A program made the translations under genes and the position numbers. From the IMG/VR virus record IMGVR_UViG_3300006919_000146, positions 1 to 38,572 of that record: a DNA stretch of 38,572 nt; one strand, 5' to 3'. Positions within the stretch are counted from its first letter, which is position 1; every line of letters begins with the position of its first letter. Positions 1-38,572 of this stretch are shown in pieces. The DNA comes from a virus. The notes under the pieces are model-generated. The model made no database searches. It saw only the letters and a list, made by a program, of their open reading frames with translations, and was not told the DNA's origin.

Positions 1-2
1 CG

Positions 3-896
3 GAATCTATCGCGGATGCTGTGTGGGATGAAGCTCTCTCCGGTCACGCCACAGCAGGGTCCGCTGGTAAGGCGGTTGCAGATATTGAGGCGGACGCAAC
101 AGCCGTCCTGGAAGATACCGGCACGACCATTCCGGCGCTTATCGCGGCGCTAAATGATTTATCGGCAGCCCAAGTCAACGCAGAGGTTGACACGGCGATT
201 GCTGATGCCGCGCTTGCTACAGCCGCGAACCTGGCGACAGTGGACGGCATTGTAGATGCAATCTTGGTCGACACGGCTACGACTATTCCGGGATTGATTG
301 CCGCGTTGAACGATTTATCAGCCGCCCAGGTCAACGCAGAAATGGACACGGCGCTTGCGGACTATGATGGCCCAACCAAGGCTGAAATTGATGCAGGGCT
401 GGCTGCGCTGAATGATTTGTCTGCAGCCGAAGTCAACGCAGAAGTTGACACCGCACTTGCTGACTACGATGCGCCGACAAAGGCAGAATTGGACGCTGGC
501 CTTGCGGCACTGAATGACCCGACTGCCGCAGCTATTGCAGATGCCGTGTTAGACGAAGCAACAGCAGGTCACACAACACCGGGGACCGTTGGCGCGGCCA
601 TTGTGGATATACTGGCAGACACGAACGAGTTACAGGCCGATGATGTGCCGGGGCTGATTGCGGCGCTGAACGATATTTCTGTTGGTGACATCCTGACGAC
701 GCAGATTACGGAGAGCTACGCGGCGAATGGCGTGGTGCCGACACTGGCTCAAGCGATGATGATGCTGCACCAGCGGGTGCTGGAGCCTACGAAGTCGGGT
801 GTGACATTGACGGTGCCGGATATTTCCGGTTCTGCGGCGGCGACCTTTACGGTTGATGACGCTGATAACCCGCAAACGGTTACGCGCACGACATGA
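3..896 (+). CDS. Repetitive tail-fibre-like protein, C-terminal part (5' end outside window)
   Basis: The frame is open from base 3 with no stop upstream, so the gene begins outside the window. A GTG at 21 falls inside a repeat and is not a convincing start. The visible ~297 residues are Ala/Asp-rich and hold two kinds of repeat. One resembles IADAVWDEALSGH and recurs near the C-terminus as IADAVLDEATAGH. The other is a ~20-residue unit of the form IAALNDLSAAQVNAEVDTA, present three times and degenerate further on. The last ~70 residues (GDILTTQITESYA onward) look like a non-repetitive C-terminal domain. Such proteins are common beside phage tail genes and probably form part of an elongated fibre; that role is inferred. 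The ATGA overlap at the 3' end couples it to the next gene. The gene starting at 38552 may be the missing N-terminus. Confidence 0.8.
   Translation, partial: ESIADAVWDEALSGHATAGSAGKAVADIEADATAVLEDTGTTIPALIAALNDLSAAQVNAEVDTAIADAALATAANLATVDGIVDAILVDTATTIPGLIAALNDLSAAQVNAEMDTALADYDGPTKAEIDAGLAALNDLSAAEVNAEVDTALADYDAPTKAELDAGLAALNDPTAAAIADAVLDEATAGHTTPGTVGAAIVDILADTNELQADDVPGLIAALNDISVGDILTTQITESYAANGVVPTLAQAMMMLHQRVLEPTKSGVTLTVPDISGSAAATFTVDDADNPQTVTRTT
132..480 (+). repeat. In-gene tandem repeats encoding ~20-residue units
   Basis: Three imperfect copies of a ~60-70 bp unit start near 132, 288 and 409. The best conserved core in each encodes AALNDLSAA(Q/E)VNAE. The copies differ mainly at third codon positions, so selection has kept the protein repeat rather than the DNA. 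Such repeats are likely break points for short-read assembly. Confidence 0.75.
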
Positions 897-1078
897 GTGG
901 GGCTTTTGTCTTATCTGGTTTGGGCGGGCCTTCAGGTGAGTTTGTCCTGTTTGGGTTGGCGGCTATTTTATGGTCGCCCCAAGATGGTGATACGGTAACG
1001 TGGACGCCTCAGGATGGCGAGGATGGTATTTGGTCTGTGGAAGATGGCGATGATGTGACATGGACTGTTGTTAGCTAG
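893..1078 (+). CDS. Small protein with WxxxDGD repeats
   Basis: This is a 61-residue protein whose ATG overlaps the preceding stop (ATGA), so translation is probably coupled. The first ~27 residues are Gly/Leu-rich and hydrophobic. The rest is four short repeats of the type W(S/T)PQDGD(T/G) (SPQDGDTVTW, TPQDGEDGIW, SVEDGDDVTW). The regular Trp and acidic DGD spacing looks like short beta strands and turns, as in small beta-rich virion decorations, but I do not recognise the family. Its place between a fibre gene and the terminase genes suggests a minor structural role. Confidence 0.65.
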   Translation: MSGAFVLSGLGGPSGEFVLFGLAAILWSPQDGDTVTWTPQDGEDGIWSVEDGDDVTWTVVS

Positions 1079-1086
1079 GGGGGACT

Positions 1087-1551
1087 ATGGCTAGAACAAA
1101 AGTGGCGCAGAGAAATACCGATCTAATTGTTGCCAAGGGCGGCATTGATTATGTTTGTGATACTCTGGCCACAGGGGACAATCTGCGCGACATTGCCAGG
1201 GCCATTGGTGTAAACCATCACGCTCTACATCGATGGGTCCAGCGGGAAGAGAATGTTGAGCAGTACGAGGCTGCTAATAGGGCCAGGGCTGAATTGATTA
1301 TCGCTGAGATTGACGAGATCGTTGATGATCCCACCCTTGGCAACTACACCGATAAAGAGGGCAATATTCGCGTCGATAGCGGGTCTGTGAACCGCGCCAA
1401 GCTACGCATTGAGCACAGGCATTGGTTGGCGGGAAAACTGGACCCTGACGCCTACGGCGAGAAGGACAAGAATAACGTCCAGATCAACCTCAACAATATC
1501 CACCTAAACGCTTTACGATCCGCAAAGGACAGCAAGGTTATCGATGGCTGA
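1087..1551 (+). CDS. terS: Terminase small subunit
   Basis: This 154-residue protein probably recognises viral DNA and helps the large subunit start packaging. Residues ~28-55 form a helix-turn-helix (TGDNLRDIARAIGVNHHALHRW), typical of TerS DNA-binding domains. The central part is helical and charged (YEAANRARAELIIAEIDEIV), as in TerS oligomerisation regions, and a RIEHRHWLAGKLDPDAYGEK stretch near residues 110-130 matches the usual TerS C-terminal pattern. A GGGGGG-rich Shine-Dalgarno lies just before the ATG. It overlaps terL by 8 bases. The adjacent large subunit makes the assignment firm. Confidence 0.9.
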   Translation: MARTKVAQRNTDLIVAKGGIDYVCDTLATGDNLRDIARAIGVNHHALHRWVQREENVEQYEAANRARAELIIAEIDEIVDDPTLGNYTDKEGNIRVDSGSVNRAKLRIEHRHWLAGKLDPDAYGEKDKNNVQINLNNIHLNALRSAKDSKVIDG

Positions 1552-2950
1552 AGCTCCTGAGCGCCTTATGCAGCGGTGGATCGCTGCTTACCGGGATGAT
1601 CCAATCTCTTTCGTGGTCAATGAGTTCGGCATTGAGCCTGACCCTTGGCAGCGCGATCTGATGGAGGCCGTAGCTTCTGGTGAGCGCAGGATCTCCGTCC
1701 GGTCTGGTCATGGCGTTGGCAAGTCTGCCGTGGCTTCCTGGTTGTGTATTTGGCATATCCTTTTCCGTTTCCCGCAGAAGACAGTCGTTACCGCCCCCAC
1801 CTCTAGCCAGTTATTCGATGCCCTGTTCGCTGAGATTAAGGGGTGGATCAACAAGCTGCAGCCAGCCGCCCAGGCGCTGTTAGATGTTAAGTCAGAGCGC
1901 GTTGAGCTGTTGGCTGCGCCTGCCGAGAGCTTTATCGCGGCCAAGACTTCCAGGGCGGAGACGCCCGAAGCCCTGCAGGGGGTTCATTCAGAGCATGTGC
2001 TGCTGATCGGGGATGAGGCGTCGGGTATTCCTGAGGCCGTCTTTGAAGCTGCGTCGGGCTCCATGTCGGGGCATACGGCCAGCACGATCCTTCTAGGCAA
2101 CCCGACCCGTGGTTCTGGCCTGTTCTATGACACCCACACAAAACTGGCAGACCGGTGGTGGACCCGTCGCGTTAGCTGCGTGGATAGTCCGCGTGTGTCG
2201 GATGAGTATGTAGAAGAGCAGGCGGAGCGATACGGCGAAGAAAGCAATGTCTACCGGGTGCGCGTGTTAGGCGAATTCCCGCTGCGCGATGACGACACCA
2301 TGATCCCCGTCGATCTGGTGCAGAGCGCCATGGATCGTGATGTGGTCGGCAATGATGCTGCCTCTGAAGTCTGGGGGCTAGACGTTGCCAGGTTCGGATC
2401 TGATGCGACTGTATTATGTCGGCGGCAGGCCAATGTGATCTTCCCTATGGATGCTTGGCGCGGGCTGGACACTATGCAGGTCGTGGGGCAGATTAAGCAG
2501 CGATATGATGCGGCGTCTGTTAAACCGGTAGAGATCCTGGTGGATAGCATTGGGATCGGTGCCGGTGTTTGTGACCGCCTTCGAGAGTTGGGGCTACCTG
2601 CCCGCGACATCAACGTCTCCGAAAGCCCGTCCATGCAGAATGGTTATTTGAACCTGCGGGCTGAGTTGTGGGGAAGCATGAAGGCTTTCTTGGAGAAAAG
2701 GGATTGCCTTCTTCCTAAAGACGAAGATTTGTTCTCAGACCTAGTGACGCCGAGATATGTTTTTACCTCAAATGGCAAAATGAAACTTGAGAGCAAAGAC
2801 GAGATGAAGCGGCGAGGTTTTAAGTCGCCTGACAGGGGTGACGCTATGGCGCTGACGTTTGGTACAGAGGCCAGCACTGCCATCTATGGAACATCCTATA
2901 CCAAGGGGTGGGGCCAGCCTCTCAGACGCGATGTCAGGGGCGTGGTGTGA
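1544..2950 (+). CDS. terL: Terminase large subunit (packaging ATPase/nuclease)
   Basis: This 468-residue packaging motor uses ATP to drive DNA into the procapsid and cuts concatemers. Residues 54-61 are a Walker A loop (SGHGVGKS). Residues 152-160 (VLLIGDEAS) are Walker B with the catalytic acid, and LLGNPT at ~183-188 is the coupling motif. The C-terminal RNase H-like nuclease shows the expected acids: Asp280 in WGLDVARFG, Asp334 in ILVDS and Asp433 in DRGDAMALTF. The length is normal for the family and all key residues are present. Its start lies inside terS, so the two subunits are translationally coupled. Whether packaging is headful or site-specific cannot be told from the sequence alone. 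Confidence 0.95.
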   Translation: MAEAPERLMQRWIAAYRDDPISFVVNEFGIEPDPWQRDLMEAVASGERRISVRSGHGVGKSAVASWLCIWHILFRFPQKTVVTAPTSSQLFDALFAEIKGWINKLQPAAQALLDVKSERVELLAAPAESFIAAKTSRAETPEALQGVHSEHVLLIGDEASGIPEAVFEAASGSMSGHTASTILLGNPTRGSGLFYDTHTKLADRWWTRRVSCVDSPRVSDEYVEEQAERYGEESNVYRVRVLGEFPLRDDDTMIPVDLVQSAMDRDVVGNDAASEVWGLDVARFGSDATVLCRRQANVIFPMDAWRGLDTMQVVGQIKQRYDAASVKPVEILVDSIGIGAGVCDRLRELGLPARDINVSESPSMQNGYLNLRAELWGSMKAFLEKRDCLLPKDEDLFSDLVTPRYVFTSNGKMKLESKDEMKRRGFKSPDRGDAMALTFGTEASTAIYGTSYTKGWGQPLRRDVRGVV

Positions 2951-3029
2951 CCGTGTTGATGATGCCCGCGACTGATGGCATAATCAGAGCGGCTGAGGGA
3001 TATTTAGACACTTAACGGCAGAGGCCACC

Positions 3030-5663
3030 ATGGCGCGAAGAGTCCGCAAGAAGAGACAGAACAATAATAACATCTGGGAGCCATTCCAGGCAGATCGCTC
3101 TGCGCCGGTCAATATGCTGGACCTGCCGAGTGTTACTGATTATCTGCCAGAAGAGCGCACGAGGGCTACTTTAAGAGAATATGATCCTGGGGTTGTTGAG
3201 ACCATAAGTCGGGCTGTTGGCCTTATGGGAGGGGATACCCGTAGATCTCAGCAGATAGGGAGAAGGGTGGGGGGCCTAGCTGACTGGACGCCTGCGGGTG
3301 ATGTAGACGCTATTGAGATGGGTGCGAATATGATTAGCCAGGCGCGACCTGGTCAGTCAGTCACTCAGGATTTTTCTTGGTCGGATGCAAAAGACATGGG
3401 CTTGGGTGCGGGCATAATGGGGTTGGGCGCTTTAGGCATTCTAGCGCCTGGGCCGTCAGCAAAGAATGTCGTGAAGCCTCAAGGGCAAATGCCGAGGGGT
3501 ATGTTCGACCGGGTTGACGATGCGCTGGCTGATATGCAGTCAGCTTTCTTAGATGAAAAGACCGCATCTAGATTGGCGGGTTACGCATCTGAGGTTCCTG
3601 GTTTTGGTGAGGCCATGAAGTGGATGACTCCCGAAGAACTGGTTGCGGTGAAGAGTGCTCAGGGGGCGCAGCGTGTTGTTGATGCTTGGAATGCCATACC
3701 TTCCAGAGCTACGTTGCAGGCAATGGCCAAGATGGGCAACGTCAAAAAGGGGTGGTATGAGAACTCGGCCAAGTCCATCGCTGCTGGGTTCGGTGACGAT
3801 GCTCCCAGGTTTACGGCTCTCCTTGCAGCTCTATCTCCTCAGACCAGTGTTGAGAGCAATATGGTCAATGCTGCTAAGGTCTGGCGCGGGTGGAATGATG
3901 CTGGCCGTCCTACGGATCGAAAATCTATTTTGCGGATTATGGGAGAAAATGTCCAAGGTAACAAGGGTGAGGAGAGCGTCCTTGGTGCCTGGAAAAATAA
4001 CTCTGTATTGGCCCTTTCTGCAAAGGATCCATTAAAGGCGTTGTCGGGGGGTAAGGTTCACAGTTTCTGGTTAAATACCACCGGCAACCCATATCCTGTG
4101 ACTAATGATGCGTGGATGGCGAATGCGTTTGGCATCGACCAAGCTGGTTTTGCAAAAAAGGGCAAGGACGCCCCCGGTTTTGGCCCCATATATGGTGGCG
4201 TTGCAGCCAAGGTTCGTGCTGCAGGTGATGGCATAGGGATGCTGCCTGCTGAGGTACAGGAGACAATATGGTCCTACGCAAAAGCGACGTATGAGGGCGC
4301 GCAGACTGCGGGGGTGTCACCTGCTGCCTTTATTGCCAGCGGTGGTCTGACTGATGATGCTGTTCGCGGGGTTGCTGATTTTTCGACCCTCTTCAATGAA
4401 ATGCCGGAGGCGCGGCAATTGGCAGATATTGGGGTGAGGATAGATGATATGCCTCCCATCCAGTGGGCTGATCCAATTGACCTATCGCCTGCGGAACGGG
4501 AAGCCTTGCGCGACAGCACGAGTATCTTGGACAACTTGTCGGCTAGACGGAAAAACGACAGTGCCTTCAAAACATATTTTAGCTCTCCCGTGAAGGTTAA
4601 TGATCGTGAAGGGGTTATGATGATCCCCTACGAGCAGATGCCTGGTGAGGGTACAGGGGTCGGCGTGGGGTCTGGTAAGACCGGCGAGGATTTTGAGGAG
4701 ACGTTTAGGCTGTTTAATATCGACGCAGATCCATCCGATATTGTGCCGTTGAAGAAGGGCCAGCAGGCTGCGCTGCGGTCTGGCACTTTGTCAAAAGATA
4801 TTCGGGGGCAAAATGCCCTTGTCGAGGGTATCTGGGGGCCGAGGTCGGCCAGTACCACCTATGGCACCGGTTCGTGGCTTGACCCTACGTCGGGAGAGTA
4901 TGTGCAGAACCCATTGGCCACTATTGGTGGGACTTTCACTTATAATGTGGATAAGTCTGTCCCTAAGAATCTTCTGGACAGGGCCAATGCCGGGGCGACG
5001 GCTCTGGGGGCGATTCATGGTCAGCATGGTGTGCCGATTGCCATCCCGAGAAGGGTCCCAAAGGGCGACAGCTTTTCCCTTGTTACTGGGAGTGCTGCAA
5101 CCCCAGAGAGCATGAAGAAGATAGGCGGGCTGCTTGGTGAAGACGGTTACGCCACTGACGTTGGAAATGCCGTTATTATCAGCCCAGGGGTAAATTCCGC
5201 CGAGGACATTGCAAAACGGGCTCATGCTACTCTTCGATATGGCCCTAGAGAGGCAATTTCGCAGGAAGGCAACAGATTAGATCTGAATTCGGGGGGGTAT
5301 ATAGAGCTTCCGTGGGGCGCAGGGTATGGGTCTGGCGCGGTGGCCGATGAGGTGATCAGCGCGTTTGATATACTGCCTAAGGCGGCTCAAAAGAGAATGG
5401 ACCCCGGCGTTAGAGAGATTGCCCAGGCTGTCTTAAATAGGCGGAATGCGCGCATGAAGATGAACCCATCTCGCGGCGACTATATGAACATGCTGGAGGG
5501 TATGGCGCAGGGCGGTGTGGATCGGTTGCGTCAGCTTAGGGCAGAGGGCGTTGCCCTACCCGCCATTGGCGGAGTAGGGCTGATGGGACTAATGGATGAG
5601 GAAGAGGCTACTTCCCCAGAAGAGCCTCTCGCTTCTGGCGGCGGGCTTCTTCTTCGTTATTAA
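3030..5663 (+). CDS. Large protein of unknown function between terL and portal
   Basis: This 877-residue protein starts with a basic stretch (MARRVRKKRQNNNN) and has a short hydrophobic segment near residues 130-150 (GLGAGIMGLGALGILA). A soluble middle domain at ~250-410 includes ALSPQTSVESN, VQGNKGEESVLGAWKNN and GNPYPVTNDAWMANAFG. The C-terminus is again hydrophobic (PAIGGVGLMGLM) and ends in a Gly/Leu tail. Similar large proteins occur among marine phage head genes as far as I recall, but I cannot name a confirmed function. The middle domain, with its helical SPQT..N..A..W region and a downstream VTNDAW, vaguely recalls helix-hairpin-helix glycosylase/endonuclease folds; this is speculative. 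Size and position suggest a virion-associated or ejected protein. Its last 56 bases overlap an antisense gene. Confidence 0.75.
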   Translation: MARRVRKKRQNNNNIWEPFQADRSAPVNMLDLPSVTDYLPEERTRATLREYDPGVVETISRAVGLMGGDTRRSQQIGRRVGGLADWTPAGDVDAIEMGANMISQARPGQSVTQDFSWSDAKDMGLGAGIMGLGALGILAPGPSAKNVVKPQGQMPRGMFDRVDDALADMQSAFLDEKTASRLAGYASEVPGFGEAMKWMTPEELVAVKSAQGAQRVVDAWNAIPSRATLQAMAKMGNVKKGWYENSAKSIAAGFGDDAPRFTALLAALSPQTSVESNMVNAAKVWRGWNDAGRPTDRKSILRIMGENVQGNKGEESVLGAWKNNSVLALSAKDPLKALSGGKVHSFWLNTTGNPYPVTNDAWMANAFGIDQAGFAKKGKDAPGFGPIYGGVAAKVRAAGDGIGMLPAEVQETIWSYAKATYEGAQTAGVSPAAFIASGGLTDDAVRGVADFSTLFNEMPEARQLADIGVRIDDMPPIQWADPIDLSPAEREALRDSTSILDNLSARRKNDSAFKTYFSSPVKVNDREGVMMIPYEQMPGEGTGVGVGSGKTGEDFEETFRLFNIDADPSDIVPLKKGQQAALRSGTLSKDIRGQNALVEGIWGPRSASTTYGTGSWLDPTSGEYVQNPLATIGGTFTYNVDKSVPKNLLDRANAGATALGAIHGQHGVPIAIPRRVPKGDSFSLVTGSAATPESMKKIGGLLGEDGYATDVGNAVIISPGVNSAEDIAKRAHATLRYGPREAISQEGNRLDLNSGGYIELPWGAGYGSGAVADEVISAFDILPKAAQKRMDPGVREIAQAVLNRRNARMKMNPSRGDYMNMLEGMAQGGVDRLRQLRAEGVALPAIGGVGLMGLMDEEEATSPEEPLASGGGLLLRY

Positions 5664-5934
5664 GACGTTCTATCTCTTCGGGATTAACCCAGGGAGATAG
5701 CCCGTTCTGTGTCCAGCTGGAGAAGCGAAAGTAAGCTACGTTGACGGTTCCGTCATCATCTCTCCAGCGGACACCAACCAAGGTGTTCTCTTCCAAGGTG
5801 ATCCAGTCAACCACCTTCGCTGCTTTTGGTAGTTTGGGAGGGGGAAGCGGTGGGCGCTTGGTCTTCTCGCGTTTAGCGCGGGCTCTGGACGCCTCTGCGG
5901 TTCGGGGGATTAGTCCGATAGAGTTGATAATCAT
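5608..5934 (-). CDS. Antisense small protein, moron-like
   Basis: This 108-residue protein is the only minus-strand gene in the late block. Its ATG at 5934 is preceded by a near-perfect Shine-Dalgarno (AAGAGGAGAAATAAG on the minus strand), which strongly supports it. The N-terminal third is basic and Pro-rich (RARAKREKTKRPPLPPPKLPK). The middle looks like a compact beta domain (VDWITLEENTLVGVRWRDDD, VAYFRFSSW). The C-terminus is a charged helix (EEIERLNNEEEARRQKREA). I do not recognise the family. It overlaps the 3' end of the 877-residue gene by 56 bases tail to tail. A possible own promoter lies upstream at 5961-5989. An isolated, self-promoted gene among head genes fits the moron concept, but it could simply be a regulator. 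Confidence 0.75.
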   Translation of the reverse strand: MIINSIGLIPRTAEASRARAKREKTKRPPLPPPKLPKAAKVVDWITLEENTLVGVRWRDDDGTVNVAYFRFSSWTQNGLSPWVNPEEIERLNNEEEARRQKREALLGK

Positions 5935-5960
5935 CTTATTTCTCCTCTTTAGTGTTTTAG

Positions 5961-5989
5961 TGTAATCTGGGCCACAAGCTAGAGTTCAA
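5961..5989 (-). promoter_or_regulatory. Possible sigma-70 promoter for the antisense gene
   Basis: On the minus strand a TTGAAC -35 box (5984-5989) is followed after 17 nt by ATTACA (5961-5966). This leaves ~27 nt to the start codon of the 108-residue gene. The -10 box matches TATAAT at only some positions. A small perfect palindrome, GTGGCAATGCCAC, sits upstream at 6001-6013 and could be an operator. Confidence 0.4.
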
Positions 5990-6037
5990 ATACCCAGACC
6001 GTGGCAATGCCACATTTTGTGGAAGAAGGCAAGACCT

Positions 6038-8131
6038 ATGTATAAGAATGATATCGAGCAAGAACTGGAAGATCTTTCTGACATCCCCGTCCCAGAGAAA
6101 ATGACGGAAGATGATCTAAAAGGGATTGTTAAATCAGAGGTTGACGATGCCATCACTTGGCAAGAGGGCTGGCTGTCTTCTGAGCGGGCTGCGCTGATCG
6201 ATTATTATCACGGGCGTCCCTTCGGGAATGAGGAGGCGGGGCGAAGCCAAGTTGTTTCTACCGACATCCGCGACACCATCCACGCCATCATGCCCCCGCT
6301 TATGCGGATCTTCTTTGGCGGCGAGAGCGTTGTAGAGTTTACACCCAACGGGCCAGAGGATGAGGCCCACGCCAAGCAGGCGACAGAGTACATCAACTAC
6401 ATCTTCCAGAATGACAACAATGGCTTCAAGTTGGCCTATGAAGCATTCAAGGACGCACTGCTTCTAAAGACGGGCATTATCAAATACTGGTGGGAAGACG
6501 ACCTCGATGTCAGCACCTGGGATCTGACCGGCTTGGGGGACGATGATCTGGCGGTTCTGTCGGCGGATCCAGAGGTCGAGTTCTCCATAGACAGTCAGTC
6601 CGTCGATGAATTCGGGCAGAATGTCTACGCCCTGACTGTGACCCGAACACGGTCAAACGGTCGCGTTAAATTGGCCTCGGTCCCCCCAGAAGAGTTTATC
6701 GTCTCACCTCGTGCCACGGATGTACGCACAGCACCCATGGTAGGGCATCGGCGGCAGGCGACTGTCTCCGAGCTTGTTGAGATGGGCTATGACTATGATG
6801 AGGTTCTTGAGCATGCCGGATCTGACAAGCTGGAAACCTCACAAGAGCGCGAGGCCCGCCGATTAGATAATCAAGAACCGTTCTACGACGCCAAAGACGA
6901 CGCCATGAAACTGGTCAGCTACGTCGAGGCGTATATGTACGTTGACTATAATGGCGACGGCGTTGCTGAGTTGCGCAAGATCTGCATGATCGGTAGTGCC
7001 TGCGATATTGTCGCCAATGAGGAAATCGCCTTCCATCCGTTTGTGGATTTATGTCCGGATCCTGAACCGCATACCTGGCTGGGTAACGGTGTTGCTGATG
7101 TCGTGGACGATATCCAGCGCATCAAGTCAATGATCATGCGAAACATGCTGGATAGTTTAGCTCTGTCCACAACGCCGCGTATGACCGTGGTCGAAGGGCA
7201 GGTTAATCTGGACGATGTGTTAAACACGGAAATCGGTGCTATTATCCGTCAGCGTAACCCTGGCGCGGTTCAGGCGCTTGAGACACCATTTGTTGGCCAG
7301 CATGCATTCACTGCGCTGCAGTACATGGATGACCTGCGGGAGAACCGAACTGGCATAACCAAGGCTGCTGTGGGGCTTGATCCAGATGCCCTGCAGTCAA
7401 CCACCAAGGCCGGCGTTGCCGCAACAATTACAGCGGCCCACGAGCGTGTAGAGTTGATTGCGCGCATTTTCGCTGAGTGTGGCATTGGCCCTCTTTTCAC
7501 AGGCATTTTGAAACTGGTCATTATGCACCAGGACGCCCCCAGGACAGTGCGCCTGCGTAACGAGTGGCAGGATGTGGATCCTCGCGCCTGGGATGCCACC
7601 ATGGACGTTACAGTTAATGTGGGCCTGGGGACGGGTGATTTGGATACTAAAATGCAGTTCCTTAGTATGATTGCTCAGAAGCAGGAGAGCATTATTGGGT
7701 CTATGGGGCCGGATAACCCTGTATCCGGATTGGCGCAGTACCGCAACACGCTCGCGTCTATGGCGGAGATGATGGGGTTCCGTAACCCCGGCAAGTTCTT
7801 CACCGACCCGGCCAACTGGCAACCGCCACAACAGCAGCCGCCTGCACCGGATCCCAACCTTATCATTGCCGAGGCTGAGGCGATGAAGGCCCAAGCTGAG
7901 ATCCAGAATGACGCCGCCAGGTTGGCCCTGGACCGTGAGGAAATGCTCAGAAAGGATGATCTTGAGCGTGATAAGCTGGATGCTGAGATTGCGCTCAAGG
8001 CGGCTGAGATCAGGGCCAAGCATCAGGGCGAGGTTGACGTAGCACAAATAAAAGCAGATATTGAACGTCAGCGGTCGCAGGATAGTGCAGACGCGCAGAT
8101 CATTGGTTCTCTGGCCGGGAGGGGCTTATAG
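6038..8131 (+). CDS. Portal protein (P22-type)
   Basis: This 697-residue protein forms the dodecameric ring at the capsid vertex through which DNA enters and leaves. The ATG at 6038 is chosen over an upstream TTG (6017) because a GAAGAAGG Shine-Dalgarno lies 8 nt before it. Supporting features are the length, near that of P22 gp1, the helical N-terminus (DDAITWQEGWLSSERAALID), and a DYNGDGVAELRK segment near residue 310, a calcium-loop-like stretch typical of this portal class. The stem/wing region contains IQRIKSMIMRNMLDSLALST. The C-terminal ~100 residues form a long helix (AEAEAMKAQAEIQNDAARLA onward) that may build a barrel into the capsid. The next gene overlaps or abuts its stop. Confidence 0.88.
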   Translation: MYKNDIEQELEDLSDIPVPEKMTEDDLKGIVKSEVDDAITWQEGWLSSERAALIDYYHGRPFGNEEAGRSQVVSTDIRDTIHAIMPPLMRIFFGGESVVEFTPNGPEDEAHAKQATEYINYIFQNDNNGFKLAYEAFKDALLLKTGIIKYWWEDDLDVSTWDLTGLGDDDLAVLSADPEVEFSIDSQSVDEFGQNVYALTVTRTRSNGRVKLASVPPEEFIVSPRATDVRTAPMVGHRRQATVSELVEMGYDYDEVLEHAGSDKLETSQEREARRLDNQEPFYDAKDDAMKLVSYVEAYMYVDYNGDGVAELRKICMIGSACDIVANEEIAFHPFVDLCPDPEPHTWLGNGVADVVDDIQRIKSMIMRNMLDSLALSTTPRMTVVEGQVNLDDVLNTEIGAIIRQRNPGAVQALETPFVGQHAFTALQYMDDLRENRTGITKAAVGLDPDALQSTTKAGVAATITAAHERVELIARIFAECGIGPLFTGILKLVIMHQDAPRTVRLRNEWQDVDPRAWDATMDVTVNVGLGTGDLDTKMQFLSMIAQKQESIIGSMGPDNPVSGLAQYRNTLASMAEMMGFRNPGKFFTDPANWQPPQQQPPAPDPNLIIAEAEAMKAQAEIQNDAARLALDREEMLRKDDLERDKLDAEIALKAAEIRAKHQGEVDVAQIKADIERQRSQDSADAQIIGSLAGRGL

Positions 8132-8394
8132 TAGACCATACAGAGAATATTAAGAACGGAATTCGCGCCGAGCAGATCCTCAAAGACGAGGTCTATCGCG
8201 GTGCCGTTGATCAGGTCCAGTCAGATCTGTATGATGTCTGGAAGAATACTAAGTGGTGGGAAATAGGAAAGAGAGAATTCCTGTATCGCCAAAGAAGGGC
8301 GATAGATTTGGTTGAAGTGAAGATCCGCGCCGTTATGGAAAACGGCCTTGTCTCAAAAGACATCCAGGATCGTCGCGAGAAACAAGGGAGATAG
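8128..8394 (+). CDS. Small helical protein between portal and scaffold; start codon unclear
   Basis: An open frame of ~88 codons runs from the portal stop to a TAG at 8392 and reads as a credible protein: GIRAEQILKDEVYRGAVDQV, then WKNTKWWEIGKREFLYRQRR, then LVEVKIRAVMENGLVSKDIQ. It is a charged helical protein of the size often found between portal and scaffold. No ATG, GTG or TTG precedes the conserved-looking part; the first ATG is only ~26 residues from the end. An ATA at 8128 overlaps the portal stop by 4 bases and follows a GGGAGGGG Shine-Dalgarno, and an ATT lies at 8149. Other possibilities are a -1 frameshift from the portal gene or a sequence error. That the region is coding is fairly sure; the start is not. 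Confidence 0.65.
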   Translation: MVDHTENIKNGIRAEQILKDEVYRGAVDQVQSDLYDVWKNTKWWEIGKREFLYRQRRAIDLVEVKIRAVMENGLVSKDIQDRREKQGR

Positions 8395-8397
8395 AAT

Positions 8398-9429
8398 ATG
8401 CCTGATGCCGACAACCCGCAAGGGATCGGATTACACGAGGCACAAGCCCAGATCATGTCAGTGCTCGACCGCGCAGACGGCACCGTGCCTGATAATGATC
8501 AACCGGTCGCACCTGAAGAGGACGCGACAGCAGCCGCAGAGGACGCGGCACCAGTGGCGGATAATCTGGAGGATGAGGCAATCGACGAAGAGGTCGATCT
8601 CTCTGCAGAGGAAGACGCCGAAGAGGACTTGGATGATGGCCAAGACCCTGACGAAGACGAAGAGCAACCCGACGAAGATACCTACCTGGTAAAGGTTGGT
8701 GGCGAGGATGTTGAGGTCACGCTCACAGAGCTTATGAAAGGGTACAGCCGCAACGAGGACTACACCCGAAAGACAATGCAGTTGTCTGAAGAACGCAAGA
8801 GCCTGGAAGAAGCAACACAGCAGGTACACCAGGAGCGCGCACAGTACGCGCAGATGCTCCCGGTCCTGAATGCTCAGATCCAGGCTGGTCTAGAGCAGGA
8901 GCCTGATTGGGACACTCTGTATCAGCAGAACCCCCAGAGCACCGCTCAGTTGAAGAAGGATTGGGAAGCCGGAAGAGCCGAGCTTGAAGCCCGCCGTGAT
9001 GCCATCCTGGCAGAGCAGCAGCGACTGAATAGCGAGGCGCTGGCAGAGCAGCAGGACGCCTTCCAGCGCCACCTTGCTGCAGAGCAGGCGCGACTTTCCG
9101 ATGTTATACCTGAATGGGCAGACGCCAAGCGCGCCAATCAGGAAAACGCCGCCATTCGCCAATGGGCAATCGATCAAGGGTTGTCTGAGGATATGGTCGC
9201 CAGCGTGGACAACGCCGATGTAGTCGGCATCCTACGCAAAGCGTGGCTTTACGATCAAGGGTCCGCCCGTGTGCAGAAAAAGCGCAAGGGGAAATCCAGA
9301 ACGATGAAGCCGGGTGCCGCGAATTCTTCACCTACTAGAAAGGCCAGCGCAGCAAAGCGTTCCAGACAGAAATTGTCGGAAACTGGTAGCCTCCGTGATG
9401 GGGCTGCTGCGATTGAACACCTTTTGTAG
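8398..9429 (+). CDS. Capsid scaffolding protein
   Basis: This 343-residue protein has the usual scaffold composition and position, directly before the major capsid gene. Residues ~25-95 are extremely acidic (EEDATAAAEDAAP, DLSAEEDAEEDLDDGQDPDE). A short globular segment follows (YLVKVGGEDVEVTLTELMKG, then YSRNEDYTRKTMQLSEER). From ~125 to ~235 there is a long Glu/Gln/Ala coiled coil. The C-terminus is basic (QKKRKGKSRTMK), matching the helix-loop-helix or basic tail with which scaffolds bind coat protein. It should assemble inside the procapsid and leave on maturation. No protease motif is visible, so exit is probably without cleavage. Confidence 0.85.
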   Translation: MPDADNPQGIGLHEAQAQIMSVLDRADGTVPDNDQPVAPEEDATAAAEDAAPVADNLEDEAIDEEVDLSAEEDAEEDLDDGQDPDEDEEQPDEDTYLVKVGGEDVEVTLTELMKGYSRNEDYTRKTMQLSEERKSLEEATQQVHQERAQYAQMLPVLNAQIQAGLEQEPDWDTLYQQNPQSTAQLKKDWEAGRAELEARRDAILAEQQRLNSEALAEQQDAFQRHLAAEQARLSDVIPEWADAKRANQENAAIRQWAIDQGLSEDMVASVDNADVVGILRKAWLYDQGSARVQKKRKGKSRTMKPGAANSSPTRKASAAKRSRQKLSETGSLRDGAAAIEHLL

Positions 9430-9441
9430 GAGAAATGGCCA

Positions 9442-10404
9442 ATGGCTATTGTAGCAAATACACATACCACCTATGACGCGGTTGGTATTCGTGAAGACCT
9501 GGCTGATGTGATCTATAACATCAGCCCGGAAGAAACCCCCTTTATTTCTAATGCCTCGCGTGACACCTGTTCAGCGACTTTGTTCGACTGGCAGATTGAC
9601 TCCCTCGCGGCTGCAGATACAAGCAACGCCCAGATCGAAGGTGACGATGTCGCCTTTGCTGCTGTGACGCCCCCGACCCGTGTTGGTAATCGGACGCAGA
9701 TCAGCCGCAAAGAGGTCGTTATCTCGGACACGGATGAAGTCGTTGACAAGGCCGGTCGTAAGTCTGAGCTTTCGTATCAGATCGCCAAGCGCGGTTCTGA
9801 GCTAAAGCGCGACATGGAAGCGATCCTGCTGAACAACCAGGCCGCTGCTGCTGGTAGCACCACGACGGCCCGTACAACGGCTGGTTTCCCGGCATGGCTC
9901 ACCACCAACACCGATGGCGGCGTTGGTGCTGCCGACGGCTCGCTGTCTGGTGGCGTCGTTGGCACCGCTCGTACCGACGGTACGCAGCGTGACATCACCG
10001 AGGATATGCTGAAGACCGTGATGGCATCCTGCTGGGAAGCAGGCGGCAACCCGACCACGTTGATGGTTGGCTCGCATGTGAAGCAGGACGTTTCCGCTTT
10101 CACCGGCATTGCCCAAGCCCGCGTTCCGGTCAACTCTGCCAAGGCGACAACGATCATCGGCGCTGCTGATGTGTATGTTTCGGACTTTGGCAACCTGGCT
10201 GTCGTCCCTAACCGTTTCAGCCGGGGCCGCGATGCTCTGCTGATCGATTTTGATTACGTCTCCGTTTCCGATCTTCGCCCAATGAAGACGGAAGAGCTGG
10301 CCAAGACCGGTGACGCCGAGAAGCGCATGATCATCTGCGAATACGCCCTGCGTATGCGGAATGAAGGCGCTCACGGCATCATTGCCGATCTGAATGTTTC
10401 CTGA
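9442..10404 (+). CDS. Major capsid protein (SU10/DUF5309-like)
   Basis: This 320-residue protein forms the icosahedral shell. It begins MAIVANTHTTYDAVGIREDL and continues LADVIYNISPEETPFISNAS, the signature opening of the SU10-type/DUF5309 major head proteins. A VTPPTRVGNRTQISRKEVVI stretch and a long helix (KRGSELKRDMEAILLNNQ) around residue 115 fit the HK97-fold E-loop and spine helix. The C-terminal ~100 residues (VYVSDFGNLAVVPNRF, EELAKTGDAEKRMIICEYAL) also match this family. No N-terminal prohead-protease segment is obvious. TAGGAGAAAT provides a good ribosome site. A GC-rich UUCG hairpin follows the gene. Confidence 0.92.
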   Translation: MAIVANTHTTYDAVGIREDLADVIYNISPEETPFISNASRDTCSATLFDWQIDSLAAADTSNAQIEGDDVAFAAVTPPTRVGNRTQISRKEVVISDTDEVVDKAGRKSELSYQIAKRGSELKRDMEAILLNNQAAAAGSTTTARTTAGFPAWLTTNTDGGVGAADGSLSGGVVGTARTDGTQRDITEDMLKTVMASCWEAGGNPTTLMVGSHVKQDVSAFTGIAQARVPVNSAKATTIIGAADVYVSDFGNLAVVPNRFSRGRDALLIDFDYVSVSDLRPMKTEELAKTGDAEKRMIICEYALRMRNEGAHGIIADLNVS

Positions 10405-10425
10405 TCAATAGTCAGGATTGTTTTT

Positions 10426-10447
10426 CTGGGGGGCTTCGGCCCCCCAG
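10426..10447 (+). terminator. GC-rich UUCG hairpin after the capsid gene
   Basis: A perfect 9-bp stem (CTGGGGGGC / GCCCCCCAG) closes on a TTCG tetraloop. No T-run follows on the plus strand, so it is more likely a 3' mRNA-stabilising or partial-termination element behind the highly expressed capsid gene than a full terminator. Confidence 0.6.
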
Positions 10448-10466
10448 TTAACAGCAGGAGTATGGC

Positions 10467-10781
10467 ATGAGCGCCGACAGCAAGCGCCTATTTAATAGAG
10501 ATTTCCATACCGGGATCGATACGTTTTATATCTACAACAGTGATAACGACACATTCACGCTGCAGAAAGAGCAGCGGGTCGATGATCTGTTGGATGTAAA
10601 TAAATCTGCCTTTAATGATGCAGGCACGCGGTGGGGTGATATGGCTCGCGTGGCCTCCATTCCAATTTCGTTGTTCCATGATCTGGAGCAAAAGGGGATC
10701 ACCAAGGATGAGAAGGCTTTCAAGGCTTGGCTGAATGATCCCGACAATCGTTTTTTCAGAACTAGGCCGGGGGTTGTCTAA
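10467..10781 (+). CDS. Conserved-looking small head protein
   Basis: This 104-residue protein directly follows the capsid gene; CAGGAG lies 6 nt upstream of the chosen ATG (10467), while the ATG at 10462 leads only to a stop. The sequence is mixed alpha/beta and charged (FYIYNSDNDTFTLQKEQRVD, WGDMARVASIPISLFHDLEQ, DEKAFKAWLNDPDNRFFRTR). I recall similar ~100-residue proteins after capsid genes in other marine podoviruses, often annotated hypothetical. Its stop overlaps the next start (TAATG). It may be a minor head or head-completion protein, but nothing in the sequence proves that. Confidence 0.75.
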   Translation: MSADSKRLFNRDFHTGIDTFYIYNSDNDTFTLQKEQRVDDLLDVNKSAFNDAGTRWGDMARVASIPISLFHDLEQKGITKDEKAFKAWLNDPDNRFFRTRPGVV

Positions 10782-11434
10782 TGGTGAGTGTGGCGGTTTG
10801 CGTTCCTTCGCAAGAGAATATCGGAACGATGTTTGTTAATGATCTGGTGGCCATGATTGGCTGGCACATGAGGAACACTGACGACGATGTGTCCATGTTC
10901 TTCAATTACGGGGCAAGCATTGCTGAGTTGCGCCAGGACATCACTTTGGCGGCAATGGGTGAGGATCCTGATTTTATCCTTTTCCTCAATCCTGACATGC
11001 GCTTCCCCCACGACACGTTGAAGAGGCTTCTTGAGCACGACAAAGATATTGTCGCGGCTAATTATGTCACGAACACCGTACCTATAATGCCGGTGGCCAC
11101 GCAGGTGGAGACGCTGGCCCCTTTGTACACCGATGCGGATGCAGAGGGCTTGGAACAGGCGGCTGGTGTTGGTATGGGTGTAATGCTCGTTAAGGGGGGA
11201 GTCATCAAGGCACTCGACGACCCCCTCTTCATCGTGGGCTATTCTCCCAACAGCAAAACATTCCAAGATGCCGAGACATTCTTCTGCCGCAAGGCGCAGA
11301 TGGCAGGCTTCGGCATCTATGTTGATCACGGCCTGTCTCAGGCCGTTGCTCATATAGGCGGTATCGAGTACACTAATGCGCATGGTCAAGCGGTTCGGGA
11401 GGCCCTTGGAACAAACGCCCTAGCAGCGGAGTAG
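10781..11434 (+). CDS. GT-A-type glycosyltransferase family 2-like protein
   Basis: This 217-residue protein resembles phage-encoded GT2-like sugar transferases. It starts with a Rossmann-like strand (VSVAVCVPS). Residues 64-75 (DFILFLNPDMRF) occupy the position of the metal-binding DxD motif, here NPD, and FPHDTLKRLLEHDKDIVAAN follows as in the family. The C-terminal part has DAETFFCRKAQMAGFGIYVD and a His in AVAHIGG, matching the acceptor/catalytic end of these enzymes. The substrate is unknown: modified phage DNA, capsid decoration or host surface glycans are all possible. It sits between capsid and adaptor genes with tight spacing, so it is expressed late with the virion proteins. Confidence 0.72.
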   Translation: MVSVAVCVPSQENIGTMFVNDLVAMIGWHMRNTDDDVSMFFNYGASIAELRQDITLAAMGEDPDFILFLNPDMRFPHDTLKRLLEHDKDIVAANYVTNTVPIMPVATQVETLAPLYTDADAEGLEQAAGVGMGVMLVKGGVIKALDDPLFIVGYSPNSKTFQDAETFFCRKAQMAGFGIYVDHGLSQAVAHIGGIEYTNAHGQAVREALGTNALAAE

Positions 11435-11438
11435 GCTA

Positions 11439-12083
11439 ATGACGGCAATCACTAATTTCTCGACCCTGAAAACGTCAATCGAAGACACCCTGGGGCGAAG
11501 CGACCTGACATCGCAGCTTGAGGGTTTTATCTCCCAGGCCGAGGCCCGTTTCAGTCGGACCATTCGTGGCCGTGATATGGAGGCGACCTACGCGCTGTCG
11601 CTGAATGCAGATGGTGAGGCGACGTTGCCTTCTGACTTCCTGGAAATGAAATCTATCTCATGCGCCACAACGCCGGTCAGCTGGCCTGAGCTGGTGGACA
11701 TGGACAGCGACGAATTCCTATTCCGGCATCGGCCAAATGCTAATCCGCAGTATGTGGGGATTAGTGGCACGACAATTATTGTTCGCCCTGCGGCCAATGT
11801 TTCTGCCACCCTGTATTATTACCAGCGCGTCCCGGCCCTGACATCGCTCAACACGACGAACTGGTTGGTCACAGATGCGCCGGATGTGTACCTGTATGGA
11901 TCCTGCCTGGAGGCGGCTATCTATCTGCGTGATATGGAGCGCATCCAGATGTACAGCGAGATGCTGACCACTGCCATTGACGAACTGACCGGTGAGCGCC
12001 GTGCAGATCGCGCAAATCGCCCAGCTGATGCCCCTATGGCCCCCGGCGGGCGCACCCTTGAGAGCGCAGGTCCGCGAGCGTAG
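11439..12083 (+). CDS. Head-tail adaptor protein, copy 1
   Basis: This 214-residue protein has the pattern of phage adaptors that dock under the portal. It has an N-terminal helix pair (FSTLKTSIEDTLGRSDLTSQ, EGFISQAEARFSRTIRGRDM), a central beta region (LPSDFLEMKSISC, ATLYYYQRVPALTS) and a C-terminal helical region (YLYGSCLEAAIYLRDMERIQ). The last ~25 residues are Pro/Ala-rich and probably extended. It shares a clear core with the next gene (LxYYxR..AL....TNWLV......Y..G), so the two are paralogues. GGAGTAGGC provides the ribosome site. Confidence 0.8.
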   Translation: MTAITNFSTLKTSIEDTLGRSDLTSQLEGFISQAEARFSRTIRGRDMEATYALSLNADGEATLPSDFLEMKSISCATTPVSWPELVDMDSDEFLFRHRPNANPQYVGISGTTIIVRPAANVSATLYYYQRVPALTSLNTTNWLVTDAPDVYLYGSCLEAAIYLRDMERIQMYSEMLTTAIDELTGERRADRANRPADAPMAPGGRTLESAGPRA

Positions 12084-12094
12084 GAGAATGACCA

Positions 12095-12724
12095 ATGGCC
12101 ATTCCCACAATCGTTGATCGGTTGACGCTGGAGCAGGCAGTACAATCTCAATTTACGTCCACCACTGGTGTTGAGTACACGCTGACGGCTATTGCCCTGG
12201 TTGAGGCTGATATCAACACCCGTGTCAGGGTCCGTCATCAGATGGGCCGGTCTCGGGCTGATCTGTCTGATCAGTTCACTGCATGGCCCAGTGACTGTCT
12301 GGGGATGGTTGGCATCCAGCTGAACACCAACCCAGTGCGGAAACTCGAATTTCTCAAGCCTGATATGATGGATGTAAAACGAAGTGAGTACTCCTCGGTT
12401 GGGGTGCCGCAGTTCTTCTCTATCATTGCTGATGAGATTGAGTTGCTCCCGGCCCCCGACGATACCTATCAGGCTGAGTTGACCTACTACAAGCGGTTGG
12501 ACGCCTTAGACGCTGATGGTGCCACGAATTGGCTGGTGACGTACTACCCGCACATTTACTTCACCGGCACCGCGGCCAAGGTGGCTGAATATATCGGTGA
12601 TGCCAGAGCAACTTTCTGGGGAGGGCAGTATTCGGATCTATTGGAGAGCCTGATAATTGAAGATAGCCAGTCTCGCTATCCTTCCGGCTCTCTTAATGCC
12701 TACCCCAAGCAGGCTTTTAGTTAG
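12095..12724 (+). CDS. Head-tail adaptor protein, copy 2 (paralogue)
   Basis: This 209-residue protein is a diverged paralogue of the preceding adaptor. The shared stretch is ELTYYKRLDALDADGATNWL followed by VTYYPHIYFTGTAAKVAEYI, against TLYYYQRVPALTSLNTTNWL and VTDAPDVYLYGSCLEAAIYL upstream. The N-terminal helices (LEQAVQSQFTSTTGVEYTLT) are less similar. The C-terminus lacks the Pro/Ala tail of copy 1. Two adjacent copies may give two stacked rings of the neck, or one may have taken on a closure role; that is inference. GTAGGAGAATGACCA precedes the ATG. Confidence 0.78.
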   Translation: MAIPTIVDRLTLEQAVQSQFTSTTGVEYTLTAIALVEADINTRVRVRHQMGRSRADLSDQFTAWPSDCLGMVGIQLNTNPVRKLEFLKPDMMDVKRSEYSSVGVPQFFSIIADEIELLPAPDDTYQAELTYYKRLDALDADGATNWLVTYYPHIYFTGTAAKVAEYIGDARATFWGGQYSDLLESLIIEDSQSRYPSGSLNAYPKQAFS

Positions 12725-12734
12725 AGGATGACCG

Positions 12735-13775
12735 ATGGCTAACCCAACAACAAACCTGACCCTAACCAAGCCCACGGTTGGTGGATCTTCCGACACTTGG
12801 GGCGACGAACTGAACACCCTGATCGACGCTATCGATGATCTTTTTGCGGCAGCGGGGACTGGCACCTCGGTCGGCATCAATGTGGGCTCTGGCAAGACGC
12901 TGACTGTTGCCGGGACCATCACGGTTACAGGCACGGCCAATATTGACCATGATGCGCTGACTAATTTTGTCGCCAATGAACATATTGACCATTCTTCTGT
13001 GTCGATTTCGGCGGGTGGCGCTTTGACTGGTGGCGGTGACATTACCACCAACAGGTCCATTACGCTTGATGTGAATGCGCTGACAGAAGACGAGTTTCCA
13101 GATGAAGCGGCTGATTATCTTCTGGCTTATGACACTTCGGCATCTGAGCATAAGCGCATTCTGATTGAAAATATTGCTCACGATGCTTTGTACGGTTTTG
13201 TCGAAACCGAGCATGTGGCGCATACGTCTATTTCTATCAGCGGCGGTGAGGGCTTGTCTGGTGGTGGTGATATAACCACGTCCCGCACATTGAATGTTGA
13301 TATTGGTGGTCTTACGGCCCTGTCATCTGTCGATAAAGATGCTGACTATGTGATGGTCTATGACGCTGACGCGACCGAGCATAAAAAGGTTCTTGCCGTT
13401 GATATGCCGGCCACGGTTGACCAGCACATGATGGCGCGGGCTGTTGAGCAATCAACGCTTCTTTCTGTTGATACGAACATTATGGGCCGCATTTATGCGC
13501 CGCCAGGCTCTAGCTGGTCAGTTGTTGCCGCCAAGGCATATGTGGATACGGCGGGGACAACCGGCGCGACCACTATTGATGTTCATAAAAACGGCACCAC
13601 AATCTTTAGTTCTAACCTGTCTATCGCCAGCGGCGGCACCGCTTCTACGGGCGGTACGCTGGATGGTGCGCAGACATTCGCTGATGGTGATTATCTGGAA
13701 ATTGACGTTGACGCCGTTTCCACATCTGCACCACGCGGCTTGCAGGTTCTTCTACAGTTAAGAGCGACGTATTGA
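12735..13775 (+). CDS. Modular tail-fibre protein with duplicated beta repeat
   Basis: This 346-residue protein opens with TLTKPTVGGSSDTWGDELNT, a common phage-fibre N-terminal attachment module. It then holds two copies of a ~70-residue unit: HIDHSSVSISAGGALTGGGD through SASEHKRILIENI, and HVAHTSISISGGEGLSGGGD through DATEHKKVLAVDM. The C-terminal ~110 residues (NIMGRIYAPPGSSWSVVAAK onward) look like a beta-sandwich head. Its role is probably host contact or fibre-shaft structure. It ends in a TGATG overlap with the next gene. Confidence 0.8.
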   Translation: MANPTTNLTLTKPTVGGSSDTWGDELNTLIDAIDDLFAAAGTGTSVGINVGSGKTLTVAGTITVTGTANIDHDALTNFVANEHIDHSSVSISAGGALTGGGDITTNRSITLDVNALTEDEFPDEAADYLLAYDTSASEHKRILIENIAHDALYGFVETEHVAHTSISISGGEGLSGGGDITTSRTLNVDIGGLTALSSVDKDADYVMVYDADATEHKKVLAVDMPATVDQHMMARAVEQSTLLSVDTNIMGRIYAPPGSSWSVVAAKAYVDTAGTTGATTIDVHKNGTTIFSSNLSIASGGTASTGGTLDGAQTFADGDYLEIDVDAVSTSAPRGLQVLLQLRATY

Positions 13776-14038
13776 TGGATGTTCAGGCCCTTGCAGATCA
13801 TATCGGTGACTATCGCGCCTTTTCCCTGAATAACGGCCTAGACGTTCGCTTGTCTGATGTGACGTTTGGGGAAAAGCACCTGTGTGTTCAGGTTCAGCTT
13901 TCTGCCAATGGTCAATCTCTGCCATTCAGCAATCCGTGGACTATCGTAAACCCACCTCTTGTGGATGGAGAAGGGTCTACTGATCCTAGCGATGTCCTTG
14001 TGTTTATCATGCAGAGTTCGGGGTTCTTTGATGGGTAG
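13775..14038 (+). CDS. Small protein in tail-gene cluster
   Basis: This 87-residue protein starts at the ATG overlapping the fibre stop (TGATG); a TTG one codon earlier is less likely. The sequence is soluble and beta-rich (LDVRLSDVTFGEKHLCVQVQ, LPFSNPWTIVNPPLVDGEGS) and acidic overall. I do not recognise it. Overlaps on both sides (its 3' end overlaps the next gene by 8 bases) indicate translational coupling in the tail operon, so a fibre chaperone or small virion part is plausible but unproven. Confidence 0.65.
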   Translation: MDVQALADHIGDYRAFSLNNGLDVRLSDVTFGEKHLCVQVQLSANGQSLPFSNPWTIVNPPLVDGEGSTDPSDVLVFIMQSSGFFDG

Positions 14039-14651
14039 CTACACAATCTATATGGACACAGGCGGCGATCTTTTTTGCTCTGACACTGTTTGGCTTGACG
14101 CAAAAAACGGCAGCGGCACGGTGCAGGTGCGTGACGTAACGACAGGGGAATATGCAGCGACGGCGGCGGGGAAAGGCAAGGTCGGGTCAGTTTATCTTGT
14201 CTATCAGGGGTTTCTTGGGTTCGACACTTCTGTTATCCCCGATGCGTCAGAGGTTTTGACTTCTGTTTTGTCGTTGAACGCTGGTGAAACAGCAAGCCGG
14301 TCCTATAAAATGCAGGCGCGGAACTATTCATGGGGGCCAACCCTGGCAACAGCCGATTGGCAATATCCTTGGTCCGATAACTCACTTTTAGCAGAATATG
14401 ATGTTTCTGGCGGTTGGACCGCTGACACATATTATGCTTTTACGTCGGAAGCGGGGATGGCTGACGCTGTTAATAAAACGGGTTACACCTATTTTATTAT
14501 TGGTACTGACACGATTGATGGCATTGCCCCTGCGTCTATTGATTGGTCCGTTTATCATACGAGCGACGAACCCGGCACCTCGAAAGACCCTAAGTTGGAA
14601 ATCACAACAGAAGATGTGCCTGATTTCACTCCTTTCGTTATTTGGATGTAG
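14031..14651 (+). CDS. Beta-sandwich tail protein, DNRLRE-like
   Basis: This 206-residue protein is taken from the ATG at 14031. A GTG 24 codons upstream would lie inside the previous gene and add an unrelated Cys-rich stretch. The pattern FLGFDTSVIPDASEVLTSVL, followed by RNYSWGPTLATADW and ending DPKLEITTED, resembles carbohydrate-binding beta-sandwich domains seen in phage tail proteins and DNRLRE-type surface proteins. It probably sits at the fibre tip or binds surface sugars. The assignment rests on pattern recognition rather than on catalytic residues. Confidence 0.68.
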   Translation: MGSYTIYMDTGGDLFCSDTVWLDAKNGSGTVQVRDVTTGEYAATAAGKGKVGSVYLVYQGFLGFDTSVIPDASEVLTSVLSLNAGETASRSYKMQARNYSWGPTLATADWQYPWSDNSLLAEYDVSGGWTADTYYAFTSEAGMADAVNKTGYTYFIIGTDTIDGIAPASIDWSVYHTSDEPGTSKDPKLEITTEDVPDFTPFVIWM

Positions 14652-14653
14652 CC

Positions 14654-16135
14654 ATGCCTGAACTACAAAAACTAGAAGTGCCACCGGGGGTCTACCGGAA
14701 CGGAACGAACTATCAAAGCATGGGGCGCTGGTACGACTGCAACCTGGTGCGCTGGCAGGATGGCATTATGCAGCCTGTGGGCGGCTGGTTGCCTATGACG
14801 AGCACTCAAATGACAGGCGTCCCCAGGGGCGTTCTAGGGTGGATTGATAACACGGGCGACCGGCTATTGGCCAGCGGGTCGGCCTCCAAGTTGTACGCCG
14901 TCAACGAGGCCATGACAGTCACCGACATTACCCCCGCGGGCCTTACAACGGGCAATGAGAGCAGCACAGCCCGAGAGGGGTATGGCGGCGGTCTCTATGA
15001 TGCTTATGAGTACGGCACCCCGAGAGACGATGCGACCAGCCTGGTCTCTGCTGACACTTGGAGCCTGGATACCTGGGGCGAATACCTAGTCGGATGCTTG
15101 ACCTCTGACGGCAAGCTGTACCAATGGACACTGTCGGGGACGGCTGCAGCCATTACCAATGCTCCTACAAACTGCAGTGGTCTGGTGGCCACGGAAGAGA
15201 GGTTCCTCTTTGCCCTGGGCGCTGACAACAACAATCGCAAGGTTGCCTGGTGCGACCAAGAAAACAACACGACCTGGGCAGCGTCATCGACGAACCAGGC
15301 TGGATCTAAAGAGCTGGCAACGAATGGCTCACTAATGGCGGGTGTGCGGGTTCGCGGACAAACCTTGGTTTTGTCTGATGTTGACGCCCACGCAGCCACC
15401 TATATCGGACCGCCCTTTATCTACCAGTTTACCAAGGTGGGCAGCAATTGCGGCCTAGTGGCCCCCAATGCTGTTGTGGCCCTGCCTGATGGCAATGCCA
15501 TGTGGATGTCCTACCAAGGGCAATTCTACATGTATGACGGCGCTGCGGTTCGTGAGGTTCCATGCGACCTTGTGGACTATCTAAAAGCCGGGGTTAACTG
15601 GGATCAGAAGGCGAAGATTACTGCCTGGACAAATACCCTCTACAGCGAGGTGTGGTTCGGTTTCCAATCTTCCGGAGGCACTGATGTTGATAAATACATT
15701 GCCTATAATTTCAGAGACCGGCACTGGACTATCGGGGAGCTGGATCGGTGCGGCGGCGTAGATGCTGGCGTGTATGACACCCCAGCTTGGGTATCAACCG
15801 ACGGCTACTGGTATCAGCACGAGACCGGCTACAGTTATGAGGGCGCGGATGTCTATGCACAGTCTGGCCCCGTTGAATTGAATGTTGGCCGACACTGGAT
15901 GTGGGTTACTGACCTAATCCCGGATGAGAACACTCTGGGCGACATGCAGGTCTCGTTTGTCACTAAATCGGAGCCGACGGGGAGCGAGACGACCTACGGT
16001 CCCTTTACGCCAGGCGGTTTCACCAACATGCGCTTCTCTGCTCGCCAGGTTTCGCTAAAGGTGGAGGCAGTCCGAGAGGCCGGATGGCGGTGGGGGACGC
16101 CTCGCATTGAGGCGCAGCCAGCGGGGCAGCGATAA
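14654..16135 (+). CDS. Packaged-DNA stabilisation / tail-hub protein (P22 gp10-like)
   Basis: This 493-residue protein starts at the ATG at 14654, 3 bases after the previous stop; an upstream TTG (14642) is less likely. The N-terminus (EVPPGVYRNGTNYQSMGRWY, then RWQDGIMQPVGGW) is characteristic of the P22 gp10-type stabilisation protein, which closes the neck after packaging and joins portal and tail needle. Repeated WxxGxxLxxG-type blades (WSLDTWGEYLVGCLTSDGKL, NAMWMSYQGQFYMYDGAAVR) suggest a beta-propeller. The length is close to that of P22 gp10 (472 residues). Its stop overlaps the next start (TAATG). Confidence 0.85.
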   Translation: MPELQKLEVPPGVYRNGTNYQSMGRWYDCNLVRWQDGIMQPVGGWLPMTSTQMTGVPRGVLGWIDNTGDRLLASGSASKLYAVNEAMTVTDITPAGLTTGNESSTAREGYGGGLYDAYEYGTPRDDATSLVSADTWSLDTWGEYLVGCLTSDGKLYQWTLSGTAAAITNAPTNCSGLVATEERFLFALGADNNNRKVAWCDQENNTTWAASSTNQAGSKELATNGSLMAGVRVRGQTLVLSDVDAHAATYIGPPFIYQFTKVGSNCGLVAPNAVVALPDGNAMWMSYQGQFYMYDGAAVREVPCDLVDYLKAGVNWDQKAKITAWTNTLYSEVWFGFQSSGGTDVDKYIAYNFRDRHWTIGELDRCGGVDAGVYDTPAWVSTDGYWYQHETGYSYEGADVYAQSGPVELNVGRHWMWVTDLIPDENTLGDMQVSFVTKSEPTGSETTYGPFTPGGFTNMRFSARQVSLKVEAVREAGWRWGTPRIEAQPAGQR

Positions 16136-17127
16136 TGTTACCCCCAGCACCATTAAACTGGGACACCGAATACCAGATCATCATCAATGCCGAGATTGAG
16201 CGCCTAACCAGACAATCCCGTAAGGTCGGTGAGGATGTCATTGTTGGCGGCAGCGACGGCACTAGGACAGAGCGGCTGATCCTTCCCAGCGTTGAGGGCT
16301 GGGGCGTCCAGGTTGACCCTATAGAACCGACCTATCCGTGGAAGGATCTGCGCGGTCATATTCTGTCCAGAACGGGCGGCAAAACTGTTCCTACGTTCAG
16401 TCAGTATATCGGTGACATCTATCAGTGGAATTTTGACAGCGCCAGCCAAGAGCAGGAAGTATTCAACGAATACCACATGCCGCACGATTATGCTGTTGGT
16501 ACTGACCTATATGTGCATACTCACTGGTCTGTTGATGCAGCCAGCACAGGCGATGTGAATTGGCTGTTCGATCTGGCTTATGCCAAGGGCTACGATCAGG
16601 CTGTTTTTGAGGGAACAGTCGGCAGCGGTTCTCCTGTCACGGTTTCTGTTACGCAGTCGTCACCAACTGCTTTCAAGCACCAGATTGCAGAGGTTGAATG
16701 TTCTGCGTCTGGTGGGTTGATTTCACCGGCTACGGTCAATGTTTCAATCACCAGCGGCACAGCAGCCTTGACGGCGGCTTCTGCGCTATTCACAGCTGCA
16801 GATATTGGGCGCACGGTGACGATTGCAGGCGCTGGTTCTGGAGGGGCTGATCTGGAAACAACAATTTCTGGATATAGTAGCACCACTTCTGTTACTCTGG
16901 CAGACAACGCTTCTACAACGGTTAGCGCACAGGACGCTTTCAGGTATCGTGTCCTTGATACTGATCTGTTAGAGGTTGATGGCCTCATAATGGTGCGAAC
17001 CTGGCGTGATGCGACAAGGACAGCGGATACCTTGGATCAAGCTCCGTTCCTTCACGAAGTTGATATACACTACCAAAGCACTGGCATTGGTACTAAAGGG
17101 CGCAATGGCCCTGATTTTTGGAGCTAG
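16135..17127 (+). CDS. Virion/tail protein with inserted beta module
   Basis: This 330-residue protein has a conserved-looking base: residues ~1-150 include DPIEPTYPWKDLRGHILSR and YHMPHDYAVGTDLYVHTHWS, and residues ~276-330 run from DTDLLEVDGLIMVRTWRD to the end. Between them, residues ~195-270 form a Thr/Ser/Ala-rich unit (SGTAALTAASALFTAADIGR, then TVTIAGAGSGGADLETTISG) that matches a promiscuous module I know from many tail spikes and fibres. The base alone would make a complete small protein. The gene follows the gp10-like gene with a 1-base overlap, so it is probably part of the tail machine or its fibres. The exact role is unknown. Confidence 0.72.
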   Translation: MLPPAPLNWDTEYQIIINAEIERLTRQSRKVGEDVIVGGSDGTRTERLILPSVEGWGVQVDPIEPTYPWKDLRGHILSRTGGKTVPTFSQYIGDIYQWNFDSASQEQEVFNEYHMPHDYAVGTDLYVHTHWSVDAASTGDVNWLFDLAYAKGYDQAVFEGTVGSGSPVTVSVTQSSPTAFKHQIAEVECSASGGLISPATVNVSITSGTAALTAASALFTAADIGRTVTIAGAGSGGADLETTISGYSSTTSVTLADNASTTVSAQDAFRYRVLDTDLLEVDGLIMVRTWRDATRTADTLDQAPFLHEVDIHYQSTGIGTKGRNGPDFWS

Positions 17128-17129
17128 CT

Positions 17130-18314
17130 ATGGTCTTTAATAAACTCTTCGGCGGCGGCGGCGGAACCCCTAAATACCTGAAAAAAGCAGGTAAGCGGAT
17201 CATGGATACTGCCTTTAGCGAATACGACAAGGCGGGCTTCCGACCGTATGATGATGAGCCTCCTATTGCCGCGATGAACAATGTCCTGTCTACGGCCATC
17301 AACCGGGCTGGCCAGCCAATGGCTGGGCAAGATGCTTTTGATGCGGCCCTGGCTCAGGGTCTGAGTACCGGTCAATTCATGCCGACGCCGGTTGAGCAGT
17401 ATAACAGCCGCCCAACAACAGTGGCGGCTGCACCCACGATGACAGCTGCGGCTGTTCAATCAGACCCAATTACCGCACGAGATGTGAACGCCGGGACGAT
17501 CCTGCAGACGGACATCGATGCATACATGAACCCGTACCTAAGAACGGTGATTGACGCAACGATGACCGATCTAAACAGGGATCGGGCGCGGCAGCGTGTG
17601 GCAGATCGGGCGATGGGGGCCGGCGCTGGCGCTTTCACCAATGACCCTCGCATGCAGGTCTACAATGCCGAAACGACCGACGCCTACGACCGGAATACAT
17701 TCCGCGCCCTGGCGGATCTTTACTCCGGCGGCTATGATCGTGCCACGGCCCTAGCCACTCAGGACTTGGACCGTGGCTACAATGCGGCGGTGTCTAATGC
17801 TGATAGATCAATGGTTGCTGACAAGTACAACCTTGATACGGCCACACAGAACGCTGCGTGGCTCCAGGATGCCGCTACGCGCAATCAAGATGCCGCAATG
17901 ACTGCCAATATCACACAGGCTGAATTAGACGCTGCACGGGCCTCTGACGACGCCATGCTGTATGGCGACATTTCCAAGCTGAATACGATGGCCGAGCTTG
18001 AGGCAAATTCTCAGGGCATCAACAACATCAAAGCCTTAGGTGCGCTTGGAAGCTCCATGGCAACGGCCAAATCTAACGCCGACCAGATTGCATTGGCTGC
18101 TGGCGCTGCACAGCAAGAATACGACCAGCTGTTGCCGTCCTTCGAGTACGGCGAGTTTATTCGTGAGGTTGACAACCCCTACAAACGCATGGGTCTGCTT
18201 ACGAGCGGCATTAGCTCAATTGGTGGGCAGAGGAACGCCTCATCCGATGGGCTGTTTAATACTGCTGGCAACTTTATGACTGGGCTGGCCAATCTGAAGA
18301 AAGCAATGGGATGA
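17130..18314 (+). CDS. Internal virion (DNA ejection) protein 1
   Basis: This 394-residue protein starts at the ATG at 17130, with GGAG 7-10 nt upstream. The N-terminus (MVFNKLFGGGGGTPKYLKKA) is Gly-rich. It then has the recurrent podovirus pattern AYMNPYLRTVIDATMTDLNR, a Gly/Ala-rich segment (RAMGAGAGAF) and a long Ala/Gln/Asp helical region to ~370. This matches proteins packaged in the head and ejected ahead of the DNA to build a channel across the periplasm. It is the first of three consecutive large genes of this type. The last ~25 bases are partly duplicated just after the stop. Confidence 0.75.
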   Translation: MVFNKLFGGGGGTPKYLKKAGKRIMDTAFSEYDKAGFRPYDDEPPIAAMNNVLSTAINRAGQPMAGQDAFDAALAQGLSTGQFMPTPVEQYNSRPTTVAAAPTMTAAAVQSDPITARDVNAGTILQTDIDAYMNPYLRTVIDATMTDLNRDRARQRVADRAMGAGAGAFTNDPRMQVYNAETTDAYDRNTFRALADLYSGGYDRATALATQDLDRGYNAAVSNADRSMVADKYNLDTATQNAAWLQDAATRNQDAAMTANITQAELDAARASDDAMLYGDISKLNTMAELEANSQGINNIKALGALGSSMATAKSNADQIALAAGAAQQEYDQLLPSFEYGEFIREVDNPYKRMGLLTSGISSIGGQRNASSDGLFNTAGNFMTGLANLKKAMG

Positions 18315-18335
18315 CTGGGCTGGGCAATCTGAAGA
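18276..18335 (+). repeat. 25-bp tandem duplication across a gene end
   Basis: Copies at 18276-18300 and 18311-18335 differ at one base (GGCC against GGGC). The first copy encodes the end of ejection protein 1. The second lies after its stop and would encode only MTGLGNLKRS before a TAG. The duplication spans the stop and supplies the GAGGAGC ribosome site of the next gene. Confidence 0.85.
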
Positions 18336-18345
18336 GGAGCTAGAG

Positions 18346-19632
18346 ATGGGGCTGTTAAAACGGTTCATCACTGGGGGGCCGGGTGCAACCCAGATTTATG
18401 ACGAGGAAAGATTCAACGAACAGCAACTGCAGTTGCTGCAGCTGGCAAAGGACGCTGACCGGCGAGGAGCTAAGTGGGGCGGCAGGAGCCAGAGCTACCA
18501 GAACCAGATGGCAACCCTTGATTATATAAACCGCCAATCTGCTGCAGGTGCCACGCGGAAAGCGGCGGAGAATCAAGTCCTTCAAGATCTTGTCGAGCAG
18601 AAAACTAAACTTTGGGCTGCTACCGGCACACCCATATCCGAAGCTGGAATTAGGGCAGCCGCTCAATTGGGATACTCCCTCCCACCCCAGATGAGCGAGA
18701 GTGCAGGCACGGAGGGTGTGCCGGTAGTTCGGCCCATGTCACGAGAGGCTATTACCATGGCATCGGCATTCGGCAATGTAAGTGACCTGTTCGATATTTA
18801 TAATTCCAATCAAGCGAAACTCCCCGAAGGAGTAATGCTAGGTGATGATGGCACTGCACGTGAGCTTGATAACTTCGACGAGATCATGGCCGAAAGATCG
18901 AGGCAGGATGCCAATGCTGCACAGAGAGCAATAGCCAGTAACAAGCCTGTTTACGTCTACGATAGAATAAATCAAACAATTGGATTTGTTTCCGAGGCAG
19001 ATCTTCTGGAAAAGCCTGACGTGTATCAGGTTCTCAATAAACCTGCGGAAGACTTTCAGTGGGGCGTAGACGAAGACGGCAGACTGGTTTCTATGGCGAT
19101 CCCAGGGACGGATGCTTTCAAAGAAAAGACAGAGCTTGAGCGGACCAATAATATCCAGGTTGCACAAGATACCTTGAAGGCTGACGCCATTTACAACGAC
19201 CTTATCGCGGCGCAAGCATTACTCGCAGGGGATAGTTGGGTTACGGGTATTCCAGGCTGGATCCGTTCAGCGATGGGCTCTTCTGACGCAAGGACTTTCG
19301 AAGGCATTCTAGACAGCCTCAAATCAAATATCGTTCTGGACAATATGAAGGCAATGAAGGCGTTGTCGCCTACGGGGTCAACTGGGTTCGGTGCGATGAA
19401 CGAGAAAGAGAGCGGTTACTTAGAGGCCCAGGCCGGTAAGCTCGACACAATGCTGAGTGAGGAAGCTCTGAGCGAGGTGATTGACAACCTCATGGATCGA
19501 TATTTGAAAACGGTGTATCCAGATCTTCCTGAAGGTTTGGAGCTTCCCAGTTCTGTAGCAAGGTCGCGCAGGGAAAACCGACGGCGTAAACAAAACCCGA
19601 AAGTGAAACGATCATGGATTGAGGGAGATTAG
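18346..19632 (+). CDS. Internal virion (DNA ejection) protein 2
   Basis: This 428-residue protein has no obvious enzymatic motif. It is mostly helical and charged, with coiled-coil-prone segments (EERFNEQQLQLLQLAKDADR; AAENQVLQDLVEQKTKL) and a basic C-terminus (RSRRENRRRKQNPKVKRSW). In podoviruses the gene between two ejection proteins usually encodes another ejection protein, and composition and size fit. GAGGAGC lies 7 nt before the ATG. A GSTGFGAMNEKESGYLEAQA stretch near residue 340 resembles a motif in pilot/ejection proteins of marine podoviruses as far as I recall. Confidence 0.68.
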   Translation: MGLLKRFITGGPGATQIYDEERFNEQQLQLLQLAKDADRRGAKWGGRSQSYQNQMATLDYINRQSAAGATRKAAENQVLQDLVEQKTKLWAATGTPISEAGIRAAAQLGYSLPPQMSESAGTEGVPVVRPMSREAITMASAFGNVSDLFDIYNSNQAKLPEGVMLGDDGTARELDNFDEIMAERSRQDANAAQRAIASNKPVYVYDRINQTIGFVSEADLLEKPDVYQVLNKPAEDFQWGVDEDGRLVSMAIPGTDAFKEKTELERTNNIQVAQDTLKADAIYNDLIAAQALLAGDSWVTGIPGWIRSAMGSSDARTFEGILDSLKSNIVLDNMKAMKALSPTGSTGFGAMNEKESGYLEAQAGKLDTMLSEEALSEVIDNLMDRYLKTVYPDLPEGLELPSSVARSRRENRRRKQNPKVKRSWIEGD

Positions 19633-19635
19633 GTC

Positions 19636-21723
19636 ATGGCTACGCAATGGCTTGAGCTAGACGACGGTCGGCGTATTGGCGTTGAACTGGCAGATCCCAG
19701 CACGCCTCTCACACAGGAAGAGGCCCAGGATTATATTGAAATGGTCCTTGCCGGTGAAGGGGCTGGAGACGGTACCGCCCGCTCTGCGCTTACCCCCAGG
19801 GGGCAAGAAATCTATGACGAAGTTGAGCCAACTTATGGTGCTATAAACCACTTCGGCATGGGCATGGTCCCCTTTTTAAAAGAGACATCTGTGGCTATGG
19901 CTGACCCTGGCGCTACATTCTGGGCTGCGTGGAACGGTAGGCAAGATCCTCGCGCATCGGAGTATTATGACGGGCTGGCGGCGGCTCGCGCCCTTGAAGA
20001 CGACTACGACGCTCGCAACCCCGCAGCAGGGTTAGGATTGAAGATAGCAGGGGGCGTTACTGGTGGGCTTGGTTTGGCCAAAAACGTCGGCCTATTCTCT
20101 GCTGCTAACCCCCTCCCTAAAGCGGCGGCATTAGGTGCCGCAGAGGGCGGTGTTTATGGTTTCTCTGAGGGTGAGGGCGGGCTAATGAACCGCCTCGACA
20201 GCGCCAGAACGGGTGCCATGTGGGGTGCAGGTGGCGCTCTAGCTGTCCCCGCTCTATCCCGCACTTACACGGGTGCCAAAAACATTCTCACCGGCAACAC
20301 AATGAACAAGGCCCAACGCATGCTTATGCGAGACCTCGCCTCTGATGGCTATGAGTTTGGCAAGGGTGTGCCGAAAACAAGCGCACCCTGGCGGCGCGTG
20401 CCAGAGGCCGGGTATGGGAAGCCTGTGACGCTGGCCGATGTTGCTGGCGAGCAGACTCGTGCAAGAATGGCGGCAGCAGCAAATATGCCCGGTAATCGAG
20501 CAGGGCAGGTCATCGATAACCTTAAAGCTCGACGGCTTGATCAGGCAGGGCGCATTACGGATGACCTGACGAGCGCAACCGGTATCAATCGCGCCAATCT
20601 TTTTGACGTTGCTGATGAAGTCAACGACCGCGCCCGCAAGAGTGCTCAGTCATTCTATGATCAGGCGTATGAGGCGCATCGATATCTTGATGACCCCGTC
20701 ATCGACAGTCTTATTGACCAGCCCGCAATGAAGGCTGTCCATGAAGACGCCGTCAATCTGTACAATATCGAGAAGGGCGTGAAAGACGCAGCGAGTGCTC
20801 TGGGCGGTGGCTATGGCAGCAACATGCCGGGCCTGCGTGCAATCTACGATGTGGACCCCAAGACGGGTGAGAAGGTTCTCAGCGGCGTACGACCTGACCT
20901 GCAGGTCATGGACTACATGAAGCGGGCCCTGGACGACCGCATCTCTGTTGCCTATCGTGCGGGACAAGGCGGCAAGGCAGAGGGGCTAAAGCAAATTCGG
21001 GAAATCCTGGTCGAGCGTCTCGACGATATTGCCCCGGAATACCGAGCTGCACGCCAAGTCTGGCGCGGCAAGTTCGAGGTTGAAGAGGCAATTAAGAAGG
21101 GCAAGCGTTTCAACAGCGCATCAGCTGCGGAAGTCGAAAACGCTTTCGGCAAGATGACCCCGAGTGAGCGGGTGACGTACAAGCAGGCGGCACTGTCTGA
21201 CCTGCTGGACAAGATGAGCAAAAAGCCAGACACGGCGGACGCTGCGGGCATGCTTGCCAGCAGTCCAGATATGCGTCGGAAGATGCGCCTCTTGTTTACG
21301 TCGGACGATGCATTCGAGGAATGGATGAAGCGCGCCAAGGTCGAGGTAAATATGGCTCGAACGGAGAATGCCGTTATGAGCGGATCCAGAACTGCGCCGA
21401 TGCAAGCCCAGATGGAGGCCATAAGCGGATCTCCCGTGATCGACACGGTTGACTTCTTGGCGACAGCAACCGGAGAGCCCATTGCCGCGGCCAGGGCAGG
21501 GGGCCGCTTAGGCGCGAAGGCGCTAGAGCGTCTCAGGCGCGGTAGCGACCAAACAGCATCTCAGCTTTTGGAGATGGGCATGGTTGAGCTAACCCCTGAG
21601 CAGATCCGTATGCTGGATGACCTAGCTTACCGGAAATTTGCAAATCAACAGACCCAGCAGAATTTTGGCCGCTTAAGCGGGGCAACGTCTGGTGCAGCCA
21701 GCCGCTACAGCCTATCTGAGTAG
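19636..21723 (+). CDS. Internal virion (DNA ejection) protein 3
   Basis: This 695-residue protein starts 3 bases after the previous stop. The first ~60 residues are acidic and Gly-rich. Residues ~130-220 form a Gly/Ala-rich, weakly hydrophobic stretch (LGLKIAGGVTGGLGLAKNVG; AAALGAAEGGVYGFSEGEGG; GAMWGAGGALAVPALSR), as in membrane-active ejection proteins such as the P22 gp16 group. Residues 230-690 are long amphipathic helices with few aromatics. No lytic transglycosylase Glu motif is evident. It probably crosses the host membrane during DNA entry. Confidence 0.72.
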   Translation: MATQWLELDDGRRIGVELADPSTPLTQEEAQDYIEMVLAGEGAGDGTARSALTPRGQEIYDEVEPTYGAINHFGMGMVPFLKETSVAMADPGATFWAAWNGRQDPRASEYYDGLAAARALEDDYDARNPAAGLGLKIAGGVTGGLGLAKNVGLFSAANPLPKAAALGAAEGGVYGFSEGEGGLMNRLDSARTGAMWGAGGALAVPALSRTYTGAKNILTGNTMNKAQRMLMRDLASDGYEFGKGVPKTSAPWRRVPEAGYGKPVTLADVAGEQTRARMAAAANMPGNRAGQVIDNLKARRLDQAGRITDDLTSATGINRANLFDVADEVNDRARKSAQSFYDQAYEAHRYLDDPVIDSLIDQPAMKAVHEDAVNLYNIEKGVKDAASALGGGYGSNMPGLRAIYDVDPKTGEKVLSGVRPDLQVMDYMKRALDDRISVAYRAGQGGKAEGLKQIREILVERLDDIAPEYRAARQVWRGKFEVEEAIKKGKRFNSASAAEVENAFGKMTPSERVTYKQAALSDLLDKMSKKPDTADAAGMLASSPDMRRKMRLLFTSDDAFEEWMKRAKVEVNMARTENAVMSGSRTAPMQAQMEAISGSPVIDTVDFLATATGEPIAAARAGGRLGAKALERLRRGSDQTASQLLEMGMVELTPEQIRMLDDLAYRKFANQQTQQNFGRLSGATSGAASRYSLSE

Positions 21724-21743
21724 CGTACAAGGTAAGGTAACCC

Positions 21744-22181
21744 ATGCCGCAATCAGAGATTGATATTGAGATTGTCCAGCAGGTAGTAGAGGCGGCAGTA
21801 CGGGCGGAGAATAACGCCAAGAGCATGGAAGCCATGCACAAGCGATTTGAACAGCACGTTATCGACCAGGCAACCCGTTTTGCGCGGTTGGAAGATCGTA
21901 TGGAGCGGTATGCCGACGAAAGCAGCAAGCAGCACACAGAACTGGCCGGCAAGGTCGAGGCGCTAACAGACAATATTGGCGGATGCATCCAATCCCAGGT
22001 TGAAACTGCGGTGTCACCTGTTCTTGCAGAGGTGAAGAAGCAGCGTTCTGTCATGTGGTCGGTGGCGGGTGGCCTAATCCTGCTGCTAGTGAGTGTCCTT
22101 GGGTATTTGCTGGCGAATGGCAATCCTTGGAACACGGCCATTGCTCACCACGCCAATAGCGTCCACCACAAAGCAAATTAA
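21744..22181 (+). CDS. Coiled-coil protein with C-terminal membrane anchor
   Basis: This 145-residue protein has a helical, charged region of ~105 residues (VVEAAVRAENNAKSMEAMHK; ATRFARLEDRMERYADESSK) followed by one strong transmembrane helix at ~109-127 (VAGGLILLLVSVLGYLLA) and a short His-rich tail (HHANSVHHK). A cytoplasmic coiled coil tethered by a C-terminal helix is seen in many phage lysis-cassette membrane proteins. It is the first gene after the ejection block and precedes the endolysin, so a holin-like or lysis-regulating role is possible. The family is not recognised. Confidence 0.65.
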   Translation: MPQSEIDIEIVQQVVEAAVRAENNAKSMEAMHKRFEQHVIDQATRFARLEDRMERYADESSKQHTELAGKVEALTDNIGGCIQSQVETAVSPVLAEVKKQRSVMWSVAGGLILLLVSVLGYLLANGNPWNTAIAHHANSVHHKAN

Positions 22182-22208
22182 AATGCCCCACTTCGGTAAT
22201 TCATTTCG

Positions 22209-23432
22209 ATGACAACATCACTGACAGAGGAACAACTACAAGAGGCCGTAGATTTATTGGCGCGTCATTCTAATGTTGCTGAAGCGGCGCGCCACTCAAA
22301 ATGGCCGTGCAAACGGGCAGGTTTTTCTCATCGCCTAAAATCTGCGCGTGACGCTGGCTTTGTGCCGTCTGCGGAGTCAATCCCTGTCGAGCCTGATGAA
22401 CTAGACGTTGTAAAGCAGGAATTGCGCGATGCGCGGCTTCTTCTTACGCAGATCAAAAGCGAAGAGATCACCCGCGCAAATGTCCGATCATGGGTCGGTC
22501 TTGTGTCGGAAAAAGACACAGCGCCGCCAAAATGGATAGTTAAGCCAAGCAAGCGCGCCGGTCTGGGTGTGCCAACACTTTTTGCGTCTGATTGGCACTG
22601 GGGCGAGGTTGTCAATCCCGATGAAATTCATGGCGTCAACAAGTTTGACCTGGAGATCGCCAAGGCGCGGTGCAGGTCGCTAATTGAAACGGCAATTGAT
22701 CTGTTGACGGGCGAATTTGCTTCGCCGGACTATCCTGGAATTGTTTTTGCCTTGGGCGGCGACATGATCACGGGCGACATTCACGAAGAACTATCCAAGA
22801 CCAATGATGCGCCTATCATGCCCACAGTGGTTGACCTGTTCGAGAATCTTATCTGGTGCATATCAACACTGGCTGACAAGTTTGGGCGGGTATATGTTCC
22901 GTGCGTCACCGGCAACCACGGCAGGAACACAAAGAAGGTTCAGGCGAAAGAACGCAACGCCACCAACTTCGACTGGCTGGTCTATTGCCTTTTGGAAAAG
23001 CATTTTTCAGGGGATGCCAGGGTCCAGTTTAATGTTGCCGAAGGTTCAGACTGCCTGTTCAAGATATATGGCCACGAATATTTGTTAAGCCACGGCGACC
23101 AGTTTAGGGGTGGCGACGGCATGATTGGGCCGCTTGGCCCTATCACACGCGGGCGGCACAAAAAGGCATCGCGCAACGCAGCGATTGATATGCCGTTTCA
23201 GACCATGATCGTCGGCCATTTTCATACTTTGATGCAATTGCCTAACCTGATCGTCAATGGCTCGCTCAAGGGATATGACGAATACGCCTTCCAGGGCAAT
23301 TTCTCGTATGAGGTGCCCGCGCAGGCGCTGTGGATCACTCACTTCGAGCGCGGCATAACTCATCAGATGCCTATCTACCTCGAAGACAAAAAGAAAGGGG
23401 CGTCTAAGTCATGGGTGAGCTGGACAAAATAA
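22209..23432 (+). CDS. Calcineurin-like metallophosphoesterase with N-terminal HTH
   Basis: This 407-residue protein contains the full metal-binding set of the metallophosphoesterase fold: Asp128 and His130 (SDWHWGE), Asp185 (GGDMITGD), Asn236-His237 (GNHGR), His295 (LSHGDQF), and His337 and His339 (GHFH). All are intact, so it should be an active two-metal phosphodiesterase or phosphatase. Residues ~8-50 form an HTH-like helical unit (LQEAVDLLARHSNVAEAARH) that may bind DNA. The substrate is unknown; nucleic acid or cyclic/modified nucleotides are possible. It lies among late genes with no clear ribosome site before its ATG, and its 3' end overlaps the endolysin by 22 bases. Confidence 0.82.
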   Translation: MTTSLTEEQLQEAVDLLARHSNVAEAARHSKWPCKRAGFSHRLKSARDAGFVPSAESIPVEPDELDVVKQELRDARLLLTQIKSEEITRANVRSWVGLVSEKDTAPPKWIVKPSKRAGLGVPTLFASDWHWGEVVNPDEIHGVNKFDLEIAKARCRSLIETAIDLLTGEFASPDYPGIVFALGGDMITGDIHEELSKTNDAPIMPTVVDLFENLIWCISTLADKFGRVYVPCVTGNHGRNTKKVQAKERNATNFDWLVYCLLEKHFSGDARVQFNVAEGSDCLFKIYGHEYLLSHGDQFRGGDGMIGPLGPITRGRHKKASRNAAIDMPFQTMIVGHFHTLMQLPNLIVNGSLKGYDEYAFQGNFSYEVPAQALWITHFERGITHQMPIYLEDKKKGASKSWVSWTK

Positions 23433-23824
23433 GGACTTCTGACGGCGGTTTTGTTGCGTGGCGTTGGGCGTCGTTCACGCCAAAAGAAATGCTTTGCCGT
23501 TGTGGTGAATGTGATTCCTTCGTTGACGTTCAATTTATGGATTCCCTACAATGGCTGCGCGATGCCTATGGCAAGCCCATGCCGGTGAGCAGCGGCCATC
23601 GGTGCGAGGCGCACAACAGGGCGGTCGGCGGTAGTGCAACCAGCGGCCATTTAACGGGCCGTGCAGCCGATATACAGGTAAAGTGGGGCGATGCCCTAGA
23701 CCTACTGGTTTCTGCTCACAAGACAGGTTTTACGCGCCTCGGCGTCAATCAGAAGGGGCGCTATGAAGAACGGTTTATCCATCTAGGCATGGACAGGCCA
23801 GAAAAGACGATTTGGAGTTACTGA
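23411..23824 (+). CDS. Endolysin, peptidase M15 (L-Ala-D-Glu / D-Ala carboxypeptidase type)
   Basis: This 137-residue zinc peptidase should cut peptidoglycan peptides at lysis. The M15 zinc ligands are all visible: His80 and Asp87 in SGHLTGRAADI, and His124 in FIHLGMD. SSGHRCEAHNRAVGG just upstream is also typical, and the length is normal for phage M15 lysins. There is no signal peptide, so it depends on a holin to leave the cytoplasm; a holin-like gene lies 190 bases downstream. An AAAGGGGC ribosome site lies inside the preceding gene, with which it overlaps by 22 bases. Its stop overlaps the next start. Confidence 0.88.
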   Translation: MGELDKIRTSDGGFVAWRWASFTPKEMLCRCGECDSFVDVQFMDSLQWLRDAYGKPMPVSSGHRCEAHNRAVGGSATSGHLTGRAADIQVKWGDALDLLVSAHKTGFTRLGVNQKGRYEERFIHLGMDRPEKTIWSY

Positions 23825-23979
23825 TGGGGGAACTGGTGTTTCTGGATGAATACAGGAAAGAAAAAAGGCGGGCGACAAAAGAAGAGTTCGACGGAATCAT
23901 TGAGATTATCTCGGCGGCGTTCTATTCCCGCTTTGACGCTACAATCGCCCCTTTTTCGCCAGAGGAAGATTCCGAATAA
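23824..23979 (+). CDS. Small acidic lysis-cassette protein
   Basis: This 51-residue protein (MGELVFLDEYRKEKRRATKE then EEFDGIIEIISAAF...) has its ATG overlapping the endolysin stop (TGATG). The N-terminal half is basic and helical, the C-terminal tail acidic (SPEEDSE). No membrane helix or signal is present. The coupling to the endolysin and position before the holin support it as a real gene. Function unknown. Confidence 0.6.
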   Translation: MGELVFLDEYRKEKRRATKEEFDGIIEIISAAFYSRFDATIAPFSPEEDSE

Positions 23980-24011
23980 AAAGCGGGTTTACACAAGAAA
24001 GGGTAAAAAAG

Positions 24012-24173
24012 ATGAACACCTTGATTGACCGACTTAAAGAACCATCGACCTGGGCTGGGCTTGCTGGCCTGGGACTGTTGTTCGGCATGAGCCAGGATGA
24101 GTTTGATATTTACGTTGGCGCTATTACCGGCGCACTGGCGTTTGTGTCAATTATCCTGAAAGAGTCCAAGTGA
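24012..24173 (+). CDS. Holin (two membrane segments)
   Basis: This 53-residue protein starts MNTLIDRLKEPSTWAGLAGL; the EPSTWAGLA opening is common in small phage holins. Two hydrophobic helices are visible, at ~13-26 (TWAGLAGLGLLFGM) and ~33-49 (YVGAITGALAFVSIIL), separated by an acidic turn. The C-terminus ends in KESK. It should form membrane lesions that release the M15 endolysin. A run AAAAAAG rather than a strong Shine-Dalgarno precedes the ATG. Its stop overlaps the GTG of the next gene by 4 bases. Confidence 0.78.
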   Translation: MNTLIDRLKEPSTWAGLAGLGLLFGMSQDEFDIYVGAITGALAFVSIILKESK

Positions 24174-24397
24174 AATGTCTAGCTGGTCTAATTGGCCTCA
24201 GTGGTCTGCTTGGCCTCGGTGGGTGCGCTGGCCTCGGTGGCCTAGAATGCAACCACGAAAGGACGATCTACGCCCTGGGGATGGTGGCATCAAGTCAAGC
24301 GGCAATCTTAACGAAGATAACAGAACGGAGAACGTGTGATGCGGCTAACACTGACAATCTTGGGGGCAATGGCCCTAATCCTGACAGCACTGACTGA
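24170..24397 (+). CDS. Small lipoprotein, possible outer-membrane spanin
   Basis: This 75-residue protein starts at a GTG that overlaps the holin stop (GTGA). Residues 1-19 are a lipoprotein signal with a basic start (MKCLAG), a Leu/Gly-rich core and a lipobox LGGC at 16-19. The mature part is short and polar with two more Cys. A lipoprotein immediately after the holin is where an Rz1-type outer-membrane spanin would be, but the typical Pro-rich region and an obvious inner-membrane partner are missing. Its last 59 bases overlap the next gene in another frame, reminiscent of nested spanin pairs. Confidence 0.65.
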   Translation: MKCLAGLIGLSGLLGLGGCAGLGGLECNHERTIYALGMVASSQAAILTKITERRTCDAANTDNLGGNGPNPDSTD

Positions 24398-24836
24398 CGA
24401 AGCCCTCGCGGGCGACAAGAACTCAATCTACTTTGAGCAGCAGTCGGGCCTGTTTCGTGTGGGGTTTAGCGGCAAGGCGTGTGGCAGCTTTCCAATGCCC
24501 AGCGTTTCGCTAGATGGTGAACGGTCGTGTGCGCGGGTGCCGCTCACATATATGCACAAGAAGACTGACGCCAACGGCAACACCACCAAGGAAGTTTTGA
24601 AGCTGGAAGATTACCACGACGAACAATGCACCCGTGGAATTGACGCTGCGGGCAACCCGACTGAAACCTGTTTAATCAAGGTGGTTTCGGGTCGATCTAT
24701 CGAGGGCGACTTTGGTAGGAAACAAAACTTTTCATTGCTGGGCGCTACCTTTGGCGATGCATCAGGTGACAGTCAGGCAACGCGCCGGGTCAATACTGGC
24801 CTTGCTGCAGCGCGGAGATCCACCCAGGAAGACTGA
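24339..24836 (+). CDS. Exported protein with signal peptide
   Basis: This 165-residue protein is read from the ATG at 24339; a GTG lies one codon before, and GGAG sits ~10 nt upstream. It has a clear Sec signal peptide (MRLTLTILGAMALILTALTD) with likely cleavage after EALA. The mature part is beta-rich and contains four Cys (ACGSF, RSCARV, EQCTRG, ETCLIK) that could form two disulfides in the periplasm. I do not recognise the family. As the last gene of the late block and next to lysis genes, it may act in lysis or on the host envelope, or in superinfection exclusion. Confidence 0.7.
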   Translation: MRLTLTILGAMALILTALTDEALAGDKNSIYFEQQSGLFRVGFSGKACGSFPMPSVSLDGERSCARVPLTYMHKKTDANGNTTKEVLKLEDYHDEQCTRGIDAAGNPTETCLIKVVSGRSIEGDFGRKQNFSLLGATFGDASGDSQATRRVNTGLAAARRSTQED

Positions 24837-24861
24837 CCCCAAGCCAGTCTTCCACCCCCCG

Positions 24862-24895
24862 ATAGGGTCAGCCGAAAGGCTGGCCCTATTTTTTT
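24862..24895 (+). terminator. Rho-independent terminator of the late operon
   Basis: A 12-bp stem (ATAGGGTCAGCC / GGCTGGCCCTAT, one G-U pair) with a GAAA tetraloop is followed by a run of seven T. It lies 26 bases after the last late gene and just before the early promoter, so it separates late and early transcription. Confidence 0.95.
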
Positions 24896-24927
24896 GCATA
24901 AATATTAAAAAATTGACTTCTCCCCTA

Positions 24928-24957
24928 TTGCAAACAGGAACGTAGTTCCTATATACA
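24928..24957 (+). promoter_or_regulatory. Early rightward promoter with embedded operator
   Basis: A TTGCAA -35 box (24928-24933) and a TATACA -10 box (24952-24957) are separated by 18 nt. The spacer is almost filled by the palindrome AGGAACGTAGTTCCT (24936-24950). A repressor bound there would block RNA polymerase. The leader to the first start codon is ~25 nt with a GGAGAG ribosome site. The same architecture occurs on the other strand at 36639-36668. Confidence 0.82.
24936..24950. promoter_or_regulatory. Operator palindrome O-R (AGGAAC-N3-GTTCCT)
   Basis: A perfect 6+3+6 palindrome with GTA centre, placed 2 nt after the -35 and 1 nt before the -10 box. The second copy (36646-36660) has the same half-sites and placement. 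Confidence 0.85.
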
Positions 24958-24988
24958 ATGGGTAAGAGCAAAACAACGGAGAGACAAA

Positions 24989-25312
24989 ATGAACAAGCAA
25001 ACCATCACATTCAATAAGTCTAATTGGTCGGGCGAAACGGCCACTATTGAAGTAACAGAACTGGCCGGGGCCTATACTTGGGAACAATACGGCTATGAGA
25101 TCGAGGTTAGTGGCCGCAAAGAAGACGACGACTTTGTATCCTACGAAATAAAGATCGACGGTGAACCGTCCGATTGCAAGGTCAGCCGCTTTGAAAATGA
25201 CGCGGCCTGGAATGACCGCCGTTGGGAAGCAACCGATTGTATTGGCGATTGTATTCGAGGCGATGAGAACTTGGTGATCGCCGCTGCGCAATTGCTCTAC
25301 AATATTTTGTAA
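24989..25312 (+). CDS. First protein of the rightward early operon, unknown
   Basis: This 107-residue acidic protein is predicted to be beta-rich in the middle (WEQYGYEIEVSGRKEDDDFV, SYEIKIDGEPSDCKVSRFE), with a helical end (NLVIAAAQLLYNIL). A good ribosome site (GGAGAG) lies 12 nt upstream. Its position directly behind the operator-controlled promoter means it is made first and strongly, as expected of a host-takeover or anti-defence protein, but nothing in the sequence identifies a target. Family not recognised. Confidence 0.72.
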   Translation: MNKQTITFNKSNWSGETATIEVTELAGAYTWEQYGYEIEVSGRKEDDDFVSYEIKIDGEPSDCKVSRFENDAAWNDRRWEATDCIGDCIRGDENLVIAAAQLLYNIL

Positions 25313-25339
25313 GGGGAAGAAGCATAAACAAAATACAAA

Positions 25340-25367
25340 AAAGGGGGGTTGATCTCAGCCCCCCTTT
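25340..25367 (+). terminator. Attenuator-like hairpin inside the early operon
   Basis: A perfect 9-bp stem (AAAGGGGGG / CCCCCCTTT) with a 10-nt loop lies between the first and second early genes. Only three T, part of the stem, follow, so it is probably a weak terminator or attenuator. Confidence 0.5.
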
Positions 25368-25409
25368 CCACATAAGGTGGACACCTTGACTTTTGCAGAG
25401 GGAAACAAC

Positions 25410-25649
25410 GTGACCGACAAGGAACTGCTCAAAGGGCTGATTGATGACTTCGGCAGCCAGAGCGAATTAGCCCACGCCATGACCCTTGCGACCAGGGAAG
25501 ATGTCACAACAAAGCGCATTTCAAATTGGCACGAGCGGGGCATCCCTGCTCGCATGCGCTGGCCTATGTGCCGCATTGCGGTTGGCCGGATGTACCTGAC
25601 CGAAGATCAGATGAATGAATTCATGGAACAGGGAAAAAATGACAGTTAG
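25410..25649 (+). CDS. Cro/YdaS-like HTH regulator
   Basis: This 79-residue protein is read from the GTG at 25410, preceded by AGAGGG at 7 nt; an upstream GTG at 25377 adds 11 residues but overlaps the attenuator region. Residues ~10-50 (LIDDFGSQSELAHAM, then VTTKRISNWHERGIPARMRW) match the compact HTH of YdaS/Cro-type regulators, including the pattern G-sQseLA...isnW..rGIP. It probably binds a phage operator. The AGGAAC palindromes upstream of both early operons are obvious candidates. It is the second gene of the operon, as cro is in lambda's rightward operon. The 3' end overlaps the resolvase gene. Confidence 0.72.
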   Translation: MTDKELLKGLIDDFGSQSELAHAMTLATREDVTTKRISNWHERGIPARMRWPMCRIAVGRMYLTEDQMNEFMEQGKNDS

Positions 25650-26205
25650 GCTACGAGCCGTGGGCGTCGACCCTGCGTTCCTAAACACGGGCATCGTGCG
25701 AGGCTTCATCAACATGGAGATCGGGCTTGAACCCCAGTTCGAGGCGACCAGCATCCACCTGATCCGCACCAAGGCTGACAAGAACAAGACGATCCGGCAG
25801 AGTGCTGACGACTTCCGCCGAGCCCGGTTCATCGCGAGTGAGCTACGCGACCACACTGTGGGTTCTGACGTTGTCTTCGTGGAGATGCCCAGCGGCGCAC
25901 AGTCCGCCCGAGCAGCCAAGGCGCTTGGCATTGCACTTGGGTGCCTGACGGCAATTGAGCCAGCAATCATCCAGCTTACTGCGGCTCAGGTTAAGAACGG
26001 CTTCACAGGAAACAAAACGGCATCCAAGGCGACGGTTATCGACCGCGCCAAGACGCTGCACCCTGATTTGGAGTGGCTCAACCAGAATGCTGATGAGCAT
26101 ATGGCCGATGCCATTGCCTGCGTAGAGGCGGGCGTAAAGACAGAAGAATTTAGATCCATGGCCAATATGGCTTTAACACTAGCAAGAGGAGACAACGATG
26201 GATGA
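25639..26205 (+). CDS. RuvC-like Holliday junction resolvase
   Basis: This 188-residue protein starts at the ATG at 25639, with AGGGA just upstream. It has the RNase H-fold active-site pattern of RuvC: Asp11 in VGVDPAFLNTGI, Glu82 in VVFVEMPSGAQSA, and the C-terminal pair in EHMADAIAC (His154, Asp157). A Gln-containing helix (ITQLTAAQVKN-like, IIQLTAAQVKNGFTGNKTAS) follows, as in RuvC and RuvC-like phage resolvases. It should cut four-way junctions during recombination or clear branched DNA before packaging. Length is close to RuvC (~170). It is a member of the early replication operon and overlaps both neighbours. Confidence 0.8.
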   Translation: MTVRLRAVGVDPAFLNTGIVRGFINMEIGLEPQFEATSIHLIRTKADKNKTIRQSADDFRRARFIASELRDHTVGSDVVFVEMPSGAQSARAAKALGIALGCLTAIEPAIIQLTAAQVKNGFTGNKTASKATVIDRAKTLHPDLEWLNQNADEHMADAIACVEAGVKTEEFRSMANMALTLARGDNDG

Positions 26206-26587
26206 AGAATTAGCGGGGCGCAGCCAAGTCATTGAGGATTTTCTACAGAACCGGGGAACCGACGAGCCCCCATCCTTGCGCAATCGCGAGTTCGTGCTGC
26301 GCGAGGCGGAGCGGCTAATAACCCAAGACAGAGAAAATCAGTATGGCGACCCGCATGAACACTTCAAAGAAGTGGCGCAAATGTGGAGCCTCATATCGGG
26401 ACTGCCAATTGTTGCAGAAATGGTTCCAATGATGATGGCTGGCCTGAAAATGGTCCGCATGAAAAATGACCCATGCCACCCTGACAACGCTGTTGATCTG
26501 GCTGGGTATACGGCCTTGACACTAGAAGTCGCAATTAAGGAGGTGGGTAATATGGCCAGAAGACTAAAAGAGGATGATAATGACTGA
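26198..26587 (+). CDS. DUF6378-like phage protein
   Basis: This 129-residue protein carries the pattern REAERLITQDRENQYGDPHE, then HFKEVAQMWSLI, and later GLKMVRMKNDPCHPDNAVDL with AGYTALTLE, which I recognise as the DUF6378 type common in phage replication regions. It is all-helical, and the spacing of acidic residues loosely recalls MazG-like nucleotide pyrophosphatases, so nucleotide metabolism is possible; function is not established. The gene overlaps the resolvase by 8 bases and the nuclease by 8 bases. Confidence 0.72.
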   Translation: MDEELAGRSQVIEDFLQNRGTDEPPSLRNREFVLREAERLITQDRENQYGDPHEHFKEVAQMWSLISGLPIVAEMVPMMMAGLKMVRMKNDPCHPDNAVDLAGYTALTLEVAIKEVGNMARRLKEDDND

Positions 26588-27356
26588 CATCTTCGAGCAT
26601 TACGGCCTGTCACATCTTTCGGCATCGCAGATCAACCTGTACACATCTGAGCCAGCATTGTGGGTTCTTCGGTATCTCTTTGGGCACAAGGATCCACTCA
26701 GCCCAGCTGCGGCCCGTGGCATCAGCACAGAGAAGGGCATTGAGCACGGCCTGTGCAATCCAGACGCACCGCTGCAAGAATGCATCGATCTGGCGCTGCA
26801 GGACTACGACCGCTCACTCACCCTCATCGTGGATGACAAAAAAGAGAAAGAGCGCGACGGCATCCCCGGCATAGTCGAGGTCGGCCTAGAAGAGTTGCGC
26901 AAGTACGGCATCCCCACACTGCCAGAGGATGACCACCGCCAGCAACGGATCGAGGTTGAGATACCCGGCGTGAGTGTTCCCGCCATCGGTTATCTGGACT
27001 TTGACTTCCAGGACCACGGCATCATCGTGGATCTAAAGACCCAGCTGCGGCTCGCGTCGAAGATATCGCCGTCGCATGCCCGGCAGGGTGCCATCTATTC
27101 ACAGTCACGGGGTAATAACGTCGACATGCGTTTTGCCTATGTTACACCAAAGAAACAGGCGGTGTTCAGCATGGAGACCGACCAGGTTCAGCAGTCCTGG
27201 AACGAGGTGGTCAACATCGCGGGGCGGATACAGCGGTTCTTGTCGCTGTCGAAAGACAGGGATGAACTGGCCAGACTGGTCTGCCCTAATTATGACAGCT
27301 TCTATTGGAACAACCCCATCACGAGGGGCGCTGGCCGGGATCTGTTCGGTTTTTAA
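26580..27356 (+). CDS. PD-(D/E)XK nuclease, Cas4/RecB-like
   Basis: This 258-residue protein starts at the second of two close ATGs (26580), 6 nt after AGAGG; the first (26574) is possible. Active-site features of the PD-(D/E)XK superfamily are visible: a conserved-looking His56 (GIEHG), Asp140 (IGYLDFDF), Asp151-x-Lys153 (IIVDLKTQ), and the QxxxY motif Gln169...Tyr173 (RQGAIYS) typical of RecB/Cas4-type exonucleases. The N-terminal SHLSASQINLY also fits this group. It lacks the Cys cluster of true Cas4. It probably trims DNA in recombination with the adjacent resolvase and ssDNA-binding protein. Confidence 0.8.
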   Translation: MTDIFEHYGLSHLSASQINLYTSEPALWVLRYLFGHKDPLSPAAARGISTEKGIEHGLCNPDAPLQECIDLALQDYDRSLTLIVDDKKEKERDGIPGIVEVGLEELRKYGIPTLPEDDHRQQRIEVEIPGVSVPAIGYLDFDFQDHGIIVDLKTQLRLASKISPSHARQGAIYSQSRGNNVDMRFAYVTPKKQAVFSMETDQVQQSWNEVVNIAGRIQRFLSLSKDRDELARLVCPNYDSFYWNNPITRGAGRDLFGF

Positions 27357-27365
27357 CAGTTGGGG

Positions 27366-27397
27366 AAAAGTCCCCCTGTTTTTGAGGGGGGCTTTTT
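27366..27397 (+). terminator. Rho-independent terminator within the early operon
   Basis: A 12-bp stem (AAAAGTCCCCCT / AGGGGGGCTTTT, one G-U pair) with a 7-nt loop ends in a run of five T. It lies 10 bases after the nuclease gene. The A-rich start and T-run give a good intrinsic terminator. No convincing promoter is seen in the 78 bases before the next gene, so partial read-through or antitermination seems needed. Confidence 0.85.
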
Positions 27398-27475
27398 CCC
27401 AAGACATTTGGGAAATTTATTAGTTAGGCAATTTAGCCAAGTAGAAACAGCCAACTAGAGAAGAGGAAAATAGAT

Positions 27476-28159
27476 ATGGCTTTTATGCAAACAGCAAGTG
27501 GCGACGGCGGTGGGTTCAACACCTACGTTAAGTACAACGCAAAGGCTGGTCGCTGGTACACCAAGCGCGACGACAGCACGGACGCAACCGAGATGGAGGT
27601 GGCGGACATGACCGCCGTCATCGACCTGGAGAACATCCAGACGGGGTGGTTCTTGTTTGAGGCGGGTGTTGCCCCCAGCCGGGTCATCGACCCTGCGCCG
27701 GGTGTACCCACGCCCAAGCCGGGTGATCGGTTTAAGAAGGGCTTTCAGTGCCTTTTCTATAGCCCGATGAACTTTCCCAGCGAGGGCCTGCGCGAATTCG
27801 CCACAACCGCCAACGCCGTGATTGAGGCATTCAACGCCCTGCACGACGATTACATGAAGGCACCGCAGAAGGGCAATGGCCAGCTGCCGGTGGTCCGTTG
27901 CACTGGCGTTAACCCGATCACATCTAAGCACGGGACGAACTATCAGCCCGTTCTGGAGATCGTTGATTGGGCCGACCGGCCAGAGGTTCTGGCCAATGCC
28001 ACGATGGAAGGGTCTACCCAGGCAGCACCAGCTGCTCCGACTGAGCCCACAGCCCCTGCTCCTGTAGCAGCGCCCGCCCCGGCCCCCGCGCCGGAACAAG
28101 CCCCGGTTGCTGCTGATCCCGCCCCGGCTGCCCCGGCTGCAGGCGGTAATCTGTTCTAG
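27476..28159 (+). CDS. Probable single-stranded DNA-binding protein
   Basis: This 227-residue protein has a ~175-residue beta-rich N-terminal domain (FNTYVKYNAKAGRWYTKRDD; IQTGWFLFEAGVAPSRVI; VRCTGVNPITSKHGTNYQPV) and a low-complexity Ala/Pro tail (~180-220) ending GGNLF. I recall related proteins beginning MAFMQTA...YVKYNAKAGRWY in replication modules of other phages, annotated as ssDNA-binding or hypothetical. The domain plan resembles an OB-fold core with a disordered linker and short C-terminal tip. Its place between a recombination nuclease and the primase-helicase supports this. GAAGAGGAAAATAG provides the ribosome site. It lies between two terminators, so it may have its own expression level. 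Confidence 0.68.
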   Translation: MAFMQTASGDGGGFNTYVKYNAKAGRWYTKRDDSTDATEMEVADMTAVIDLENIQTGWFLFEAGVAPSRVIDPAPGVPTPKPGDRFKKGFQCLFYSPMNFPSEGLREFATTANAVIEAFNALHDDYMKAPQKGNGQLPVVRCTGVNPITSKHGTNYQPVLEIVDWADRPEVLANATMEGSTQAAPAAPTEPTAPAPVAAPAPAPAPEQAPVAADPAPAAPAAGGNLF

Positions 28160-28186
28160 GAGTTAACATTCCTTTAGAGCAGGTGG

Positions 28187-28226
28187 CCCCCGGTCGGTTA
28201 GTCATGTGGCCGACCGGGGGTTTTTT
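28187..28226 (+). terminator. Strong rho-independent terminator before the primase-helicase gene
   Basis: A perfect 11-bp stem (CCCCCGGTCGG / CCGACCGGGGG) with a 12-nt loop is followed by six T. Only 26 bases separate it from the next ATG, which leaves no room for a promoter, so the primase-helicase must be reached by read-through or antitermination. Confidence 0.92.
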
Positions 28227-28252
28227 CTCAGGAAACGACGATAGGAATAATA

Positions 28253-30409
28253 ATGCCAATAGCAGTACAGGGTGCAATGGATCCTAATCAGGACACCATG
28301 CTGGAGCACCTCACGCATCACTTCTGCTCTGACCTGGAAGGCCAGGTCGAGATCAGGATCATCAAGCCCAAGGGGGCGGTCTATTCAAAATTATTTAGCC
28401 TTGATGAACTGGAAGAGGCAGCAGCCCACGCCTGCGAGATGAACCAGCGCGGGTTCAATATTTACTTCGGTGCTGTGTTGCGCCGGGAAAGCCTAGAGAG
28501 CGGCGAGCATGGCATGGATGATGATTGCCTGGGTGCTCGCATGCTCTGGCTCGACATCGACGATGATGGCGTAGCAGAAACCGCTGCGCAGGAACTAAGG
28601 GGGCAGGGCATCACACCGGCCTACACAGTGGTGACGGGGCGCACCCCGCACACCAGGGTGCAGATGTTCTTTGAAGTGGACGAGCCCATCACAGACAGTC
28701 AGCAGATCGCTGAGATGAACCAAGCGCTGGCAGAACGCTTTAGCGGTGACCCGGTGGTGTTCAATGTTGGCAGGATTATGCGGCTGGGCGGTGCCATTGC
28801 ATGGCCAGGTAAGGAAGGGCGGGTCAAAGAGCTGACAGAATTCCACCCGCAGCAGGTTGATCCGATGCCATTGACCGCACTGGTTAACCAATTATCCCTA
28901 ACAGAGGCGCTAGAACGTGCAGTAGAGCGGCGAAACACCTATGAGGGGGGTCAGGGTATTACTAAAGAGCCTGCCGGCCTTCTGGGTGGCGCTGAGACGG
29001 TCGTAGATGGCCGAGAAGAGTACATGCGGAACTGTGTGATGGCTGCCTTCATTGAGGCGTTTGGCACGGCAGAGGCTGGTCAGGCCGTCACAGAGCAGAC
29101 CATCTTCGACCTGGCGTGGCCAGTCTTTGAGCAAACAGCCGACATGAGCCGCCCTGGCCACAACACCCAGAGAGAGATGCATGCCAAGTGCTCGAAGATC
29201 CTCAGACGGTTCCAGGAAGGCAAACTAAAAGACTTCAAGACCCAGGATGACATCGTCAAAACATGGGAAGCGAAGCAGGAGCTGGCGCACATCCCGCCCA
29301 AGGTTGTGGTCGAAAATATACCCGCAAGGGTTGAAGAAGTGCTCACAACGGCCCGACGTTTTCCCTTAGCATATAGCGGTGATGTCAGGGATGTTGTGCG
29401 GGTTGATCAACTTGTTCATGGGCTGCTGGTACAGGGCACCACGAGCGTGGTCTACGGGGATAGTAATGTCGGTAAGTCCTTCTGGGCTATCGACCTGGCG
29501 TACTGCGTGGCGACCGGCAGACCCTGGAACGGTGCCAAGGTCAAACAGAAGGGCGTGGTGTATGTCAGCATGGAGGGTGGCCAGACCACCAAGAACAGGA
29601 TGCTGGCCTATAAAAAGGCGCACCCGTTCCAGGGTGAGGCTCACTTTGCCCTGATTCCCGCAGCGGTAAACCTGTTCGACAGCGAGGATGACATCGCAAC
29701 GCTGGTGGCAACCATGCAGGACGCAGCCAACCACATGGGGGTTGAGGTGGGCCTGATCGTCGTCGATACGCTGGCTAGGGCTATGGCAGGGGGCAATGAG
29801 AACACATCAGAGGATATGGGGCTCCTAATCCGCAATATTGACGCCCTGGCGGCCCTTACAGAGGCGCATGTGATGCTGGTACACCACACCGGCAAGGACA
29901 AGACGAGAGGGGCCAGAGGCTCATCAGCCCTCAGAGCAGCAACCGACACCGAGATCCAGCTGGAAAAGATTGAAGGCACGAACATCACAACGGTCACTGT
30001 GACCAAGCAAAGAGACCTGGAGGGTGGCCAGTCTTACAATTTTAAACTTATGGTCACAGAGGTGGGCAACGACACCGACGGGGATCCAATCACAAGCTGC
30101 TATGTCGAGCTGGACGACACCGACTATTCACCAGCCAAACAACGCCTGACAACGCTCGAAGGTATGGCCTGGAATAAGGTCAAGGAGTGTTTCCAGAACA
30201 ACGCTGAAATGCGCACGGTAATGGCCGATATGCCACCCCAAAGCGCATGTTCGATAGATTTGGTCAGAAAAACACTGCGTGGCAGAGGCGTTACAGAGAA
30301 GGATAACGACAATACAGAGCGCAGCCAGTGGAAGCGGATCCGCGAAGGTCTTGTAAATAAAGGATATATTGAGATCAACGGGGACTATATGTGGCTGGTG
30401 GATGACTAG
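28253..30409 (+). CDS. Primase-helicase (AEP-like primase plus RepA-type AAA/RecA helicase)
   Basis: This 718-residue protein probably primes and unwinds phage DNA. In the N-terminal ~250 residues, WLDIDDDG at ~99-106, HTRVQMFFEV at ~133-142 and VGRIMRLGGAIAWPG at ~171-185 resemble the acid and basic motifs of archaeo-eukaryotic-type primases. The helicase domain has Walker A GDSNVGKS at ~402-409, a strand-acid VVYVSMEGG at ~426-434, Walker B GLIVVDTLAR at ~500-509 and motif LVHHTGKDKTRGARGSS at ~541-557, all as in RepA/AAA_25-type hexameric helicases. The last ~75 residues look like a winged helix. AGGAATAATA provides the ribosome site. It is the only replication enzyme of this size; no DNA polymerase is present, so host polymerase is presumably used. 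Confidence 0.87.
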   Translation: MPIAVQGAMDPNQDTMLEHLTHHFCSDLEGQVEIRIIKPKGAVYSKLFSLDELEEAAAHACEMNQRGFNIYFGAVLRRESLESGEHGMDDDCLGARMLWLDIDDDGVAETAAQELRGQGITPAYTVVTGRTPHTRVQMFFEVDEPITDSQQIAEMNQALAERFSGDPVVFNVGRIMRLGGAIAWPGKEGRVKELTEFHPQQVDPMPLTALVNQLSLTEALERAVERRNTYEGGQGITKEPAGLLGGAETVVDGREEYMRNCVMAAFIEAFGTAEAGQAVTEQTIFDLAWPVFEQTADMSRPGHNTQREMHAKCSKILRRFQEGKLKDFKTQDDIVKTWEAKQELAHIPPKVVVENIPARVEEVLTTARRFPLAYSGDVRDVVRVDQLVHGLLVQGTTSVVYGDSNVGKSFWAIDLAYCVATGRPWNGAKVKQKGVVYVSMEGGQTTKNRMLAYKKAHPFQGEAHFALIPAAVNLFDSEDDIATLVATMQDAANHMGVEVGLIVVDTLARAMAGGNENTSEDMGLLIRNIDALAALTEAHVMLVHHTGKDKTRGARGSSALRAATDTEIQLEKIEGTNITTVTVTKQRDLEGGQSYNFKLMVTEVGNDTDGDPITSCYVELDDTDYSPAKQRLTTLEGMAWNKVKECFQNNAEMRTVMADMPPQSACSIDLVRKTLRGRGVTEKDNDNTERSQWKRIREGLVNKGYIEINGDYMWLVDD

Positions 30410-30521
30410 CGTTGCATTCGCGTTGCATTGGCGTTGCAGATGCAACGTCAGTCCCCGACCGCGTTGCATTCATTTGGGGGGGGTTCCCCCTTTAGGGGGG
30501 AACCCCCCAAAAATGCAACGC
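30409..30521. repeat. Iteron-like GCGTTGCATT repeats with central hairpin (origin candidate)
   Basis: Direct copies of GCGTTGCA(TT) begin at 30409, 30420, 30431 and 30461; the first three are exactly 11 bp apart. Inverted copies lie at 30441-30447 (TGCAACG, making a CGTTGCA-GA-TGCAACG palindrome) and 30512-30521 (AATGCAACGC). Between the last two units is a long G/C hairpin (30474-30510). The array starts at the stop codon of the primase-helicase gene. Spacing near one helical turn is typical of iterons bound by initiators or regulators. Confidence 0.75.
30474..30510 (+). terminator. Long G/C hairpin within the repeat cluster
   Basis: TTGGGGGGGG-TTCCCCC and GGGGGG-AACCCCCCAA face each other across a TTTA loop, giving ~15 pairs with one bulged G. 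No T-run follows on the plus strand. It could be a cruciform element of an origin or a strong RNA structure before the last early gene. Confidence 0.5.
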
Positions 30522-30571
30522 AGGGAGACCGCGCGAGGTTTTTGGTAGAGAAAACAGGAAAGGGAAACAGG

Positions 30572-31075
30572 ATGGCAAATGGTAAGGCGATGACCTACTT
30601 GGATCAGGTGGCGCATGAGATGGAGGTCAAGTGGGGCGAGGGGCGATTGCAGAAGCTGGTAACGCCAGCACTGGCTGACCGGTTCAAGGCGCAGCAAGAG
30701 ATACTCGACGGGGCTATCAGTGCGGGCGATGCCAAGGCGATTGATCAGGCAGCTGCCGCAACAGCCAGGGCATGGCAGGTGCTGGACGGTGAGGCGGCGA
30801 TGAAGGGATGCCTGCCAATCAATCAGCTGGTGTGGAAGGGAACAACGCCGTCAGGCAGGAAGGTGATCATCCTTCGGGAGAGCAGCGCGATTAGACACGC
30901 CGACGAGATGGAGGGCGACCTGGTGTTGACGATGGATGAGGTGATGACCCTCATCGATGGGTTCCCCGAGACCGTGCTGGAGGTGAAGGCGACTTTCAAG
31001 GCGGCTGAGGTCACAGCTGTTTTGGGGAAGCCAGAGGAGATTGATTGGGAGATAGGGGATGAAATACCCTTCTAG
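30572..31075 (+). CDS. Early protein with SSB-like acidic C-terminal tail
   Basis: This 167-residue protein starts at the ATG at 30572 behind AAAGGGAAACAGG; upstream in-frame codons would translate the repeat cluster and are rejected. The N-terminal ~70 residues are helical (YLDQVAHEMEVKWGEGRLQK; FKAQQEILDGAISAGDAKAI), then a beta-containing part (GRKVIILRESSAIRHA; DLVLTMDEVMTLIDGF). The end, EIDWEIGDEIPF, closely resembles the DDDIPF tip by which bacterial SSB recruits partner proteins. This suggests that it docks to host SSB-binding proteins at the fork. It is the last gene of the rightward operon. Family not recognised. Confidence 0.72.
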   Translation: MANGKAMTYLDQVAHEMEVKWGEGRLQKLVTPALADRFKAQQEILDGAISAGDAKAIDQAAAATARAWQVLDGEAAMKGCLPINQLVWKGTTPSGRKVIILRESSAIRHADEMEGDLVLTMDEVMTLIDGFPETVLEVKATFKAAEVTAVLGKPEEIDWEIGDEIPF

Positions 31076-31113
31076 GGCCTGAGGATGGCCTGTGAGGGGA
31101 TGAAGGGGGGTGG

Positions 31114-31133
31114 AAGGTAGTCCGGCCTACCTT
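31114..31133 (+). terminator. Weak hairpin at the end of the rightward operon
   Basis: A 7-bp stem (AAGGTAG / CTACCTT) with a 6-nt loop, followed by TGGGTGTTT, lies ~40 bases after the last rightward gene. The T-run is poor, so termination may be inefficient or rely on Rho. Confidence 0.35.
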
Positions 31134-31340
31134 TGGGTGTTTCCTCCCGTCTCAGGGCAAATGAGAGCGTTTTAGGGGGTAGGGAGAAGAATGGCCGATG
31201 TGTTTGCGATGGTGGTGGGGCGATGAGGGTAGGTCGATGAGGGGTCGATGGTGGGGTGTCGGTGTGTATAAATCCACGAAAACACACACTGAGACAGGGT
31301 CGCGTGCGCGTACATGCAGAGTTTTTGGTGGGCGATTTAT

Positions 31341-31356
31341 CATAATATATATTATG
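31341..31356. promoter_or_regulatory. 16-bp AT-rich perfect palindrome
   Basis: CATAATATATATTATG is fully self-complementary and sits in an AT-rich island in otherwise GC-rich non-coding DNA. It could be a protein-binding site or an easily melted element; no promoter is apparent around it. Confidence 0.4.
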
Positions 31357-31622
31357 CGCAATTGGTTTCCCTTTAATATCAATGACTTAGCATTTCGCGG
31401 ATCCTCGGTGTAGGGAAAATTGCTCAGACCCCCCCCCGGGGGCCTTCTGGGCGGCGGTATGGTTTTGGGGTGGTCAACACACACCAACCCTCCAGCAACC
31501 TCATAGGGGCTTCTCTTCTAAAATTTTTTGGATTTTTGGTGTGGGGGTGTGGAAAGCATCCTGCCCATCCACCCAGAATGCCCTTTAACGGGCCTCAGGG
31601 GCTCACCAGGGCCTGTGAAAGC

Positions 31623-31662
31623 AAAAAAAGGCCCCGGCCTACCTGAAACGGTAAACCGGGGC
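31623..31662 (-). terminator. Rho-independent terminator of the leftward operon
   Basis: On the minus strand a 7-bp GC stem (GCCCCGG / CCGGGGC) extended by TACC/GGTA-type pairs is followed by CCTTTTTTT. It lies ~25 bases after the last leftward gene and has no T-run on the plus strand. Confidence 0.85.
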
Positions 31663-31686
31663 TGTACTATGCCTTAAAACGCTGTT

Positions 31687-31833
31687 TTAGCGGTCGACGT
31701 CTACCAGCGCGTCGATGATGGCCACGAAAGTTGCAAAAGCGATGTATCCGATTGCGCAGATGATGCCGATCAGGGCCGCGCCGATAATTACGGCGACCAG
31801 GCCGAGGATAATGCTCAAGATGACCTCAATCAT
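31687..31833 (-). CDS. Small hydrophobic membrane protein
   Basis: This 48-residue protein (MIEVILSIILGLVAVIIGAA, then LIGIICAIGYIAFATFVAII, ending DALVDVDR) is almost entirely hydrophobic and should span the membrane once or twice. Its ATG overlaps the stop of the upstream gene (ATGA), and TTGGAGGG lies 8 nt before it, a strong ribosome site. It is the last gene of the leftward operon. It could act in early membrane takeover or superinfection exclusion; there is no direct evidence for either. Confidence 0.78.
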   Translation of the reverse strand: MIEVILSIILGLVAVIIGAALIGIICAIGYIAFATFVAIIDALVDVDR

Positions 31834-32456
31834 TTTGCACCCTCCAAGGTTGTGAAGGGGGTGATTTCGGTTTTCCCCTTCTTTTTGCGCGTTTCATTGA
31901 TTTTGGCGGGTGCCTTTTCTTTTTTCTTTTCGATTAGGGGGTTGTGCCAGCTAGCCATGAAATTGCCCAAGGTTTGTCGGGCCAAGTTCACGGCATTATT
32001 GCTGCTGACGCCTATTTTTTCTTTTTTGCTGCTCCAGTCGTATGTTTTCAGTGCGTTGTCGGCAGTCACGGGGGCTGGTGCGCGGAATACTGCCGCCTCT
32101 TTGATGTAGGTGATCTTTTCGGTGACGACGCTCCAGTCCAGCTTCTTGTTTCGCTGCGCCAGGATTATTTCGATGTGTGCGCCCTTATCTTCGGCCAGGA
32201 TGAGGGTGCAGGATCCGTTTTTGCCCCTCGCCTCTATGCAGCATTTCTGTTCTGGCAGGTTCAGGCGGTTGTTGCGCGCCATATGCATCATTTTGCCCTT
32301 TATTGGCCTGGTCGTGTCGCCCTGGGGCATGGTGTATTTTGCATATGCGCTTAGGTCTTCCATTTCTTTGGATGTTACCCGGTCAACTGGGTACAGGCCG
32401 TTGTTCAGGGCGGCCAGGTCTTCCAGCTCGTGCGCGTGGGTGGTAATTGTTGTCAT
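31830..32456 (-). CDS. Unknown early protein with basic tail
   Basis: This 208-residue protein starts at the ATG at 32456, 8 nt after AAGGA and overlapping the previous stop; the longer frame upstream lies inside the preceding gene. The N-terminal half is mixed alpha/beta (HELEDLAALNNGLYPVDRVT; EQKCCIEARGKNGSCTLILA). The C-terminal ~45 residues are strongly Lys-rich (IEKKKEKAPAKINETRKKKG) and could bind nucleic acid. No known motif is recognised. Confidence 0.7.
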   Translation of the reverse strand: MTTITTHAHELEDLAALNNGLYPVDRVTSKEMEDLSAYAKYTMPQGDTTRPIKGKMMHMARNNRLNLPEQKCCIEARGKNGSCTLILAEDKGAHIEIILAQRNKKLDWSVVTEKITYIKEAAVFRAPAPVTADNALKTYDWSSKKEKIGVSSNNAVNLARQTLGNFMASWHNPLIEKKKEKAPAKINETRKKKGKTEITPFTTLEGAK

Positions 32457-32686
32457 TGGTTTTCCTTGAGTAGGGGTTTGCAGTCTTCGTGCCACATGCG
32501 CTTCGCCTCGGCCTCGTCGACGGGGATGTTCAGCTCAAGCATCATCTTGTGGATCTCTTTGTCGTTGGGGTCATGGCCGCGCTCCTTGGATTTTTTCACA
32601 TTGATGAGCAGGGCCGCGAGCTTGCTGTCCTTGAAGTCACTGAATGGCGCCCGGCGGTTGCGGCTGTTGTGGAATACCATTGTCAT
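32453..32686 (-). CDS. Small helical early protein
   Basis: This 77-residue protein starts MTMVFHNSRNRRAPFSDFKD at 32686; the ATG overlaps the stop of the upstream gene. It is helical and charged (SKLAALLINVKKSKERGHDP; KEIHKMMLELNIPVDEAEAK). A longer in-frame reading would run back over two neighbouring genes and is rejected. No membrane segment. Function unknown. Confidence 0.65.
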   Translation of the reverse strand: MTMVFHNSRNRRAPFSDFKDSKLAALLINVKKSKERGHDPNDKEIHKMMLELNIPVDEAEAKRMWHEDCKPLLKENQ

Positions 32687-32865
32687 TTTTTTGCCCTTGG
32701 CTTGTACGGTGAGTAGAATTCTGTGACGGTGTAGCCGTCTTTTGTTTTCTGCCGGCGGATCACGGATCTGTTGTTGCGCCCGGATTTTATTCTGCGGCGT
32801 TCTGTCTCCGCCTCGGATCTGTCGTCGTGCCAGGTGATGCCTTTTTTTGCGCTTTGCTGGTACAT
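32683..32865 (-). CDS. Small basic early protein
   Basis: This 60-residue protein starts at the ATG at 32865, 8 nt after AAGGA and in TAATG overlap with the previous stop. It is rich in Arg, Lys, Gln and Ser (DRSEAETERRRIKSGRNNRS; DGYTVTEFYSPYKPRAKK) and may bind RNA or DNA. No family recognised. Confidence 0.62.
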   Translation of the reverse strand: MYQQSAKKGITWHDDRSEAETERRRIKSGRNNRSVIRRQKTKDGYTVTEFYSPYKPRAKK

Positions 32866-33053
32866 TATTTTTCCTTGCTCTTTGAGCCCCACCACAGCAG
32901 GCCGCCAACAATGACAATGAGGGGTAAGATTAACCCCGTGTAAATTAGCGCGAATACGACAGGCAGGGCCATCATACCCAGGATGGTGTTTCGCGCTTCG
33001 TTTGGTTTTTTGTGACTGGTGTACCAGCCGCCGCCGTGTGGTCTGTATGGCAT
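32865..33053 (-). CDS. Small two-helix membrane protein
   Basis: This 62-residue protein starts MPYRPHGGGWYTSHKKPNEA at 33053, with AAAGGA upstream. Residues ~25-55 hold two hydrophobic helices (TILGMMALPVVFALIYTGL; LPLIVIVGGLLWWG), then a charged tail (SKSKEK). The longer reading upstream has no ribosome site. The basic, His/Gly-rich N-terminus is probably cytoplasmic. Function unknown. Confidence 0.68.
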   Translation of the reverse strand: MPYRPHGGGWYTSHKKPNEARNTILGMMALPVVFALIYTGLILPLIVIVGGLLWWGSKSKEK

Positions 33054-33183
33054 TCTCTTTTCCTTTCTTCTGTTTATAGTGGGGTGGCTCCCCGTGCGCT
33101 CAACAACACCGTCGCACACAAGGGACACTGGCGATATTGCGCCACCCCGTTAGCGGTCAACGATTACTTTGCACCGCTAAATA
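33054..33183. other. Gap with inverted repeats in the leftward operon
   Basis: 130 bases without a gene. Two inverted repeats are visible: GGGGTGGC (near 33080) facing GCCACCCC (near 33142), and TTAGCGGT facing ACCGCTAA (~33150-33182). On the minus strand TTGAGC followed after 19 nt by TATAAA could be a weak promoter for the four genes downstream. Confidence 0.45.
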
Positions 33184-33549
33184 TTATCGCGCTTTCTCCG
33201 GTGGTTCGGGCAGGGCCTCTCCCACAGCATTGTAAATGTCGCGCAGTTGCTCCGGTGAGAAGTCCAACCGGAAACCCTCACCATCATACGTCACGCGCAG
33301 CATTCCTAATTCATCCCCGACCTCTAGCCGGACAGACATTCGCAGCCCAGTCCTCACAACATCGATTATCTCAATCGGCTGCCACTCCTGACTAGGCATC
33401 GCGTCGATGGCGGCTTGAGCCTTGGGAATGTTGGTCCGCCACGTTTCGTCAACAAACGTGTCGCAGTCCGGCCAGACGGCGAAGTATGCTTCTATCCATC
33501 GTGCTTTGGTTATCGCCCTTGCCACGGCTTTCAGTGTTTCGTTAGTCAT
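33184..33549 (-). CDS. Unknown early protein
   Basis: This 121-residue acidic protein begins with a helix (ETLKAVARAITKARWIEAYF) and continues into a beta-rich half (IIDVVRTGLRMSVRLEVGDE; LGMLRVTYDGEGFRLDFSPE). The ATG at 33549 overlaps the end of the preceding gene, with a GGGG-type ribosome site. It ends just before a 130-base gap. No family recognised. Confidence 0.68.
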   Translation of the reverse strand: MTNETLKAVARAITKARWIEAYFAVWPDCDTFVDETWRTNIPKAQAAIDAMPSQEWQPIEIIDVVRTGLRMSVRLEVGDELGMLRVTYDGEGFRLDFSPEQLRDIYNAVGEALPEPPEKAR

Positions 33550-33742
33550 TATTCGGACCCCATAATTTATTGAAAATCAGGTCATACTGGTCTTCGGTGA
33601 TGACCTTGTACAGCGAACCCCCACTCTCCTTTCGCTGCACTACCTTGGAGTTCCGTCTCCATGCGCGAGCTTCTTCTTTTTGCCCCAACCAGAAGCATAG
33701 AGAACAAACTAACGGCAGAATAAGGTACATTGAATTATCCAT
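33542..33742 (-). CDS. Small membrane-anchored early protein
   Basis: This 66-residue protein is read from the ATG at 33742 (a GTG precedes it directly), behind AAGGGGC. Residues ~3-20 form a hydrophobic anchor (SMYLILPLVCSLCFWLG), then a charged cytoplasmic or periplasmic part (QKEEARAWRRNSKVVQRKES). It overlaps both neighbours. The layout resembles i-spanins, but it is in the early operon, so another membrane role is likelier. Confidence 0.65.
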   Translation of the reverse strand: MDNSMYLILPLVCSLCFWLGQKEEARAWRRNSKVVQRKESGGSLYKVITEDQYDLIFNKLWGPNND

Positions 33743-34091
33743 CACTCGCCCCTTTCAGTGCGGCTTCTTCCCAGATTTGTTTTGCCTGTTGGTGCAGCAT
33801 GTCCTTGTCATTGGTGCTGGCAAGGTAAACGCGGTCGCCTTCGTCTTGGGCATTTTCCATGGCGCACAGAACTGAATTGGCGAAGTCTTCCAACGCCGCC
33901 ACCCTGTCTTGGCTGGCCTGTAAATCGGCTTCCAGTTCTTCGATGCGGTCGGCGGCGTTATCCATAGCGCAGCAAGCCTCAATAGTCATACTGTCACCAT
34001 TTACCAGCGATTTAACAATTCGTGATTGCTTCCTTAAATCTTCTACCAATGTTTTATTTTTAGAAGCCTGCCATACAGCAAAGTCAGTCAT
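33735..34091 (-). CDS. Coiled-coil early protein
   Basis: This 118-residue protein has a central coiled coil (NAADRIEELEADLQASQDRV, AALEDFANSVL) and a helical C-terminus (HQQAKQIWEEAALKGASDG). A GAGGGGG ribosome site lies within the end of the upstream gene. Proteins of this kind, with an RIxELE coiled coil, are common unclassified phage early products. No enzymatic motif is visible. Confidence 0.65.
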   Translation of the reverse strand: MTDFAVWQASKNKTLVEDLRKQSRIVKSLVNGDSMTIEACCAMDNAADRIEELEADLQASQDRVAALEDFANSVLCAMENAQDEGDRVYLASTNDKDMLHQQAKQIWEEAALKGASDG

Positions 34092-34452
34092 CCCACACCC
34101 CCTCTTTCAGCACGATCTTCATGCGGGAGACGCGGTGGCTGTCCCCCTCGAAGTCAACCTTATCGTAGTAGTCAGCGCGTTCTCGGGTGTCGTAAGAATG
34201 AGACCAAAACGTATCATCTCCGTTGGGATAAACATTCACCCATACCACCGTTTCCTGCGGCGCGTTGATGATGTCCTCTACATCATCTCTGCCTTCGTAG
34301 TATCGCCCATCAGAATACCTATCTGTGCAATACTCGCCGCCTGGGTCCATTATAGCAAAGACCAGCCGCCCACTTTCCAACGTGTAAATATGCTTCGCCT
34401 TATTCCCGTCACGGGTCTGCATTGGCTTGGTAAGGTCCAGTTCATTGGTCAT
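34084..34452 (-). CDS. Unknown acidic early protein
   Basis: This 122-residue protein is rich in Asp, Tyr and Trp (DPGGEYCTDRYSDGRYYEGR; VWVNVYPNGDDTFWSHSYDT; ADYYDKVDFEGDSHRVS), with a beta-rich pattern. TTAGGAGCAAACA gives a strong ribosome site. The very acidic composition could suit a protein that mimics nucleic acid or binds a basic host factor, but this is only a compositional hint. It overlaps genes at both ends. Confidence 0.68.
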   Translation of the reverse strand: MTNELDLTKPMQTRDGNKAKHIYTLESGRLVFAIMDPGGEYCTDRYSDGRYYEGRDDVEDIINAPQETVVWVNVYPNGDDTFWSHSYDTRERADYYDKVDFEGDSHRVSRMKIVLKEGVWDD

Positions 34453-34636
34453 TGTTTGCTCCTAATTTATCAGTGAGAACTTGGCGCACCGCGCTGGGTG
34501 TCGTGAGGGCTGGGTAATCTTCGCGCAGGGCGTCAATCAGGTCAGCCGTCAGATATACTGAAACCTTCTTCCCCGCCCGTTCTCCCTTTGGCTTGCGGCC
34601 TGCGCCGGGTCGATAGCCGCCACGGTTTTCAGTCAT
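34442..34636 (-). CDS. Small DNA-binding protein, ribbon-helix-helix-like
   Basis: This 64-residue protein has an N-terminal basic GGYRPGAGRKPKGERAGKK segment, which resembles the AT-hook-like GAGRKP motif found at the start of many phage DNA-binding proteins. It then has one strand and two helices (VSVYLTADLIDALREDYPAL; PSAVRQVLTDKLG), the layout of a ribbon-helix-helix fold. It may regulate transcription. GGAAGGTG precedes the start. Confident as a gene; the DNA-binding role is inferred from the pattern. Confidence 0.7.
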   Translation of the reverse strand: MTENRGGYRPGAGRKPKGERAGKKVSVYLTADLIDALREDYPALTTPSAVRQVLTDKLGANNDQ

Positions 34637-34665
34637 TGGTCTTTCACCTTCCAGTTTGGTGGTAG

Positions 34666-35238
34666 TTAAACAGCCCAGCCGCGAGCAATCGCCCCGGCTT
34701 CAATTGCATCCAGTTTTGCGATACGTTCAGCCAGAACAGGTGTTGGATGACTGGTTCCCTTGCCTGTCTCGTAATATTCCCGCGCCTCTGCCATCGTCCA
34801 CCACTGGCACCCTGCCTTCACCCGGATGCCATAATGGTGACTTACAGCAAAGAATTCGTGATGGTCAATCGTGCATCCGGCAGAGAAAATGCCTCTGGCC
34901 CCGCGCAGATTGGCCCGGAGAAGATTGGCCCCGTGAAGATTGGCCCCGTGAAGATTGGCCCCGTGCAGATCGGCCTCGTACAGATCGGCCTCGTACAGAT
35001 CGGCCTCGTACAGATCGACCCCGCGCAGATCGGCCCCGTGCAGATCGGCCCCGTGCAGATCGGCCCGGGGCCGATCGGCCTCGTACAGATCGGCCTCGTA
35101 CAGATCGGCCTCGTACAGATTGGCCCGGAGCAGATCGGCCCCGCGCAGATCGACCCCGCGCAGATCGGCCCCGCGCAGAGTGTCCGAGCCCACTGTATGC
35201 AGCACCTCGCCGGTTTCTTTGTGTTTGATTTCAATCAT
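34666..35238 (-). CDS. Pentapeptide-repeat protein
   Basis: This 190-residue protein has about 20 consecutive A(D/N)LxE/A(D/N)LHG/A(D/N)LRG pentapeptides from residue ~20 to ~112, enough for about five coils of a right-handed quadrilateral beta-helix. A non-repeat C-terminal domain follows (~115-190, GCTIDHHEFFAVSHHYGIRV; WWTMAEAREYYETGKG). Known pentapeptide-repeat proteins such as Qnr and MfpA mimic DNA and bind gyrase; whether this one does is unknown. The second domain is of a kind I have seen attached to pentapeptide repeats in phage proteins. Codons within the repeats are nearly identical. Its start overlaps the preceding stop. Confidence 0.88.
   Translation of the reverse strand: MIEIKHKETGEVLHTVGSDTLRGADLRGVDLRGADLLRANLYEADLYEADLYEADRPRADLHGADLHGADLRGVDLYEADLYEADLYEADLHGANLHGANLHGANLLRANLRGARGIFSAGCTIDHHEFFAVSHHYGIRVKAGCQWWTMAEAREYYETGKGTSHPTPVLAERIAKLDAIEAGAIARGWAV
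34903..35178 (-). repeat. 15-bp tandem repeats encoding pentapeptides
   Basis: About 18 units of 15 bp in three main variants (on the plus strand CAGATCGGCCTCGTA, CAGATCGGCCCCGTG and CAGATCGGCCCCGCG). Blocks of identical units suggest recent expansion. Stops are absent in several frames here, which creates spurious open frames on both strands. Confidence 0.9.
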
Positions 35239-35480
35239 TGGTCGATCCCCAACGCAGCCGCAACCTTTTCTTCGTTCATAACGTCATCGCGGCTCATGTA
35301 GACGGCGGGGCCGTCCAATACGGCCTTAAAGCCTTCGCCGTGGGCACGCTGCGCGTACCATTGGCCATGGTCGTTGCAGTTTATGTATGCGACCAGGTTC
35401 GACATTGAACCAGTGTGGCCCGCATACATGTGGTGCTGATTCCGATGGTTGTTGAGAATGATGTGGTTTGTGTTGGTCAT
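35235..35480 (-). CDS. Small early protein
   Basis: This 81-residue protein starts MTNTNHIILNNHRNQHHMYA at 35480, behind AAGGAACAGACCA; a longer reading adds an Arg-rich stretch overlapping the upstream gene and is rejected. The core (SNLVAYINCNDHGQWYAQRA; FKAVLDGPAVYMSRDDVMNE) is compact alpha/beta. The N-terminus is rich in Asn and His. Function unknown. Confidence 0.65.
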   Translation of the reverse strand: MTNTNHIILNNHRNQHHMYAGHTGSMSNLVAYINCNDHGQWYAQRAHGEGFKAVLDGPAVYMSRDDVMNEEKVAAALGIDQ

Positions 35481-35491
35481 TGGTCTGTTCC

Positions 35492-35842
35492 TTATTCGGT
35501 TTCGATCAGTTGGGGGTGCTTGGCGATGAACTCGTCCACGGTCCCGGAGAAGATGGTTTTGGGAATGCCGTTGTTCTCCCAAGAGGCGCATGACCGTGCA
35601 GTTATGTTCCCTTCGCGGTCAATGTCGTACTGGTATTCGGTGTCGCCGTGAGCATCATGCCCCGTAGTAAAATCTGCGCCGTCATTGGCCCGCAAAAACT
35701 TGGTGGCGCGTGATGCATGCCCTGGCACGTTGTTCATGTTGTTGAAGTACATTGCCGCGCCGGCTTCATAGCCGTCGTGGTGGATGTAGAAGGTTACGCT
35801 GTCACCTTCAGTTTCAAATTTGTATGTTGCGCGAGTGCTCAT
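35492..35842 (-). CDS. Early protein, first gene after the internal terminator
   Basis: This 116-residue protein starts MSTRATYKFETEGDSVTFYI at 35842, with a strong AAAGGAGCG ribosome site. I recall phage early proteins with this opening (MSTRATYxF...HHDGYxxGAA), here followed by IHHDGYEAGAAMYFNNMNNV, but no function. The C-terminal part includes DTEYQYDIDREGNITARSCA and a DEFIAKHPQL helix. It follows a large terminator and an operator-like palindrome, so it may head a separate transcription unit. Confidence 0.72.
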   Translation of the reverse strand: MSTRATYKFETEGDSVTFYIHHDGYEAGAAMYFNNMNNVPGHASRATKFLRANDGADFTTGHDAHGDTEYQYDIDREGNITARSCASWENNGIPKTIFSGTVDEFIAKHPQLIETE

Positions 35843-35874
35843 TAAACGCTCCTTTGTTTGTGTTACCCTTTTAA

Positions 35875-35914
35875 TATAGGGGTATGTATTCATAATTTAA
35901 ACCCCTATAATCAA
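35875..35914 (-). promoter_or_regulatory. Second leftward promoter region with palindrome
   Basis: On the minus strand TTGATT (35909-35914) is followed after 18 nt by AATACA (35885-35890). The inverted repeat TATAGGGGT...ACCCCTATA (35875-35883 / 35901-35909, 17-nt centre) spans it. An alternative -10 box, TATATT, lies slightly downstream. Its place right after a strong terminator argues for a real promoter. Confidence 0.5.
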
Positions 35915-35999
35915 AAAAAAGTGAAAATAATCGACTGACAGCGCGGGAACGAAGAAGAGACTCCTTTCTAAAAATAACGCGCCGCCAGCCGATTATTTT
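35913..35999 (-). terminator. Large hairpin terminator/attenuator in the leftward operon
   Basis: On the minus strand the arms (35978-35999 and 35924-35945) form a 22-bp stem enclosing a 32-nt loop, followed by CAC and eight T. Three positions differ between the arms, and each is a G-U pair in the minus-strand RNA but an A-C mismatch in plus-strand RNA, so the structure is conserved as minus-strand RNA. It begins at the end of the XRE regulator gene and could end or attenuate transcription from the early promoter. The loop contains AGAAAGGAG. Confidence 0.8.
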
Positions 36000-36001
36000 T
36001 A

Positions 36002-36259
36002 TCAATTGGCCCGTTCGATCGCGGCTTCTTCGATGATGTTGTGTTCGTCGTCCATCACCCCCTTGTGGCGGCAGATCCTGCGAATTGATCGGACGACCGA
36101 TTTCTGTGCCTTACGGGTGCCACCTTCCCAGTGGCGTACTGACCTGGCCGATACGCCCAGCATGTGTGCGAATTCTGCCTGTGTCTGCTTTAGAACCCGT
36201 GACCGGATGTCACGGATCTCTTCTGGTGTCATGGTGTTGGGTGATTGCTTATCGCTCAT
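36002..36259 (-). CDS. XRE-family HTH regulator
   Basis: This 85-residue protein starts at the ATG at 36259, 8 nt after GGGAG and overlapping the stop of the tiny gene upstream. Residues ~12-62 form a lambda-repressor-like HTH: TPEEIRDIRSRVLKQTQAEF, then AHMLGVSARSVRHWEGGTRK, with the typical QxEFAxxLGVSxRSVxxWE pattern. The C-terminus is short and acidic, with no protease or dimerisation domain, so it is Cro- or HigA-like rather than CI-like. It may bind the AGGAAC-N3-GTTCCT operators. It is the third gene of the leftward operon and lies before a large terminator. Confidence 0.82.
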   Translation of the reverse strand: MSDKQSPNTMTPEEIRDIRSRVLKQTQAEFAHMLGVSARSVRHWEGGTRKAQKSVVRSIRRICRHKGVMDDEHNIIEEAAIERAN

Positions 36260-36345
36260 TGGTTTTTCTCCCAAAGGGTGAGCAGGAACCAAACAACGGC
36301 ACAAATCAGTGCCATTGCGATGATGTATGAAAGATTGCCGGTCAT
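36256..36345 (-). CDS. 29-residue single-pass membrane protein
   Basis: MTGNLSYIIAMALICAVVWF followed by LLTLWEKNQ gives a single membrane helix (~7-24) and a short charged end. AAGAGGC precedes the ATG at 36345, and the stop overlaps the XRE start (ATGA). It is too short for routine gene finders. The ribosome site, the overlap with the XRE gene and the clean helix support it. Confidence 0.6.
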   Translation of the reverse strand: MTGNLSYIIAMALICAVVWFLLTLWEKNQ

Positions 36346-36354
36346 TATTGCCTC

Positions 36355-36603
36355 TTACAGCAAGTCTGTTGATGGGATGCGAACGCCAGGGTGCAGTGCA
36401 TAGAAGCGGGCGCGCTCGCCATTCTTGTTCCAGTCTCTGACATGGCACCACTCGAAGAGATCTTCACAGCCAGGTGTGGATGACCTCTTAAAGGCGCGGT
36501 GATCCATGCCTGGGTGCCACCAAGGTTCGATGGCAACGGTCGTGCTGCCGATGGTGTCCAGGATCGTGCGGTCGTTTTTAAAATAGTGAATGTCTGCGGT
36601 CAT
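36355..36603 (-). CDS. First protein of the leftward early operon, unknown
   Basis: This 82-residue protein starts at the ATG at 36603 behind GGAGAAGATCG, ~30 nt from the predicted transcription start. It is rich in His and Trp (TADIHYFKNDRTILDTIGST; AIEPWWHPGMDHRAFKRSST; DLFEWCHVRDWNKNGERARF), unusual for so small a protein. The His/Cys/Trp content could mean metal binding, but no standard zinc pattern is present. As first gene under the shared operator it should be among the earliest proteins made. Confidence 0.72.
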   Translation of the reverse strand: MTADIHYFKNDRTILDTIGSTTVAIEPWWHPGMDHRAFKRSSTPGCEDLFEWCHVRDWNKNGERARFYALHPGVRIPSTDLL

Positions 36604-36638
36604 CGATCTTCTCCGTGATGCTGTGTTTCCTTACAGAC

Positions 36639-36668
36639 TGTATATAGGAACATTGTTCCTGCAATCAA
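36639..36668 (-). promoter_or_regulatory. Early leftward promoter with embedded operator
   Basis: On the minus strand a TTGATT -35 box (36663-36668) and a TATACA -10 box (36639-36644) are 18 nt apart. The palindrome AGGAACAATGTTCCT (plus-strand 36646-36660) sits in the spacer, 2 nt from the -35 and 1 nt from the -10 box, exactly as in the rightward promoter. Confidence 0.85.
36646..36660. promoter_or_regulatory. Operator palindrome O-L (AGGAAC-N3-GTTCCT)
   Basis: Same half-sites as 24936-24950 with a different centre (ATT on the plus strand), which shows that the half-sites rather than the whole sequence are conserved. Confidence 0.85.
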
Positions 36669-36674
36669 CCCCTG

Positions 36675-36703
36675 TTGCGCTTTTTCTGAAAAAAACATAT
36701 ATC
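36675..36703 (+). promoter_or_regulatory. Possible late rightward promoter
   Basis: TTGCGC (36675-36680), a 17-nt A/T-rich spacer and TATATC (36698-36703) on the plus strand, back to back with the early leftward promoter. It would transcribe into the late tail genes from 36921, with a ~210-nt leader containing two inverted repeats. Confidence 0.55.
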
Positions 36704-36741
36704 GGAAACAACGATCCTGGTGATGCGGTATCGTTGTTTCC
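36704..36741. repeat. Inverted repeat at the late promoter start
   Basis: GGAAACAACGAT and ATCGTTGTTTCC (12 bp, 14-nt centre) flank the predicted late transcription start. It may be an operator or a 5' RNA stem. The outer bases loosely resemble the AGGAAC half-site. Confidence 0.7.
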
Positions 36742-36742
36742 T

Positions 36743-36776
36743 ATCCCCCTGGTAGCGTACCCCGCTCCAGGGGGAT
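36743..36776. repeat. Second inverted repeat in the late leader
   Basis: ATCCCCCTGG and CCAGGGGGAT (10 bp, 14-nt centre) begin 1 base after the previous inverted repeat. No T-run follows in either direction, so it is not a simple terminator. Confidence 0.7.
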
Positions 36777-36920
36777 CTTGAAAAGCCGCATTTGAAGGGG
36801 TGCATTTGCAAACTGTTCAGGACCATGAGGCCGAAGAGGGTCATCGCCCGTTCGCTAGGCATAGAAACGGGATGGTAATTTTGCTATGCTTGAGCCGGCT
36901 TAAACGCAAGGGAATGATGC
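36777..36920. other. Leader region before the late tail genes
   Basis: No credible gene is seen; the only ATG frame gives 17 residues. A second, weak -10-like TGCTATGCT lies at 36882-36890 without a good -35. AAGGGAATGATGC before 36921 is the ribosome site of the next gene. Confidence 0.5.
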
Positions 36921-37235
36921 ATGAGCTTTCACGCACGATTGGTTGGTAGTACGCCAACACAGCACCGTATTCACATTAACGCATTAGCGGCGGCTATGGA
37001 GTTGTTCAGCTTAATTAACGAACCGTCTGTGGCGCAAATTGAGGCGGAGTTCGACCTTGACGCTTCTGATGCGGAATGGGCGCAGTTCAAACTGCTTTAC
37101 GAGAGCGCAACAAACAAGCGCCGCTTTTTAGCGATTGCGGCAAATGCGATGCGTTTGGCGGAAGGGCCTCATTTTGGGATGGATGACAGCACGACCTTCT
37201 TTTCAAGACTGACGAGCGCGACTAGCGGGGTTTAG
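36921..37235 (+). CDS. Small protein heading the late tail genes
   Basis: This 104-residue protein is mainly helical (HRIHINALAAAMELFSLINE; IEAEFDLDASDAEWAQFKLL; KRRFLAIAANAMRLAEGPHF) and acidic. It starts behind AAGGG. It is the first gene after the predicted late promoter and 3 bases before a structural-type gene, so a minor virion or fibre-assembly role is plausible. Family not recognised. Confidence 0.7.
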   Translation: MSFHARLVGSTPTQHRIHINALAAAMELFSLINEPSVAQIEAEFDLDASDAEWAQFKLLYESATNKRRFLAIAANAMRLAEGPHFGMDDSTTFFSRLTSATSGV

Positions 37236-37238
37236 ATT

Positions 37239-38555
37239 ATGAGCCTGTATGCTTCTGTTGTCGGGTTTCAGGCTAAGACTTCGACGGGTACGCTTGATAT
37301 TACCGGTGACATGGATGGTAATCAGCCCAAGGCCGCGTTGTTTTTCATGTCGGAGGAAACCACTCTATCCAACACGCCTTTGACGCCCTTTCATTTCACG
37401 ATGGGCATGACGGACGGGACAAACGAGTTCTATTCTGTTGTACATTCGGAAACAGGCGTGACCACCACCGACGACTACAGTGCGGCTTATACGGACGCTG
37501 TTTTGAGGGGCTTGGATGGTTCTGGTTCGCAGACATACAAGGCTGCTTTTGATAGCTGGATAACGGACGGGGTGCGGATTGACTGGACTGATGCTGCGCC
37601 CTCTGCCTTTCAGGGTTTTGTTGTGCTGCTTGGCGGCTCTGATCTTGCAAATGCCTATGTCGGGACTTGCGGGACGGGGGCTACGGTTACTGATCCGGGT
37701 TTCTCTGTTAATCAGGTGATTATGGCGGCAATCGGCACGGGTATCGCCAGCGGTACGGTGCAGAACGGTGCCCATATGATGTTTGGCATGGGGCTTGATA
37801 CCAGCACGTTCAGTAATAGCACGTCTTCCAATTTGGGTTGGTCGTTTCTAATGCGGGATGGTTTGTCAACGTCAGCGCCTGGTACTGTTTGGGAAGATGC
37901 TTGTGTCATTTCCAAGCTGAAAGATACCACGACATCTGGTTTTGACTACAACATGACGGTCGGCACATGGAGTTCGAGCGGGTTCACGACGAGCAGCGAC
38001 CACAGTAATTCGGACAAGGTTGGCTATCTGGCGCTGGAATGGAACAGCGGGTGCGATGTTCGTTTAGAGCCGCTAGATAACAACAATTATACATCCACGG
38101 GCGTGAACAAGCACGATTACGGTGTGACATTTGGCGGCACTGGAACGCCGGTTCTTAATATGTTGTCCGGTAGCAATTCAAGGCGAGACACTGGAAGCCG
38201 CGATAATAATGACGCTGGTGGTATGCACATTGCAGCCACGGATGGTACGACAGACAAAGCTGTCGGCGGCGGTGTAGATGATGGGGTGTCAACAACGGCG
38301 ACTGGCTCTAATGCCTCATCGAAGTCTCTTGCTATCCCTAATCCCTTTGCGCCGCAGAGCAGCACTGCATGGATCAGGGCAACATTTGATAGCTGGGCCA
38401 CAGATGGCGTTAATCATAATTATGACGCGGTTGCCGGTGGCTCGAATTATCACTATCTTGGTTGGGTGGTCGTTCCGTCTGGTTTGACGGCTAGTGTCGT
38501 TGGAACAGGATTGCTGGATAGCCAGAAACTGTCACGAATGAGGTTGGCACGATGA
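37239..38555 (+). CDS. Beta-rich tail protein with internal duplication
   Basis: This 438-residue protein is rich in Gly, Ser, Thr and Asp with hardly any charge clusters, typical of virion beta-structure. It contains two related blocks: YKAAFDSWITDGVRIDWTDA with FQGFVVLLGGS near residue 105-130, and IRATFDSWATDGVNHNYDAV with YLGWVVVPSG near residue 385-415, suggesting a duplicated beta-sandwich. The end LLDSQKLSRMRLAR is basic. It overlaps the next gene by 4 bases (ATGA). It is probably a receptor-binding or fibre component; no enzyme motif. Confidence 0.72.
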   Translation: MSLYASVVGFQAKTSTGTLDITGDMDGNQPKAALFFMSEETTLSNTPLTPFHFTMGMTDGTNEFYSVVHSETGVTTTDDYSAAYTDAVLRGLDGSGSQTYKAAFDSWITDGVRIDWTDAAPSAFQGFVVLLGGSDLANAYVGTCGTGATVTDPGFSVNQVIMAAIGTGIASGTVQNGAHMMFGMGLDTSTFSNSTSSNLGWSFLMRDGLSTSAPGTVWEDACVISKLKDTTTSGFDYNMTVGTWSSSGFTTSSDHSNSDKVGYLALEWNSGCDVRLEPLDNNNYTSTGVNKHDYGVTFGGTGTPVLNMLSGSNSRRDTGSRDNNDAGGMHIAATDGTTDKAVGGGVDDGVSTTATGSNASSKSLAIPNPFAPQSSTAWIRATFDSWATDGVNHNYDAVAGGSNYHYLGWVVVPSGLTASVVGTGLLDSQKLSRMRLAR

Positions 38556-38572
38556 ACTATGTGGGTGATTTC
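38552..38572 (+). CDS. Start of a tail-fibre gene, cut by the window end
   Basis: An ATG overlapping the preceding stop opens MNYVGDF before the window ends. An opening of the type M-x-Y-(L/V)-GDF is typical, as I recall, of repetitive fibre proteins whose C-terminus resembles the gene at 3-896. It is therefore a candidate N-terminus of that gene across a contig break. Confidence 0.5.

Follow-up and report, generated by a model that had tools for sequence, protein, structure and literature searches.

Which role should be attributed to a 113-bp cluster of short repeats that directly follows a primase-helicase gene in the genome of an environmental virus? The window analysed here, a virus contig of 38,572 bases (IMG/VR record IMGVR_UViG_3300006919_000146), carries such an array, for which the first-pass annotation had considered either a replication origin or an operator for the small protein encoded next. 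The terminase, portal, scaffold and capsid proteins of the window match phage families, its portal being kin to the portals of phiM5 and PaP3-type podoviruses, and we regard the window phage as marine-type. Its early region codes for a RuvC-like resolvase, a PD-(D/E)XK-type nuclease, a probable single-stranded DNA-binding protein (SSB), the primase-helicase and a protein of 167 amino acids (aa).

The array and the gene in front of it

The genes and protein parts relevant to the array are:

27476-28159, + strand: gene in front of the helicase gene; by position, its 227-aa product is a probable ssDNA-binding protein
28253-30409, + strand: 718-aa primase-helicase, the proposed initiator (Pfam matches and matches to RSF1010 RepA/RepB')
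30143-30406, + strand: C-terminal winged helix of the primase-helicase (aa ~631-718), the proposed iteron reader (AlphaFold2 model and covariation in relatives)
30308-30358, + strand: coding sequence of helix 58-74 in the domain model, proposed as the recognition helix (aa 686-702)
30572-31075, + strand: 167-aa gene, the downstream neighbour, whose product is not a likely binder of the array (downstream proteins without covariation with the unit)

The 227-aa protein has no Pfam match and is considered a probable SSB because the position of its gene matches that of an annotated “ssDNA-binding protein” in the Roseobacter phages CRP-811 and CRP-821. Profile scans of the early proteins detected neither a DNA-binding family in the 167-aa protein nor any RepC-like iteron-binding protein. 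The 167-aa protein ends in an acidic, SSB-like tail (...EIGDEIPF), and some helicases of the L041/L064 cluster end in ...EADAPF; by analogy, these tails may recruit the same host partners.

The helicase domain of the primase-helicase (aa 383-549) is of the AAA_25, RSF1010 RepA-like type (Pfam E 6e-39). RSF1010 RepA is also its closest relative of solved structure by sequence (1g8y, E 0.003) and a match of the structure model (1olo, Foldseek E 1.9e-5, TMt 0.60). The primase part matches Pfam RepB_primase with an E-value of 1.9e-4, under the curated cut-off, and the RSF1010 primase RepB' (3h20) at a Foldseek E of 7.6e-5, on a poorly modelled N-terminus; Pfam found no Toprim domain in the protein. 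The AlphaFold2 model of aa 629-718 is a winged helix (pLDDT 92.6), the PDB matches of which have weak E-values and include winged helices of CRP-type, MCM and Rpa2.

The final G of the helicase stop codon (TAG, 30407-30409) is also the first base of the array, whose end is separated from the ATG of the 167-aa gene (30572) by 50 bp. It is composed of:

30409-30438, + strand: three direct units GCGTTGCA at an 11-bp period (30409, 30420, 30431)
30441-30448, - strand: inverted unit ACGTTGCA, one mismatch
30461-30468, + strand: fourth direct unit GCGTTGCA, the left outer arm of the palindrome
30461-30521: 61-bp palindrome consisting of unit, G/C stem, CCCCCTTTAGGGGG at the centre, stem and inverted unit
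30489-30496: dyad core CCTTTAGG, of the CCTWTARG class, which recurs in clusters of relatives
30514-30521, - strand: perfect inverted unit, the right outer arm of the palindrome

The four direct units and the 11-bp period of three of them had been correctly described in the first-pass annotation, as had the existence of two inverted ones. The description as partial does not hold for the copy at 30514-30521, which is perfect, AATGCAACGC being a full 10-mer; the other inverted copy matches at seven of eight positions. Likewise, the hairpin announced as some 15 bp of G/C is real but larger, with arms (30471-30490 and 30496-30515) that are 90% complementary. The whole stretch 30461-30521 folds as a single hairpin whose outer stem is the pair of inverted units, with a DNA folding dG of -30.8 kcal/mol versus -12.9 in shuffles (z -7.6) and a palindrome dyad score of 14 versus at most 7 in shuffles. 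Six copies of the unit, counted as a 7-mer, occur in 113 bp, a number reached in none of 5000 dinucleotide shuffles (maximum 3), and the 9-mer GCGTTGCAT is unique to the array within the whole record. A longer, TTG-started version of the 167-aa frame (30428) would span the array. Nevertheless, homologues of the 167-aa protein start beyond it, and we therefore take the array as non-coding, in line with its initial placement outside any gene. Rfam matches were below gathering scores and were dismissed as hairpin noise, and an IHF-type site is absent from the array. GC skew, initially suggested as a check, tracks gene strand and is uninformative on the origin.

Arrays behind related helicase genes

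Single-protein IMG/VR scans with the helicase and with another window protein retrieved no relatives, nor did the hairpin core used as a search pattern. An exact search for the GCGTTGCA unit pair gave 14 contigs, which were rejected as relatives: those inspected have the pair in other kinds of genes. Arrays of GCGTTGCATTNGCGTTGCA were seen inside replisome-organiser-like genes (L006:10130-10260, L007:1913, L013:3695, L014:741 and contigs near-identical to L007), with a linker ...QRNGFATQMQRTE... and beside a CT-rich tract; the same unit may thus belong to an origin located within the gene of another class of initiator. An alignment-based IMG/VR scan yielded 438 relatives, of which the best 80 were used.

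The unit GCGTTGCA was not found in any phage with a related helicase. The search for the repeat in relatives, proposed at the outset as a means of refutation, thus had a double outcome: the sequence is missing but the architecture is kept with another unit, so that the missing sequence does not refute an origin. Contig L019, reached via the 167-aa protein, has the same gene order as the window and, at the same place, an array with the unit GTGACAT and a G/C hairpin. The order SSB, helicase, array and 167-aa-like gene is also that of CRP-821 (unit GTATAAA, array near 3.4 kb of its record) and CRP-811 (unit CTACAAA, array near 4.4 kb), both with the core CCCTTTAGGG. Rhizobium phage 16-3 has GCGTGACA and CTCCTTTAGGAG behind the helicase and a hairpin followed by TTTT, and Salicola phage CGphi29 has the unit GGGGACA and CCCTGTAGGG. 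Arrays follow this gene in Dhillonvirus phages too, including Sodalis phage SO-1 (L127), where, besides the array behind the helicase (11214-11597), a second one of the same unit, GCGGGAC, lies 29 kb off among tail genes (40178-40657); such paired arrays of one unit are reminiscent of the ori-plus-crr arrangement of P4. Looser arrays stand behind the helicase in BcepGomr, Lumpael and Sortsne. The helicase gene is also followed by arrays in L119, L121 and L123, elements recorded as plasmids that carry capsid or terminase genes. In two of these, E. coli p1RM9154-C1 (L119) and Klebsiella pKp_Goe_795-4 (L123), capsid genes accompany a RepA-type helicase with its own array, and they look like phage satellites.

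Not every relative conforms. No array was found behind the helicase gene in the two actinophage relatives read, nor in L032 (L032:3867-6020), which has the closest helicase among the relatives listed (45% identity) and an XRE-type regulator after the gene; its origin would therefore lie elsewhere or be of another kind. Among the nearest portal relatives, the RepA gene of MW202711 is followed by no comparable array, the array of MW202879 is of a looser, GGAGATAC-type kind, and MW202496 and Sinorhizobium phiM5 have other replication proteins. Across the window, L019 and L032-L102, the primase module at the N-terminus varies between Toprim, Prim-Pol and RepB-like types, the AAA_25 domain and the downstream array remaining constant. 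From this we infer that the array is linked to the helicase and winged-helix portion of the protein.

These arrays were counted on 86 loci clustered at 85% identity into 29 groups, with one locus tested per group. Within the 250 bp that follow the helicase stop, 23 of the 29 helicase clusters repeat some 7-mer four times or more, each cluster having its own unit; elsewhere in these loci, 15 of 1963 windows of 250 bp do so. Some of the groups scored negative do have arrays, but of a looser kind or shifted in position (L035, L070). The spacing between neighbouring copies on one strand is mostly 9-11 bp, roughly a turn of the helix. Only two control windows had a 7-mer at least five times, both in the pentapeptide-repeat protein gene of the window (34666-35238, - strand). 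Apart from the array, this gene alone is strongly repetitive in the window, and CRP-811 has a pentapeptide-repeat protein gene as well. The core CCTWTARG was present in 17 of 29 clusters and in 11 of 991 control windows (1.1%). The downstream proteins form about ten groups, of which the 167-aa family is the commonest (26 loci in six helicase clusters), and arrays also occur beside at least nine groups other than this family. A conserved element of the AATCAATGGGTTA type, matching the IHF consensus on the + strand just past the helicase stop, was observed in L045, L041, L101, L044, L092, L102 and L028; IHF-type elements occur in 6 of 29 clusters versus 1.4% of control windows. DnaA boxes were not enriched at the level of the 29 clusters.

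Predictions for array and core were written down before an out-of-sample set of bacterial genomes was searched by means of a gammaproteobacterial alignment. The array was found there in 13 of 23 clusters versus 8 of 521 control windows (1.5%). By contrast, the prediction of the core failed (1 of 23 clusters), and we rejected CCTWTARG as a universal feature. The array thus generalises, and the palindrome core is confined to part of the family. In many of the out-of-sample arrays the inverted units flank an A/T element (TATATA, for example), a pattern seen post hoc.

Unit, winged helix and the rival readings

Comparison of these loci shows that, at the level of sequence, the array and the helicase gene stay together and the unit and the winged helix change together. 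Repeated changes of the unit are seen inside clusters whose helicases are nearly identical; one such cluster contains TACGAT, CTATAAA, CTTATAA, TACATAT and CTACAAA. With the helicase core held constant, similarity of the unit and of the winged helix are correlated (partial r 0.82), a value attained in 0 of 2000 within-cluster permutations, which take loci within a cluster as exchangeable, several contigs being near-duplicates. The downstream protein gave a partial r of 0.11 with the unit (629 of 2000 permutations). Among pairs with cores at least 95% identical, the winged helix is 95% identical when the unit is the same and 68% when it differs. The 28 same-unit pairs have 98% identical cores and 95% identical winged helices, and the twelve closest different-unit pairs, some of them non-independent, 96% and 69%, respectively. 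In cluster 2 the loss of identity is mostly found within the C-terminal 75-105 residues; in cluster 0 the unit classes show some divergence in further regions of the protein as well. In the out-of-sample set, a global partial Mantel test of unit against winged helix was not significant (0.06; 127/1000), and winged helices of close pairs were 48% identical with different units versus 86% with the same unit.

The columns linked to the unit lie in the recognition helix and the helix before it, with a few in the wing and flanks, and the proposed recognition helix of the window (aa 686-702) overlaps columns that change with the unit in relatives. The CTACAAA lineages CRP-811 and L110 have A and G at positions where CRP-821, L056 and L067, with TATAA-type units, carry S and N. 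One unit difference is thus accompanied by identical helix differences (S/A, N/G) in two comparisons, CRP-821 with CRP-811 and L056/L067 with L110. Domain recombination could be an alternative source of this shared pattern. These comparisons support a role of the winged helix in the specificity of unit binding, the covariation being established in relatives and the window having no close relative to compare.

The initial view of the array as an origin candidate tied to the primase-helicase is strengthened by the conserved position and architecture and by the covariation of unit and winged helix. Very probably, the 113-bp array is the replication origin of the phage, and the primase-helicase encoded just upstream recognises it by its C-terminal winged helix. 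It is improbable, in our opinion, that this winged helix binds the array as an autoregulatory operator that controls the operon, through its own or the downstream gene, with the origin located elsewhere. The covariation speaks for binding, not for replication, and the array does lie between two co-directed genes. However, arrays stand 3' of the helicase gene in diverse phages, followed by about ten unrelated downstream groups, which would be odd for a shared operator; in SO-1 the tail-gene region harbours another array with the same unit; a search of 30200-30800 gave no sigma-70-like promoter; and the studied analogues of this layout are origins or putative origins. Decidedly unlikely, too, is that the hairpin serves to terminate transcription or to stabilise the mRNA where the helicase gene ends, the repeats being incidental. 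A strong GC hairpin does follow the stop codon, and the one of phage 16-3 precedes a run of T, but the window hairpin is followed by AAAA, no terminator-like match was found on its + strand, and the units, their helical spacing and the covariation would be left unexplained. Very unlikely indeed is the other reading of the first-pass annotation, an operator for the 167-aa protein, which is disfavoured despite the frequency of this family behind the helicase: the downstream protein does not covary with the unit, arrays persist beside the other groups of neighbours, and the 167-aa protein belongs to no DNA-binding family detected. The comparison across clusters already refutes chance and simple repeat expansion; their probability is negligible, as slippage can produce short units but not inverted copies, the shuffles never attained the observed copy number, and position and architecture are conserved with different units in most clusters.

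A proposed self-reading initiator and its known counterparts

Under the preferred reading of the array as an origin, several primase-helicase subunits would dock on the tandem and inverted units and seed the assembly of hexameric rings at the dyad, where the A/T centre of the palindrome (TTTA/TATA) might melt or extrude. The primase-helicase would load itself without a separate loader, its fused primase would start synthesis at the palindrome, and the SSB-like protein encoded upstream would keep the strands apart. More broadly, we lean towards the existence of a large class, hitherto undescribed, of phage and satellite initiators that resemble RSF1010 but consist of one polypeptide and each have their own origin “address” behind the gene; address and reader, the latter being the recognition helix of the winged helix, would co-switch fast among near-identical phages, following a partly readable residue-to-base code and keeping the origins of co-infecting relatives separate. 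Such natural covariation ties a putative replication specificity domain to its DNA target and gives a clue to the means by which close relatives among phages and satellites would replicate separately. Our results also offer a sequence-only rule to find the origins of environmental phages: to look behind RepA-type primase-helicase genes for an array of short units, often with a CCTWTARG palindrome.

The principle of an initiator helicase with a C-terminal reader and a downstream origin is already known. In the open-access literature, subscription papers being mostly outside our search, we found it undescribed for RecA-fold RepA-type phage primase-helicases, and the same applies to co-switching. 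In SO-1 (GenBank GQ502199), direct, inverted and palindromic repeats (regions A and B) are annotated, the first of them immediately behind the replicative helicase/primase gene, as in the window, but with seven copies of GCGGGAC and two regions per genome; a function is suggested for them in the GenBank note on these repeats. SaPI Rep and SCCmec Cch2 bind, by their C-terminal domain, iterons directly downstream of their own gene (PMC7581432), and the window array is likewise directly 3' of an initiator-type helicase gene. However, their helicases are of the DUF927 or D5/Primase_Cterm types whereas that of the window is RecA-fold and RSF1010 RepA-like, so that the window system would work like SaPI Rep/ori without being a member of it; the palindrome with its recurrent core is an additional element of the window family. 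In the plasmid pRN1, ORF904 combines primase, helicase and C-terminal winged helix in one polypeptide, and a stem-loop downstream of orf904, different in sequence between related plasmids, is needed for replication, the origin being just downstream of the gene (PMC4234260). The window shares with it, and with phage BIP-1, a stem-loop behind a primase-helicase-winged-helix gene, but pRN1 has an SF3 helicase and no iterons whereas the window has iterons plus stem-loop and a RecA-fold AAA_25 helicase. The alpha protein of phage P4 is also a primase-helicase whose winged helix binds origin repeats (PMC4234260), although with a Toprim primase, which some relatives of the window protein carry, instead of a RepB'-like one. 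Finally, in RSF1010 (IncQ), iterons are bound by RepC, and priming by RepB' takes place at stem-loops exposed as RepA unwinds the DNA (PMC4234260). The window has the RepA-type helicase fold, a putative RepB'-type primase fold, iterons and one stem-loop, but in a single chain in place of three separate polypeptides with RepC for the iterons. One polypeptide would thereby unite iteron binding, unwinding and stem-loop priming, with its target directly behind its own gene. It is this combination of the RSF1010, SaPI Rep/Cch2 and pRN1 layouts in the window that leads us to propose an origin with a self-binding initiator.
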